A stretch of DNA of 64,000 nucleotides from Ceratodon purpureus (taxonomy: Eukaryota > Streptophyta > Bryopsida > Pseudoditrichales > Ditrichaceae): positions 14,220,430 to 14,284,429 of the forward strand of contig CM026427.1 of the NCBI GenBank assembly GCA_014871385.1, in the 5' to 3' direction. Shown in pieces: positions 1-64,000 of the stretch. The position numbers and the translations under genes are program-made. The notes beneath the pieces were generated by a model, which saw only the letters and a list, made by a program, of their open reading frames with translations, did no database searches and had not been told where the DNA came from. Position 1 is the stretch's first letter; each line of letters begins with the position of its first letter.

Positions 1-470
1 CAGAAACCTTACACGGAATAGTGTTCGCTGACTGTGTATGTAACGTTAATCTCGGTGGATAACAAACTTGCTACACTGGAAATTTCTTGCTATGTTCAAA
101 GTATTCTTTTAAAATTTTCTTCCTTATTTTGCCGTAATGCTAGGTGAGGGTGATCTGTTGAAACTTCCCTGTGAAGTTGGGAACTCACTCACACTCTCAC
201 TGTTTGCCTTTTCTCTGCATGTGCCTCATTTCCAAAGTTCATCTTCACATCCATTGCCACTCTTTCTACTCAATCCCACACTTGCTGCATTGGTAAAATT
301 CTATCTTTCCCATGTCATTGCATTGTTCAGAGGATGGCATTCCAGGTTGCAACTTCAGTTCACATGCTCATGAGAGATGGTGGAAGGAGGAGACGTGGGG
401 AATTGGACTTTGAATTAGGGCTCACATGGGATGATGGTGTTGCATTTGTTGTCGATTGGGCACTGCAGGT

Positions 471-797
471 TTATGGTGGTTGAATGGTTGGCATTTTGGG
501 AAGGCTTGGGTGGATGTAGTCTTCAATGAGTTGTGGAGTGCAAGAGGGTTGCCATGAAGGTGAGTGTGGTGTGCTTGATGGAGCTGATGTGGGTGGAGAG
601 AGGGATTGCCTTGGGCAGGGGACAGTGGTGAGAGTTTTGGGGATTAGCTGATGATGAGAGGAGTTCATCATGGCTGGTGGCAACTGATGTTGATCCTTGA
701 TATTCGGGGATGTATGTTGTCCGTCCAAAGAAAACTTAGAGGCCAATTGGGCGTTCTCATGGCACCATTGGGTTGGGTCCTTGTCGAACCGCAGCAT
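471..797 (-). CDS. Hypothetical Ser/Pro/His-rich protein (weak)
   Basis: This open frame runs from an ATG at 797 to a stop at 471 on the minus strand and encodes about 108 aa. The product is rich in Ser, Pro, His and Gln and has no domain, signal peptide or membrane segment that I recognise. The frame lies about 350 bases downstream of the minus-strand TATA-like motif at 1143-1156, in DNA of gene-like GC content. Short upstream ATGs with early stops occur between promoter and frame, which weakens the case. It could equally be a chance frame within an untranslated or non-coding transcript. I do not assign a function. Confidence 0.2.
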   Translation of the reverse strand: MLRFDKDPTQWCHENAQLASKFSLDGQHTSPNIKDQHQLPPAMMNSSHHQLIPKTLTTVPCPRQSLSPPTSAPSSTPHSPSWQPSCTPQLIEDYIHPSLPKMPTIQPP

Positions 798-1142
798 TGC
801 AAGCAAGTAAGTGCATGTTCCTTTTCAAGCGGGTGCAAATCTCTTGAAGCGATGCAGATCAGAGGATTGCAAGTGATTCGAGGATTTCAGCCATTTAGGG
901 TGGTGTTGGATTAGGAAATGTGGTTTTGCCGGGATGGACTTGATATTGTCATGGTGTTGATGCCATCGGAGGAGTGAATCGTGCTTCTGGTGTGCTCATG
1001 ATCTGATTGGGACGATAACCCTAGAGCGGACAGGGGCTTTTATGTCAGACGGTGGAGGCGTTGAGCGTGAATTACAGAAATTCAATATCAGAGCGTTTAG
1101 GTCAGGAAGCGAATGGTAGCGGTGAAATTAGATGAGAGTGGG

Positions 1143-1156
1143 GTGAATTTATAGTA
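1143..1156 (-). promoter_or_regulatory. TATA-box-like motif, minus strand
   Basis: Read on the minus strand this is a TATAAATT motif. About 120 bases further along the minus strand lies an AACCCTAG telo-box-like motif (plus coordinates about 1018-1026), of the kind common near plant transcription starts. Together they suggest a promoter firing leftward, divergent from the LRRC9 gene at 1850. No transcript evidence is available. Confidence 0.3.
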
Positions 1157-1849
1157 CGAGAGAGAGAAGAGCAACAATCTTCAAATGGCAGAATATGCGT
1201 GGACTGGATATGGATGAGACATGCAGAAATCCACGCAGTATGAGTTCCAAGTGATTAACGTTTTCACCATGAACCTTTCTCTGCGACGACATGTTCTGTT
1301 TAGCTACCTTCGTGTTTCCCAAGGGAGTGAGAACTGGGTTGTAAGCGCATCGAGAAGGAGACCTAAAACGAGTGCGCAGATGATCAAGCTCCATGCTGAT
1401 AGCTTTTTTGAGCAATGGCGACAATCGAGGAATGGGAGGGTGTGTGGCCCGGGCACTAGCCAGAAGTCCGCAGTTTGATTCTGTGGTTGTGCCGTGGTAT
1501 CCTTGAAGCTTTGAATTGGTCAGGGCGCGAAGATTGTTCTGGCGTTTGTGTGTGTTTATCACAATGATGAAGAACTTGAGAGACATACTTCGGTATGTAC
1601 CACCCGAAGAGAATGAAGGTACATCCTCCTCCCACTACTATGAATTGGTTGCTTGCTAGAGTTCAGAGGTTTTCCTTCTCTGCGTTTCATTGTAGCGTGC
1701 ATAAGATTGTAAATCTCGATGGATGTTGACAAGGATATCCTGCTTCACATTGAAAGATACTGCATCACATAGTGCCATGCAGAAGCTTAGATGGTTTTAC
1801 TGTCAGAAACCGCTTCAGTGTATTAGTGTAGAATTTTGAAAGAGTAACT

Positions 1850-4800
1850 ATGTGCTCATCAGGAGATCAATCGACCGACCCAAACGAGGATCCTACTCGG
1901 AAGACTCGGAGATGGCCCATCAGCAGACGCTACATGGAAGCAGGTTTACAATTTTATGCACGTTAGGTCTATGCCCTGTATCCTTCTATTGCATTGGTTC
2001 CATGGAGGTGGACATTTCTTGTGTCTGGGCACTCTCAAGACTTAGGCACATGCTTTGGTAGACCTTGAATAATTTTTTAATAAATCAAAGTGCATTGAGT
2101 AAGGGTTTGGTTGGGGAAACAGCCTTGCAGGATATCTGCGAATACAACGACATCAGCGAGGAGCAACTGGTGTCGGCACCTGAAACCATTACATCCATTG
2201 AGATGTTTTTGTACAATTTCCCACACATCTGCTGCATGTCCTTCTTCCCCAATCTCGTATCTCTTTCTCTAGTGCAGCAGAATCTTCTGTCAATCGAAGG
2301 GCTCCATTACTGCCCACATCTTGAACTGCTTCGCCTCAGCGAAAACAGCATTCAGAGGTAATTTGACCGTCTACTTCTGCATTATAAACCTTGCAAAGGC
2401 TTGACACTAGCAGATGGACTACCTATCTGCTAGAGAAGGCTTTGTAGGTGATTTTACTGGACTTCTTGCAATTACGGGTGATTGAACTACAGTTCTGTTC
2501 AATGCGCGGCAGAAGCAGCCTAAGACACAGAATTTTTTCCCTCTACTATCGTTTATTTGCGTGTTCTCATTCTTGATTCATCCCAAAGTGCAGGATTGAA
2601 GGTCTAGGAAATTGCCTCAAATTAAAGGAGCTCTTTCTGCACAGTAACCGGATTAATCGCATAACAGGAATATCACACCTCCCGAACCTCGAGGTGCTGT
2701 GGTTGTCCAATAACGAGATACGTAACGTGGAAGGTCTTGGCGACCTACCATTGAAAGAGCTCAGCTTGGCTCGAAATCCTATCAGTCAACTGGGTGAAGT
2801 ACTCAACATGAAAGACCTGGAGTTTCTGAATGTCGCTGCCACCAACATAGGTTCCTTTAAGGTAATTCCGCCTCTCACTTTTCTTCTAATATCAGGATTA
2901 GAAGTAGCAGTGCTCAATAATGTTGCACATGGTTGATGTCATCTGCAAATCTGAAGTGATAATTTGCCCTTAAACAATGGCAAAATCTTCACTTCTTAGA
3001 GTGCGCGATCGTTCAGTTCATTCGGAGGTGTGTTAATGTCACATGTTACATTCACATGTTTACAGTGCTTTGAGATTGTTTTGTGGCCAAACGAGAACCC
3101 GTTTGCCTGCTTGTGAGTTGCTTCGTTCTAGACTGTATTTTAAGAATTATGTTGCATGTGCATAACAAGTATCATAACCAATTTTCACGAATGAATTTTG
3201 ATGCAAGAAGTAGCCTGTGATTCTTTTGTGAATTTGACTCTATGTCGGTGGGTTCCAGGAAATAGGCAACTTGACAAGATTAAAGAATTTGAAAGACCTC
3301 CGATTCTCAGACCCACAGTGGGGGGATAGTCCTCTTGCACTTCTCCACAATTACCAGGTATTGTTTGCAGTGCCTGTTTTACGAAATGATTGATTTAGGA
3401 GCACTGTTTATTCAGACTGTCAAGATTTTGGTCATCTAACGAGAAAATATAAGTTATTGCATAATTCTTTCTACGGATACGTGTGTTGGCTAAGTTATCT
3501 TAATTTCGTTCTTTCTAGCATATTTAGGACTCAGAGACCTCTATCGTTATTGTTCCAGATTTCCGTATCAAGTACATTAAGATGGTATTTACCCAATCCT
3601 ATATAAAAACTTGAACACTATAGAAAGGGTGTGCAGACGTACATTTTGTTCCGCCTCCGCCAATTACAGTCAGTGGATACAGTGGACATAACCGAAGAAA
3701 AGAAACAAGCTGCTAGAGCCATGTATACAAGGAAGCGAGTATACTACAATATGTGCATCAAATCACTCCAGCAGAACCGCAACAATAGCACGAATCCTTG
3801 TTTGAAAGCTGACTTGCAAAGAATTAAATGCTTGCAAAAGTAATTCCTTTCTTTTCTTTTGTATTCTCATTCTGTATTGACGTACAGTACAAGAAAGCTA
3901 AGAAACTTAAGTCGCTGTTTTAGAGAGATTTGTCCCAACTTATTAAAACTTATTTTCCAGTTTCTGGAATGACAACAGGAATCTTTCAAAGCTCATAAAG
4001 TCCCGCAAGGACATAGAAAAGGAGATGTGTGACCAACCGGATATTGAAACTGCAAGGACAGGGAATGATAAGAATGACTCACGAAAGAATAAGGAGTGGT
4101 GGGATCAAACGAAGGCAAAAGTCTGTATGATTGATCATGAAATCTCGAATCTGATGAAGCACCTTGATCATCTGCGCATTCAACTTCACGTAGGAAAGGC
4201 CAAGGATCAGGCTGCCGTGGATTTGAATATTCACTGGCTTATGGTTGAGCTTGATACTGGTAACCATCATATCTCTTCAGCAACCAGTTCATGTTAGAGA
4301 TAATCTATATCCTAGAACTCAATTTGTTTCAGTTACTCAGTCCAGCCTCGTCCTAACCAAACGGGCTTTATGTGTCAAGTTATCAAATTTTACAAGTGAA
4401 ATACATCCGCTGTGCGCTGTGCATTCACTGCTTAATCGGTTAGGATTATTTCGGTTTTGGATCCCATACCCAGACCTAGTCCTTCTCAAAACTTTATTTT
4501 GATAAGTCATAGGTATCACAGTTATACTGTAAATGAGATCCTGCTCTTTTAACATTGCTGCTGACAAAAATTCTATCATTTCGCAGGGGGGAACATTCGA
4601 ATGGAAGTTGGAAATTCCAAAGACGCCTGGTTCAAAAGCTGCATGGACCTCGTTATGTCGCGATTCTTTCCTGTAGACTTCGTTCCGTTCTCTATCACTG
4701 GAATGCAGGTGCTTAAGGTCACACGCATCCACAACCGATTTCTTCAAGATCGTTTCGAGCGGACAATTGAAGGTCATGTGAGTTACTACTTATCCTTCTG

Positions 4801-7800
4801 AAAGAGTGACCTTTTCCAAGCGCAATATGTTTTCATGGATTTCATTTGCGCGTGAGACACTTGATTGAAATGTTAGCCAGAGAAAAATTATGTACGCTTC
4901 AAACATGAGTTGGTGGATATCTTTTGTTGTTATAGGTACAAAAGGGCAACAAGAAGCATGTAGAATATCTTCTCTATGGAGAGACACTGCAAGCCCCGGA
5001 TGAGTTACAGTGGATTATTGAAGAAGGATTTCCGTTTTCTGCGATGGATCATACTCCGAACACCTCAACAGGAGCTGTCATTCTTTCAAATTCTATTGGC
5101 CTGGCTGATCTGTGCCGCTTGGAGGTACTGCATCCTAGATAAGTTGTCAAATCAATCGTGGTAGTCTGCAGTTATTTCAATACAGTGAATATACAATTGT
5201 CTTTTACAACCATTGGTGCCCAACAAATTATGAGATAGATTTTTGTGCAAACCACGAGTTGCCCTTTTGATTGATGGCACTTAGCAGGCCATCGCAGAGC
5301 AGTCTGCTGATGGAAGCTATAGAGGCAAAGCAACGGGTTGGCTATTGGTCGTGAAGACATGTTTAGGTGCCTCAGTTCGAGATATTGCTCACGCTTATAC
5401 AAGAAACCCACGCGCTGCTATCATAATTAATGGAGTTCTTCAGACAGGTGAACTCCCTTTTCATCCTATTGCTCACATTTCACTCACTTCAATCACCTGG
5501 TGTAGTTTTTTAGTATCATGAGGCTCAAATCTCTCGGACACAAGTGCTAATGCTTGATATCCTAAACTCTAGCTGCACTGTACTAAAACTGTAACTAGCC
5601 TCATTTAGGACCATTCATGGCCTAAATGAGCCATGAATGTTCGTAACATTGAGCCATGAGACTTTTTGCATCACTGTTACAGCGTTGCCTCAATCATCCT
5701 TCAGAACCATATTGCAACACAAATGTACTTCAATCAATCTTGGGATTTTGCAGCTTTAGATAACTGTAACGTGCGGCGAGATCTGATACTCCTCATGCTT
5801 TTGATAAGGAAAATCACATTGATGGAATCTCAATGTCTTTATTAGTCTCATGGATGCGTTTGTTTTTTATGCAGAGGGAGAAAACTTTGCTCCTGCGAAG
5901 AAAACATCGTATCCACATGCCGACTCAGTATACAGAACCCACCCTATGGATCCCACGCAGCGTTCGTGGTCAGTGTTTGACGCAGCTACAGTGGTCCCTG
6001 AATATCTAGTGGAATTTGAGTACAGTTTCAAGGAATCAGAAATTAGCAATCTCAACCCTGTCGCTTCCATCCAGAAGAATATAAAGCTTCCGAAGTCGAT
6101 AGCTTTGTCCAACGGACACACCGAGGATGCGCATCTCAGTAATTCCGAAGCAAATGGCAAATGCCAGCGCACATCACCGGAAATTGACGATCTGGTTTGT
6201 TCCACATCAAGACCCCTCACAGGAAACGGTGTAGCTCTATCTGTTGAGTATCTTCAAAGAAGGAACGGTTTGGAGGGCAGTTTTTTGCACTTGTCTTATC
6301 TCAACCTCCACAACTGTAATATCACAGGGGTTGATTTACTTCGCGGCCTTCCAAGTCTGAAAGTCCTTGTATTATCATTTAATAAGATATCTCAAATAAC
6401 TGGCTTGCAAGACTTGTGTGTGTTGGAAAGATTGGATATGAGCTACAACTTGTTGAAAAGAATTGACGGTCTAAGTGGTCTTAGTAACTTGCTCACACTT
6501 GACCTGGCTGGAAATGAAATATGGTGTTCGGATGATCTCGGTCTTCTGCAGTTGCAAGTATGCAGTTCAATCCTTTCTTGGATATGAATTTAGTATAGAG
6601 CTTGAATTCATAAGTTACAAATTCTAGATAATTGAAGCGTCGAATTTTATTTTGAATTTCGGAGTTGTGATTGATCCTATGTAGGTACCCGGGCTTCTCA
6701 ACTTGAATCTGCGAAGCAACCCTGTTGTTGATGAGTTGGCCTACCACTCTCTAGTTCTGCGAGCCTTGCCCTTGCTCGCGGAGCTCGACTGCAAGGCAGT
6801 CACCGCAGGTTAGTAAGCTCATGGGCATAGTTTCTCTCAGATTGTGTCAGGACTATAATCATTGTCCTGCTTGTAAATGTGAGGATTAACTCTCGGTAAC
6901 AAGCTTCATTGATCGCCTCTCTTGCTAACATATGAGGATCGTTGGACATGCATTTATGAAACTGATGGGTTATGTAATGAGGTGTTTTAGACAAGTGATG
7001 CACTTGTACGGAGCGAGATCAGGAGTGTTGTGCTTCCCAGGTTGTGTACCCAAAAAGAATGCTGAGCATTTTTTTTTCTTTTGTGCTGTATACTTGAGAC
7101 TCCAGAAGATCGCGTAGCAGCTTTGAGTAAATACTCCCCTCAGAACATGGTTACCCCAAGCTCGCCGGGAAGATGTGAGGTCCAGCCAGCAACGTCTAGT
7201 GTTTCATTATCCTTTAACGAGCACGATCTGGAGAATGCCATAAACTTCCATCGACCTGAACCGATTCCTGAAGCGGCGGATGAAAAGGTGGAGACAAAAG
7301 GAGCTGAACGTATTGAAAGGACCGCTCGAACAGCAACGCCAAAGTGTGGTGGGGGAAAACAACTCGGTGACCCGTTCAGATTAAGCCCCTACAGGCTAAA
7401 TCAGTTCACTAAGTTTCACAGGATAGAGACAGCTTCTAAGAGAAAGTCTGTGCATTCGGCTAAAGGAGGTCCAGCGTGCTATGAAGGTGTTGAGGAGGTT
7501 CATTTAGAGCACAGGAAGCTCAAGACTATGTATTGCTTTGACAGGTTACCAAATCTGCGGCGCCTGTTCCTATCTGGAAACGAAATCTCGGTGATTACAG
7601 GTCTTGATAATTGTACCATGCTGGAAGAGCTTATTCTAGACGACAACGTAATCAATCAGGTCCTGCCAGATTGATATTTGACTCTCAATCATGATCATGC
7701 GCATTGAATATCTAGGTCTTACAAGGATGGCTGGTACTATTGAATCGTTAAATAGTTGAGTTCCTGACTGGTCTTTAGACAATGTCTTACAGGTTTCTGG

Positions 7801-10800
7801 GATCAGCAAATTACAATCATTGTGGAGACTGGACCTGGGCTGCAATCAGCTGACCTCATGTATTAATGTCGGAGTTTTCACCACGATCGAGCAGCTCTCA
7901 ATCGATAACAACCAAATAACATCCCTTAAGGTTCAATTTTCTCCTTCAAACCTCGTCAGACATCAATGAATAGAGATCGACATTCGTGAGAAACATACTG
8001 AAGAGCAAATGACTTTCAAGCGAGGATTCATTTGAGAAACTGGGTACATTGTTTTGCAGGGATTAGAGGGTTTGGTATCCTTGATGGAGTTATATGCTCA
8101 GAACAATCGGCTCGTGAAACTAGTGGAGATCAACCATGTCCGTGATCTACCCAAACTAATGGTTGTGAACTTTTGTGGCAACGCCTTCTGTGATGTTCGT
8201 GACTACCGGTTGTATACAGTCTACTCACTTCGTAAACTAAAAGTAAGACACTGCGAACCTTTAAATGATTGTGCTTTTACTGTACGTAATACTCATGCTG
8301 ACCAACAGTGTTTAATCATTTTAGCCAGTTACCACTTAATGTGTTGAGTTCGAATAAATGCACTGAGACGTAGATAACTCTATTACACCTCATGGTTGGT
8401 ATGTTGTCATTCTGCAGGTTCTAGATAGTGTGAATGTGGACAGTACTGAATTAGCAGCTGCACGTAACAAGTATACGGGGCGTCTTCAAAAGGAGGTTGT
8501 GGAGGAGTGCGTGGGCCACAAAAATCTCGAAGCTTTACAGGTGATCATTCTGGAGTAACATCACTAACTGTGTTGAAATCTTCAAATGGATCTCTCATAC
8601 ATCTTTAAAGAACGGTCGACAACACAAGCAGGAGAAAATGTCCGAATATTTATTAAAGCACGAAGAGTTAAACTGCTCACTCGAGTTCTTACTAACCTCC
8701 ACGCGATGTTTCTTAATACCTCAAAAGGACCGGATATTACAGCTTAAGAGTTGCTTTTAAAGAGTTGGTAGGAACAAGAAAATTAATCTCTTACCTCAGA
8801 TGTCAGTGAACCTCGCCTTGAATTTTGATTGGAAGAGACTGCTCTATAAAGGTACTGAAGCTCACGTTTCAAATGAAAACGGGGGTTCTGGGCTCAGGTA
8901 TTGGACTTATCTGAGCAGAAAATACGGCATTGCGGAGATGTGTTTGAGTCGAACGAATTTCAGAATTTGAGAGAGCTCAACCTCAATAATAACCTGATCT
9001 CTTCATTGCACCCCCTCAGGTGATGTATTCATTTTTAACTTGTATCAGTTCATCACAAAAAACCATTTCTTAGCAACCATACCTCCATTAATATCGACCA
9101 GTTCTGCCTGAGCTCTAAAATGCAGTATTCAAAGTAGTTAGTCTTAGATTCAGAGATCAAGATTTCCAACAAGTATGAGTTTTCATGATGCAGGTACTTG
9201 TCAGGTCTGCTGATCTTGAGGTTAGAGAACAATAGTGTTGAAAATGGGCCATTGATACGGTCCCCCAGTCTCTCTACCAGCCCAGAATCGCTGCAATCCG
9301 GATGCGAGGGCGAAAGGCAGGGGAAAACAGTCAATTCAGTTCCGAGCACGTCCAGACCTGGTTTGGAATCACTTGAGGTGAGTCGTAGATTGGCCATCGA
9401 ACTTGCCTGGTCAGTGTGTCATGATAGAATAGATCCTGTACACCCTCTCCATGTACCTGAAATAATGTAGCACGGCATTAACTATGGTGTTGGTTTCTTA
9501 CTAAAAACTGTTCTTTAACGTGTTGTTGATGAGACATTAGGTATTGGAGTTAAGTGGGAACAACATTACCAGTATCATGTCCTTGCGACTATCTAGTTTT
9601 CCAGTGCTCAAGCATCTCTCTCTTCAAGACAACAAAATCACTAAGGTGAGAACTCTCCTTTCTAGGTTCAAAGCTGTAGAGTCTAACCCATGTTTTGCAC
9701 AGTGACTTTCAGAACTCGATAGGGTTAAAGCAGAATGCGGTATCCACTTTTAATTTCAAATGGTGATGCTCACTGGGTTCTGATGAGCTGCATATCTGAA
9801 ATGGATAATTTAGCAGTGTACAACACTTTGCGAGAATAAGTTTTGTAAACTCTCAGAAAACGTCCCAATGCACTACTTTGAATGTGGAAAGACTCTGGAT
9901 TCGGCAGAATAATCGCACAAGGCCTTGTCCGATAATTTGACATGGGTATCTCTTCATTGTGCAGGTGGATGGACTGGAAAATCTGAAATGTCTCGAACAC
10001 CTATACTTAAATCACAATAGCATAAAAGAGCTAGATCCGGGATCGTTTGCAAGCCTGCAAAACTTACGAATTCTGCACCTTGGCGACAACTCTCTCAAGA
10101 ACCTTGTGTACCTCGCGGGATTGATTTCCCTCGAGAGTTTGGACCTAACATCAAATGGCCTTACTCCTAATCGACTCGGAGGATTTGCAAGCATCGATTA
10201 CTTATCTCCATTGCCCAAGCTAACCAAACTCTGGTTGAACAACAACCCGGTAATTGAAAGCTTTGGTTGAACACCACAAAGTCCACTAGTGAGCTATCGT
10301 TGTGGAAACATTTGAACTCGTAATCGGTGTTGGAAAAGCAGCAGTTGACAGACTGATCTCTTGATGGTGGATTAACAGATGAGCAGGCAGAACCAGTATC
10401 GGATTTCCGTTATCAGCAGGCTGGAGCACCTTGAGCAACTAGATGGACGACCGATCACTCAGGTCCATCATCCAAATTTCTCAAATTTTGCCAGTTTTTG
10501 TTTCTGTTTTTGTTTTTTGATTCAACAGACAAAAGAATTTTGTGGAACACTGTGACTGATCATTGAAAGGCCTTGCTGCTTGTTAAATTCAATCACCATA
10601 CTGTGGTTTATCACCATCTTAATTCTGCAGCTGTAGTCGTCCTGGTGTTTATGTCGACAGCATTGAAACACTAAATCTTATTGCTGAATCTCAGGAGGAG
10701 AGGCAAGAAGCTGATGCATACGCAACTGGAAAGGAGCCCAACACACTCAATTTGGATCCCAACGTGCTCCTTGAGAGCACGCCCAATTCAATGACTGTGG

Positions 10801-11102
10801 GTGGCCAGATAAAGGTTCCGCTCAAAGTCACGTCCTTGAATTTTGACAGCATGTGCACCGCCAACACCGGAACCTTGAACGGGTTGCGTGGGTATGGAAT
10901 CCAACAAGCTAGCACGCAGAATCCGTCCTACAATTCACAATACAACACACAGTACAACTCACAAAAGCAATGGGAGCAGCTTGATACAAAACAGGCTGGG
11001 ACGCTTGTGCGAAAAGGTAGCAGAGGTGAGAACAAGCTCTTCATGTTGCCTTTTCAGACTTTCCTGAAAAATGTCAGCCCTGGGAAGGAGAGAGTACCGT
11101 AA
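1850..11102 (+). CDS. LRRC9: LRRC9-like leucine-rich repeat protein, 21 coding exons, 1576 aa
   Basis: Exons by splice signals and phase: 1850-1943, 2123-2357, 2594-2861, 3259-3357, 3637-3839, 3961-4259, 4587-4777, 4936-5124, 5288-5447, 5875-6557, 6685-6808, 7106-7659, 7793-7930, 8060-8242, 8418-8540, 8898-9019, 9194-9377, 9541-9645, 9965-10249, 10379-10462, 10695-11102; total 4731 nt. The order matches the animal LRRC9 family (human about 1450 aa): N-terminal LRRs (about residues 60-190), a charged helical linker with WWDQTK, a central segment with DAWFKSCMDL and VVPEYLVEFEY, then two further LRR blocks (about 715-850 and 990-1440). The central segment (about 405-630) resembles a degenerate PARP fold (see findings). 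The C-terminus has Asn/Tyr/Gln repeats. LRRC9 occurs in flagellated lineages, so a role in sperm flagella is inferred. The donor of exon 12 (GTCCTG) is weak. Exon 1 is the least certain part because no homology anchors it; the rest is well supported. Confidence 0.93.
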
Positions 11103-12300
11103 CAAATGTGTGACCAGCCCTACTCAAAAGCATATCAAGGCTATGTGTGGTCATGACAAACGCGAGTTGATTAAACCGGCGATTCCAGGTTCAGATTGCG
11201 TTTCCAGACTTCGAACATGGGATCCAGCCGTAACCCTTGTATTGATTAATTAGTTCTATGACGTATGTATGCAACCGGAAAGGTTAGGTAGGGCCACAGG
11301 TGACAGGTACTTGAGTAGTTGACCTGCATCGTTTACAATTTGGTCTACCTTGCAGACAGCACCCCAAATGTACAGTGGTTAGTACTGTCAAGGTTTGCAG
11401 CACGTTTTACCATGTAGACAGTACTCACTCAAACTTGCAGCACCAACGACGGTATGGTAGACCTCCATTCTTTCTATCAAGGTACACAAAGCGCCCATTA
11501 TCAGGAATAATTGTATACCTGAAGGGGAGGCATGTACGAAACTCGGTCGGAGGTTAAGTTACACGGAGATCTGTCATTGCGAAAAATTCAGAACAGAGAG
11601 TCATATCTGAGACGGAAGACACACCTGGAAGTCACAGTACGTCCGATTCACGTCAAGGACTCTTCACAACCGCGCTGAGAAACATGCAAGAGAATTACCC
11701 AACCTTGTGAGACTGCTCATCTCCTGCAGATGGTTGTTTTGATGATGGCGTTAAGACACCTGAGCTCAGGTGAAGTGAGAGCACTTCATAGAAATCCATG
11801 GCTTGAACAAAAAACTCGCAAAAAACTCCAAGAGCAGATAAGTGCATTGTAGAAACTGAATAACTGAGCTTCCAAGAGCCTGAATGTCCATCTTCGAGGT
11901 TTGAACTTTCAGACTGGCTTCCATGGAACATTTTGAGTGACACCAAGTCACTCTCATGCATTGAAGAAGTGTTGGTTTGAAGCAGCAGGGGAGGCATATG
12001 ATTGTAGTGTGATCATCGAAGCACGATACATTTCAACAGAACGCTCATGCAACACAATTTCGGATGATCTCGAATGAATCAAAAGAAGAATGTGAGGCAG
12101 CATGAGCTAAAGGAATTTGGCAACCTGGTCTATAGAGGTGGAATTAGCCACATACTGTACCATTGTTGCACTTCATTCTTCCATGGCTTTGTTTCACCTG
12201 CATTCCACCAAACCACCTAGAATCTGAATTTGAAAGTTTTCTTTAGAATGGAGAAAAGAAAATGGACTGTGTTTGAAAACCAAAATATAGGCTGGAGGAG
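11103..12300 (+). other. 3' flank of LRRC9-like gene
   Basis: Mixed-composition DNA with short meaningless frames, probably holding the 3' UTR and polyadenylation region. AT content rises sharply beyond about 12300. No other gene is visible. Confidence 0.5.
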
Positions 12301-13885
12301 TGATACAAGTTTAGAAATATGGGTAAACTTTTGTGATTCCAGAACTGTAGAAGAATGTTCATAGATTCATGAAGGATTATTTTTGCATCAATTGTTTTAA
12401 ATTTTTTGGAATGTTCTTAGAGGAAAGTTGTGAATGTAGGTGTGACAAGTCTTTGTTGCAATTATTAACTGTAAATGTGATCTTTTTATTAAAAAAATTA
12501 ACCATTGTTATTGTATTTGCAGTATGATATGGTGCTCAATAATGGCTCAATTTTCAGCACACAAAATCTATAGCTAACTTAACAGTACAAGAAATTTTAG
12601 TGCATGGAGGAGTGGAAAGATAGAGCAAGTGGAATCTTTATTTTTGTACTCTATTACAATTAGTTATGAAATTTTGAAGTTGCATTTATAGGTGTTATCA
12701 AAATGGTACCCTAAATTGGCACCCTATAATGTTTGCACTAAGTCCATGGTACTATTTGGTTGGGAAGCTATTATGTACTTGTAAGTGAAGATTACTAGAG
12801 GTCCATTATTGGACATGCTCCATTTTAGAGCACTCACTTATAGCACATGTTTGATGGAGTTAGAGAAGTGTAAGATTCGTGCAAACAAATAAAATGCCGC
12901 ATGTCCTTAATGATTATTTCATTTTCTTTATATCTACTTTTTAAATATATTATAATGATACGATCGTTTGATGATCATAAAGTACTATGTATTGTACAAT
13001 ACAAACTTCTCTTATGGAAATTGCCATGAAGTGGATACATAGCACATTAAAGATGGTATTATAACATTTATTCTTAGAAGAGCGACATTTAGCAACATTT
13101 AGATTGAGTGTTATATTGTAATCAAAAATTGAGTACTTATTACCCCATGATGGTGTTTCTTACTCATTAAAAAAAAACAATAATGATAATTATTAAAAAA
13201 TTCACCCTCTGTGATGTTTTTCATTAAGATTTACACTTATGTTGAAATTTTTGGAGATCCATGTCATGAGATAGAGATAATTTTTCTCTAAATGCATTCA
13301 TCTACTTAATGTATAGATTTATATTTTTGTTTCATTTTCTAGTCATGAAATCAAGTGAAGACAACTCATTAATATTCCATAAGTAATAATTTAGTTATTT
13401 AAAGATTAAAACAATAACTAATAAGAACATTAATACCTTAAATAACATTTCTAAATTTATAGACCTAGTACAACATCTTTAAATAACTGAAAAACGTTAT
13501 GGTAGATGAAATTTATTCATTTTTACAACATTTACAAAATGGACTATTCCATCAGAATAGGTATTGAATTCGTTATTGCAACTAAGTCTTTATTTATGAA
13601 GTTTTTCAAAACTTTAAAATGTAGTGAAACTAACTCGGCAAGTTTCAATTTTGAGTTAGGCTTGTTTGCAAAAAAAGGCCATCTGGATGATTGACACTAA
13701 GATTAATCAGTAATAAGCCAAATTTCCCAAAACAAACTTTAAGGTACTCCAAGTTTTACAATTGAGATCTTGGGTAAATTTCAAAAATATTCCAACAAGC
13801 CATTGAAATTTGAACAACAAGTTGAGAACTTGATCCTATAAAATCACTTAAAATGATCTTAATAAGTATAATTTTTGTGAATACA
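12301..13885. other. AT-rich intergenic DNA
   Basis: Strongly AT-rich sequence with many short A and T runs. I see no conserved frame, RNA gene or clear element ends here. Confidence 0.6.
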
Positions 13886-14162
13886 CTACCATATGTTGAT
13901 AGCAAGTTTGTTCATAAATAAATTTAAATCAAGAAAACAAAAAACAAAAATAAATAAATAATAATAAATAATGAGAACTCTGAAGGATAGGAAAACAAAA
14001 ATATGAGAAATGATTTTGATCCATTTAAAGCCATGTGATGCTATTTTAAGTGTTACTTTTAAAATACAAAAACCAATAAAATAAAGATTCTTTATTTTTC
14101 ATAAAGAAATAAAGGTTTTGTTCGAGGGTGAACAAACTTGCTATCGACATACGGTATGGTAG
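13886..14162 (-). mobile_element. MITE with GATAGCAAGTTTGTTCA inverted ends (family M1)
   Basis: The left end reads CTACCATA then TGTTGATAGCAAGTTTG. The reverse complement of the right end reads CTACCATA, then a small insertion, then the same block through GATAGCAAGTTTGTTCA, so the terminal inverted repeats span close to 30 bases. The interior is AT-rich and non-coding. On its minus strand it carries a core like ATGGCTTNNAA that recurs near 16030, 48550, 58050 and 58760. No clear target duplication was found, so the superfamily is unassigned. Confidence 0.7.
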
Positions 14163-15896
14163 CCTAGTTTGACTTCCCATGAACCACTTTGTGATCAGTC
14201 CAGAGATTTCGGGTCAAGGAGTTGGTTGTTAAGGAGGTTTGAGGTTTGTTTCAACATGCTATTGTGGCAATTAGAAGCACAATAGGCCCGAAGAATAGCT
14301 GGGTGGCGCACAGTAAGGTATATTTTGGTGAGCAAACATGAATTTGAGAATGTCCAAGATGCAAACTAATTACCTGTGCCTACCAATGTCAGGGTCTTCT
14401 CCCATTGAGACATTGGTCAATGTTTTCAACTGGCGTAAGGCCTTTGGATGACCATTTCAATTCTTTGTTGCATACATGACACAACAGGCCCTGGTGGACC
14501 ACAAGGGAGGGATCAAATCATGGTATGACCAACCAGGTTATTCCTGGGCCCATGCCTAATTTCCAAACCCTGACAAATCTAAGAAATTCTTGAGACATGA
14601 AAGTGTACTACTAAAACAAGGCAAATCCGTGGTATACATTTTAAAAATCTGTATTTTATTCGAATATTTTGTTCGTGTGGAGTTCAAAATACTAGTTTCA
14701 AAGGGCATAAAAATTCTCTTTCTTTTGCAAATGGGATCCAAAAAAAATGCATTGGTTTGTTAATAGTAACTATACTAATATCTTAAACCAAAATTAAAAA
14801 ACTAAAATTGAAAGTTCAAATTTTCCTTTTACTACTTTTTGGGACCCCAAACCACCTACTTGCATTGTTCATTTCCGGTAATGTGGACTTTTTTCCTAAG
14901 TATTTAGACCTTAGATGCACATGAATTGTTAGATAATAACTCACAAACATTTCTAAAAGTTTTTTTCAGCAATGACCAAATTCTGAAACCAGAATCAAAC
15001 GTTTCTAAAAGTTTATTATACATTCAAAAAGAGGGACTCAATATTTTCATGTACTTCTTTATGTTATGACTCTTAAAGTGACAAAACAAAAATGTTTTGA
15101 GAACCATGATTTATGCAATCAGAGGGGATTTCTTTTCATACAATTATAAAGGTAAATTTTCAAAGCCTATATAAATCCTAAAACAATTATGCTAAGAGTG
15201 AATGGTCCTTTTTGTAATATAGATGTAACTTGAAAACTTGAAGAAGGTAAATATTACAAATATAATTTAACACATAAGTTATAGATTCTAAATCAAAACC
15301 TAAATTTTAGAATATATTTCTTAGGGCAATTGAAAATTATGGATCTTTAATTCTCAAGCCTTAAATAGAAAAACCTTAAATAGGGCGGACCTATCTAGGC
15401 AAACCTTCAAAAAGATTGTAGATTATATGGACCTAATTGACTGCAAACTACCCATGCAGCAGTGGACTCAATTCTCTTTAAATCATAACTGTTGCAAACA
15501 CGTTTAGATAAATTTATCTTTTAAATATGAAAAAAATTAGAATTGAAAATTCTACAACATTCTGAAATTCAAAAAATATTAGAATATTCTAAATCAACTC
15601 TAAACTGCTCAAAAAGGTCCACAAACCACTTTGGACTTCTTGGTCGTTAGAAGTTAACCACCTGAGCAAGAGGTAATATTTACCATCTTATAATACATAA
15701 CATCCAACTAAATACCATGTAATAAGTTTTACTTACATGGTTTTATACAAGTTTTCCTATTACACCAGATGTTTTAAAACTTGTATGAAAGCACCTTGAG
15801 AAAAATAAACATGATCTACTTCAAAGCATAAGGTAACACCTATCTACACCAAAAAATGAAATAACTGAATCCAATTTCAGAATTTAAATTAGTATT
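14163..15896. other. Intergenic DNA with a small GC-richer patch
   Basis: The patch at about 14160-14570 is less AT-rich than its surroundings and gives a short plus-strand reading with a CPRC motif (about 14352), but stops interrupt it and no family is recognisable. The remainder is AT-rich with no gene. Confidence 0.45.
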
Positions 15897-16159
15897 GTAA
15901 TACCATAGCAAGCTTGCCACTTGATGCATGGATATTTATTTAATTTCTAATAATATGATTCGCCTTTCAAAAAATAAATTTCTTAACTTTGGTGGTTTGA
16001 GTATAAAATTTCATTTAAAATTACCTTAGATGGCTAAGAAATAACAAAAGAGCATAAAGTACAATGTCCATTTTTTTCTTTTTTTGATTCTATATTTTTT
16101 CTAAATTATTTTATTTTTAGAATTATTTTTTACCAAACTTGCAGTGGTACTATGGTACG
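15897..16159 (+). mobile_element. MITE, family M1 copy
   Basis: The left end has ACCATAGCAAGCTTGCCACT. The right end, reverse complemented, has ACCATAG followed by CACTGCAAGTTTGG, so the ends are imperfect inverted repeats. The interior carries the family core (AAAATTACCTTAGATGGCTA, then AAGAAATAACAAAA), shared with the copy at 48424. Non-coding. Confidence 0.6.
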
Positions 16160-17692
16160 ATAATAAAATTAGCTTGAACAATGAAATACCTTACAGCTTT
16201 CCGGCAATAAAAGTTAGCCTTAAAAGTGGATTTTATAGCCTTAAAAGTTTGCATTTGATCTTTTTTTTTTTTTTTTTTTTAAAGCAAATGGTGACTTTAT
16301 TCCACAGCAAAAACAAATCAAAGTAACCTGCATTTGATCTTTAAATCACTAAATAAGAACATTTATGTTGAAATATGAATTAAAATGGACTGCAGTATAG
16401 ATGAGTAAAAGCCATACAATTACCGTGACTAAGGTTGAAGCACCCATAACCACCAAAATAAGGGTTTTTGCTTATTTGTGGCAGTTCTATTTTTAGGGAG
16501 TAATTTTCTTGGATCGAAAGATAGTTTTTTTACATAACGCGTATTTTTCCATAATTTAAGTCCTCATAGATTAATAGATACAAATTTTCAAAGTGAAAAG
16601 TAGTGTTTTCCTATAACCCACCTGTAGGTTTCACTAGAAACCACTTCAGTCAATATGTTAAACCACCACACAATTTATTCCAAATTCTACAAATTTATTC
16701 CAAACCCTGGCTTGCCATTGCTTTGCTTGTTTCATGGGTGCTACAGTGGAATGGTGGTGATGGGTTCTAACAAATGGTGGTGCAAGGAAAGTCTACAGTT
16801 TGGCCAAGTGTTATGTGGTGGTAATGGGTACATCAACCTTAATATTTGAACCTCTAACCTTGTCAAAATCATGAAAGTGAACCTTCTTTAATTAATACAT
16901 AGCTGAACCAAAATAGCTTGGCAACAGTTCCGATTTCCAAATAAAAGGCAAATCAGAAGAGGACTTCCTCAAAAGACGAGATTGTACATATATGATATTG
17001 CACCATTCCCCACATCTGACAAGTGTCAAGTGAAAAACCATGACTTCAGATTCCTCATGCAATTGCCATGCATGCCATTATAAGGCCATCCCCCGGAAAC
17101 ATGATGAGCATCTACAGACAGGAAAGTAACCCGGTGAGGGAGTGTACTGTATTGTCCATAGCAGACACAACTGTGTGTTTCTGTGTACCGGAAGGCGGAA
17201 GCGCACAACTTGTCAAATAATGCAACCGAACAAAATTAGGTTTGATGTGCTACCTATAATATACAGTACATTTTTCTGAGTGGAGCAGCACGGCCAACTC
17301 AAAGTGTAAAGATGGCTGGACCAGTCTATGGTACCGTAGTCATTAATCAGAAAGTGGGCTTGGGTTCATAAGGAATAGCAAGACAAAACGGAGGAGGGAA
17401 AGGTGGAAAATACAAGAGAAAAAGAGTGTCCTTACATATCAATTAGGTTTTATTGTTTCTTGGACTCCTTTGCATCACTCAAATAGCAAAACATCACTTA
17501 CCATCCATTGCAAATTTAGAGTTTTTCTTGGTAGCCATGTCTATTATGTTATTACACATGTCCAAGCCTTGACAATCATTTTTTATTTTCATTTTTTTTT
17601 GATGCAAAAAGAAAAATCCATTGCAAGAGAAAATAGAATTACAAGCCCACTTAACAATCATTTTTTGTATGCATGCCAATTGAAGTTCAATA
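16160..17692. other. Intergenic DNA with a T20 tract
   Basis: A run of about 20 T lies at 16261-16280 and is followed by a stretch that resembles flanks of other poly-T tracts in the window. A GC-richer patch at about 16990-17340 has no frame that I can assign. The rest is AT-rich. Confidence 0.5.
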
Positions 17693-18117
17693 CAGTCAAA
17701 CCTTGATAAGTGTTAACAGTTGGGAGCATACTTTTTGTTAACACTTAGGGAATAGTAACATTTATCTTTTATTTTATGAAATTATCTTTTACTTTGTGGA
17801 CTTATCTTTTACTTTATGAACTTAAAATATATGATATTTTACTTTATGATCTTAAAAATACATGTACCAATCAATTTGTTTCGAAAATGGAAACTAGAAA
17901 CTATTGCTTGACCTCAAAGTTATCTCCCTCCAAACTATAAAGTCCTTTTTTAGAAAGTTATCACTTGTCGAGGTAAAATTAACAAAGTTCCGAGCACAAC
18001 ATTACATAACACTTAACGCATAACACTTACTAGTCTTAATTTTAAGGGAGCAAAAATCTCCATAACACATATAGAGTTTTAACACTTATTGAGGTAACAC
18101 TTATCGAGGTTTAACCG
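17693..18117. mobile_element. Pogo/Tc1-mariner-like MITE with TA target site
   Basis: The left end is CAGTCAAACCTTGATAAGTG. The reverse complement of the right end is CGGTTAAACCTCGATAAGTG, about 17 of 20 matching, and both continue with TTA. Both ends are flanked by TA (17691-17692 and 18118-18119), the target duplication of the Tc1/mariner superfamily. The CAGT-AAACCT-ATAA pattern is typical of plant pogo-like MITEs such as Lemi1. TAACACTTA-type motifs repeat inside both ends. The 425-bp body has no transposase frame, so it is non-autonomous. Confidence 0.85.
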
Positions 18118-18119
18118 TA

Positions 18120-19962
18120 TCAAAGTGACTTTGTTTTTAAAACACATAGCACAAAAACGCAAAGTGTTGATTTGCACATGGATACCTATCTATAATGTAG
18201 ATGGCAGGGCAATAAGTCAATCTGTTGTTGTATGGTTTTCTACAGTTGCCAAATTCTTGTGTGTGTTTATGTTGAAAAGGAATTGCCAATTTCTTGCGTG
18301 AGTTCATGTTGAGAAGGTGTTATAGACTTGTTAAAGATGTTCGAACTGCAAAGTTTTGCAAAAGTTACCATACTTTAGAGGCAGCTTCAACCAAAAATGA
18401 CTCCAAATAAAAATGTTGGATAAAAAGAATATTATGTTGCTAATTTGTCAGAAAACCATGAAAAAGAATTAGATGAACGATGAATTATCTTAAAATTGAA
18501 CACATGAACTACAAGCAAAATAAATGAACCCCTAAAGGACTATGAGGACCAAAACAATTCTTTGCGGATTTTGGTCAGGTACCTATGATTGCAATAAAAA
18601 AAATCTTTCATTGAATTTTTTGATAAAGGTAGATATTTGCAAATGATACAAAAAGCCATATTTTGAAGGCACTTGCCAAAACTCTTAACAAAAATAACTT
18701 TGAAGATTCATCTTGAATTCAATTTTAGAAATTTCAAATTAAAAAAAATGGAAAAGTTTAAATTGTTTCCTTTAACACTCTCACTGTTGGAGTTAATATT
18801 ATTGTATCTTAAGCCAACAAAATTAGTGACATTTTTTTAATTATCATATTATACCTCTATCAACCTTATATTCTTTCGAAAGGCAAATATCGAAGTTTCT
18901 TATTTTGAGTTTTTTTTGGTGAATATTCAAGTCATTTACTTATCACAATACCAATTTTTTCAATTGAAAACACAATGCCATATTTTTTGAAAATTAAAGA
19001 CATCTGAATTTTGAGCTTTAGCAGAAATTGTAAATAACTTTTTTTAGTGTTGAGGGGCTAAGAACTTGCAATTTGTTTTTATTCCAACCCTGCATCTTTA
19101 ACATGGAGCCTTTTACTATGTCAACTATAAGATCATATGGTTGGATTTATTAAAAAAATGTAACCTTGTTAAAAGAATTAACTTGCTTTACAAAAAAGGT
19201 ATTAAATTACAATTTTGAAGGAAAAGTATTTTAGTCCTTTAGAAATCAAAATGTTATGAGGGATCACATGAAGTCTACTAAAATATCAAACTTTCAATGA
19301 AACTTCTGAATCATCAATTGCAGATGAAAGTTGAACTTAAAGTTATTTATTTCCTACAAAGTCGGATTTCAAAAAATACTTTTTTTTATTGCCAGATACA
19401 AAAATTTGGAATTAATTAATATTTCAACGAAGGAGTGATGAAGCTACTCCTAAAATATGGTAGTTTGTGGTATAGTTGTCTCTTCATTTGCCATTTTTAC
19501 AAAGGCAACTAACAAATGGGTAGTTTTTGATAATATTATGATCTAGATACCAAAGCAAAACAAAAGAAGAAACTTGATATATGAAAGGTATTTGATGAAC
19601 ACTAATAGTATACTTATTATTGGTAATAGACATGAAGGATCTCAGTCACAAAAGTTTAAGAAAAAACAATTTGAAGGCCAAAATGATGAAGCAACAACAA
19701 AATACTCTTTCGAAATACTATGTGTTTACTTCACATATTATATAATTATTTTTTTTTACAGATGTCAAAATGAAGGCTTTTATCATGCATTATATAAAAA
19801 ATTATCCATGGATTCAAGGTAGTTTTGGAATTAAAACAACATGAATGTATACTTGTGCATAGAACATGTGGAAAATTATAGTTCTTATTTCCTATTAAGT
19901 TTGAGATGTTACTTAATACTAAATGCAACAAACCATACTACTATCACCAAGGTTTAATTATT
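18120..19962. other. AT-rich intergenic DNA
   Basis: AT-rich with many poly-A and poly-T runs; no conserved frame, RNA gene or clear element boundary found. Confidence 0.55.
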
Positions 19963-20198
19963 AACCCCTAAAATTCTACAAAATCCAAAGTGGATTGCAG
20001 GGAACTTCAACAAGCTACCACAGTTAGGATTTTTTATATTTCTTGACAAGATTTTTTTTAGTGAACATGACAAATCATAATCTTTACGGGGTTGAAATTT
20101 CAACATTTAAAAAAATAAAAATAAAATAGAGTTTTTTTTAAATTTTCAGCATTTTAGAAGTGAAAATTGGCAAAAATGGGCTTGGAATTTTAGGGGTT
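19963..20198. mobile_element. Short inverted-repeat element with AACCCCTA ends (family M2)
   Basis: The left end AACCCCTAAAATTC is matched exactly by the reverse complement of the right end (14 of 14). The 236-bp interior is AT-rich and non-coding. Two larger elements at 30701-31546 and 49986-50905 have the same terminal AACCCCTA. No convincing target duplication is visible. Confidence 0.6.
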
Positions 20199-21434
20199 GA
20201 TGATATAACTAATTCATCTATTACAATTTTTTACAATAACATATAAATAGTATCACTTACTTATATGAATAGTGTGGATATTTTTTACTCTAAATACTTT
20301 ATGATCGTAGCTATCGTCTCTAGTCCACCTATTTTTGTTTGTGATAATAATTTATAGTATCTAATTACCGTGTCTTTACCAAGGTTGAGAGAACATGTAT
20401 GAATGGATACCTTGAATATGATTAAATGCCAGATTTAAGACATTTGTGGATAAGGGTAAGATATTTAAAAGAAAAAGAAATTTTGATCTATGGAGGAGAC
20501 GTGATTTAAGTGTTTGTTCATTCCACCCCAATGCCCAGGGGAGAAATGAAGATTGATATCTCAAATCTAGCAAATGGCTACATTTGGTGTGTCCTTGACC
20601 CATATCCTCCCAAGACTGGTCTGCACATGTGCAAGAAGTAACGCAGAGGTCAGACTGGAAGTTGCTGGCATTATTTTTTTTATCAGGAAATGTCTCTCAT
20701 GTTATTATTTTTTTCTCATTGTTGACCTTTCATCATGGTCCATTGTGAACAGGCACCATTTTCATCTCCTAAAGTATTGTATGAGCTTCAATTTCAGTTG
20801 AGAGCCAATCAGTTCATGCCACTTGTTTGGAGTAACTTTCATACTGTTCAACTTGGAGCAAATATTGACTTCCATTGTACAGTAGAAGTTGTCCCCACCC
20901 ATTCCTTTGATACATGACTACCACATGTCCACACTAGATATCTCTCAAAAAAAGTCCCGGAATGGCGCTCTTCCTGCAATGCAAAGTTGCAATTGAGGCT
21001 AGCCTATAATACATGTTCTGTTTGAGGGGACTACTAAGTTAGTACGGTGTGTGAGAAAAGTCAGGCCGCACAAATTCAGTTGATGATTCCGTCCGGAAAT
21101 TCCAGTATGCTGGATAAAATGCAAACGCAACATGTGCTGTAGCACCTGCTAGTGGGGATACAGATGTGCAGCATAGTTCGTTCATTCTGTTTAGTGGTGA
21201 AACAAATGAAATTCCTGGAATGGGGGAGGAGTCAGAAGAACACAAAAAGTTAAGAGTCTTTAGAGCCCATGGTACTCTAGGATTTTGGAAGAGAAGGGAT
21301 TCGTTGAATTTTTGCTATGAAGTGAAGCACGTCCTTGGGTTCAGAAATCTATTTTAGCAACACCCTACCAATTTTCAATGACCCATGTCTTAATTAACTT
21401 TGTAGAGAATTGGTGACAATAACTTACTCCATAG
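20199..21434. other. Intergenic DNA, partly GC-richer
   Basis: About 20470-20530 is a diverged copy of 22820-22880 (both with GGAGGAGAC, then TTAAGTGT, then TGTTC). The patch at 20580-21300 is less AT-rich and holds only short frames without recognisable domains. Confidence 0.45.
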
Positions 21435-22226
21435 CACTAGTGGGAAGATGGTAAAGGTTACCCGTAGAAATGTATCCCAAGTACACCGAACTTAACACCA
21501 AAAATGAGTTAATTTTGGGTGGAAAACATCGGTGTAGAGATGATACTGTTTGGTGTAGTTGGTCATTTGATAGGCCTATTTTGGCCAATTCTGATGAATT
21601 CTCTTTACATTTTGCGGTCCCACCGGCAAACTATTTTGTTTGGTTTCACGTGGGTAACAACAATTTTGTTGTATTTCACATAAATTATCTTTGCTTTGCT
21701 TGGTAAATGTACAATGTCGACTTGGATGGATGAAGGTGGATTCAAGTTAGATTTAGTTTCGATGAACACAACATGTCAGTGAATAGAATCTCGTGTAAAG
21801 CGAAGGAACATATTGCTCTGTGATGATAATATGGTTGCGTGGGAAGAGAATAGTGAGTAGGAGTTTGTATATTAGAGGAGCGAAATGGGATGCGCAATGC
21901 TTGTGTGACTTCTCCAGTGAATAGGACAACCAGTGAACAATAGCTTGTGGGGGTGAACCGAAAATCGAACGTCTTTTCATTGGATAGGGATGTGACACGC
22001 CTAAGCAATTTGAGATTTATGAGGACCCCACAAATGCCAAAGGTAATCACACTCAAAAAATCCTTTGTCCAATGGAGTGAGCCAATCAGAATAGACTTTA
22101 CACCAGTTTGTTATTTCAGTGTAAACTTCAGTATAGTTGTACGTTGTTTCTACTAGTGCGGTATATTGGTGTTCACTAGCTTATTAGTATACTCGTTGGT
22201 CATTCTACACCATCTTTCCACTAGTG
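21435..22226. mobile_element. CACTA-like non-autonomous element
   Basis: The left end is CACTAGTGGGAAGATGGT and the reverse complement of the right end is CACTAGTGGAAAGATGGT, differing at one of 18 positions. Ends starting CACTA define the CMC/EnSpm superfamily. ACACC and GGTGT motifs recur near both ends, as subterminal repeats do in that group, and a further CACTAGTAG motif lies inside the right end (22150-22158, minus strand). Flanking triplets are TAG and GAG, so the expected 3-bp duplication is imperfect. The 792-bp body has no transposase frame. Confidence 0.75.
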
Positions 22227-23039
22227 GAGAAACTAGATTACAAGGTTTAAAGTCCCCGTGATTGTGTAAAAAGTAGGTTATAAGGTTCAAATTCACCATA
22301 TTGGACATTGAAAATCTCAAATCTACAAAGTTATAATATTTTCTATCACAAATCACTTGAATCTATCGAAGGCTGAAAATCCCACCAATTTTTAAATATA
22401 GTAATTGCATGAAAGAGTTGTACACAATTTCTTATGATTTTACAACTCTTAGTTACTGCATAAACAACCAAGCAAATAAATTTGAACATTTAACAAAATA
22501 AGCACTGTTTGCAAAGACAAATATTGCCATTTATGACATAATGAATAAAATTTTAATCTCAAAATTCAATAACTTATTAAAATATGATTACCTTACAGCG
22601 ATTAAAAAAATATCATAAATTATGTATTATTACATAGGTATTAAAGGTGTTTGTCATCTCTGACATCATATACTTAATGTTATGGGGTATATATATATAT
22701 ATAAATATATAAATGGATCTAATTTTAGAAAACATTGTATATATAATTTGGACATTTCTAGACTTCAAATGTCACAAATACGATTTCCCATAAACTTGAA
22801 GCAAATTCAAATTCCAAGAGAGAGAAACTTTGGTCTCCGGAGGAGACCGACGTGAATTAAGTGTCTGTTCGATCTACCTCCAATTCAAAGCCCACATGAC
22901 AAAGGGTATGGAAGTAAAGACCTACTCCCCCCATTCGAGAGTAAATACTTTAGTCACAAGTAACCAATAACAAGAAACCAGTCAAACGGGCGTATATGAT
23001 AGTTTGGAGTGATAGTTTGGACACCAAGCCACGAGCTTA
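22227..23039. other. AT-rich intergenic DNA with short TA run
   Basis: Includes a (TA) run at about 22688-22712 and the second copy of the short dispersed repeat at about 22820-22880. No gene is visible. Confidence 0.5.
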
Positions 23040-23235
23040 TTGTTAAATGGAGGTGATCGCTTGTCTCATGTAACTGGTCCGGATTCAAACCCTGGTGGAT
23101 TCGTTTGAGCAGATGTGGGAGATGAAGTGGCTCGGTACTGCTGAGTGAGCGTCAATGTGAAACTTCATAGCCCATCCCGGATAACATCTGACTACTTAGG
23201 AGTGCCTCAGACGGAGATTGTAAAATGACGAGTGT
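23040..23235 (+). mobile_element. tRNA-derived SINE-like sequence (tentative)
   Basis: The stretch contains GGATTCAAACCCTGG at about 23081-23095, close to a pol III B box (GGTTCGANNCC type), preceded by a GGAGGTGATCGC block that could be a decayed A box. Composition is richer in GC than the flanks. It does not fold into a tRNA by eye and no target duplication was found. Confidence 0.25.
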
Positions 23236-23254
23236 AGGAGTTTGCCGAATGCTG

Positions 23255-23890
23255 TCATATGCAACCAAAAACAAGTTGACCAACCATAACGTGGATAGGC
23301 ATAAACCATTGCTTATGGGCGAAACTACTACTAGTGGACGCTTTCATTGCATTGGAAAAATCTACTGTAAGCTTGGTCCTGAAGGCTTCAGAGGTGTGCA
23401 TGTTTGGCAAAAGCCACTCGACGTCGTTGAAACCAAGGAGCGAGATTGATTCTACCTTCCCGTACAACGTAGGCACTGCCTGAGGGAAATATACACCACC
23501 AAGGAAGAATGTACCTTTGTCCAACAAGTTTGTATGGCTTCGACCATTCCGCGTCGCCTCCCCAATCTCAGCATGGAGCACAAGAATGGGACCAACGATA
23601 AATGTGGGACGCACCCAATCATCAAAAAGCAAGGAATATAGGTAGTTGGCCATGCACATGGCCTATATGCTGCCACCGCGGATCCAAGCGTAGATGGCGA
23701 GGCTACTACGCATGCCACACAAACACCTTATCAAGGTTGCTTGCTCTATACACACCAAGTTTTCAGGAAAAATCCATGATCTACTTTTTGAAGGCTCCTC
23801 AAAAATTATCTCCACCATGCCGCCTTGCATCTCTACCCCAAGGCCCCTCTGACTTTGGTTGCAGCATAACCCATGAATCCCGATCCAGCC
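23255..23890 (-). pseudogene. Decayed minus-strand coding sequence, family unknown
   Basis: One frame on the minus strand stays open for about 210 codons from near 23890 to the stop just below 23255, broken only by a TAG at 23663-23665. It reads smoothly on both sides of that stop, with segments such as MVEIIFEEPSKSRSWIF before it and FDDWVRPTFIVGPI and LLGFNDVEWLLPNMHTSEAF after it. GC content is well above the surrounding desert. The composition looks like real globular protein, but I recognise no domain. It may be a transposon remnant or a dead cellular gene fragment. A stop just upstream suggests a further frameshift at the 5' side. Confidence 0.45.
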
Positions 23891-24349
23891 TCATTGGAAT
23901 GCAATTGCCATGGACGTCTTGATTATTATGCAAAATTGCGCTCTGAACTAGAGATTTTGGCCGTCTAGCCATGCTTCCCTTAACCCCAAAGTATTGAAAG
24001 ACACAGTATGGAACTATAACATCTACCTTTCATACCAACAACCGCCAGAGAATGTACTGCCAGCAAACGGAAAAATAACATTTGCAGAGTTTAAGCACTT
24101 GATGACAACAAACTCCACAGTATGTAATTAAAGATGAAGTTTTCATAATCCTGCGTAGTCACAACGTTGCCCCTAGGAGGTAACGAAGCCTGGATTATGT
24201 CAAGCTAGAGAGTTGAAAAAAAGCAGAAAAGTTACCTAGTTTTGCAGCTCGCTAGTAGCGAAGGGCACATTATGTTGCCAGCAAAGAAAGCCGTACTTCC
24301 ACCCTAAATCAAGATGTCCTCGAAGTGTGAAAACTTTCTATCTATACGG

Positions 24350-24456
24350 CACTTAATTTCCCAAATCACGTGGACACCTGCAGCACTAACTCCTACTGGC
24401 TGCACTCAATTTCCCAAATTATGTGGACACCTCGCAACACTAACTTTTGCTGGATG
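24350..24456. repeat. Two-copy tandem repeat, unit about 53 bp
   Basis: Copy 1 (24350-24402) and copy 2 (24403-24456) both run CACT, AATTTCCCAAAT, GTGGACACCT, then CACTAACT, and end with CTGG. They differ at scattered positions, so the duplication is not recent. Confidence 0.75.
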
Positions 24457-24581
24457 CACCCCTATTGACCAATGCTCCCATAGATTGACACTAATTTTTG
24501 TGAACCGCCAGCATTCTACGAAGCATTTGGACGACCACTAGAGTGAACTCCAATATAGGGCGAGTTGCAGTAACCGTTGGC

Positions 24582-25052
24582 AGCATGTTGCCCAAACAAC
24601 TTCGGTTGAAGGTGGAGCATCACACATCATCGGTTAAGGTAGATGGGCTCACTCGTAATTCTTTCCTTGAATGCGATGCTAGAAATCTTTACTGTCATGA
24701 GCTGCGCCGCTCAAAATGTGTGGGCAGCAACAGCGCATGTTGTCAGCTCCGACACCATAGCAACTCGGTACACACGCGCTTCCTCGAGGTGATTGGTTCA
24801 AGCCCTTTAGCCCGTAGCGATGGCACCTTTGGTGCCACCGTCAAAAGTGCACGGGCACTTCCATTTTTTTTTCTCATGTGCAATTGTCAAAGGCCCCTTT
24901 GTGACCACAATTTTCCCTTAATGTGGATCTCATATATAGTCCAAGAGTGTGGACATCTTGGACAAAGGAAAAAAATGTGTACGTTGTACACCATGAAGAA
25001 GGAAACAAATGTGACAACGGAGTGCATTTCTCTTACGCACTTGGCCATTTAA
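24582..25052 (+). other. Open frame of 156 codons, no recognised family
   Basis: An ATG-initiated frame in a GC-richer patch. The product is rich in His, Cys and Arg and has no domain that I can name. It could be chance or a piece of the same decayed element as 23255-23890. The rest of 23890-25300 shows no gene. Confidence 0.15.
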
Positions 25053-25344
25053 ACCTACAACTTACTAATTTTATTATCTGACTTCTTTATATTTATCATT
25101 TTACACAAGTTTTTCTATCTACTATTCTTGGTTGCCATTTTTGTATATTAAATTAACATCAACCATAATCAATCGGTCATCTCTAGCCTTGGTTTTAATA
25201 GACATTATCGTGTTCACCTTGAGAATTTTTCTGACTACCACAATTTTTATTCAACCACTCAAATGTAGTTGTTGCTAGGTAGCCATTGCTACCACGCTCA
25301 TCTTAATAATTGTTCTTGTATCTTAATAATTGTACTTTACTCGT

Positions 25345-27920
25345 GATGACAATCTCACTCATGCCAAGTTTTGATGTACAAATGGCCTTCCAGTGGGCCA
25401 TAACTTGCTATCACTTATACACAAATAATTCCTTTACTTGCAATCTTGGAACTGACACCAATCCATTGCCCAATAGTTGTCAGATTGCAGATAATGATTA
25501 ACAAACCTGCATAGAACTCTATAATTATATAGAGGTTTTTATACAGCTTTAATCTCATATACTCGATCTGATCATGATAATACACTTGGTTATATCAAAA
25601 CATCAATGTTCAGTCTAATGAGCCATTAGTCTAATTGTGCCAAACCTTTGGTTTGATCTTTACCAATAAACATGCATTATTGACCATAATGATTTTTTAA
25701 ACACACAAAAATCAATGAATCTATTTTTTTTGAAAAATGAACCTTCTTTTTCTAAAATTGATCGATGGCGGGTTTGGCAAAAATAATGTTACATATGTTT
25801 ATTGAGGGATTTATGGTTGTAATAAGAAATTTTTGAGTTCAACAAGTTCCGACGTCGGTTTTTTAGCTTCAAAATATGTTGCATAACATGCTTGCTTACT
25901 GTTAAAAGCCTATTTGCACTAGTTGTTTATTCTCTAATGAAAGTGTAGCACTGATAATAAACGTGACATTTTAATCAACTATAAATTTGGAAAAGCGCCA
26001 TTTTTTGTGTGTTTGTTGTGTAGAACATGAATTATCAATACCTCCTATGGCTCAAAATACAAATCAAAAGTGACACATATGCTTCCAGTGTGCACGGTGA
26101 GACCGACTCACATCTTATGCAAATTTTGTAGCCTAATGCAATGTGTGGCCCAATGTGTAGCAATTGGAGGTTTTGAATCTGCAATTGTGGAGCCACTTGA
26201 GTTTGGAGATGTTGTATGTTACAAACCAACGTGCTAAAGTTACATGTTATGGGTGGTTTGTATTTATTGATTTTAAAGTTGCTGGTGAAAATCCATCATT
26301 ACACACAAATATGTAATTGAAACCAAAGAATAAAGAAGTTATTTTAAATATTTTGTATAAATAGGAATTTAATTTTTTTCAAAGAATTTTTTAATAGATA
26401 CAATTAGTAATGTGGTGATCAAAAGTTTGAAACTACAATAAAAACAACCTTAAAAATTTCACCTTATTAGCATTCAATTTGTTTTAGATCAAATCATGGT
26501 CCAAGAATACAATTACTTTTTCTATTAGACATTGAAAAACATATTTATGTTACCGAAAGCAATTTTTTGTATTCTTTACAAAGCTCCAAACTTTTGTTTA
26601 TTCATTAGAGAAAATTGAAAATTTTATAATAAAAAAATATCATTGTTGTTGAAAAATTGAAAAATTTGATTCTTATTGTAGTCGTGATGACCATCTACCT
26701 CCTCTAACTCCAATTATACAACTTTCACAAATGCCAACTTTTGATGTAGGAATGGCCCTCCAAAGGCCATTGATTGGGGTTACTTATACACAAATAATTC
26801 CTTCACTTGCAATCATGAAACTGACACCAATCCATTGCCCAATAATTGTTAGGTTGCTGGAGATAATTAACAAGTCTGCATAGAACTCTATAATTACATA
26901 GAGGTTTTCATAAAGCTTCAATCCGAGAAGGACACTTACTTGATCTAATTAGTGTTTATTGCTGATGATGAAAATACATTTACTTATGTCTTATCATTAA
27001 TGTTTAATCAATATTTATTGTTGCTGATGAAAATACATTTATTTATGTCATATCATTAATGTTTACATAGTTATATCAAATCATCAATGTTCACTTTGTT
27101 ATGTCAAATCATCAATGTTCGATCTAATGAACATTAGAATATTGTGCTAAAGTTTTGTTTGATTTTCCCCAAAATATGCATAATTGACCATATTGCAATA
27201 AAATCACATTTAAAAATTTATGATAGAATTGCATTCATCTTAAAATTATGATCAATATTTGTATTATTTTTGAATTCAACAAGTTCCAGCATGGGTATGT
27301 TAGCTTCATAATCTGCTGCATGATGCACATGCTTATAGTTAAAAGCCTATTTGCACAAATTGTTTATTCTCTTATGAAAGTGTGACATTGATAAGAAACA
27401 TGACATTTTTAATCAACTAGAAATCTAAAGAAGTGTCATTTTTCCCTGTTTGTTGTGTCGAACATGAATCATCAATACCTCCAATGGCTTTAAATAAGAA
27501 TAAAAAGCTGTACATTTGCTGTTAGTGTGCACGGTCACAGCGACTCACATATTATGCAAAGTTTGTGGCCCTATGTGTAGCAATTGGAGGTTTTGTATCT
27601 GCAATCGTAGAGAGACTGACCAATGTTATATGCCACAGACCAACGTGTTAAAGTCACATGTCATGGGTGGTTTGTATTTATTGATTTCAAGGTTACTGGT
27701 GAAAATCCATCATTACACACAAATATGTAATTGAAACCAAGAACAAAAGTAATCATTTTAAATATTTTGTATAAATAATAATATAATTTTTTTTGAAGAA
27801 TTTTTTAATAAAGATAATCAATAATGTAGTAATTAAAAGATTGAAACTATAACAAAGACTATCTTAAAAAGTTCACATTATCAACACTCAATTTGTTTAA
27901 GATCAAATTATGGTCTAAGG
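25345..27920. repeat. Diverged tandem duplication, about 1.2 kb per copy
   Basis: Copy A (about 25345-26510) and copy B (about 26685-27920) are collinear with an offset of about 1.37 to 1.43 kb. Matching anchors include TACACAAATAATTCCTT, CTGACACCAATCCATTGCCC, GCATAGAACTCTATAATTA, AAAAGCCTATTTGCAC, GTTTGTTGTGTNGAACATGA and GGGTGGTTTGTATTTATTGA. Copy B also carries an internal short tandem expansion (TGATGAAAATACATTTA and ATCATTAATGTTTA units, about 26955-27120). Neither copy holds a conserved frame, and the ends do not match a known transposon type. Confidence 0.8.
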
Positions 27921-29280
27921 TTTAGGAGAATAAATATTTTAACTGTAAACGAAGCTTATAATATTGGGCTTTATGGATTAGATTATCTTAAAAATTGATA
28001 TATTACTTTATAATCAAGGTAGATAAATATACCATCTCACAAAAATTACTACTTTTAATCTCTAAAGGTCAATTGTCTATAATCGGATTTTTAAGATATT
28101 AGGTAGGTTTATTCACTTTCAATCATAAATCTTATTTTTTGATAAATTTTTGTAGACTTGAAAAATTACAAAAACTACTTTGATAAAATATGTTTTTTTT
28201 CAATATATGGTACAAAAAGTATTTTTATTCTTGGAAAGCTTTTGCATTCTTTAGGAAGCTCCAAAATTTTGTTTTACTCCTCAAACACCACTGTGATCTT
28301 TAATACAAATAAATGAATAATTTATTTATTTATGAAATTGTCCCAAAAACCAAAAATTTAAATTTAAAAGAAAAATCATAGTAGAAAAATATCATTCTAT
28401 AAGGAGTCAAAGTTTTTCATTCTTTTTGGTTAAGATGTAAAATAAACTTTTCATTATCATACTAAGGTAAAGATTTTTTTTTTTTTCTTCTTTGAAAATA
28501 GACCTAAAACCTTTGTTTTGATTGCATAGATTCATATTCTATAATAAATTGAGTTAACAAAAAAATTAAATGAATATTAGCATTAATAGGAATCAATAAT
28601 CCATTCACGATTATTTTTTGTAATAGTACACTCTTTTGTAATCTCTCAAACATTGTGCATCAATAACCAAAACCATGTATACCATACTAGTGGTATACCT
28701 CCAACTTATATAGAGCAAAAATTTGAATAAGAGAAAAGTCAAAGTCTATTAATTCTATTTAGGTAGGATTACAAAAAAAATAATGTTTCTTACTTCAAAT
28801 TCTATAATTTTCTAATCTGTGAGGTCAATTTAATGAAATTTCATATGCACAATCTTGTAATAATGCAAAGCAAGATCCTATGACAAAAAGAATAAAAATG
28901 CAAAGAAAGCCTATGTTTTTTTTTTTTTTCATTCCTTACCTTAGAAATGGCACTATTAAAACGTGTTTATTGAAAAATGGTCAAGAAATCGTACGGGTAA
29001 AAAATCAATAGCTTACTATCACTATTAGGAGGGGATTTTTAGGCAGGTTTTGCTCCAAGTCACAAAGGAATTAAAAGGGTAATCAAGAACCAATTGAATG
29101 TTTTTTATTTTTTTTATTTTTTTGAAACAAATGAACGTATATTCATTGGAAAGGGAAACCCGATTGCATGTTCTAACACACACACTCACACACACACACA
29201 AATAAGGATAGCTTCCAATCTTTTTATCAACTCCCATATGCAACCCATGAAAAAGAACTCCCAACAGTACTTATCTTCAT
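27921..29280. other. AT-rich intergenic DNA with a CA microsatellite
   Basis: Contains T runs near 28478, 28918 and 29100 and an interrupted (CA) microsatellite at about 29175-29202. No gene is visible. Confidence 0.55.
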
Positions 29281-29393
29281 TGAAGCCCACTGTTCACGGT
29301 ACAACGAACACTGGTGGTATTAGGTCCCCCAGTACGAACCCACTTGATATCACAAAATTGGTGGAGCGAGAAGCAACAGGCCCCAGACCTAGC

Positions 29394-29525
29394 CACGTGG
29401 ACCCCCTCTGGATATCAGTTGATGAGTTCACTTTGCAGCCAGCCCCTGGTGGGGCCCGCACCAGCCATTGGACAGAGCAAACTGGTGCAGGGCTATAAAT
29501 AAGGAATCAGAGAGCCAGGGCCTAA
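29394..29525 (+). promoter_or_regulatory. Promoter-like block: G-box, ATTGG, TATA
   Basis: In order on the plus strand are CACGTG (29394-29399), ATTGG (29466-29470, an inverted CCAAT) and TATAAATA (29494-29501), spaced as in a plant core promoter. Two more CACGTG motifs follow at 29672-29677 and 29693-29698, the last within ACACGTGGC, an ABRE-like context. The block lies in a GC-rich island at about 29280-30020. No recognised gene follows; a 36-codon ATG frame at 29912-30022 is the cleanest short frame. It could be an unannotated gene start, a far upstream promoter, or a retroelement LTR. Confidence 0.4.
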
Positions 29526-30700
29526 AGTGAAAGGTAGGGGTGGGGGGGCTTTAATGAATGGGAAAAAGGCAGGACATAAGCTGTTGGGAGCCCAGCTCTC
29601 TGCCACGGTAGCCAGCTTATCCGAGTTTGGGGTGCAAGGGAAATGGGCTGCTGATGACCCTGGTTTCACTCCACGTGACAATCCTCGGCTGACACGTGGC
29701 ATTGGGGGGGCCATTTGGGTCCCATTTTTGTTGTTTTGTTTGGGAGTTAATCCAATCTGGGTTGCAAGTTGCAGCATCTATTTTGGGTCCAAAATTGTTG
29801 ATGTCTGTAGCCCCACCCGCTTCAGCGTGCTCCACATGGCAAAAGGGGTACATGCCTGGTTTATGCCAAAGGGACCTGCACTGCACATTTGACTAACTTG
29901 GAGTTGATTCCATGCAGTACGTGACGAGCCCTCTGGAGTTTGGTGACGCTTTGGGGGCTTCGCTGAAGTTGGGATGGGGATTGCTTTTCAGCTGCTGGGG
30001 ATTAGGGCCCACCGCGTTCTAGAATTGGTTTAAAAATAATTGACCCAATTCCAATCTTGGTTTAAAAAAAACTTGAGATTAAGTTATGCATGAAATTATC
30101 TTGTTTTGTATTGGAAAGTGAGTGAGTGGCTCGAGATGTTTGCATGAAGTTGTGTAGTCCAATCAAATGGGTGATTATTATGGAATAGAAGTATGTGCTA
30201 CAATCGGAGACATGAATGATGCAAATTTAAATCAAATGACGTTACACACAAAATGCTAGAGTTATTATGAACTAAGAATTATTGGGCGGCTAGCATACTA
30301 TGTCTTTTGTATATTTACATCCTTTTCTAATAAAGTGTATCAATATTGTCATTATATAGAATAACATTACTTTAATCTAATTCAAACAGCCACTTATTTT
30401 TTGAACAAATTATTAACTAATATTTTTTCTTTGTGGTATCTTTAAAACACCATTAACATGTCGTTTAAGTACGTAGCAATCAACACATTTCATATTCTAT
30501 AACCTCCAACTTCTTGATTATCATGACTATTATATTGAATTACTACTGGTTGCATATTTGGTAAATTTTAGAACTTGTACAATCCAATGAATTATGTATA
30601 ATTCAATATGATTGAAGATTCTTACTAAGTTTTCCACTTGTTAACATACTGAATAGTGTAAAAAATATCACAATAACACCTCAAAAATCCACTAATTTTC

Positions 30701-31546
30701 AACCCCTAAACGGCCAAGGGTGTTTTTCATCAAAACTGCCTGAAAACAGCCCCTCTTCAAAGCAAGGTGGATTTTGCAAACTTGGGGTCTTAATTAGTAC
30801 ATCTAACCGAAAGATCTTGTAGCTAACTTCTATGTCTACATGTGCACGAAATCTTACACACTCATTCCTTACCAATTGCAAGATCATAACGTTCAAAGTT
30901 GAAAAACAAGTTTTTTTTCCCTGCGCAAAAAGGGATCAGCAGAGTTTTGAAGGCCCAAAAAACCATTTTTTTGCATTATGAAATTTGGGGGTTTTGATGC
31001 ACGTCAAAGAAGACTGAGTTAACTAATTGTGCTAAAAAATTTATATTCAAAAAAGTTGTGGAAGATTGCCAAATAAATCATTTTCCGCTAGGGGGTATAC
31101 TGAAATTCACAAACAAAGGCCGTTTTTTGACAATAAAAATAGCATATGAAAAAAATTTGGATTAAAAATCCGAACGGTGGAAACATGCTCTACTACTTTC
31201 TCTATACATAAAATTTTTTATTTTTGAAAAATATCTAAATCTCAATTTGTGGTGGAATTTCAAAGTTTCGTCTTTAGGCAGATTTGGGCAGTTTTGGGCA
31301 GTTTCGGGCAGAAATTGCTGCATTCACAGTGGCTGAGAGCCTGCCCGTGGAAGGCCGTTTTATGCTCAGAGAAGCATAACTTTTTCTCACTTCATCCAAA
31401 AAAAATAAAAAAAAATATACCCATAAACCTCTTGAAAAAACCTTTTTCCACAAAAAATTTCAAAAAATTTCAAGTAAATTTGAATTTTTAGGAACCTGCC
31501 CAAATTTCAAAAACGCCCATTCTAGGACAATGGCCGTTTAGGGGTT
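30701..31546 (-). mobile_element. Inverted-repeat element with AACCCCTA ends (family M2)
   Basis: The left end AACCCCTAAACGGCCA equals the reverse complement of the right end over 16 bases. The 846-bp interior is non-coding, with AT-rich parts and a TTGGGCAG/TTCGGGCAG repeat near 31285. Read on its minus strand, it shares CAACTTTGAANGTTATNATC and nearby sequence with the plus strand of 49986-50905, so the two are homologous in opposite orientation. No clear target duplication. Confidence 0.65.
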
Positions 31547-31849
31547 AAGAAACCTAGAAGAGATAAATACCCACAAGTTCATGCTCAGTAGTGACAACAA
31601 AGCAGTTCCTAGCATACCACCTTCCACATTCAGATATCTCTCTGGTGTTTTTCAGTAAGTATTGCATGAAATTGTTCAACATTCAATCTTTCACCGTAAA
31701 AAAACCATGGAACTTCCGTACTAGCTCGTTAGTATAGTAACCATTCACCCTCATTAAAAATAATATCTCAAGCACTCCCCCACTCCACCATATCGACCAC
31801 TCAGATCCAATCATAACAAAGCCCTTTTAAACAAGTCACCAAAAGAAAA

Positions 31850-32660
31850 ATGTACTCAAGACCTTCATTCCCAAACAAAAATCCAAAAACCACTTGCAAA
31901 GAGACTCATGTCATCCTGTCCCGAACTGAAACTCCCAAAAAGTACGCCCAGGCACTGCACCCCCTCCAATCCCATGCCCCCCCCACAACGCAAATCCAGC
32001 CGGAGCCAGCCCGCCCCTCTGTGGGGCCCACCTTCCGTCCGCCCCCCGAGGCTGAACCATTCCAGGCGGAGAGGCCAGACCCCGCATGTGGGGCATCATG
32101 GCCCTCCCAACAACACGCGAACCTTCCTCCCCTGAAAAATATATATGCAGTGTCGCCCTCTCCCACCCCCCGAAGATACCGCCCCGCACTGTTCCCGCAG
32201 GGAGTTTCCCCGGCCCCGGCCCCACCCATTTTGTGGACCCCGGCACACGGGAACGCGACGGGGAACGGGACGAACAACCATCACGTGCCCTGCGTGGACG
32301 ACGCGACTCTCACACCTTGATGTGGCCATGCGACCATCATGCAACTGCGTCACCCACCGGCTGGCCCGGGCCGGGATCCGCTCCGCAGAGTAGCGGTCCG
32401 GGGTGGAGGGCCCTGTAGCGCTCCGATCGTGCGGTTGGGGTCCCCCCCCGGGGGGTTGAGATCGGATCGTGGCCGTCTGTGAGGCGCCATCATCCTGTCC
32501 AGACCTAATTTCGCAGTGCCAGGAGTCGCCAAGTCTGATCACCCTCAGCTCGTGGTCCTGTGGGAACGACACACTCACAGACAACAAACACACAGACACG
32601 CAGACAACTCGCGGACACATCGACGGAGAGAGAGAGAGAGAGTGCTCGTGAGAGACGCGA
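31850..32660 (+). promoter_or_regulatory. GC-rich promoter and leader of the NINJA-like gene
   Basis: The DNA switches abruptly to C-rich, CpG-rich sequence here. TATATATG at about 32141-32148 is the best TATA candidate, and CACGTG lies at about 32281-32286. A GA tract (about 32625-32642) sits where a 5' leader would be expected; a similar tract occurs in the NSF leader. The transcription start was not determined. Confidence 0.45.
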
Positions 32661-33919
32661 ATTCTTGCTAGTTGGCGATGGTTTGCGGATATGGTGTTGT
32701 TTGGCGGGTAGGGAGAGCTAGTGGAGGGGGCTGTGGAGTGGCGATGGATTGGTGATAGCGAATGTGCGGGGGGGAGGGGTGTGAGGGGGAGGGGATTGAT
32801 TGCATGCCTGTCTCTGGGGGAGGGCGTTTAGTTGACGGGAGGACTGTGGTTTCGAGGACGTGGAGTACTGGCTGGCTGGTGGCGCGTCGTCGTACCTGAG
32901 GCGGGAGTGGACGACATGGCATGTGTTGCGATACTGTGATGGGAGTTCTGGTGAGTGACGTGTTTTATGGCTTTCGTGTGGTGAGGAGTGTGGAGTGTGT
33001 GGAGGTGGATGTATTGGTAGGGGCGTGGAGGTGGTTGTTGCGCGTCTGGAGAGGGTGAGTTCGTGTGCATTGCGAGATCTGGTGTTGGCGCGGTGGAATT
33101 CACCGGGAGGCATTGTGGATAGGGGTTGGTTGTGTTTTAGTTCTGTTTGGGACTAGAATGGAGTGGTTTTGGAGTTTTGGTGACGAGAGTTTGTTGATTG
33201 AATCGTCATTTGCTAGAGGTTGTCGCGGCTGTTAGTTGTTGACCTTAGTCAAGCGTAGTACTTGGCTTGAATACGATATACTGACTGTGATTCGCACAGT
33301 CTAGGAAGCAAGGTGTCGTGCCACTATGAGCAGCACCACGTCGACTGCAGGAATCGTTGCGCGTTTTCTGCTTTGGGGACGTAGTTGGGGAGAGGATAAT
33401 TAGAGCCTGATTAGGAGGCGTATAAGAGACTGAAGCTCTGGAGTCTTCGTGGCTGGTAGGGGTTTCGTGTACTCTCTGTGGTTTGTTAAGTACTTGAGTT
33501 AAACTAGACGACCTTGTTTACTTCACGCTGAAGCTGCTACCTAGGTTCTCACGACCTTAGATAGAGTGCTCATTGGTTGGTGTCGCTGTGTTTCTGGAAT
33601 TCGCATGGACATGTAATTGGACTCTCGTAGTCGGAGACGTACCATATCTGTGATGCTCAATGTTATTGTCATTAGGTTAGAAGATTCGCATGCTAGACAA
33701 TCGGCATGTCTCAGTGATCTTGACCACGGCATACGATTGGACTAGTTTCTGGATTCGTGTGAATGAGACTTGGTTGAATATGAGCTGGAGGGGATTAACT
33801 TGGTCTGATGTCTTAAGTGCTTTCGTTGCAGATGTGACTTCTAACATATTCTTCATCGAAGTGAGAGCTGGAGGAAACCACGGTCTCCACAGATTGAGTA
33901 GCCAGGGGCTTGACTTGCC
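32661..33919 (+). other. Probable 5' UTR with leader intron of the NINJA-like gene
   Basis: This stretch is T/G-rich and holds no conserved frame, as expected for an intron in a leader. A plausible donor is GGCGGGTAGGG near 32705 and a plausible acceptor is TTTCGTTGCAG ending near 33831, leaving about 90 bases of leader before the ATG at 33920. This is inference from splice signals only. Confidence 0.4.
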
Positions 33920-36900
33920 ATGGCTGGCAATGCAGATAACCACTATGCCCCCGCAAGCAACGAATCAAATCCAGGAGGGTCGTGGGGTGCAGCCCCACCG
34001 ATCATGCACAGCTGGTGCTTGCAATCCGACGAACCAGCATCGGGGTCTCTCCAGGCAGATAGCCGTGATAGCAAGTCGCGGCTTGCGAACGATGCAGATG
34101 ACGACTGCGGTTTTGATCTAAATCTAGGTCTATCGCTCGGAGGAGGGAAGAGTAGTAAACCGAAGAGCAGGGAGAAGGAGAAGGAAGTTCTTCTAGACAG
34201 AGACACATTTCGTGACAGAGACAACTTCAGGGCTGAGATTGGAGATAGACGAGAAAGCGTTGTCTCAAAAGACGTGAATGGCGAGGAACCGTATCACGGA
34301 GGTGTCATGTTCAAACCGTTCAAGACTGAGCAGGACGAGGGTAACCCGAACCCGAACCGGGTGCAGCATTCGTTCTGGCAGGACTTGGATCGATCTGGGA
34401 GTGAGATCCAGGAAAAGGCAGTTGCTCCATCATTCCCTCCTCGTCAAATGCAAGCTCCAAGCCCCAACCAGCAGGCAACTGAGCCAAGTCGATGGGCGGG
34501 GGAGAATTCAGTGGCGGAGGATTCCAAGATGTTCGCCCAGCATATGTGGCAGGCACTGCAGGGGAAGGCAGCCCAGCCCGAGCATCAACGCGTCCCTCTA
34601 AGCCCGCAAGATGAAGCTAGCTTGATCAAAGAGCTGCAAGGTCTCCCACCGCAAGCAGTGGCAACTGCAGCCGCGTGGGCACGCGTTGTGGCTCAAGGGG
34701 GCTTTCCAATGCAGATCCTGGAAGCGATCAAGGATGGAGTCGATCCTGGGATGTCTCGTGGAATGGCATTGCAGCGATCGATGTCCATATCTAAATCGCA
34801 TTCCTCTGGTCCACATTCGGAGGTGAATCCCGCTGCATCTCCTCCCATGTCGCAGCAGACTGCTGGCCCGACTGCAGACTTGGAGAGAAGCGATTCGGAT
34901 GTCAGCAAGAACATGCAGATTGTGGAAGAGCAGCACCGGCAGGTGGCCATAATTCAGCAGCAGGAGATTGTGGAGCAGCAGCGAAAGAGGGAGTTGCAAA
35001 CGCAGAAACGGCAAGAAGCTCGGAGGAAGAGGAAAGCATTGTTGGAGGGGCAGAAGTCAAAGAAGTCATCCAAGAAGGAAGAGGAGAGGCCGGGGTCAGT
35101 TGGCCCAGGCGGAAGCCAAGGCAGCAGATCTGGGTTAGACACACCGCCCTCCTCCTTGAGAAGAACGAGTTCACTGCAACCCTCGTCCGCAATGAGCAAA
35201 GAGAATTCCGTTTCTATGGGGTCATCTCCGCCAGACAGTCAGGAGGCAGGTGGCGTTTCCAGCATCTCAGCCTTTCGCAGACCGGCGAGCACCTCATGGT
35301 TGCACAATTGGGATGGCAACAATCCGCAGATGGCAGGAATGAGCGCAGCTCCTGCGAAAGCCAAGTCTGAGAAAGATGGACGAGTGGATTCGGGTGAGCA
35401 AATGGTGGAAATCCGGCGTGCTCTGGAACGAGCGAGGGATAGGGGCGCAAAAGATAGAGGCGAGGATAGTGGAGGTCATGTGGAGTCGAGCAGTGAGGCT
35501 CGGAAAGTTGGCTCGCCTGATGTTGTGCAGATGCAGAGAATGGACCTTGACTCGAACGCTGGGGCAAGACAGGTCATGAACAGGCAGGAAGGGTCCAACT
35601 TAGGGCCTCCTCCGGGCATGATGAATAGTCCTGTTGATCCGGCGTGGATTCAAAAGATTATGGAAATGCAGATGATGATGCCCAACTTCCCTCAAATGCA
35701 GAGACGAGGTGAGGGCGGTGCTGAGAGGGCAGCTCCCATGGTGGAGCCTGAGAAAGTTTCAAAGAAAGGTCGGGCCTCCAGCCAGACGAGCTCCGGCGGG
35801 ACAGAGAGCTCTGGTGGACAAGATGAGAAGAGCGCCAATGGTGTGCGTGTGGTGCATGGGGATGCCGATGCACTGTCTTCCCCGGCAGCGAACAGTGTGG
35901 CTGGAGAACCTCGACCTAATCCGCCCAATGCAATGATGCCATCCGTAAGCAATGCGATGGCGATGGCAAACATAGCATTTCCACAGGGCGGAGGTTTTCC
36001 AATGATGCCCGGCGCCTTTCCGTTCCCGCTTCCTGGGCCGCCTGGTGGTGGTCCAGGTGGAGTACCATTCAGTGTGCCCTTCCCGTTTCCTTATCTCATG
36101 CAGTTTGCGCCCAATCCAACAACTGCAGGCGATGGAAACCCCGAGCAGCGTGCGCACCCTAACATGCCTAGCCCTTTCCAAATAGCATTACCGGCTGGTT
36201 TCAACCCACCTTTCCAAATTCAAACCCCTGAAGGGGCTGCAGCGTGGCCGTCTGCAGTGGTACGTCCACATGCGACTCCCCCTCAGTCTCCGCCTCGCAG
36301 TGCTGCAGTGAAATCGAGCCAATCTGGATTGTCTCGCGACGACGACAAGCATGGTCCTCGAGGTAGGTTTAGGGGTTTACCTTTTGTTCCTTCTGAACGT
36401 GTGAATCGTAAAGTTCAAGAGCTTCTCTGTATGGTTCTGGCTTAGAAGATACAAGACGAACCTTCACTTGGAGGCGGTGTCTGGTGTGCTAACTTTAAGA
36501 TTTTGCAATTATAATCTGCCAGGGGCAAAAGGCAAAGAGCATGCCAGGAGTCGCAACTCATCCCCTGCCAGGGACTTACCTGCACAGTCCTTGGTGAAAG
36601 CAAATTCGATGGGCAGTGGCGCATTCAACAGACTGCGTACCACAGGGGTACCTGCTAACTCCTCGCCTCTGGCTCCCCAATTTGGAATCTCCCGGTCAAA
36701 GTCAGACGCAGTGGCACTGCGAAGAGAAGGCTCAGTTGGAAGTGCATTTGCAGCGCCAGTGGAGCAGCAACAACAATTTCCACCTCCAAGTAACGGGCAG
36801 TCCAATTCTCCCACAGAAAATGGACCAAAAGGCTCCACTGGAGCTGCATCCGTTTCTCGCCCCGAGCCTGTGAATTCTCGCGGTGCTCCACCTGCAGGAG

Positions 36901-37349
36901 AAGACGCTGGCCCGTCAGGTTCTGGAGCACCTGGCAATTCACACCAGCCTGAGCATACCGCAGCGCAGAGCACTTCCGGAGCTGAAGAAGTTGTCAGAAG
37001 ACCGCACCCCACTGGGGTTTGGAGGCAGGGCTCTTTGCCAAGCTTCGAAGGCATCGCTGGGCAAGAAGCCTCTAGTCTTCGGCCAGGGGTTGCCCCAGGG
37101 GTCCACTTTGGCGGCACAGGCACCCCGCCTGACCTGCCATGGGTGACGTGCAATGGCACCATATCAGGCGTCCTGTACAGAGTGGAGAAGGGTCAGGTGC
37201 GAATCGTCTGTGCATGCCATGGGCGGCACATGACACCGGCAGAATTCGTCCAACATGCTGGATGTGGTGAAATTCCCAACCCGGAGAAGGCAATTGTCGT
37301 GGGCCCTTTCACAGTGATGTCGCAACAACCGGCCTCTGCTCAAGCATGA
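33920..37349 (+). CDS. NINJA: NINJA/AFP-family transcriptional co-repressor adaptor, 1089 aa
   Basis: Two coding exons, 33920-36362 and 36523-37349 (3270 nt). Three family hallmarks appear in order: an EAR motif DLNLGLSLG (residues 66-74) that recruits TOPLESS-type co-repressors; a basic segment with RRKRKALLEGQKSKK (about 364-388), a likely nuclear signal matching the NINJA-B region; and the C-terminal domain (about 1015-1075) with LPWVTCNGT and VCACHGRHMTPAEF, which in NINJA binds TIFY/JAZ partners. In jasmonate signalling NINJA links JAZ to TOPLESS, and the related AFPs act on ABI5. At 1089 aa it is more than twice the length of Arabidopsis NINJA (about 425 aa); the extra length is low-complexity Gln/Pro/Met/Gly-rich sequence plus a helical segment around 230-275. 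The ATG is the first in frame and directly precedes the N-terminus. NINJA versus AFP cannot be settled by eye. Confidence 0.94.
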
Positions 37350-38868
37350 GTGCCATTTGTGCGCAAGGTTCTGGCGTGGTATCTAGTTTCCAACCTCTTG
37401 AGAGAGGGCGTTGACAGGGATGAGCAAATTGCAGGGTGGTTGTAGATTCATGATCTAGATTTACTAGAGAACGTATTTCTTGTAAAGTAGCCAGCGAAAG
37501 GGAGGTTTGCGCTTGGTGTCGTGTGCAGAGGTTCTTTGACAACAGATGACATTAGTCTTGCAGATCACGCTGAAGTAGTTAAGCTGTTTGCTGTTAAAAT
37601 GGATGTAATGAATGGTATGTAACATTGTTTTTTCTAGACCGATTTTCGTTCACCTGGGCCGTGGTTTATTATTCCCGAGAGAAATCTCCCTCCAATAGTC
37701 CTCATTGGACCATGGAAGTAAATTTTCTCTCATGAATAATAAAAGTGTCGACTACTGTGCAGAGATTCTTGGACAGTTGAAAGGAGAGAAGCGAATCACA
37801 TCCACATGAAGAGGTCCTTGCAGTGTTGTGTGATTGACCAATCTGTCTTTTAGACTGAGATATTTTCACGACACTCGTCACTGGTGACGGAAGAACAAAG
37901 CGTCTCCAGTTTGATGATCAGGCGATTCAGGCCCACATGTGCTTCTGGGACCACTCTCGCTCTGTGCCTGGAATAATTCTAATCACTAGTCGTTTCTCTC
38001 TGGTTCCTGTTGGTTTTGAGGTGCTTTCAACCAACATGTCCTCGTGTTAGCGCACTGAAATGATGGACCTACCCTCAGTCCTCAGGTCAAGCGTCTGACT
38101 GATTCAACACTGAAATTTACCTTTCTGGCGTTACACTAAGCCTCAAAGTCTAGCACACTTCATGGTAGCATTGTATATTTTTGTAAGGAAAAGAAATTGG
38201 ACTCGCCCAATTTTAAATTACTACTTCATTGAATTCAAAATGTTTAATTTGACTTTTTTGAAGAGTATCGGAAACTGATGTATCCATATAACAAGGTGAT
38301 GGGTGATAGATTATTGGAAATGGATGTGTCCATATAACAAGGTGATAGGTGATAGTAGAATAGAAGAGACTAACCAAAATAACCATAGCTTATGTATAAT
38401 TAAATACTTCATTGTGATTACTTTGGATTTAGTTACTATATAAAGTTATGATGAATTTATGATAATGTAAATTTGTAATTCTAAGATTTTTAGCATTGTA
38501 AGTCTTACATAATTTTGTCTATCCACAAAAGCTTATCTAAAGGTGAAGAAAGATGATCAATAAACAATTGAAGAATTTTTGTTCAACAATTGTTAATTTT
38601 AAGAATTAAAAGAATGCCATATTTGGAAATGATTTTATTATTAAATTAGCAGTGTAAAAGCCTTGCAAACTAAAAAGAATTTTTTTGCATATTTTGTTCT
38701 AAGTTTGATGAATAATTAAAGGTTAGAGAAGAATTTATTTGTTTGAAGGAAATTTTGGAAGATAATGTCTATGTGAAGTAGGGTGTTATTTTGGATAAGA
38801 AGGTAAACTATTAAAAGATTAATCTTGAATTATAAATCTATCTAAACACAAACTTACAAAAATTGTGA
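37350..38868 (+). other. 3' flank of the NINJA-like gene
   Basis: The first several hundred bases keep gene-like GC and probably include the 3' UTR. Beyond about 38160 the DNA is AT-rich. Two near-identical blocks of about 38 bases with CCATATAACAAGGTGATNGG lie at about 38282 and 38330. No gene is visible. Confidence 0.5.
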
Positions 38869-38876
38869 CCTTGAAC

Positions 38877-39087
38877 CAAGGATACCGGAGTACAGGAATA
38901 TTCCTATATTTGCAAATTTTAGCTACGTACTTCTGGCTAGATTTATACGTACTTCCAGATTATTTTACGTACTTGTAAATAACCATCATCAGAGTATTCT
39001 AAATACTTTAGAAGTACGAAAAATTTGTATGTATGTAAAAGATTCCTGGAACAAATACAGCATATTCTCTGTACTCCGGTAACCATG
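38877..39087. mobile_element. hAT-type MITE with perfect 8-bp target duplication
   Basis: The left end CAAGGATACCGGAGTACAG and the reverse complement of the right end CATGGTTACCGGAGTACAG match at 17 of 19 positions. The element is flanked on both sides by CCTTGAAC (38869-38876 and 39088-39095), an exact 8-bp duplication diagnostic of the hAT superfamily. Inside are three TACGTACTT motifs in the left half, like subterminal transposase-binding repeats. At 211 bp it encodes nothing. Confidence 0.88.
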
Positions 39088-39095
39088 CCTTGAAC

Positions 39096-39627
39096 CTAAG
39101 AATAGAATTTCAAACTCCTAGTTTCCAACTTTAGAAACACAAAATGAAAAAAAAAAAAAATCTATTTTACTTTCAACTTTTGAATTATTAAAGTAAATGC
39201 CATATGGTTTCAAAATCTAATAGATAACATGAACTTAGAGGATATATGATAAGAGCAACATTGAATATTTTTGTTTTAAGAATATTATATACATATCTAT
39301 TTTTGGCTTTAACGAATAAAATGTTTTATTTTATTTTATGAATGACTTTCATTTCTCTTGATACAAAATATATATGCAATGTCTTTTAACAACTTTTGCT
39401 TTTGAATCCACTTCCAATTTTAAAAATAAAAATTTAGTTTAGCTTCATTATATAAGATATTCATCACATAAGATCATTTTATATTATTCAAAGTATAAGG
39501 TTCGTAACCTTTCTCATCGGTCTTCTATGTTTTGAATATAATAAATTCATCATATAAAGTGAAACAATTTGACCTTATTACATGATTTATTACATGAATG
39601 ATGATGGCCTTCAATAGTACACTATAG
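39096..39627. other. AT-rich DNA upstream of the F-box pseudogene
   Basis: AT-rich with an A13 run near 39150; no promoter or upstream exon of the F-box reading could be picked out. Confidence 0.5.
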
Positions 39628-40817
39628 AGTCAACTCCCTTTGGAAGTTGTTGAACAAGTATTGTCTTTTCTACCGGTGCCGGATTTGTGTAGATATTGCA
39701 CTACATGCAAAACATGGAATGAACTCATCAACAACCTCGCCTTTAGTATGTTACATGTGCGCAATAGAAACAAACATTCACCTTTTATAGCAATACATTC
39801 TATTCCCACTTCCATTCAAAATAGACGTAGGTATATTTATGGAAGCCAGGTATTGTGTTTCCTCGACATTAGCTCAAAAAAATGGTACTCGATGAAACCT
39901 CGTAATGCTCTTGAAACATCAGTTCTATTCAACCCTCGATAATTTAAAACCGTGGCAATGGATGGAGGGCTTGTGCTTCTCAAAGCTCTCAAGGGAGCTC
40001 CTAAACAATGTCATTATGAAAGTGATTGTACACAATTGGTTGTATGGAATCCTATAAAAGACACGAGGATTATATTGCCATGCGTACCAAAGCATTTCTA
40101 TTATTCACTCATAAATTTTGTTGTTGATGACATTGCTGAGATTTTCAAGGTGTTTGTTATGAAACGATATCGGGAAAGTTATTTGGTAAACATATATGAT
40201 TCCGTAATGAAGGAGTGGAAGACTTCAAGCAAACTTGAAAGGAACAATATTGGTATCATTCATAGTATTGTATTTCAAAATCTTCTATATGTTCTATGTT
40301 TCACTTGTCCTCGAAACCAATTGTTTGAGGGACACTATGAATTATGGAGGTACAACCATGTTGCAGATATTTGGGAAAGATTGCATTTTGCTGAGGGTTA
40401 CTTTGTCAAACGTGATTACAAAAAGTACAGATGGAATCAACAACTCATTGTAAGGCGCGAGCGTCTTTATTTTACATATTTGCGTGTGTCACAAAATTAC
40501 TTATTTGAAGTGGATGAAATTGATCTTCAAAATAGATCGACGAAGGTATTGTTGACAAGGACAACAATGCAAATTAAGAGAAAATTTGATATAGATGTCA
40601 ATCTATATTTTAATTTTCTTGAATATATGTTATTGGATTCAATAAGTCCCTCATGCTTATCACCAATTCATCAAGAAATATGGTTATTTTTGATGTAGAG
40701 ACAAAGGAGACAAATTTTGAGTGGCGTCAACTTCCTTTGAGAAAATTAAGGGAGATAGAGGAGTATTCATTGATGGGGAAGCAAATGAACTTCCTTCTTC
40801 CTGGTACACTTAAGTAA
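39628..40817 (+). pseudogene. F-box protein pseudogene
   Basis: The frame opens with an F-box: LPLEVVEQVLSFLPVPDLCR and, a few residues on, CKTWNELINN. F-box proteins are the substrate receptors of SCF ubiquitin ligases. A C-terminal part follows with the WNP-IKDTR, Y-LWRYN and W-RL spacing seen in plant F-box proteins with a kelch-like associated domain. Three defects are visible. No ATG precedes the F-box in frame (a TAG lies at 39625-39627, unless it is a splice acceptor). A TAA at 39940-39942 interrupts the frame, which continues on the other side. Near 40640-40660 the frame shifts, since NMVIFDVETKETNFEW continues in another frame to a stop at 40815-40817. The copy has no obvious intron. 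A functional spliced form is unlikely but not excluded. Confidence 0.75.
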
Positions 40818-43270
40818 CCAATTATGTCACTTTATGTAACCTTTATTATCTACATAATAAAATGTTTATTTTATTTTATTTTATTTTTGACAAATGGTAC
40901 CTTTATTACCAACGAAAAGAAAGTCACCAGAAACAAAAAGTACGCACAGTAAACCGAGTAGGTTCCAAAATATTTGGAATTTTTGAATGATAAGTATAAT
41001 TGCCAATTAAATTCTTTCAGCTTTTAAAAGAGCATATACTGAATAAAAGTATAACGGATATACCTATTTGAATAAGCTGAATGATTTGTAGTATAGAACC
41101 AAATAAATAAATATGCCAATCTTGATCCTAGATGTAATTCATTTTGACACATTATTTGAAAAAACTAAATTGAATGATTGAATTAATTTAAGATAGAAAT
41201 TTATCCTTAAATTTCTTCAATGTAAAAAATAATCTTCAATTGTCAATATGATCTCTTTCAAATCTTGTTCTTTAAGTATCATTTTATGATTGACATGACA
41301 CATAATTTATACACCAATTATTATTTTTGGAAAAAAAAACTTTAAGATAGTGCAAAAAGACGTTGGTAGAAACTGTAATCTTCAAGTTTTACAACTTAGA
41401 CCATTATAATGTACATGAAAATTATTGTTTTTAAAAATCCAATGTAAATAGAATCTATGAGATTTTAGACACAAAAATGCATGTTTAAGAAAATTTGATG
41501 ATACAAATAGTAGATTATTTGTAGAGCAATCATTTACTAAATTTTTATTTTTAAAAACCTTGTCATTGAATTATTGTTTTATAGATATTAATATGAAGCC
41601 ATAGTTTTACAATAGCATAAATTATATATTTTATATACGGTTAATTGTATATTTCATATAACAGGCCAAATTTATTATGTGTTATTAAAATTTATTAAAT
41701 GAAATCATAGACTACGTTTTATAAATTAATACATTTTAGACTTTAGTTATATAACAATATTAATTATGACATGCACATAACTATGCACCTTCAACCATAA
41801 ACCTAAGTCATTTCAATCATCCCAATCATCTTAACCATTTTGAATGAATGTCTTAGGCATATCACCCTTCTTAGCTATCTCAACCATTTCAATCATCTAA
41901 GTCGTCTTAACCCTAAAAGACGAAGCAACCACTTTTGGGTTACGCCAAAAATAGAAAGCACTGTAAAATGCCCTAGAAGGGTCGGATTTGAGTGTTTCTT
42001 GTTCATTTCCTCTTTAGAATCAAGTTGGCAGTAAGGATATGATAAAACTTCACTAAGAAAGTGCACCCTTCATTTTAGAAAAAAGAAATAAGTTGGATGG
42101 TGAAGGTGTTTTTATTGGTCTGAGCACTGTATTTGGTACACTAGATTGAACATTGCATTTCCCTATACTTTGAGTACATTGCGCACTGAAATGAGGATCT
42201 CTACAAGTAGATTTGAGTTTCTAGCATTTTTTTATTTTTTTTTTGAATTCTTGTATGGCCACTACTTTATGGCTTCACTATTTTGGATTTATTAAAAACC
42301 CTTTTAAATTTGCCAAAAAGTGCAAGAACAACTCCTTGTTGAAAATAATCAAATTTGAGAGTGACACTTATGTCAAACCCATTTTCTCCAAATTGATAAT
42401 TTGGAAAATCTAAAAAAAAATGGCGCATGTTAACATACTAGAGAAGAAAATCAGCTTTAGTTGTCAAATTTCTATAAATTTCTAAAGTAGGAATTTTCAG
42501 TCAAATGCGGAAACTCACTATAAGTATTTCAGAAATTCACTAATCTTCCAAGCTTCACATGTTATTATCTTCCAATCTGTTCCTTCCCCAAACTCAAAAT
42601 TTGGTACAAATTTTGGTAGCCCACTACTTTCAAAGATCTTACAATTAAATTGCTTATGGTGTTTCTCAAATCTGTCTCACATTGGAAGATGCAGGTATGG
42701 CACTGTTTTGACTCAAAAACTATGGAAATACCCCTCTGTCCTTTAGGGGTCCTGGATTAATCATTTCAATTATTTCAAATATATATTCTTGGTCATATTA
42801 ACCATCTCAGTCATCTAAGTGAACTTAAATACTATATGTTAACCATTTAAGATATATGTTTAGAATGATTGACATAACTAAGACCACTAAAATAATAAGC
42901 ACAATTCAGTCACTCAATTATGTTAATCATCTTGGTTATATGTTTAAGTCAAAAAGATAATAGAGATGAGTAAGATAATGAGCGCATTTCAATCACTTAG
43001 TCTCCTCAATCCTCTTAACCATATCAGTTACATATTCTTAGGCATCTCAACGAGCTCAACTATCTTATTGATATATTCGTAAGTCGCAAGCATATTAGCC
43101 ACTTCATCCATTTTAGCAAAATATTATATTTATTGTCTTAACAACAATCATTTATATAATTTCAAGCGTTAACATTTATACTTGTACCAAATGGAAGCAC
43201 AACTCTTAGCTCAAATCTGTATGTTTTTAATTTACAAAAATTTAACTACATAAGATTTGCACATTGTATG

Positions 43271-43350
<80 letters not shown>

Positions 43351-45297
43351 TATTACACTATAATTTATATGTAATTTTTTTGTAGGATGGTTTGTATATA
43401 CAAATGTATTTCCATTTACATACACATGCATACACGTCATATAAGAAGAAGCGCAAATCGCATAACCATGCTCATATGCATATACGACCAAGAACGAACA
43501 CAAGGGTTGTACTTTTAAAAGTAGATGTGAGTACTTGGACATATAGCAAAACTTACAAATTACTTGTCCATTTACAAACTACTAATAGATAAATAGATGT
43601 CTTTGTATGTATAGATGAATTATTATATTTCTCGCTTTTCATGATGTTTCTAATATGATACATTAAACTTATCAAATGGGCAAAGACACTTGCCATTAAC
43701 CGCTTCTTAATGTGGTGTTCAACAAACTCGTCATTCAATTCACTTTTATCTGTTTTAATCTTCTTACTAATATATTCAAATTTTGTTTTGTTTTGTGTTG
43801 TTATTTTTAAAAATAATTTATTCTCTCTTCACAATGTTTGTTGAACTATATTATTTGATTTTGCACTGATTTTTTTTTTAATTTTTTTTTAATTTACATC
43901 AATTATGAATTCTTCAACATTTATTGGCATTGAGTTTTAATAATAAAGAATAACTACATTACAATAAAATTTATTTTCATTAGAACTGAGCTATAATAAA
44001 TGATATTGGCTCAATTTAAGAAACAGTAATATTTTTAAAATACTAGATCTTTCACTTTGATGCAATTACCTTTTCATTGTGACACAACTTTTCACTAATG
44101 ATATGTTTTACCTAGATCTCTGAAATTGTTTTAGATTCCAAGGTTTCAACCAAGGTATTTTGTATTTTTGTTTCTTTTCAACTATACTAATTTGGAAATT
44201 ATGCTAAGGTTATGGACATGATAATCAAATGCTTTTACAGTTTTTGAATATATGAACAGTAACTTTTTATATGTAGTTTGTAGTGTTAAATTTGCCTAGA
44301 AGGCATACTACTTTGCGATTTAGTTTACATTATAAGTATAATGAATATTTAGATTGTTCAAATTTTCATGAAAGTAGACAAATTGAATTTATAATATTCT
44401 AGGACCATCACCATAATACTCTCATCAAAAAAGTTCCACTATAAAAACAAAAAAATACTATTTTGCTGAAATTGATTCAACATAGGATAGATTCTAAAAT
44501 AATTTATTAGCTATCTTTCTATGAATGTTGAAATTAGGTGATTCTATACCAAAATGAATTATGCCTCAATTTGGATAATCAAATAAGCAATTATTAGTGT
44601 AGTCGATCTAAATTGTGAGTAGTTGAACTTATATTTTCATACATTATTCCTTGATGGAGGACGACTTTTCATTGAAATAAATTTTGTATTCTATTCCTAC
44701 TTGGCAATAAACAACTGTGTACTGTGTTGTGAAATTGCTTCAAATGCTTGAATTCCTAAATTGTTCAATATTATGTAGAGGCCGGAATACTTAATCTGTA
44801 ACTGAGGAATTAAATCATAATTTATCAAACCGAATGAAGTATACGAGATCTTAAGGGGAGGGAGTTATGTCTTTGTAAGAATACGTGAAAGAGAAGCATG
44901 ACCAGTCCGTGATACTGATTCAAGTACTCACACTTTAGATTAAGATAACTTCAAACTTGGTTCTCAGATGACTAACACAGAATTGAGCAAAGAAACAAGG
45001 ATTTATCCATGTGAGTTACATTGGCTCATTGAAAGTGAAAAGCAGAGAGGAAACACAATGACTGCTAGAGTGCCGTAGTATGAGGAAAGCTTCTTATGAT
45101 TAAAAACAATGAAATTCACAACCAAAACTCGAGGTGTTCTGGTGAACCTGTCAAGACTGTACTTGAAACTTGACAGAGAAATAACTGACTACCTGCCCAA
45201 GTAAAGCGAAGCAGAGCAGTTGAGAACTATTACAGTCGACTGGCCACATAAGTATGTACATAGCCAGCTCTCAAGATCGTGTAATCCAATATTTGAA
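40818..45297. other. AT-rich gene desert and 3' flank of RPT6
   Basis: From about 41780 to 42070 and again 42760-43110 the plus strand carries degenerate short repeats built on TCAATCATCT and TTAACCAT. A poly-T-headed stretch lies at about 40860-40935. The last few hundred bases before 45298 probably form the 3' UTR of RPT6, transcribed on the minus strand. No other gene is visible. Confidence 0.55.
43274..43349. repeat. (TA)38 microsatellite
   Basis: An uninterrupted run of TA dinucleotides about 76 bases long. It can form cruciforms and is likely to vary in length between individuals or assemblies. Confidence 0.95.
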
Positions 45298-47939
<2,642 letters not shown>

Positions 47940-48064
47940 GACGCCTACTCTCCTGCAGAACCCACACAAACACGCTCCCGATCAAGCGCAGGCAGCAACA
48001 AACCCCGTGGCAGCGATGGCAATGGGTCCCGAACAACGCCCGACGATCGAATGCAGCTCCGCTC

Positions 48065-48072
48065 TAGGGTTT
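48065..48072 (-). promoter_or_regulatory. Telo-box upstream of RPT6
   Basis: On the minus strand this reads AAACCCTA, about 125 bases upstream of the RPT6 ATG. Telo-boxes are frequent near starts of plant housekeeping genes, including translation and proteasome genes. Function here is inferred from position. Confidence 0.5.
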
Positions 48073-48423
48073 GCCCAACTCACAGCACTTCTCTCTCTCT
48101 TTGTATGAAGTTGTGTTTGTCTTCATTTCGTACTGTTCCATTTCAATGATTTCATGTTTCCACTCCTGCCTCATGTCATCACTTTTTTCCCATTCACAGG
48201 TTCTCTGGTTTTTTTGTTTTTTTATTTTTTTATTTTTTATTTTTGGAAAATTTCTTTTATAAAAGAATTGATTTTTTTTTATAGATTTTGACACTGGTAT
48301 TATCTTTTTGTTAAAAATATGTATTTTCTATTTTTTAAGTGTATGGTCTTTACTTATTTTGATTTTCTTACGTGTGAATTTTGAACAAGTCTTATTTTTT
48401 TTAGATGTAAAGTAGTATCATAA

Positions 48424-48680
48424 GCCCATAGTAAGTTTGTCACTAGGCGAGCAAATTTTTATTTTTTTGAAAAAAATAAATTTTGCTTGTCAAAAAACTG
48501 AATTTCTCGCTTTTTGATTTTTGGGTAAAAATCAGTAAAATTATCTTAAATGGCTTAGAAGTAACAAAATATTGCAAAAATAATTTATTCTATTTTTGTT
48601 TTTTATGTCTTCATAATTTGTAGTTTTTATGTTTATTTATTTTTAGAATTATTTTTGGACGAACTTACTATGATAGTACG
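48424..48680 (+). mobile_element. MITE, family M1 copy
   Basis: The left end has CCATAGTAAGTTTG and the right end has CGAACTTACTATG, inverted repeats with about 11 of 13 matching. The interior contains AAAATTATCTTAAATGGCTT and then AGAAGTAACAAAATATTG, the family core shared with 15897-16159 and 58660-58911. Non-coding, AT-rich. Confidence 0.65.
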
Positions 48681-49470
48681 ATAATGTTAATATGGAAGAA
48701 AGTACAAGCTTATGAAAAATTAATGGTAGTGTTGTATTATAGGTGTGGTTTGGATGCTTGTTACTTCCTCTGTTTCGAAAAGAAACAATGGTTTTTTTTT
48801 GGGGGAGGATTAAGTACAGTAACTACAGTCAGAATGTACCAGCTGCCATTTAGTTTCATCAAGTCATAATGTAGTAACTGCCATTAAGATAAAGCTCCAA
48901 AATTCCTTGGATTAGTGTCACCTTCTCGTTTGAATTCCTAACAGATGGCTTACCTGCTAATAATGAAACCATGGTTTTTGTGAAACAAAGTATTTGTGGA
49001 AACCATGGTTTCTTTGTAAAACAAAGGGAGTAATATGTTTTGTTGTCTTATGGATGTGGTTTTCATGGTTATTGGTATGTTTTGTTGTGTTATTGGTAGT
49101 TTGATATAGTTTTATTTTTTTATTTATTAGTTTGTTATTGTTTATATTATTATTTTTGGTGGTAGATAGGTACATAGGTTTAGATAAGTTATTGTTTTCC
49201 ATTGGTAGAAGATTGAAGTTTATTGGAAAAAGTCTTAATGGTTTGTTTTAGATAATTAATGAAGTAAGAGAATTGGGGAGATGGGATGAGAGGTATAGAA
49301 TGAATATGGAACAATGTGGGGTGATATTGGATTAATTTTTTTATAGCATATGTGAATTAGTTTAAATAAAAGATTCAAATAAATGGTACACATAATATGA
49401 TAATGTTTTTTATTTTTTTTGGGTTATTTGCTTGACATTGATTATATTCTTTTCATTCATCATAATGGTA
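48681..49470. other. AT-rich intergenic DNA
   Basis: AT-rich; contains an inexact pair of AACCATGGTTT-type motifs (about 48967 and 49001). No gene is visible. Confidence 0.5.
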
Positions 49471-49474
49471 TTGA

Positions 49475-49620
49475 TACCAAATAGTCGTGGCACACCAGTG
49501 AGGTGGTTGTGAGTTCAAATCCCCATGCTAGCGTGGTGCTTACCACCATAGTCTACCCAATTATGGTGGGGGTCTTGAGACGTCGTTGTATTGGTACCAA
49601 GAAAGACCTTGGGGGGGATG
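49475..49620 (+). mobile_element. tRNA-derived SINE-like sequence (tentative)
   Basis: GTGGCACACCAGTGAGG followed by GAGTTCAAATCCCC (about 49510-49523) looks like a pol III promoter: the second block fits the B box, while the spacing from the first is shorter than in a tRNA. The downstream part is GC-richer than the surroundings. No target duplication was found. Confidence 0.25.
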
Positions 49621-49710
49621 ACATGTCGGTTGTCTTCATGGCACTTAGTGTAGAAAACTGTTTACGTTCAAAAGGGGGGAGTAGCTTTAGATTCATTATC
49701 CTTTGTCCAG

Positions 49711-49902
49711 CGGCCATCGAACCAGTGAATAGAATGAATAAACACTACATTCACTACATTCACGCCTATATCTTTGGGGCCGAAGTTGTTGTTCTTCTTC
49801 TTCTAGCGGCCATCGAACCAGTGAAGAGAATGAATAAACACTACATTCACTACATTCACGCCGATATCTTTGGGGCCGAAGTTGTTGTTCTTCTTCTTCT
49901 AT
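49711..49902. repeat. 96-bp tandem duplication
   Basis: Units 49711-49806 and 49807-49902 differ at only three positions, counting the last base. Each starts CGGCCATCGAACCAGTGAA and ends in TTCTTCTTCTTCTA. The unit length is a multiple of three, so it repeats 32 codons in a surrounding open frame (about 49503-49916), but that frame encodes nothing recognisable. The near-identity points to a recent event. Confidence 0.93.
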
Positions 49903-49985
49903 CAAACTGTTTCTAATTTTTTTGTAAAATGGTGATACCTTTGTTCTTTTGGTCTTTGTTATATGGACATTGATACAAGGTATTT

Positions 49986-50905
49986 AACCCCTAGAAATCC
50001 AGGCAAGCCAAAACGGCTTTTTGCGATTTCGGGTAGCTAAGATGAAGGGGTTAAAATTAATATTTTTTCCTAAGATTTCTACTAGATGCTTCCTATACTA
50101 CAAAGTGTGTGTGGTAAAATTTTCAAAGCCAAATTCCAATTTTAAGACCTTCATCTAGAAATTTCAGATTTCAAGTCCAAAACGGGCAGCTTAAAATTAG
50201 GCTTTTTTTTTATAAAAAATCTTAAAATATGTTCAAAACCAAATCACCACTCAAATTCCAAAGAGATCCAAGTCAAAAATATACCAATTTTACAAGGGCA
50301 GCCTCCAAGAATTACAAAAACAAGCTTCAAATTTTTGAATTATTTCTTTCAAAATTCGTCAAAATTTGAGATTTTAAAAAATTTCAAAAATAATTTTGCC
50401 CAAAAATCAAAAATTTATAAAGGCACCTAACCACCGTTTAGATATTTCTAAAACCAAGTATACGTAACGTCGTACATGTTTTACTATATCAACATTTTTA
50501 GACTTGCTTCTAGAAAAACAAATTATGAAGATTCCAAAAAAGGAATGAGTCTCTAAAATTTTTCATGGAGGTACCCAACTTGATTACCTACATGGAAAAA
50601 AATATGATCAAAATGTTTGGAGTAAAAATCTTCAACTCTCCCTTTGCACCATTTTGACTATGTCATTCGAGTAATGCCCAAAAAATGTTTTGTTGCAACT
50701 TTGAATGTTATAATCTCTAAGATGGTAAATATCCATCGGCTGAAAAAATTATTAGTACTTCTTAAGAAGGTAAATTACAAGATTTTATGGTTGGATGTCT
50801 AAAAAAAGCAACTTGTTTTGGTCCAAACCGTCGTTCCCACAAGGTGGTCAGAAATGGTTGTTTTGGGTTTTCGAACCTCCAAAACCAGCTGGATTTTTAG
50901 GGGTT
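49986..50905 (+). mobile_element. Inverted-repeat element with AACCCCTA ends (family M2)
   Basis: The left end AACCCCTAGAAATCCAG pairs with the reverse complement of the right end AACCCCTAAAAATCCAG (16 of 17). The 920-bp interior is AT-rich with no conserved frame. It shares sequence in opposite orientation with 30701-31546, for instance CAACTTTGAATGTTATAATC. No clear target duplication. Confidence 0.65.
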
Positions 50906-53378
50906 AACACCCAATTTAAGATGGCCCTTCAAAATAAACTAAAGTCCTCCATCTTTTTATTGCTGATAAGGTGTATAATAATTTTGTTGTTAATGTTAAC
51001 TTTGTATTCTTAGCATAATTTTGCCAAAATATCAATTACATCTTTTATTTTCTCAAAATATTCTTTGAATTATTACAATCTTATAAATTAGTTTATTAGA
51101 AACTATTTATATTTCTTTTCTCAATCTCGACATTTAAATTTAGATTTATAAAGTCACACAAACAAAATAATTACATCCTTAGATGAAAAACTAAACATAC
51201 ATAGATGAAAAATTAAACATACATAGATGAAAAAATTAAACATACATAGATGAAAAAATTAAACATACATAGATGAAAAAAAAATTCCATCAACATTGTA
51301 GTCCAACTAAAAATTTCTACGTCACCAATTTGGCTTCAGTTCAAAACTAATTGTAAAAAACAAGTACTTCTATGATATTGATATAATTTTAAATTATTTG
51401 ATATTTAAAAAGAATAAAAAAGAAATGTATTGATACACTGTTTATTTCAAATAGTGCAAATTCATAATTAATGTCAATCATTGAAACTATACACTATCTG
51501 CATCAAGTACATATGTGTCAATTCTCCATGAGCTTCTCATCTTAAATTTCAAAAACTTGTGTGTCTAAATGTAAATTTTTGATCAATAAAAAATAAATTC
51601 AAATTAGTTGAGTGCACATAATATTACGAAACGAGAATGAGCCTTACCTTATAGGCAAGGCATATTGCATTATAATCAAAATTAATAATATTATATTCCA
51701 TAATGCATTGCCATATTATCGGGCAGGTAATACATTACTAAGTTACCACACAGTAGAAATATTATACAATAGCTTCGGACAATTGTGACGCTATTATCTA
51801 CCAATACCAAGTTGGCGTTGTCCACTACCACAACACCCACCACCTATAGCATGTCCGTCGTGACATATATAACCTCTGTCAAAACCTATAAAGCATCAAA
51901 ATTAACCTAAAATAAAGCCAGAAAAACAAATGCAACGTCGATGTAAACTATGGGTCTATTTGTACTTGTTTTTGTTTCCTCTTTTATTTATTTAAATTTA
52001 ATTTCACCCTTCTTCTTTCTTCTTCTCTCATTTGTTTTCGCCTTCATTTCCTTTCAACCTTCCTTAGATTCCTTCCTCTATTGGATTTTGTCCCGATCTA
52101 GATAATTAATTCCTTCATAATCATTGTTCTACATGGATTAATTTCTTTCCCTCCTCCACTCTCTGCCTGTTTTCCACTCCTTCTCTCTCCTTCTCTCCCC
52201 CTCCAACCTTAAATTTTGTTAAGTTTTGATCAACTTGTGAATAAAATGTAGAGAATCATAACATTGACATTCTAAAAGTTTGCCAATGAAAATAACACTA
52301 AACCTTGAGTTTAAGTTTATTCATATTTAATTTAGTTGCGAATAATAAAGGATTTAAATTAAAAGTGAAATAAATAATATAGAAGTTGTGTAAAATTTTA
52401 TAAGGGAAAGTGCGGACGGTGGTTAGGACTACAGGAGTCGATAGAGTGGAGAGAGATGGATGGGGAGGAGTGCAAGGTTGGATGAATTCCGGCACAAGCA
52501 CCCCGTAGGTTGTCACATTAATTTCATTGTACTTGGTACTCCAATTACACTACCCCTTTTCATCCTTGTCACTTATATCCAAGTTCATCGTGGGAGTCCC
52601 ATACGATATGAGATATATTTCAACTCTAGTTCATCTCCACTGTCCCAATCCCTCTTCCTCTCCCTCTTTGTAACTATAGTTACATCTGTAATTGATTTAA
52701 TTTATGGTTAGAGTCAAGAGCCGGATCGAGTACTTGTTATACTCTTTTTCTACGATTTGAATTAAATATCAAGAAGGGAACATAGTCGTTAAATGACGTG
52801 CTTGTCTTTTTGTTATCTTGCTTGAATCAGTGGTGTTTCTTTCTTTTCAACTCAAAATGTGCTCAACATCTCATACATTTAGGATCAATGGTTTTACATG
52901 ATACGTTTATTATGAATATTGTTTTGGACATCAATGAGATTAATTAGACACTTAGGATTTGATTTTCTTGATGTTTATATCTTTTTCTTGCTTACTATCT
53001 CTATTATAATACTAGACCAATAACCTTTATGCTGACATGCTTAAATTGCTAAGTTCATCATTTTTGTATGTTTTTGAATTTGAAATAAGTGATCACATAT
53101 TCAAACATCTAAGATATTATTTGCACCAATCCTTGAGGACGCGAGTCACGGACTAGTACTTGTGGTTCATTGGACGGTGTTGGACAATCTAGAAGCGATG
53201 TGGATGGTGTTGTGTCTTCCAAAGATCCAAGGCGAGGTATGACATCACTTTAGTGAATTGGCTAATTCTCCAAATCGGCGATACACTCCACAAAGAATTA
53301 CTCTAGTTTAATTGATTGCCCAGCTATTAAGTTTGCTCTACTCAAACTAGATGCAGCTGTGAACTCATAATTACCTCA
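50906..53378. other. AT-rich intergenic DNA
   Basis: Holds the minisatellite at 51181-51270 and an imperfect hairpin at about 51654-51713 (TTGCATTAT paired with ATAATGCATTGCC). A CT-rich patch lies at about 52000-52200. No gene is visible. Confidence 0.5.
51181..51270. repeat. Minisatellite, 22-23 bp unit, four copies
   Basis: Four head-to-tail units of AGATGAAAAA, then YTAAACATACAT, with one A of length variation, followed by a partial fifth unit to about 51284. Confidence 0.93.
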
Positions 53379-53700
53379 TCAAAATCCGCCACCATTGCGA
53401 GCGATATCGTTTGACAAATCCTCTACGTGTAACACACTTAGAGTCTGTTCTCTACCGTGACTACCGGATAGCAAATCCGCTTGTATGGGCAGAGTCGGAT
53501 GAAGTGGATTCCCGTGTACAATAAAAGATCCATGCCCGGTCAGAGGACACGTGAATAATAATTGACTGACTCTCTTTATCACGGGGCTATGAATATCCGC
53601 ATATAACACTTTCTGAATCCACATTCCTTCTGCCGATTGGAATGTCATCAATAAGTCCAATTCAGAAATACAAATGTAAGTACCTTGTCCCGAAAACTCA
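53379..53700 (-). pseudogene. Orphan exon-like coding fragment, family unknown
   Basis: The minus strand gives a continuous frame of about 100 residues with a strongly protein-like composition, including LLMTFQSAEGMWIQKVLYAD, then HSPVIKRVSQLLFTCPLTGH and LHPTLPIQADLLSGSHGREQ. GC content is clearly higher than the surrounding DNA. There is no start codon context or neighbouring exon that I can find, so this is most likely a displaced exon or a fragment captured by a mobile element. I cannot name the parent family. Confidence 0.4.
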
Positions 53701-55240
53701 AACTCCTCATTTCTTTCAGTTGACTATAATTTTATGACGGTGGTTTCTTCCGTCTCCATCATTGTTAAATTGCGAGGTTACAAAAAATATTGAAAGCTTC
53801 TAATGAAATGTGGACACGTCAAAATGCGTCTTTTTGTCAACATTATGTCGCTTATATACAAAATTCATTGCACACAATCGATGTTTCGCAACGGAATTCA
53901 ATTAATATATAAACAAATAGAACCTTATAAATATTACCTAACAGATATTATTTTAGATCTTTTTAAAATATATCTATATTTTAATTATATTTATATAAGT
54001 AAAGGCATTTTTTTCCCCTTCAAAAGGGTGCCTTTCTTCCAAACTTTAAAACTATTCAAATTACTGTAATTATTTCAATTACTCAAATTGCTTAAATTTT
54101 TTAAGAAAAATTATCTTTTCAAAAACATTCATTTTTTAAAAGTCATCACTCAAGAACTTAAACTCAAAAGTATGAAGTTAGAATATGAACACAAAAACAT
54201 CAAAATAAAGATGTGAATTTAAAAGCCTCAACTCAAAAGACTGAAGTCAAAATACTGAATCAAAAGCTTACACTTAAAAACTTTGACTGAGAAACTTAAA
54301 TTCAAAAATGATAGGAGCATTCCAAGGTTGATATTAATGAAGACTTATAATTGTAGGTTTTTACACAAGACCGACATATATTCAGACAGTGTCGTTGCTA
54401 CTTGTTATTATATTATACTCTATTTAATGAATTAGAGAATATATGTACAAAGTATACCATAGCATTTTATATACTCATTATATTTAGGTTTTGTATTGTT
54501 TATAAAACTTATATATTATGATTCATACCGCGTTTGCATATAAGAACACTTATTATTATAGATACTTACTATGTTTTTATGTTATAAGACTTATCGGGTT
54601 AAAAATATAGAAATATTTTGAATTTCTAAATTATTTATAACTTTTTATGTGTGCAAAAAAACCAGCCTTTGCAAATAAAAAAGAAATGAAAAAAAAACTT
54701 TAGTCGCGAGAAATAATTTCCAAAGTTTGTAGGGCAAAAATCTGCAAAATTGTGATGCTAACCAAGTGCAGAATGAGAAAAATACTTATTGTATTCGACA
54801 TATACATTGTTTCGGAGATTGGATATTTTAAGAGTCACCATTCCGACAATTGTTATTTTAAGACACGTCAATCACAGTTGTCCTTGTCTTTCATTTAGAT
54901 TGTTGCATTAGTGAAATGACTCAACATTATTTCATTTGCTTACAATATAAATAGCTCATTTTAAAAAAAAAAATCTATTGAGTTATACAATATTAGTAAA
55001 GATTGAAAGATTTGACTATGTTTAACTACGTGTGATTGAAATTTTTTTTACTCATATTAATATGTTTGTTATGTATTTAAAAAAATGAAAACTCACCTTT
55101 TGATGTAGAATGTTTAGGTAAAACTCTATTTCTTGGAATGTCCGTATTAAATAAAAATGTATTGCCTTCTAAACTTTATTTATGAATCCATATACTGATA
55201 AATGTCCTTGATTCTTTTCAAATGATACATTCTTAATTTT
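53701..55240. other. AT-rich intergenic DNA
   Basis: Around 54130-54310 the plus strand has degenerate repeats of CTCAAAAG and TGAAGT type. Otherwise AT-rich without a gene. Confidence 0.5.
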
Positions 55241-57000
55241 TTACAAAAATCGCTTATGTCTGCTTAAAAGTGGGTCTTGTGCTATAAACATAATTTTATT
55301 ATAAAAGTATATTATTAATAATTTGTGATAATCAATCGTTGGGGTGTTTGTCAAAGCTAGTTTGTCAAGTCCATATTTTCTTTGATTTTTGAAATGTCCA
55401 AAAATTGCCTCTTTGATAGCAGTTAAGGTTTTCTTCATTTGCCTTTAAAGAAATTGCATTTGGAATTTGGATTTCTTCTTTGATGCTAATTGTACATGGT
55501 TGGCATAGACCTTTGCCTCTCGTAGAATTTCACCTTTTAAACTTACCATTTCCTTACGGATTTCATCCGTCATCTTCTTTACCGCCTCTTCTACCATCAT
55601 GTTTAAATTCTTGTTGGTGAAGTTTTGGTAAGGCTTATTCTCCAAAGCTTGTATGCTGCTGGCAAGGGCGGTACTAACATCCGTAAATCCAAGCCGTACT
55701 AACTCTTCTTTGTTATGTTCATTTATCACATCAAGACTCTATGGATGAAAAGTAAATTCTGCATATTTCTCTAAGTTTTATTCATTTTTCTTAAAAATTT
55801 CTTTTAAACAAAGGAATTTAAGCATTGGACATTGCATGAGCCAATGTGTCGCCCATTCTCTAGTCTAAAGTAAAACTAAGAACATTTTCATATCCCATGA
55901 ATTTTTGGATACCATCCTCAATTTGCATGATTCTTTTTACTTTGTTGAGATTACGGGTAATGAGGATGACTACGTTCTTTCTAGCCTTGTCATCCATTGA
56001 CATTTTTTTGTTACTTGCAAAATTTACATTCACCATTTCATTAAAAAACAAAAGTTTGTGTGCTTTAAATCTTTTGGCTTCCTATGAAGAAGGTGCTTTG
56101 ATCCAAGCAAACTCTGCATGCGCCGATATTTGCACATTTGTGATTTCAAAGTCCAGATCACGACGAAATCAATCCCCAACTATTTCTCCAAACAAGTTAT
56201 ATCATTCCTTGCCATTAATTGACGAAGTTGTCTTTTTTAGGGGAGCATAGACGCAATTGCAATCGTATAAAAGGATTTACAAAGTTTGCTTCTAACATGT
56301 GTGAATCGGTCAAGCTTGAGGATGAAAGGTCTCAATCCACAAAGAAGACCATTTTTATTTGTTTCAGGGTTTTTAAGTTGGAGTTTGATAACTTTACTCC
56401 ATCTTTTTGTCTTGTGAAAAGAAATGATAGCTATAGGCACCCTTAGAACTTTCCTGACCTTCATCTCTTGCCTTTAATCTTTCTTTTGTTAAGTCAAAAC
56501 CACATCTGTATCCACTTCCTTTCCTTCAAGTTCAAAATGGATAGATATGTGGTAGTCTAAAGAAAAATCCATGGACATCCACTTCCACATCTAAGGGAAT
56601 CTGGGTGAGATTGAAGTGCATCGTGCTTTTCCATCTGTCCGTTTAGAAGGCCACTTTCTGGAAGAACGTACAGAAAAGAAGGATATGACTCCACTATCTC
56701 ACATTTCATGTGCTTCAGACTCACATACACTCCTTTTGACTAACTTTATGAATGAGGGGCATGTTGGCGAATTTTGCAATTGTGTTCATAGCTTAAAAAC
56801 CAAGCTAGTGGAGAGGGCGTTGTATCTCACTACATACGGTCCCCTTAACCTTCTTCCGACTTGACAATACCACAACATGCACTAGCCGTTTCCCACTAAT
56901 AGACTCTACATTTTCATTGTCAAACAATTTTTTTGAAGAAGAGGTAGTAGTCTTGGATGTCATTTTAATACAAGCAAAGCAAACAAGCGTTTTCAATTTC
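55241..57000 (-). pseudogene. Decayed minus-strand coding region, family unknown
   Basis: Successive minus-strand frames give protein-like pieces: MTSKTTTSSSKKLFDNENVE (near 56960), KVRKVLRVPIAIISFHKTKR (near 56460), RNLNKVKRIMQIEDGIQKFM (near 55960), and a helical, charged piece with MMVEEAVKKMTDEIRKEMVS (near 55590). Stops and frame changes separate them, and GC content is slightly above the flanks. The pieces would fit one lineage-specific gene with introns, or one that has died, or a transposon product. The last piece looks like a coiled coil. I recognise no family. Confidence 0.35.
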
Positions 57001-57433
57001 AGTTTTGAGTCAAAAATACTTCTTATCACCTCTCCTCTAAATCCATTCCACAAATTAAGTTGTGGGCCTTTCAGAAATTGAAAGTGAGAGAAGAAGTGAT
57101 ATGAATGCTTCATATGTACTAACAGTAAATGCATACTAGTGTATTTGCAACATACATGCATTCTACATGTATATGTTTTTGCACATTAGCAAGTATAAAC
57201 TTGTGGTAATGTTGTAATGTTTTTGCACATTAGCATAATAAGCAAACAAATAACTATCATTCCATGCAAATACCACAGTTTTGAAATTAACAATCATAAG
57301 GAGATAGTCAAATAATTCTTTAGTTCATTGCAATTTATTTCTAATTATCAAATCATTCTTACTTTTATCAAATCATTCAATTTATTTCATTAGTGTTTTT
57401 AAACTTTAAAATTATTACAATGACAATAGATAC

Positions 57434-57553
57434 ATTAGATGCCTCATTTGTCTATTAGATGGCCCATTTGTTTATTAGATGCCCCATTTGTCTTTTAGAT
57501 GCCCCATTTGTCTATTAGATGCCCCATTTGTCTATTAGATGCCCCATCCGTTT
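57434..57553. repeat. Minisatellite, 20-bp unit, six copies
   Basis: Six contiguous 20-bp units of ATTAGATGCCCCATTTGTCT with one to three substitutions in some copies. No frame or gene is associated. Confidence 0.96.
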
Positions 57554-57925
57554 ATTGAACAGAGGGAGCGGAAGGGAAGAGAGCAAGTTGGATAAAGAAA
57601 CTTCTTGTCCAATGGGTGCTGGATCCTATGTCTTGACTTTCTCTTTCTAGAAGGAGATGGCTGAAAATCCTAATTGCAACATGTGTTATTAATAATATAT
57701 TATTAAACAACATATTTTATAATTATGATTACACCAAATAAAAAAGAACTTAGTTTTTATTTTGCATAACATTCATCACTTATAAGTCATTTATATGTTG
57801 TTTTCAATAGAACATATTGAAGTTGTATCTTCTACGTGATGGCCATTGCATCTACAAAAATATACGAAAAAAATTTTAGAAGCATGACTTGCCAAGCTGA
57901 AATGTGGATTGGGAATAGGTTGGAT

Positions 57926-58177
57926 TGCCATAGCTTTCATATTTGAGAATAAAACTAGAAATAACTTTAAAACATAAAAAAATAAAAAATAATGAAGTCA
58001 AAAAAATGAAAATAGAATGATTTGTTTAGTTATATTTTGTTGCTTATAAGCCATTTGAGAGCATTTTTAGTGTTTTTTGGTAAAAAAAAATAAGCATGAA
58101 ATCCAACTTTTAAGAGGCAAGTCTTACTTTTCAAAAAAATGAATCTGCGTGCATTAAGTGGCAAATTTGCTATGATG
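57926..58177 (-). mobile_element. MITE, family M1 copy, inverted
   Basis: On the minus strand the element begins near CATAGCAAATTTGCCACTTA, as the copy at 15897 does, and carries CTCAAATGGCTTATAAGCAA then CAAAATATAAC, matching the family core. The far end is GCCATAGCTTT. Non-coding. Confidence 0.6.
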
Positions 58178-58659
58178 CTAAAAATTACGCACTATTGACA
58201 CCCTGTCAATATCCTATTAAAAGTAAAACTTCAAAGAGTAAAAAGATAAAACAACCGATGTCCACTAAGCCACAAATTCATTTATGTCCTGGCATACTTG
58301 AATGGAAAGTTGTCCACCTCAAAACAAATATCTGTTTCTTTAGAAAAATTAAGGTTTAGTTCTCTAAAAAGTTAGTCATTGATTTTTTTTTTGAAAAGAT
58401 TAAAAAAATTTCAAATATTTTTAAATAGATAATCATCTTTAAAACAATTTATCATATATTTATTTTCTTAACCTTGAATTTCCAAATTTATTTAATTTCT
58501 TATTTGAAACTATTTAAGAACAAACTTGCTTCCCAACTACAATATAGTAAACTTTGCTATATAACATATTTCACACTTTGAGACATCTATCAATATCCTA
58601 TAAAACCAAAATTCCAATGAACGAAATGGCTTCCCTCTTGACAAACATAACATCACAGG

Positions 58660-58911
58660 TTTGCCTCTTGACAAGCAAACATTTATTTGTTTCTGAAAAA
58701 TAAGATTTGCCTCTCAAAAACTCAGTTTCTCAATTTTTGTTTTTTAGCCAAAAATCGGTAAAAATAATCTTACATAACTTAGAAATAGAAAAATATTCCA
58801 ATAACTAATTTATTCTATTTTCATTGTTTATTATCATACTTTCTAAATTTTAATGTTTTTTTTTATCATTAGAATTCTTTTCGGGCGAACCCGCTATGGC
58901 ACTGTGGTAAA
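58660..58911 (+). mobile_element. MITE, family M1 copy
   Basis: The core CGGTAAAAATAATCTTACAT then AACTTAGAAATAGAAAAATA matches the copies at 48424 and 15897, and the right end reads GCGAACCCGCTATGGCACT. The left boundary is uncertain: 58190-58660 contains further diverged family-like sequence, so this may be a cluster of nested or tandem copies. Confidence 0.5.
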
Positions 58912-58914
58912 AAA

Positions 58915-59707
58915 TTGCCCAACAAGGTAAAAAATCCCTTACCTAATAAGATAAGAAAATCCTGTAAGGTAACTTAAGATGATAGATGAATGGATGAAAT
59001 CTTTTAATTACATGTGGTAGTCTGTAAGTAGAGGATGAGAATAGTCAGACAACTCCCAGTTGTGGATAGATGGATTAGAGTCAATCAGCTCCACATTGAA
59101 AACATGTGCACTGGTGTTAGACAACTCCATATTTAATGCATTGGAGTGAGACTGCTCAGACCACTCTAAATTGAGAACATGTGTACAAGAGTTAGACAAC
59201 TCAAGATGAGTTGCATTAGAATTAAACTACTATGATGTACTTAGATGGTAATGAATTATCTTTACTCCAGATATAGGAGTAAAGGGATAAAAGAATCTAG
59301 AAAGATCTATGAATTATCTTTATTCTAAATATAGGAATAAAGGAATAAAAGGATCTAAAAAAATCTTTAAAATGATAGAGTCTGAGAGAGACTCTAAATA
59401 GACTATGAGACATACTTTGAAATATACTCTAGTTCCTTTGGAAAAGAATTGGTTTTGAGGTGAGAAGGGCAGACACTTCTTTTGTGATCATTTCTTTATG
59501 GTTGGGTGGTGAGCTTCAGTCAATACATTTTGATCTTTGTAGTTTATATAGTTATATTATAAATATATTGAGTTTTTATCTCTCCTTTATCTTTTATCAT
59601 TGTCAAGTTGTTCGAAAGTTGGTGGCAAAACCTCTTGGGAGATTTGTTACAAATCCCTTGCCCAACAAGGTCAAAAAATCCCTTGCCCAACAAGGTAAAA
59701 AATCCCT
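58915..59707. repeat. 24-25 bp minisatellite split by an LTR insertion
   Basis: Units of TTGCCCAACAAGGT followed by AAAAAATCCC occur at 58915-58938, 59658-59682 and 59683-59707, and a diverged unit at 58939-58962. Removing the LTR at 58963-59651 plus one copy of its target duplication restores a continuous four-unit array. Confidence 0.8.
58963..59651 (+). mobile_element. Solo LTR of a retrotransposon, 689 bp
   Basis: The element starts TGTAA and ends TTACA, the inverted TG...CA ends of an LTR, and is flanked by a perfect 5-bp duplication AATCC (58958-58962 and 59652-59656). Inside are two tandem units of about 58 bp (59251-59308 and about 59309-59365, both starting ATGAATTATCTTTA), like U3 enhancer repeats, and a TTATATTATAAATATATT stretch near 59553 that could be its TATA region. 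No internal retroelement domain or second LTR is adjacent, so it is a solo LTR left by recombination. Its orientation is inferred from the TATA and U3 order. Confidence 0.82.
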
Positions 59708-60007
59708 TAACTCAACCCCTGGCATTCCTAGTCACCGGCCGACAGCGAGAGAGAGAGAGAAGCCTGGAAAATGCACAAACTGGCCACAGCGTCAATGCAA
59801 CTTTGGTTTGCCCTCCAAGCCAAGCAGACTCACGCCCATCGCCACTCTCGCTAACTCAGCGTCACTCCTCTCCAAAGACCCACAGCAACAAGACTCACAT
59901 CGCAGGTTCATTCGCGGAGGAGAGGAGAGATAGACGACGGGAGCTCAAGGCATTTGGTGTGAGGAGATTGGTGGGGGAGTTGCGATCGGGGAGTTTCTTC
60001 GGGCGCC
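59708..60007 (+). promoter_or_regulatory. Promoter and leader of NSF
   Basis: GC content rises here and a GA tract lies at about 59745-59762, similar to the one before the NINJA-like gene. No TATA box is obvious between the LTR and the ATG. The solo LTR ends 356 bases before the ATG, so it may form part of the promoter. Confidence 0.4.
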
Positions 60008-63000
60008 ATGGTCGCCATGCGCGTCATCAGCACGCCGGCGCAGCATCTGGCGCTCACCAACTGCGCTTACTGCTCTCGGGCGCAGTACTCGCAGTTCCAG
60101 CTGCCGCAGGGGAAGAGCTATGGCATGGTTTCTGTCAACCAGCAGCTCATCTTCAAAGTTGAATATCCTCTTACTTGCTTGCTTGATGGATCTGATGGAT
60201 CTGTTGCGGGTTTTTGGTGTTTGGGGTTTCGGGTGATGTGGTGGAATTGGTGTTGGTGATGTTGATTTTGATCCGATCGGATGGGTGTGGTCTCCAGCTT
60301 GTAGCGCATTTTTGTGCTTGTGTTTTGTGTTTTGTGTTCTTTGTCTGGGTTGATGAAAGTGTAGCTATGAGAGAGTGTGGGAGACGCCATGGTGTGTTGA
60401 GAGCCTTGACCTAAGATTACGCCGCACGACGGTGTTGAGAATGGGAGTCTGGCTTTGAATGCCATCCAGCGGAAGTGCTTGAGAGTTTCGGCGGGGGATT
60501 CTGTTACTGTCGACAGGTGAGTGATGCATCTGTGACTTGTTTTAGGGTTTCTTGCTCCTAGGGGGATTGATGGATCATTACTATGTGCCACAACAGGCTT
60601 CATATGAGTCTCCTCCTGTTTCTTGTTCTTTGAAGCAAATAGAAGAGGCATATTTTGAAAATTGGCATGTTGTTCGGGTCTCCTTTTTTGTTTTGTTTTG
60701 TATCACTTTTTTCTGGAAATGAAAAAAACAGCATCGAAAATCGACAACGTTGCTGTGTCTCAATTGCTATGCTTGGGGATCAGTTTAGGGTTCGTTTTTA
60801 TATAAAATGTAAGCGACTGTTTGGAGTACAGACTGAAGCGATAGCATGCACTATGTTGAAGCCACTTTATGTGCTGCATGTGAGCTCCTTGTCGAAGTTC
60901 TCGAGTATCAAGAGATTTATCGTGTTGTTGGATTTATGTGCTGCATGTGAGGTCCTTGTCGAAGTTCTCGATTATCAAGAGATTTATCGTGTTGTTGGAT
61001 GTGCAGATATGTTCTCCCATCTAAGTGCGATTTGGTGATGATCCACGCTGAGCTGGATTTTATCTCGAAGGGCAAAAAGCAGGAGACGGTATGTTGATGT
61101 CTCATTGTCGGAAGAGCTTCCTTGTCTGCTTACCTCCTGTTCCATTATAAGAGAATTAGCTCACAAGTCTTTGGGTGTAATGGCGTAATATAGTTTACAG
61201 GTAGATGCGCATTTTGTTATTAGATGGAGCCATTAACTGCATATGATTGGATGTCTTCCGTGCAGATTGATTCAACAATCATTTCGAAGGAGCTCAAGAA
61301 ACGATTCTCTGGCCAGGTACGCTCTTCAAGGATACTTGTTAGTTTGAGGTTGATTCTAGCCGTCAGCTGCTCTGTCTTTATATTTTTCCTTTGAAGGAGC
61401 TGCACATTTCGCAAGATTTGGGAAAGGTGAATTACATGAAATAGTTCAGGGAATCTTGCGTCGGGCTAATATTTTTTTCACTGCACAACTTAGTGAGCTT
61501 CAAGCCGAACTGTAATCTTGCCAGAAAAGGATTGAGACTCGTACACCAGTGAGACCTTGGATCACGCTAACTTTTTGGTGACACTTGTAGGTTTTAACAA
61601 TCAATCAGAAGGTTTCATTCGAGTATTTGGGAACCAACTTCACATTCAATGTCGTCAGTTTGCTAGTGGCGGGCCAGCGTGAAGGGCAAGGAAATTCGGG
61701 TCTTTTGACTGAAGACACCTCCTGGCAGTTTGAAACGCCTGCTAACTCCGGCATTAAGGTAGGTGATTGTTTTATATGCCACTGCTAGACCATTGCAATT
61801 CCTGCCTACACTACACGGATAGTTTGATGTTGTCTTTAACTGCTTTTGCACCGTGACACAATCTGGTTGATATTTCTGCTCGATTTTCGGAGATAAGGTT
61901 GCTTACTCGAATCAGCGTGGGAGCTTATGAAACACCTATTTCGATCGTTCTGTGACTCACAGTCTGCCGTATTCTTCATGCAGATAGTGAATCAGAAAGG
62001 GGGACAAACGACTAATTTGTTCAAAACCAAGGATTTCAATTTCCAAAAGCTAGGGATTGGTGGGTTGGATGATGAGTTCAGCGACATTTTTCGACGAGCA
62101 TTTGCATCCAGAGTGTTCCCCCCTCATGTGATTGAAAAGTCAGTTTTTCACTCTCTAAATTCCTTTTAGAAATGCTCTTGTTGTGCAGGTCTTGGGACCG
62201 TGGTTGTAATTGCTCACTGTTGTACTGTTCTCTTATTTCAAAAAGGTTTTTGTTCTGCTGTAGTGAGTGTATGGTATGAAAGGATTAGCTAAGGTGATCA
62301 TTTCTCACGCAAGGTGGAACTTACGGTGATCAGGTTGGGAATCCCACACGTGAAAGGAATCTTACTTTTTGGTCCTCCTGGTACGGGAAAAACCCTCATT
62401 GCACGACAGATTGGAAAGTTACTCAATGGCCGTGAACCCAAGGTTCAATGACTTCTCTGCCTCTCCTGCTCTATGGACTGTTTGAATATGATTGTGAAAA
62501 CTTCATCCTGGATAGGCAGGTGCTGAGTTGGTGCTTTGAATTCTCACTCAAATCTGACAAAGTATCCATGTTTGGGTTGCTCCTTTGACCGCAGGTTGTT
62601 AATGGTCCTGAAGTTCTTAGCAAGTTTGTGGGAGAGACAGAGAAGAATGTTCGAGACCTATTTGCAGATGCCGAAGCTGAACAGAAAGCGAAGGGTAATT
62701 TTCTATAGCTTAGAAATGCGAAGATAACATCATGTATCGGAGGTAGTTCGGTTACGTGTTTTGGCCTATTAAGGCAGCTTTTGTAAGTCAAAGTGCTTGA
62801 GGGGGGAGCTATATGCTAAAAGAACCTCTCGGCTGTGATGCAGGTCATGACAGTGAGCTGCATATTATCATTTTTGATGAACTGGATGCCATATGTAAGG
62901 TAATAAACCGTTGGCAAAATAGCCATCTAGTAGCTGTGCTAACCAATCAGGTTCTATCTTTTTGGTTGTCTGTTCGGTTTTTCCGCGGACAGCATGGAAA

Positions 63001-64000
63001 CATATTTCATTTCTAAGCATATATTATGTCCTGACTAAACCAATTTCGTCTTGGCATGTTTCTTTTTAGCAAAGAGGTTCTACCCGGGACGGGACGGGTG
63101 TGCATGACAGTATTGTGAATCAGCTGCTGACAAAGGTATGTTTCCTGATTAAAGGTTTCTGTTCCTACTGCTGCGAACCAGAAGATAACCGCTTATACGC
63201 ATGCTTGTATTGATACCTAATGGAATTATCTAATTGAACCTAAAATGTGTCACACAATTAAGTGCGGTTTCTTCTTGAACCCGATGAGTTACAATGTTTT
63301 TACTTGATTCTTTGGTCCCTTCTGACTATTCATCAAGAGGTTGTGACCTTCCAATTATCGTTTTTATTGCCGTAATATGAGCCTTTGTTTAGATCTGGAG
63401 TCGAGTGTGCTTTCCAACAAATAGTAGTGAACTATTTTCTAAGATCAAATCATCCCGTAAAGCTAAGATTGAATGGAAGGTTTACACACAGGACATTAAC
63501 ATTCAACCCTGAGTTTTGACGTGGTGACAGATTGACGGTGTTGAGGCTCTCAACAATATACTGCTAATTGGAATGACCAACAGGAAGGACCTTCTGGACG
63601 AAGCGTTGCTCCGGTAAAGCAACATTTCGGCAACCTAGCATTCCTCAGTTTTTGTAGCGAATTTTTGTTTTTGCTCTTGCCAACTTTTTGTCGCTTTCCC
63701 AATTATTAAATGCAACGGATCCAGAAATTGATCCTATGTATCTATAGACTGCTTGCTATTGTTTAGAAAGTTTGTCTAATGGTGGTTGTCTTTGCAGTCC
63801 AGGACGTATGGAGGTTCAAATCGAGATTGGGTTGCCAGACGAAAAAGGTCGTATTCAGATTTTGAACATTCACTCAAACAAGATGAAGGAGAATTCTTTC
63901 CTTGGCGCTGACGTTGACGTGATGCAACTTGGTACGATTCTTATTTTGAGGATTTTTTCTAAACAGATAGTTAGTTTCATCACTGACAACTAATGTTGTG
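60008..64000 (+). CDS. NSF: Vesicle-fusing ATPase NSF, 5' part (418 codons), cut by window end
   Basis: Exons: 60008-60157, 60416-60516, 61007-61088, 61266-61316, 61591-61758, 61984-62138, 62334-62442, 62595-62694, 62844-62899, 63070-63135, 63531-63613, 63798-63931; the last intron runs off the window. NSF is a hexameric AAA+ ATPase that disassembles SNARE complexes with alpha-SNAP on membranes of the secretory pathway. Seen are the N domain (residues 1 to about 200, with [20 protein letters not shown]), the linker [20 protein letters not shown], and D1 with Walker A GPPGTGKT (249-256), [20 protein letters not shown], Walker B IIIFDELD (313-320) and [19 protein letters not shown]2 is outside. 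The start is the first ATG in frame; a second Met at codon 4 is a possible alternative. The exon 1 donor (GTTGAA) and exon 7 donor (GTTCAA) are weak but needed by phase and homology. Confidence 0.96.
60866..60999 (+). repeat. 67-bp tandem duplication inside NSF intron 2
   Basis: Copies 60866-60932 and 60933-60999 differ at two positions only. The second copy ends 7 bases before exon 3, so the likely branch-point and pyrimidine region is present twice. Confidence 0.93.

Follow-up and report, generated by a model that had tools for sequence, protein, structure and literature searches.

In the window, the 64,000-nucleotide stretch of Ceratodon purpureus contig CM026427.1 that was analysed, an LRRC9-like gene was found with the layout LRR, linker, ART-like domain and LRR (Table 1). 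The 22 hand-spliced exons formed one open frame down to the stop codon and GT-AG was found at 21 of 21 introns, the splice sites having been picked with GT-AG in mind; exons 1 and 2 are the least certain of the model. The N-terminal part was found to contain the Pfam matches LRR_4 (1.7e-17) and LRR_9 (2.2e-13), followed by the PARP profile match and by the presence of LRR matches in PDB 3' of the ART-like domain (query residues 690-762 and 691-808, about residues 738-856 of the model), so that the domain was flanked by two LRR regions as in the LRRC9-ART family. The 814-residue LRR-ART-LRR part, used as a PDB query, matched 42 sequences at E <= 1e-10, all of them LRR proteins. Additional C-terminal LRRs were read by eye.

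Table 1. Coordinates of the LRRC9-like gene and its parts in the window
Feature	Position	Strand	Basis
LRRC9-like gene, 22 coding exons, 1590 residues	1564..11102	+	hand-spliced model
Exons 3-7, encoding the N-terminal LRRs plus a charged linker upstream of the ART-like domain	2123..4259	+	spliced frame, Pfam; linker by eye
Exon 8, beginning of the ART-like domain, V-x-R-I-x-N-x-L-x-x-x-F opening MQVLKVTRIHNRFLQDRF (residues 453-470, from base 4703)	4587..4777	+	spliced frame, profile alignment
Exon 9, LLYGE strand and GAVILSNS stretch	4936..5124	+	spliced frame; Tyr491/Gly492 register by eye
Exon 10, WLLVVKTCLGASV (from residue 558, base 5339) aligned with PARP LLFCRVTLGKSF	5288..5447	+	profile alignment
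Part of exon 11 (exon 5875-6557), closing strands RSWSVFDAATVVPEYLVEFEYSF	5875..6044	+	spliced frame, alignments
Remainder of exon 11 with exons 12-22, encoding a linker, the C-terminal LRRs and the tail	6045..11102	+	spliced frame; PDB LRR matches; remainder by eye

The PARP catalytic domains were matched by residues 453-650 of the LRRC9-like protein (exons 8-11, bases 4703-6044). The TGAVILSNS stretch begins at residue 522 (base 5068) and WSVFDAATVVPEYLVEFEY of exon 11 at residue 625 (base 5967), and the D-x5-PEY-x2-EFEY motif of LRRC9-ART was found as DAATVVPEYLVEFEY at residues 629-643. The peptides quoted in the initial annotation (MQVLKVTRIHNRFLQDRF, VEYLLYGE, TGAVILSNS, WLLVVKTCLGASV and WSVFDAATVVPEYLVEFEY) were all recovered in the spliced frame and in the same order. 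Within its interval 4587..6200 the domain stops at about base 6044, and the bases onward to 6200 read by eye as a linker before the second LRR array. Its residues 477, 511 and 622 are 491, 525 and 636 here because the gene models differ.

A profile of seven PARP sequences was aligned by hhalign with the single LRRC9-like sequence at a score of 40.7 (E 1.3e-5), whereas the maximum of 300 shuffles of the same composition was 20.98 and the reversed sequence gave 18.4; the search against the PARP family, proposed earlier as a test of the fold, thus came out above background. Among 14 sliding windows, the four reaching into residues 453-650 (301-537 to 601-837) scored 28.2-29.6 and the remaining 10 across the protein scored 8.8-15.8. 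Scored separately, residues 414-543 (N-terminal part) and 544-650 (C-terminal part) both exceeded 100 of 100 shuffles, and the middle part (500-600) was not above background, being equalled by 24 of 100. The equivalence of GAVILSNS and GAGIYFA that had been read by eye is unsupported from the single sequence, because the middle part aligns no better than shuffles. The overall ART fold of the domain is supported by the sequence profile, the evidence for fold and conservation being one sequence plus the cited papers.

A PARP1 search of the genome contigs gave four loci from 66 pattern matches, and three of them (L001, L003 and L004) were put into the PARP profile; L002 was left out, as no PARP frame was found in the locus. 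In the viral contigs, the PARP1 search gave none of six pattern matches and the PARP profile search gave one of 36 (locus L005), which was left out of the profile. None of six pattern matches in the viral contigs was found to encode an LRRC9 relative.

The catalytic His of the L-F-H-G strand was missing from LLYGE under either register, as had been claimed. By eye, Tyr491 occupied the PARP His position followed by Gly492 at the nicotinamide-anchoring Gly; the His column fell on Gly492 in all nine of the 18 hhalign alignments that reached it. The catalytic Tyr of G-x-Y-F-A was likewise absent, no Tyr being found within residues 492-550. The earlier proposal that this Tyr is lost is thereby supported, and its exact position (about Val511, now 525) is not fixable because the 4 of 18 alignments reaching the column scatter over Gly532, Gly557 (twice) and Leu536.

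The catalytic Glu of PARPs, E988 in PARP1 and E1138 in tankyrase-2, sits within NEYIVYD and AEYVIYRGE of the chains compared, and in tankyrase-2 it stands 12 residues upstream of the PEYL Glu. This Glu (Ile/Leu in mono-ARTs), which precedes the Y-V-I-Y strand, was absent from the LRRC9-like domain. Its column was occupied by Ser624 in six of six trial alignments reaching it (of 18 tried), several of which are weak and which share sequences, and also by eye in the main profile alignment. The spacing from Ser624 to PEY is that of Lys604 in the published human alignment (PMC7955679). Glu636 of PEYL, which had been reported as the kept catalytic Glu (622), aligned with another Glu in tankyrase and PARP15, one that is not catalytic, and was rejected as the catalytic residue since the alignments put that column on Ser624. 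As the conserved Glu stands off the catalytic column, the third residue is seemingly lost as well, and from the aligned sequences all three residues of the H-Y-E triad, rather than two, appear to be lost.

The sighting of the domain is correct yet not new. It was published in 2021 as 'LRRC9-ART', a probable pseudoenzyme, in a paper that gives, for the human domain, an HHpred match to PARP10 (E 6.2e-23), FFAS03 and Phyre2 evidence, the replacement of the catalytic His by Tyr474, and the LRR-ART-LRR order in every homologue analysed, mosses and liverworts included (PMC7955679). In 2023, AlphaFold models surveyed with FoldSeek placed LRRC9 among the PARPs at E < 1e-5 (PMC10450202), and these sources together with the profile match bear out the degenerate PARP-like fold proposed between the LRR arrays. 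A further paper, in its passage on LRRC9, refers to it solely as one of the LRR proteins that carry an island of non-LRR sequence (PMC4030839).

The gene shares with the LRRC9-ART family the LRR-ART-LRR order, a domain of about 235 residues, the D-x5-PEY-x2-EFEY motif, the His to Tyr change, the loss of the catalytic Tyr and Glu, and carriers among mosses and liverworts. Small differences from the published human domain were found after the Tyr, where Val475 is Gly here (LLYGE, by-eye register), and at Lys604, which is Ser624 here. The PARP10/PARP15-type and tankyrase domains (PF00644) contain a similar V-x-R-I-x-N-x-L opening strand and helix and closing PEYL strands in the profile alignment, whereas in LRRC9 their His-Tyr-(Glu/Ile/Leu) site is absent, the middle is unalignable and the domain is missed by the Pfam model. 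PARP13/ZAP and TASOR are described as pseudo-ARTs with the same fold minus the catalytic residues, but with other partner domains, the LRR frame being a feature of LRRC9.

It is highly unlikely that the resemblance is a chance one, in which an unrelated fold bears a few PARP-like words. Such a reading could draw on the unalignable middle of the domain, on single-sequence searches with the domain that gave no Pfam family at E <= 10 (the PF00644 gathering cut-off was not reached) and four PDB sequences at E <= 10 with no PARP among them, and on the weak match of a profile built from PARP1 and bacterial PARPs only (matched by 2 of 100 shuffles) and the chance-level match of tankyrase-2 alone (56 of 100). 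It is strongly disfavoured by the co-linear whole-domain alignment, of which each end is significant separately, and by the independent HHpred, FFAS03 and Phyre2 (PMC7955679) and AlphaFold/FoldSeek (PMC10450202) evidence given for the human protein.

An active atypical enzyme, with a migrated active site or with a partner protein that contributes the lost residue in the way HPF1 completes PARP1, seems improbable from the residues present. It was raised in PMC7955679, where the strongly conserved D-x5-PEY-x2-EFEY is said to possibly correspond to the PARP catalytic-Glu motif, and this motif is intact here; the His and Glu columns are changed, however, no Tyr lies within 492-550, and the first motif Glu (PEY) aligns with the non-catalytic Glu of tankyrase-2. 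About equally improbable is the proposal of the discoverers, made from an LRR and ART analogy, that LRRC9 is an innate-immune sensor with LRRs detecting a signal and the ART-like domain relaying it (PMC7955679). This argument is built on generic LRR function, and the sperm detection and testis expression stated in the same source are no worse explained by a role in flagella or in the germ line.

The gene is very probably a plant LRRC9 with the known pseudo-ADP-ribosyltransferase domain, which most likely serves for binding or as a scaffold and not for catalysis. ADP-ribose transfer would have been lost, and NAD binding in the PARP manner was probably lost too. The domain would most likely form a rigid protein- or ligand-binding module between two LRR arcs gripping partner proteins, and the site of action may be the motile flagellum or its assembly.

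Tentatively, LRRC9 may be a motile-flagellum protein in which the dead PARP fold serves motility or assembly, as a structural or ligand-sensing module, and not innate immunity. This role is suggested because much of the published spread and the human sperm detection resemble those of a motile-cilium protein. Both Arthropoda and Porifera have flagellated cells. PMC7955679 places LRRC9 in mosses, liverworts, club mosses, green algae and alveolates, reports it as missing from nematodes and from all but one flowering plant, and gives its detection as a protein in human sperm. Awkward for the flagellar role are, from the same source, its presence in the water lily Nymphaea colorata and in Fungi, its absence from Arthropoda and Porifera, its highest mRNA levels in brain and pituitary as well as testis, and its raised protein levels in tonsil, oesophagus and seminal vesicle. 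In the literature matches examined, no link between LRRC9 and cilia was found, and the main text of PMC7955679 contains no word that begins with 'cili' or 'flagell'. No entry among the PDB matches (42 sequences at E <= 1e-10) bears the name LRRC9, so the protein is apparently outside the solved axoneme structures.

The sighting is an independent by-eye rediscovery, from raw DNA, of a remote homology assigned in 2021; this is to the credit of the initial annotation, although the domain itself was known before. The remaining lesson is a narrow one, namely that the third catalytic residue is seemingly lost as well. Moss sperm swim, and given the published spread of LRRC9 a flagellar role would be directly testable in mosses.

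In the hand model of the LRRC9-like gene, GT-AG borders were found at 21/21 introns, the sites having been selected with GT-AG in mind, and exons 1 and 2 were the least certain. The encoded protein begins with a short N-terminus, after which come a first array of LRRs (Pfam matches to LRR_4, E 1.7e-17, and LRR_9, E 2.2e-13), a linker that reads by eye as charged, a domain about 235 residues long and then another LRR array, which was matched by PDB LRR sequences at about residues 738-856 and recognised by eye in the remainder. The linker contained no Pfam match above cut-off apart from LRR, and no Pfam match was found in the domain of about 235 residues. Judged from its sequence, this layout is the architecture of LRRC9. 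Beyond the gene, eight reading frames of the window were scanned with Pfam and two of them contained a match, one to a Tify-domain-binding domain of NINJA type and the other to an AAA fragment. The former suggests that the host is a land plant, and taken with the published occurrence of LRRC9 in mosses and liverworts the two matches make a bryophyte the probable host.

Features located in the window
Feature	Position	Strand	Description
LRRC9-like gene	1564-11102	+	22 exons joined by hand, single open frame, 1590 residues to stop
Charged linker, first LRR array to ART-like domain	3637-4259 (exons 6-7)		about 165 residues, helical by eye
Gly kept after Tyr at PARP His position	4975-4980		LLYGE, by-eye register
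Long ORF upstream of TDBD frame	33914-36442		no Pfam match
Open frame with Tify-domain-binding domain (TDBD)	36405-37346	+	E 2.2e-8; NINJA/AFP-like by eye
AAA ATPase fragment	45924-46385	-	E 1.2e-9; resembles 26S proteasome regulatory ATPase exon by eye

The PARP-like peptides quoted in the initial annotation were all present in the spliced frame, in order. A PARP catalytic profile was built from seven sequences, namely tankyrase-2, PARP10, PARP15 and PARP1 (PDB chains) and three Armatimonadota proteins (L001, L003 and L004, from five loci fetched). When this profile, three members of which are closely related, was aligned by hhalign with the single LRRC9 sequence of the window, a probability of 80.8, an E of 1.3e-5 and a score of 40.7 were obtained over 156 co-linear columns, running from MQVLKVTR through PEYLVEFEYSF. 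The best of 300 shuffles reached 20.98 and the reversed sequence 18.4, and sliding windows over the whole protein (n=14) scored 28.2-29.6 in four (301-537 to 601-837) and 8.8-15.8 in the other ten. The N-terminal and C-terminal ends of the domain were each significant separately (0/100 shuffles as good); its middle, residues 500-600, was not significant against the profile (24/100). A PARP10 and PARP15 profile scored clearly above 100/100 shuffles and PARP10, PARP15 and PARP1 used singly did so narrowly, while PARP1 with the bacterial sequences was borderline (reached by 2/100) and tankyrase-2 used singly was at chance level (56/100). The resemblance signal is mostly from the PARP10/PARP15 type. 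Single-sequence searches of Pfam and PDB with the domain found no PARP match, in keeping with how distant the relationship is.

The domain was described in 2021 as LRRC9-ART, a probable pseudoenzyme (PMC7955679). The non-LRR island of LRRC9 was seen in a 2009 study, in which, according to PMC7955679, its similarity to known domains was missed. FoldSeek against the PARP1 ART domain (E < 1e-5) gave 19 hits, comprising the 17 canonical human PARPs, LRRC9 and TASOR (PMC10450202, 2023), and LRRC9 is also listed in a pseudoenzyme review (PMC10211241). In view of this literature, the PARP-like assignment is correct but known.

The strand at the PARP His position was found to be LLYGE. The His column was occupied by Tyr491 by eye, as by Tyr474 of human LRRC9 in the published alignment (PMC7955679), and by Gly492, one residue later, in 9/9 hhalign alignments covering it, so that in either register the catalytic His is, on the sequence, absent. 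In the by-eye register, the Gly after Tyr differs from human LRRC9, which contains Val475, termed quite strongly conserved (PMC7955679). Active-site columns were placed by 18 alignments (nine profiles or single PARPs, in local and global mode). The Tyr column was covered by four, which placed it discordantly at Gly532, Gly557 (twice) and Leu536 and therefore do not fix it; residues 492-550 contained no Tyr. The proposed triad, with His replaced by Tyr, Tyr lost and Glu kept, was supported for its first two members, and the Glu did not hold.

In solved PARPs the catalytic Glu, which we take to be E988 in PARP1 and E1138 in tankyrase-2, precedes a Y-I-V-Y strand (NEYIVYD and AEYVIYRGE, respectively), and the PEYL Glu of tankyrase-2 lies 12 residues after it. 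The catalytic-Glu column was occupied by Ser624 in all six of the 18 alignments extending that far; these have sequences in common and several are weak (probabilities of 0.9 and 4.0 for two local alignments and of 6.4 and 8.4 for two global ones), the strong ones being the whole-profile alignments, including global mode at probability 93.9. The Glu that the initial annotation had taken as kept (622, here Glu636) is the PEYL Glu, a last-strand feature common to tankyrase and PARP15, and apparently not the catalytic one. From Ser624 to the Pro of PEY the distance is 11 residues, which is also the distance from Lys604 to PEY in human LRRC9 by the motif numbering of PMC7955679. With Ser624 at this column, the third catalytic residue also seems to be gone. 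A possible equivalence of the PEY motif and the PARP catalytic-Glu motif was left open in PMC7955679; the register found here would speak against it.

As no catalytic residue was found at any alignable column, ADP-ribose transfer by the domain appears unlikely. For the same reason it is doubtful that NAD is bound as in PARPs; PARP13, in which His and Glu are missing (PMC7955679), is a precedent. The domain would most likely act as a rigid, partner-binding module flanked by the two LRR arcs, in which a remnant of a ligand pocket may persist.

An innate-immune role, the reading preferred by analogy by the authors of PMC7955679, whose main text contained no words beginning with "cili" or "flagell", is judged less likely than one in the motile flagellum or cilium. 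Presence of LRRC9 in Nymphaea and Fungi, its absence from Arthropoda and Porifera, high mRNA in brain and pituitary and elevated protein in tonsil and oesophagus (all PMC7955679) count against the flagellar role, as does the finding that none of the 42 matched PDB sequences was named LRRC9; these included other ciliary LRR proteins, for example DRC3, LRGUK and dynein light chain 1. LRRC9 is found in mosses and liverworts, and flowering plants are without it except one water lily (PMC7955679). Much of the published spread, together with detection in sperm and expression in testis (PMC7955679), would suit a motile-cilium protein, and a flagellar role for LRRC9 is on these grounds the likelier of the two, with a chance that we place somewhat below even.
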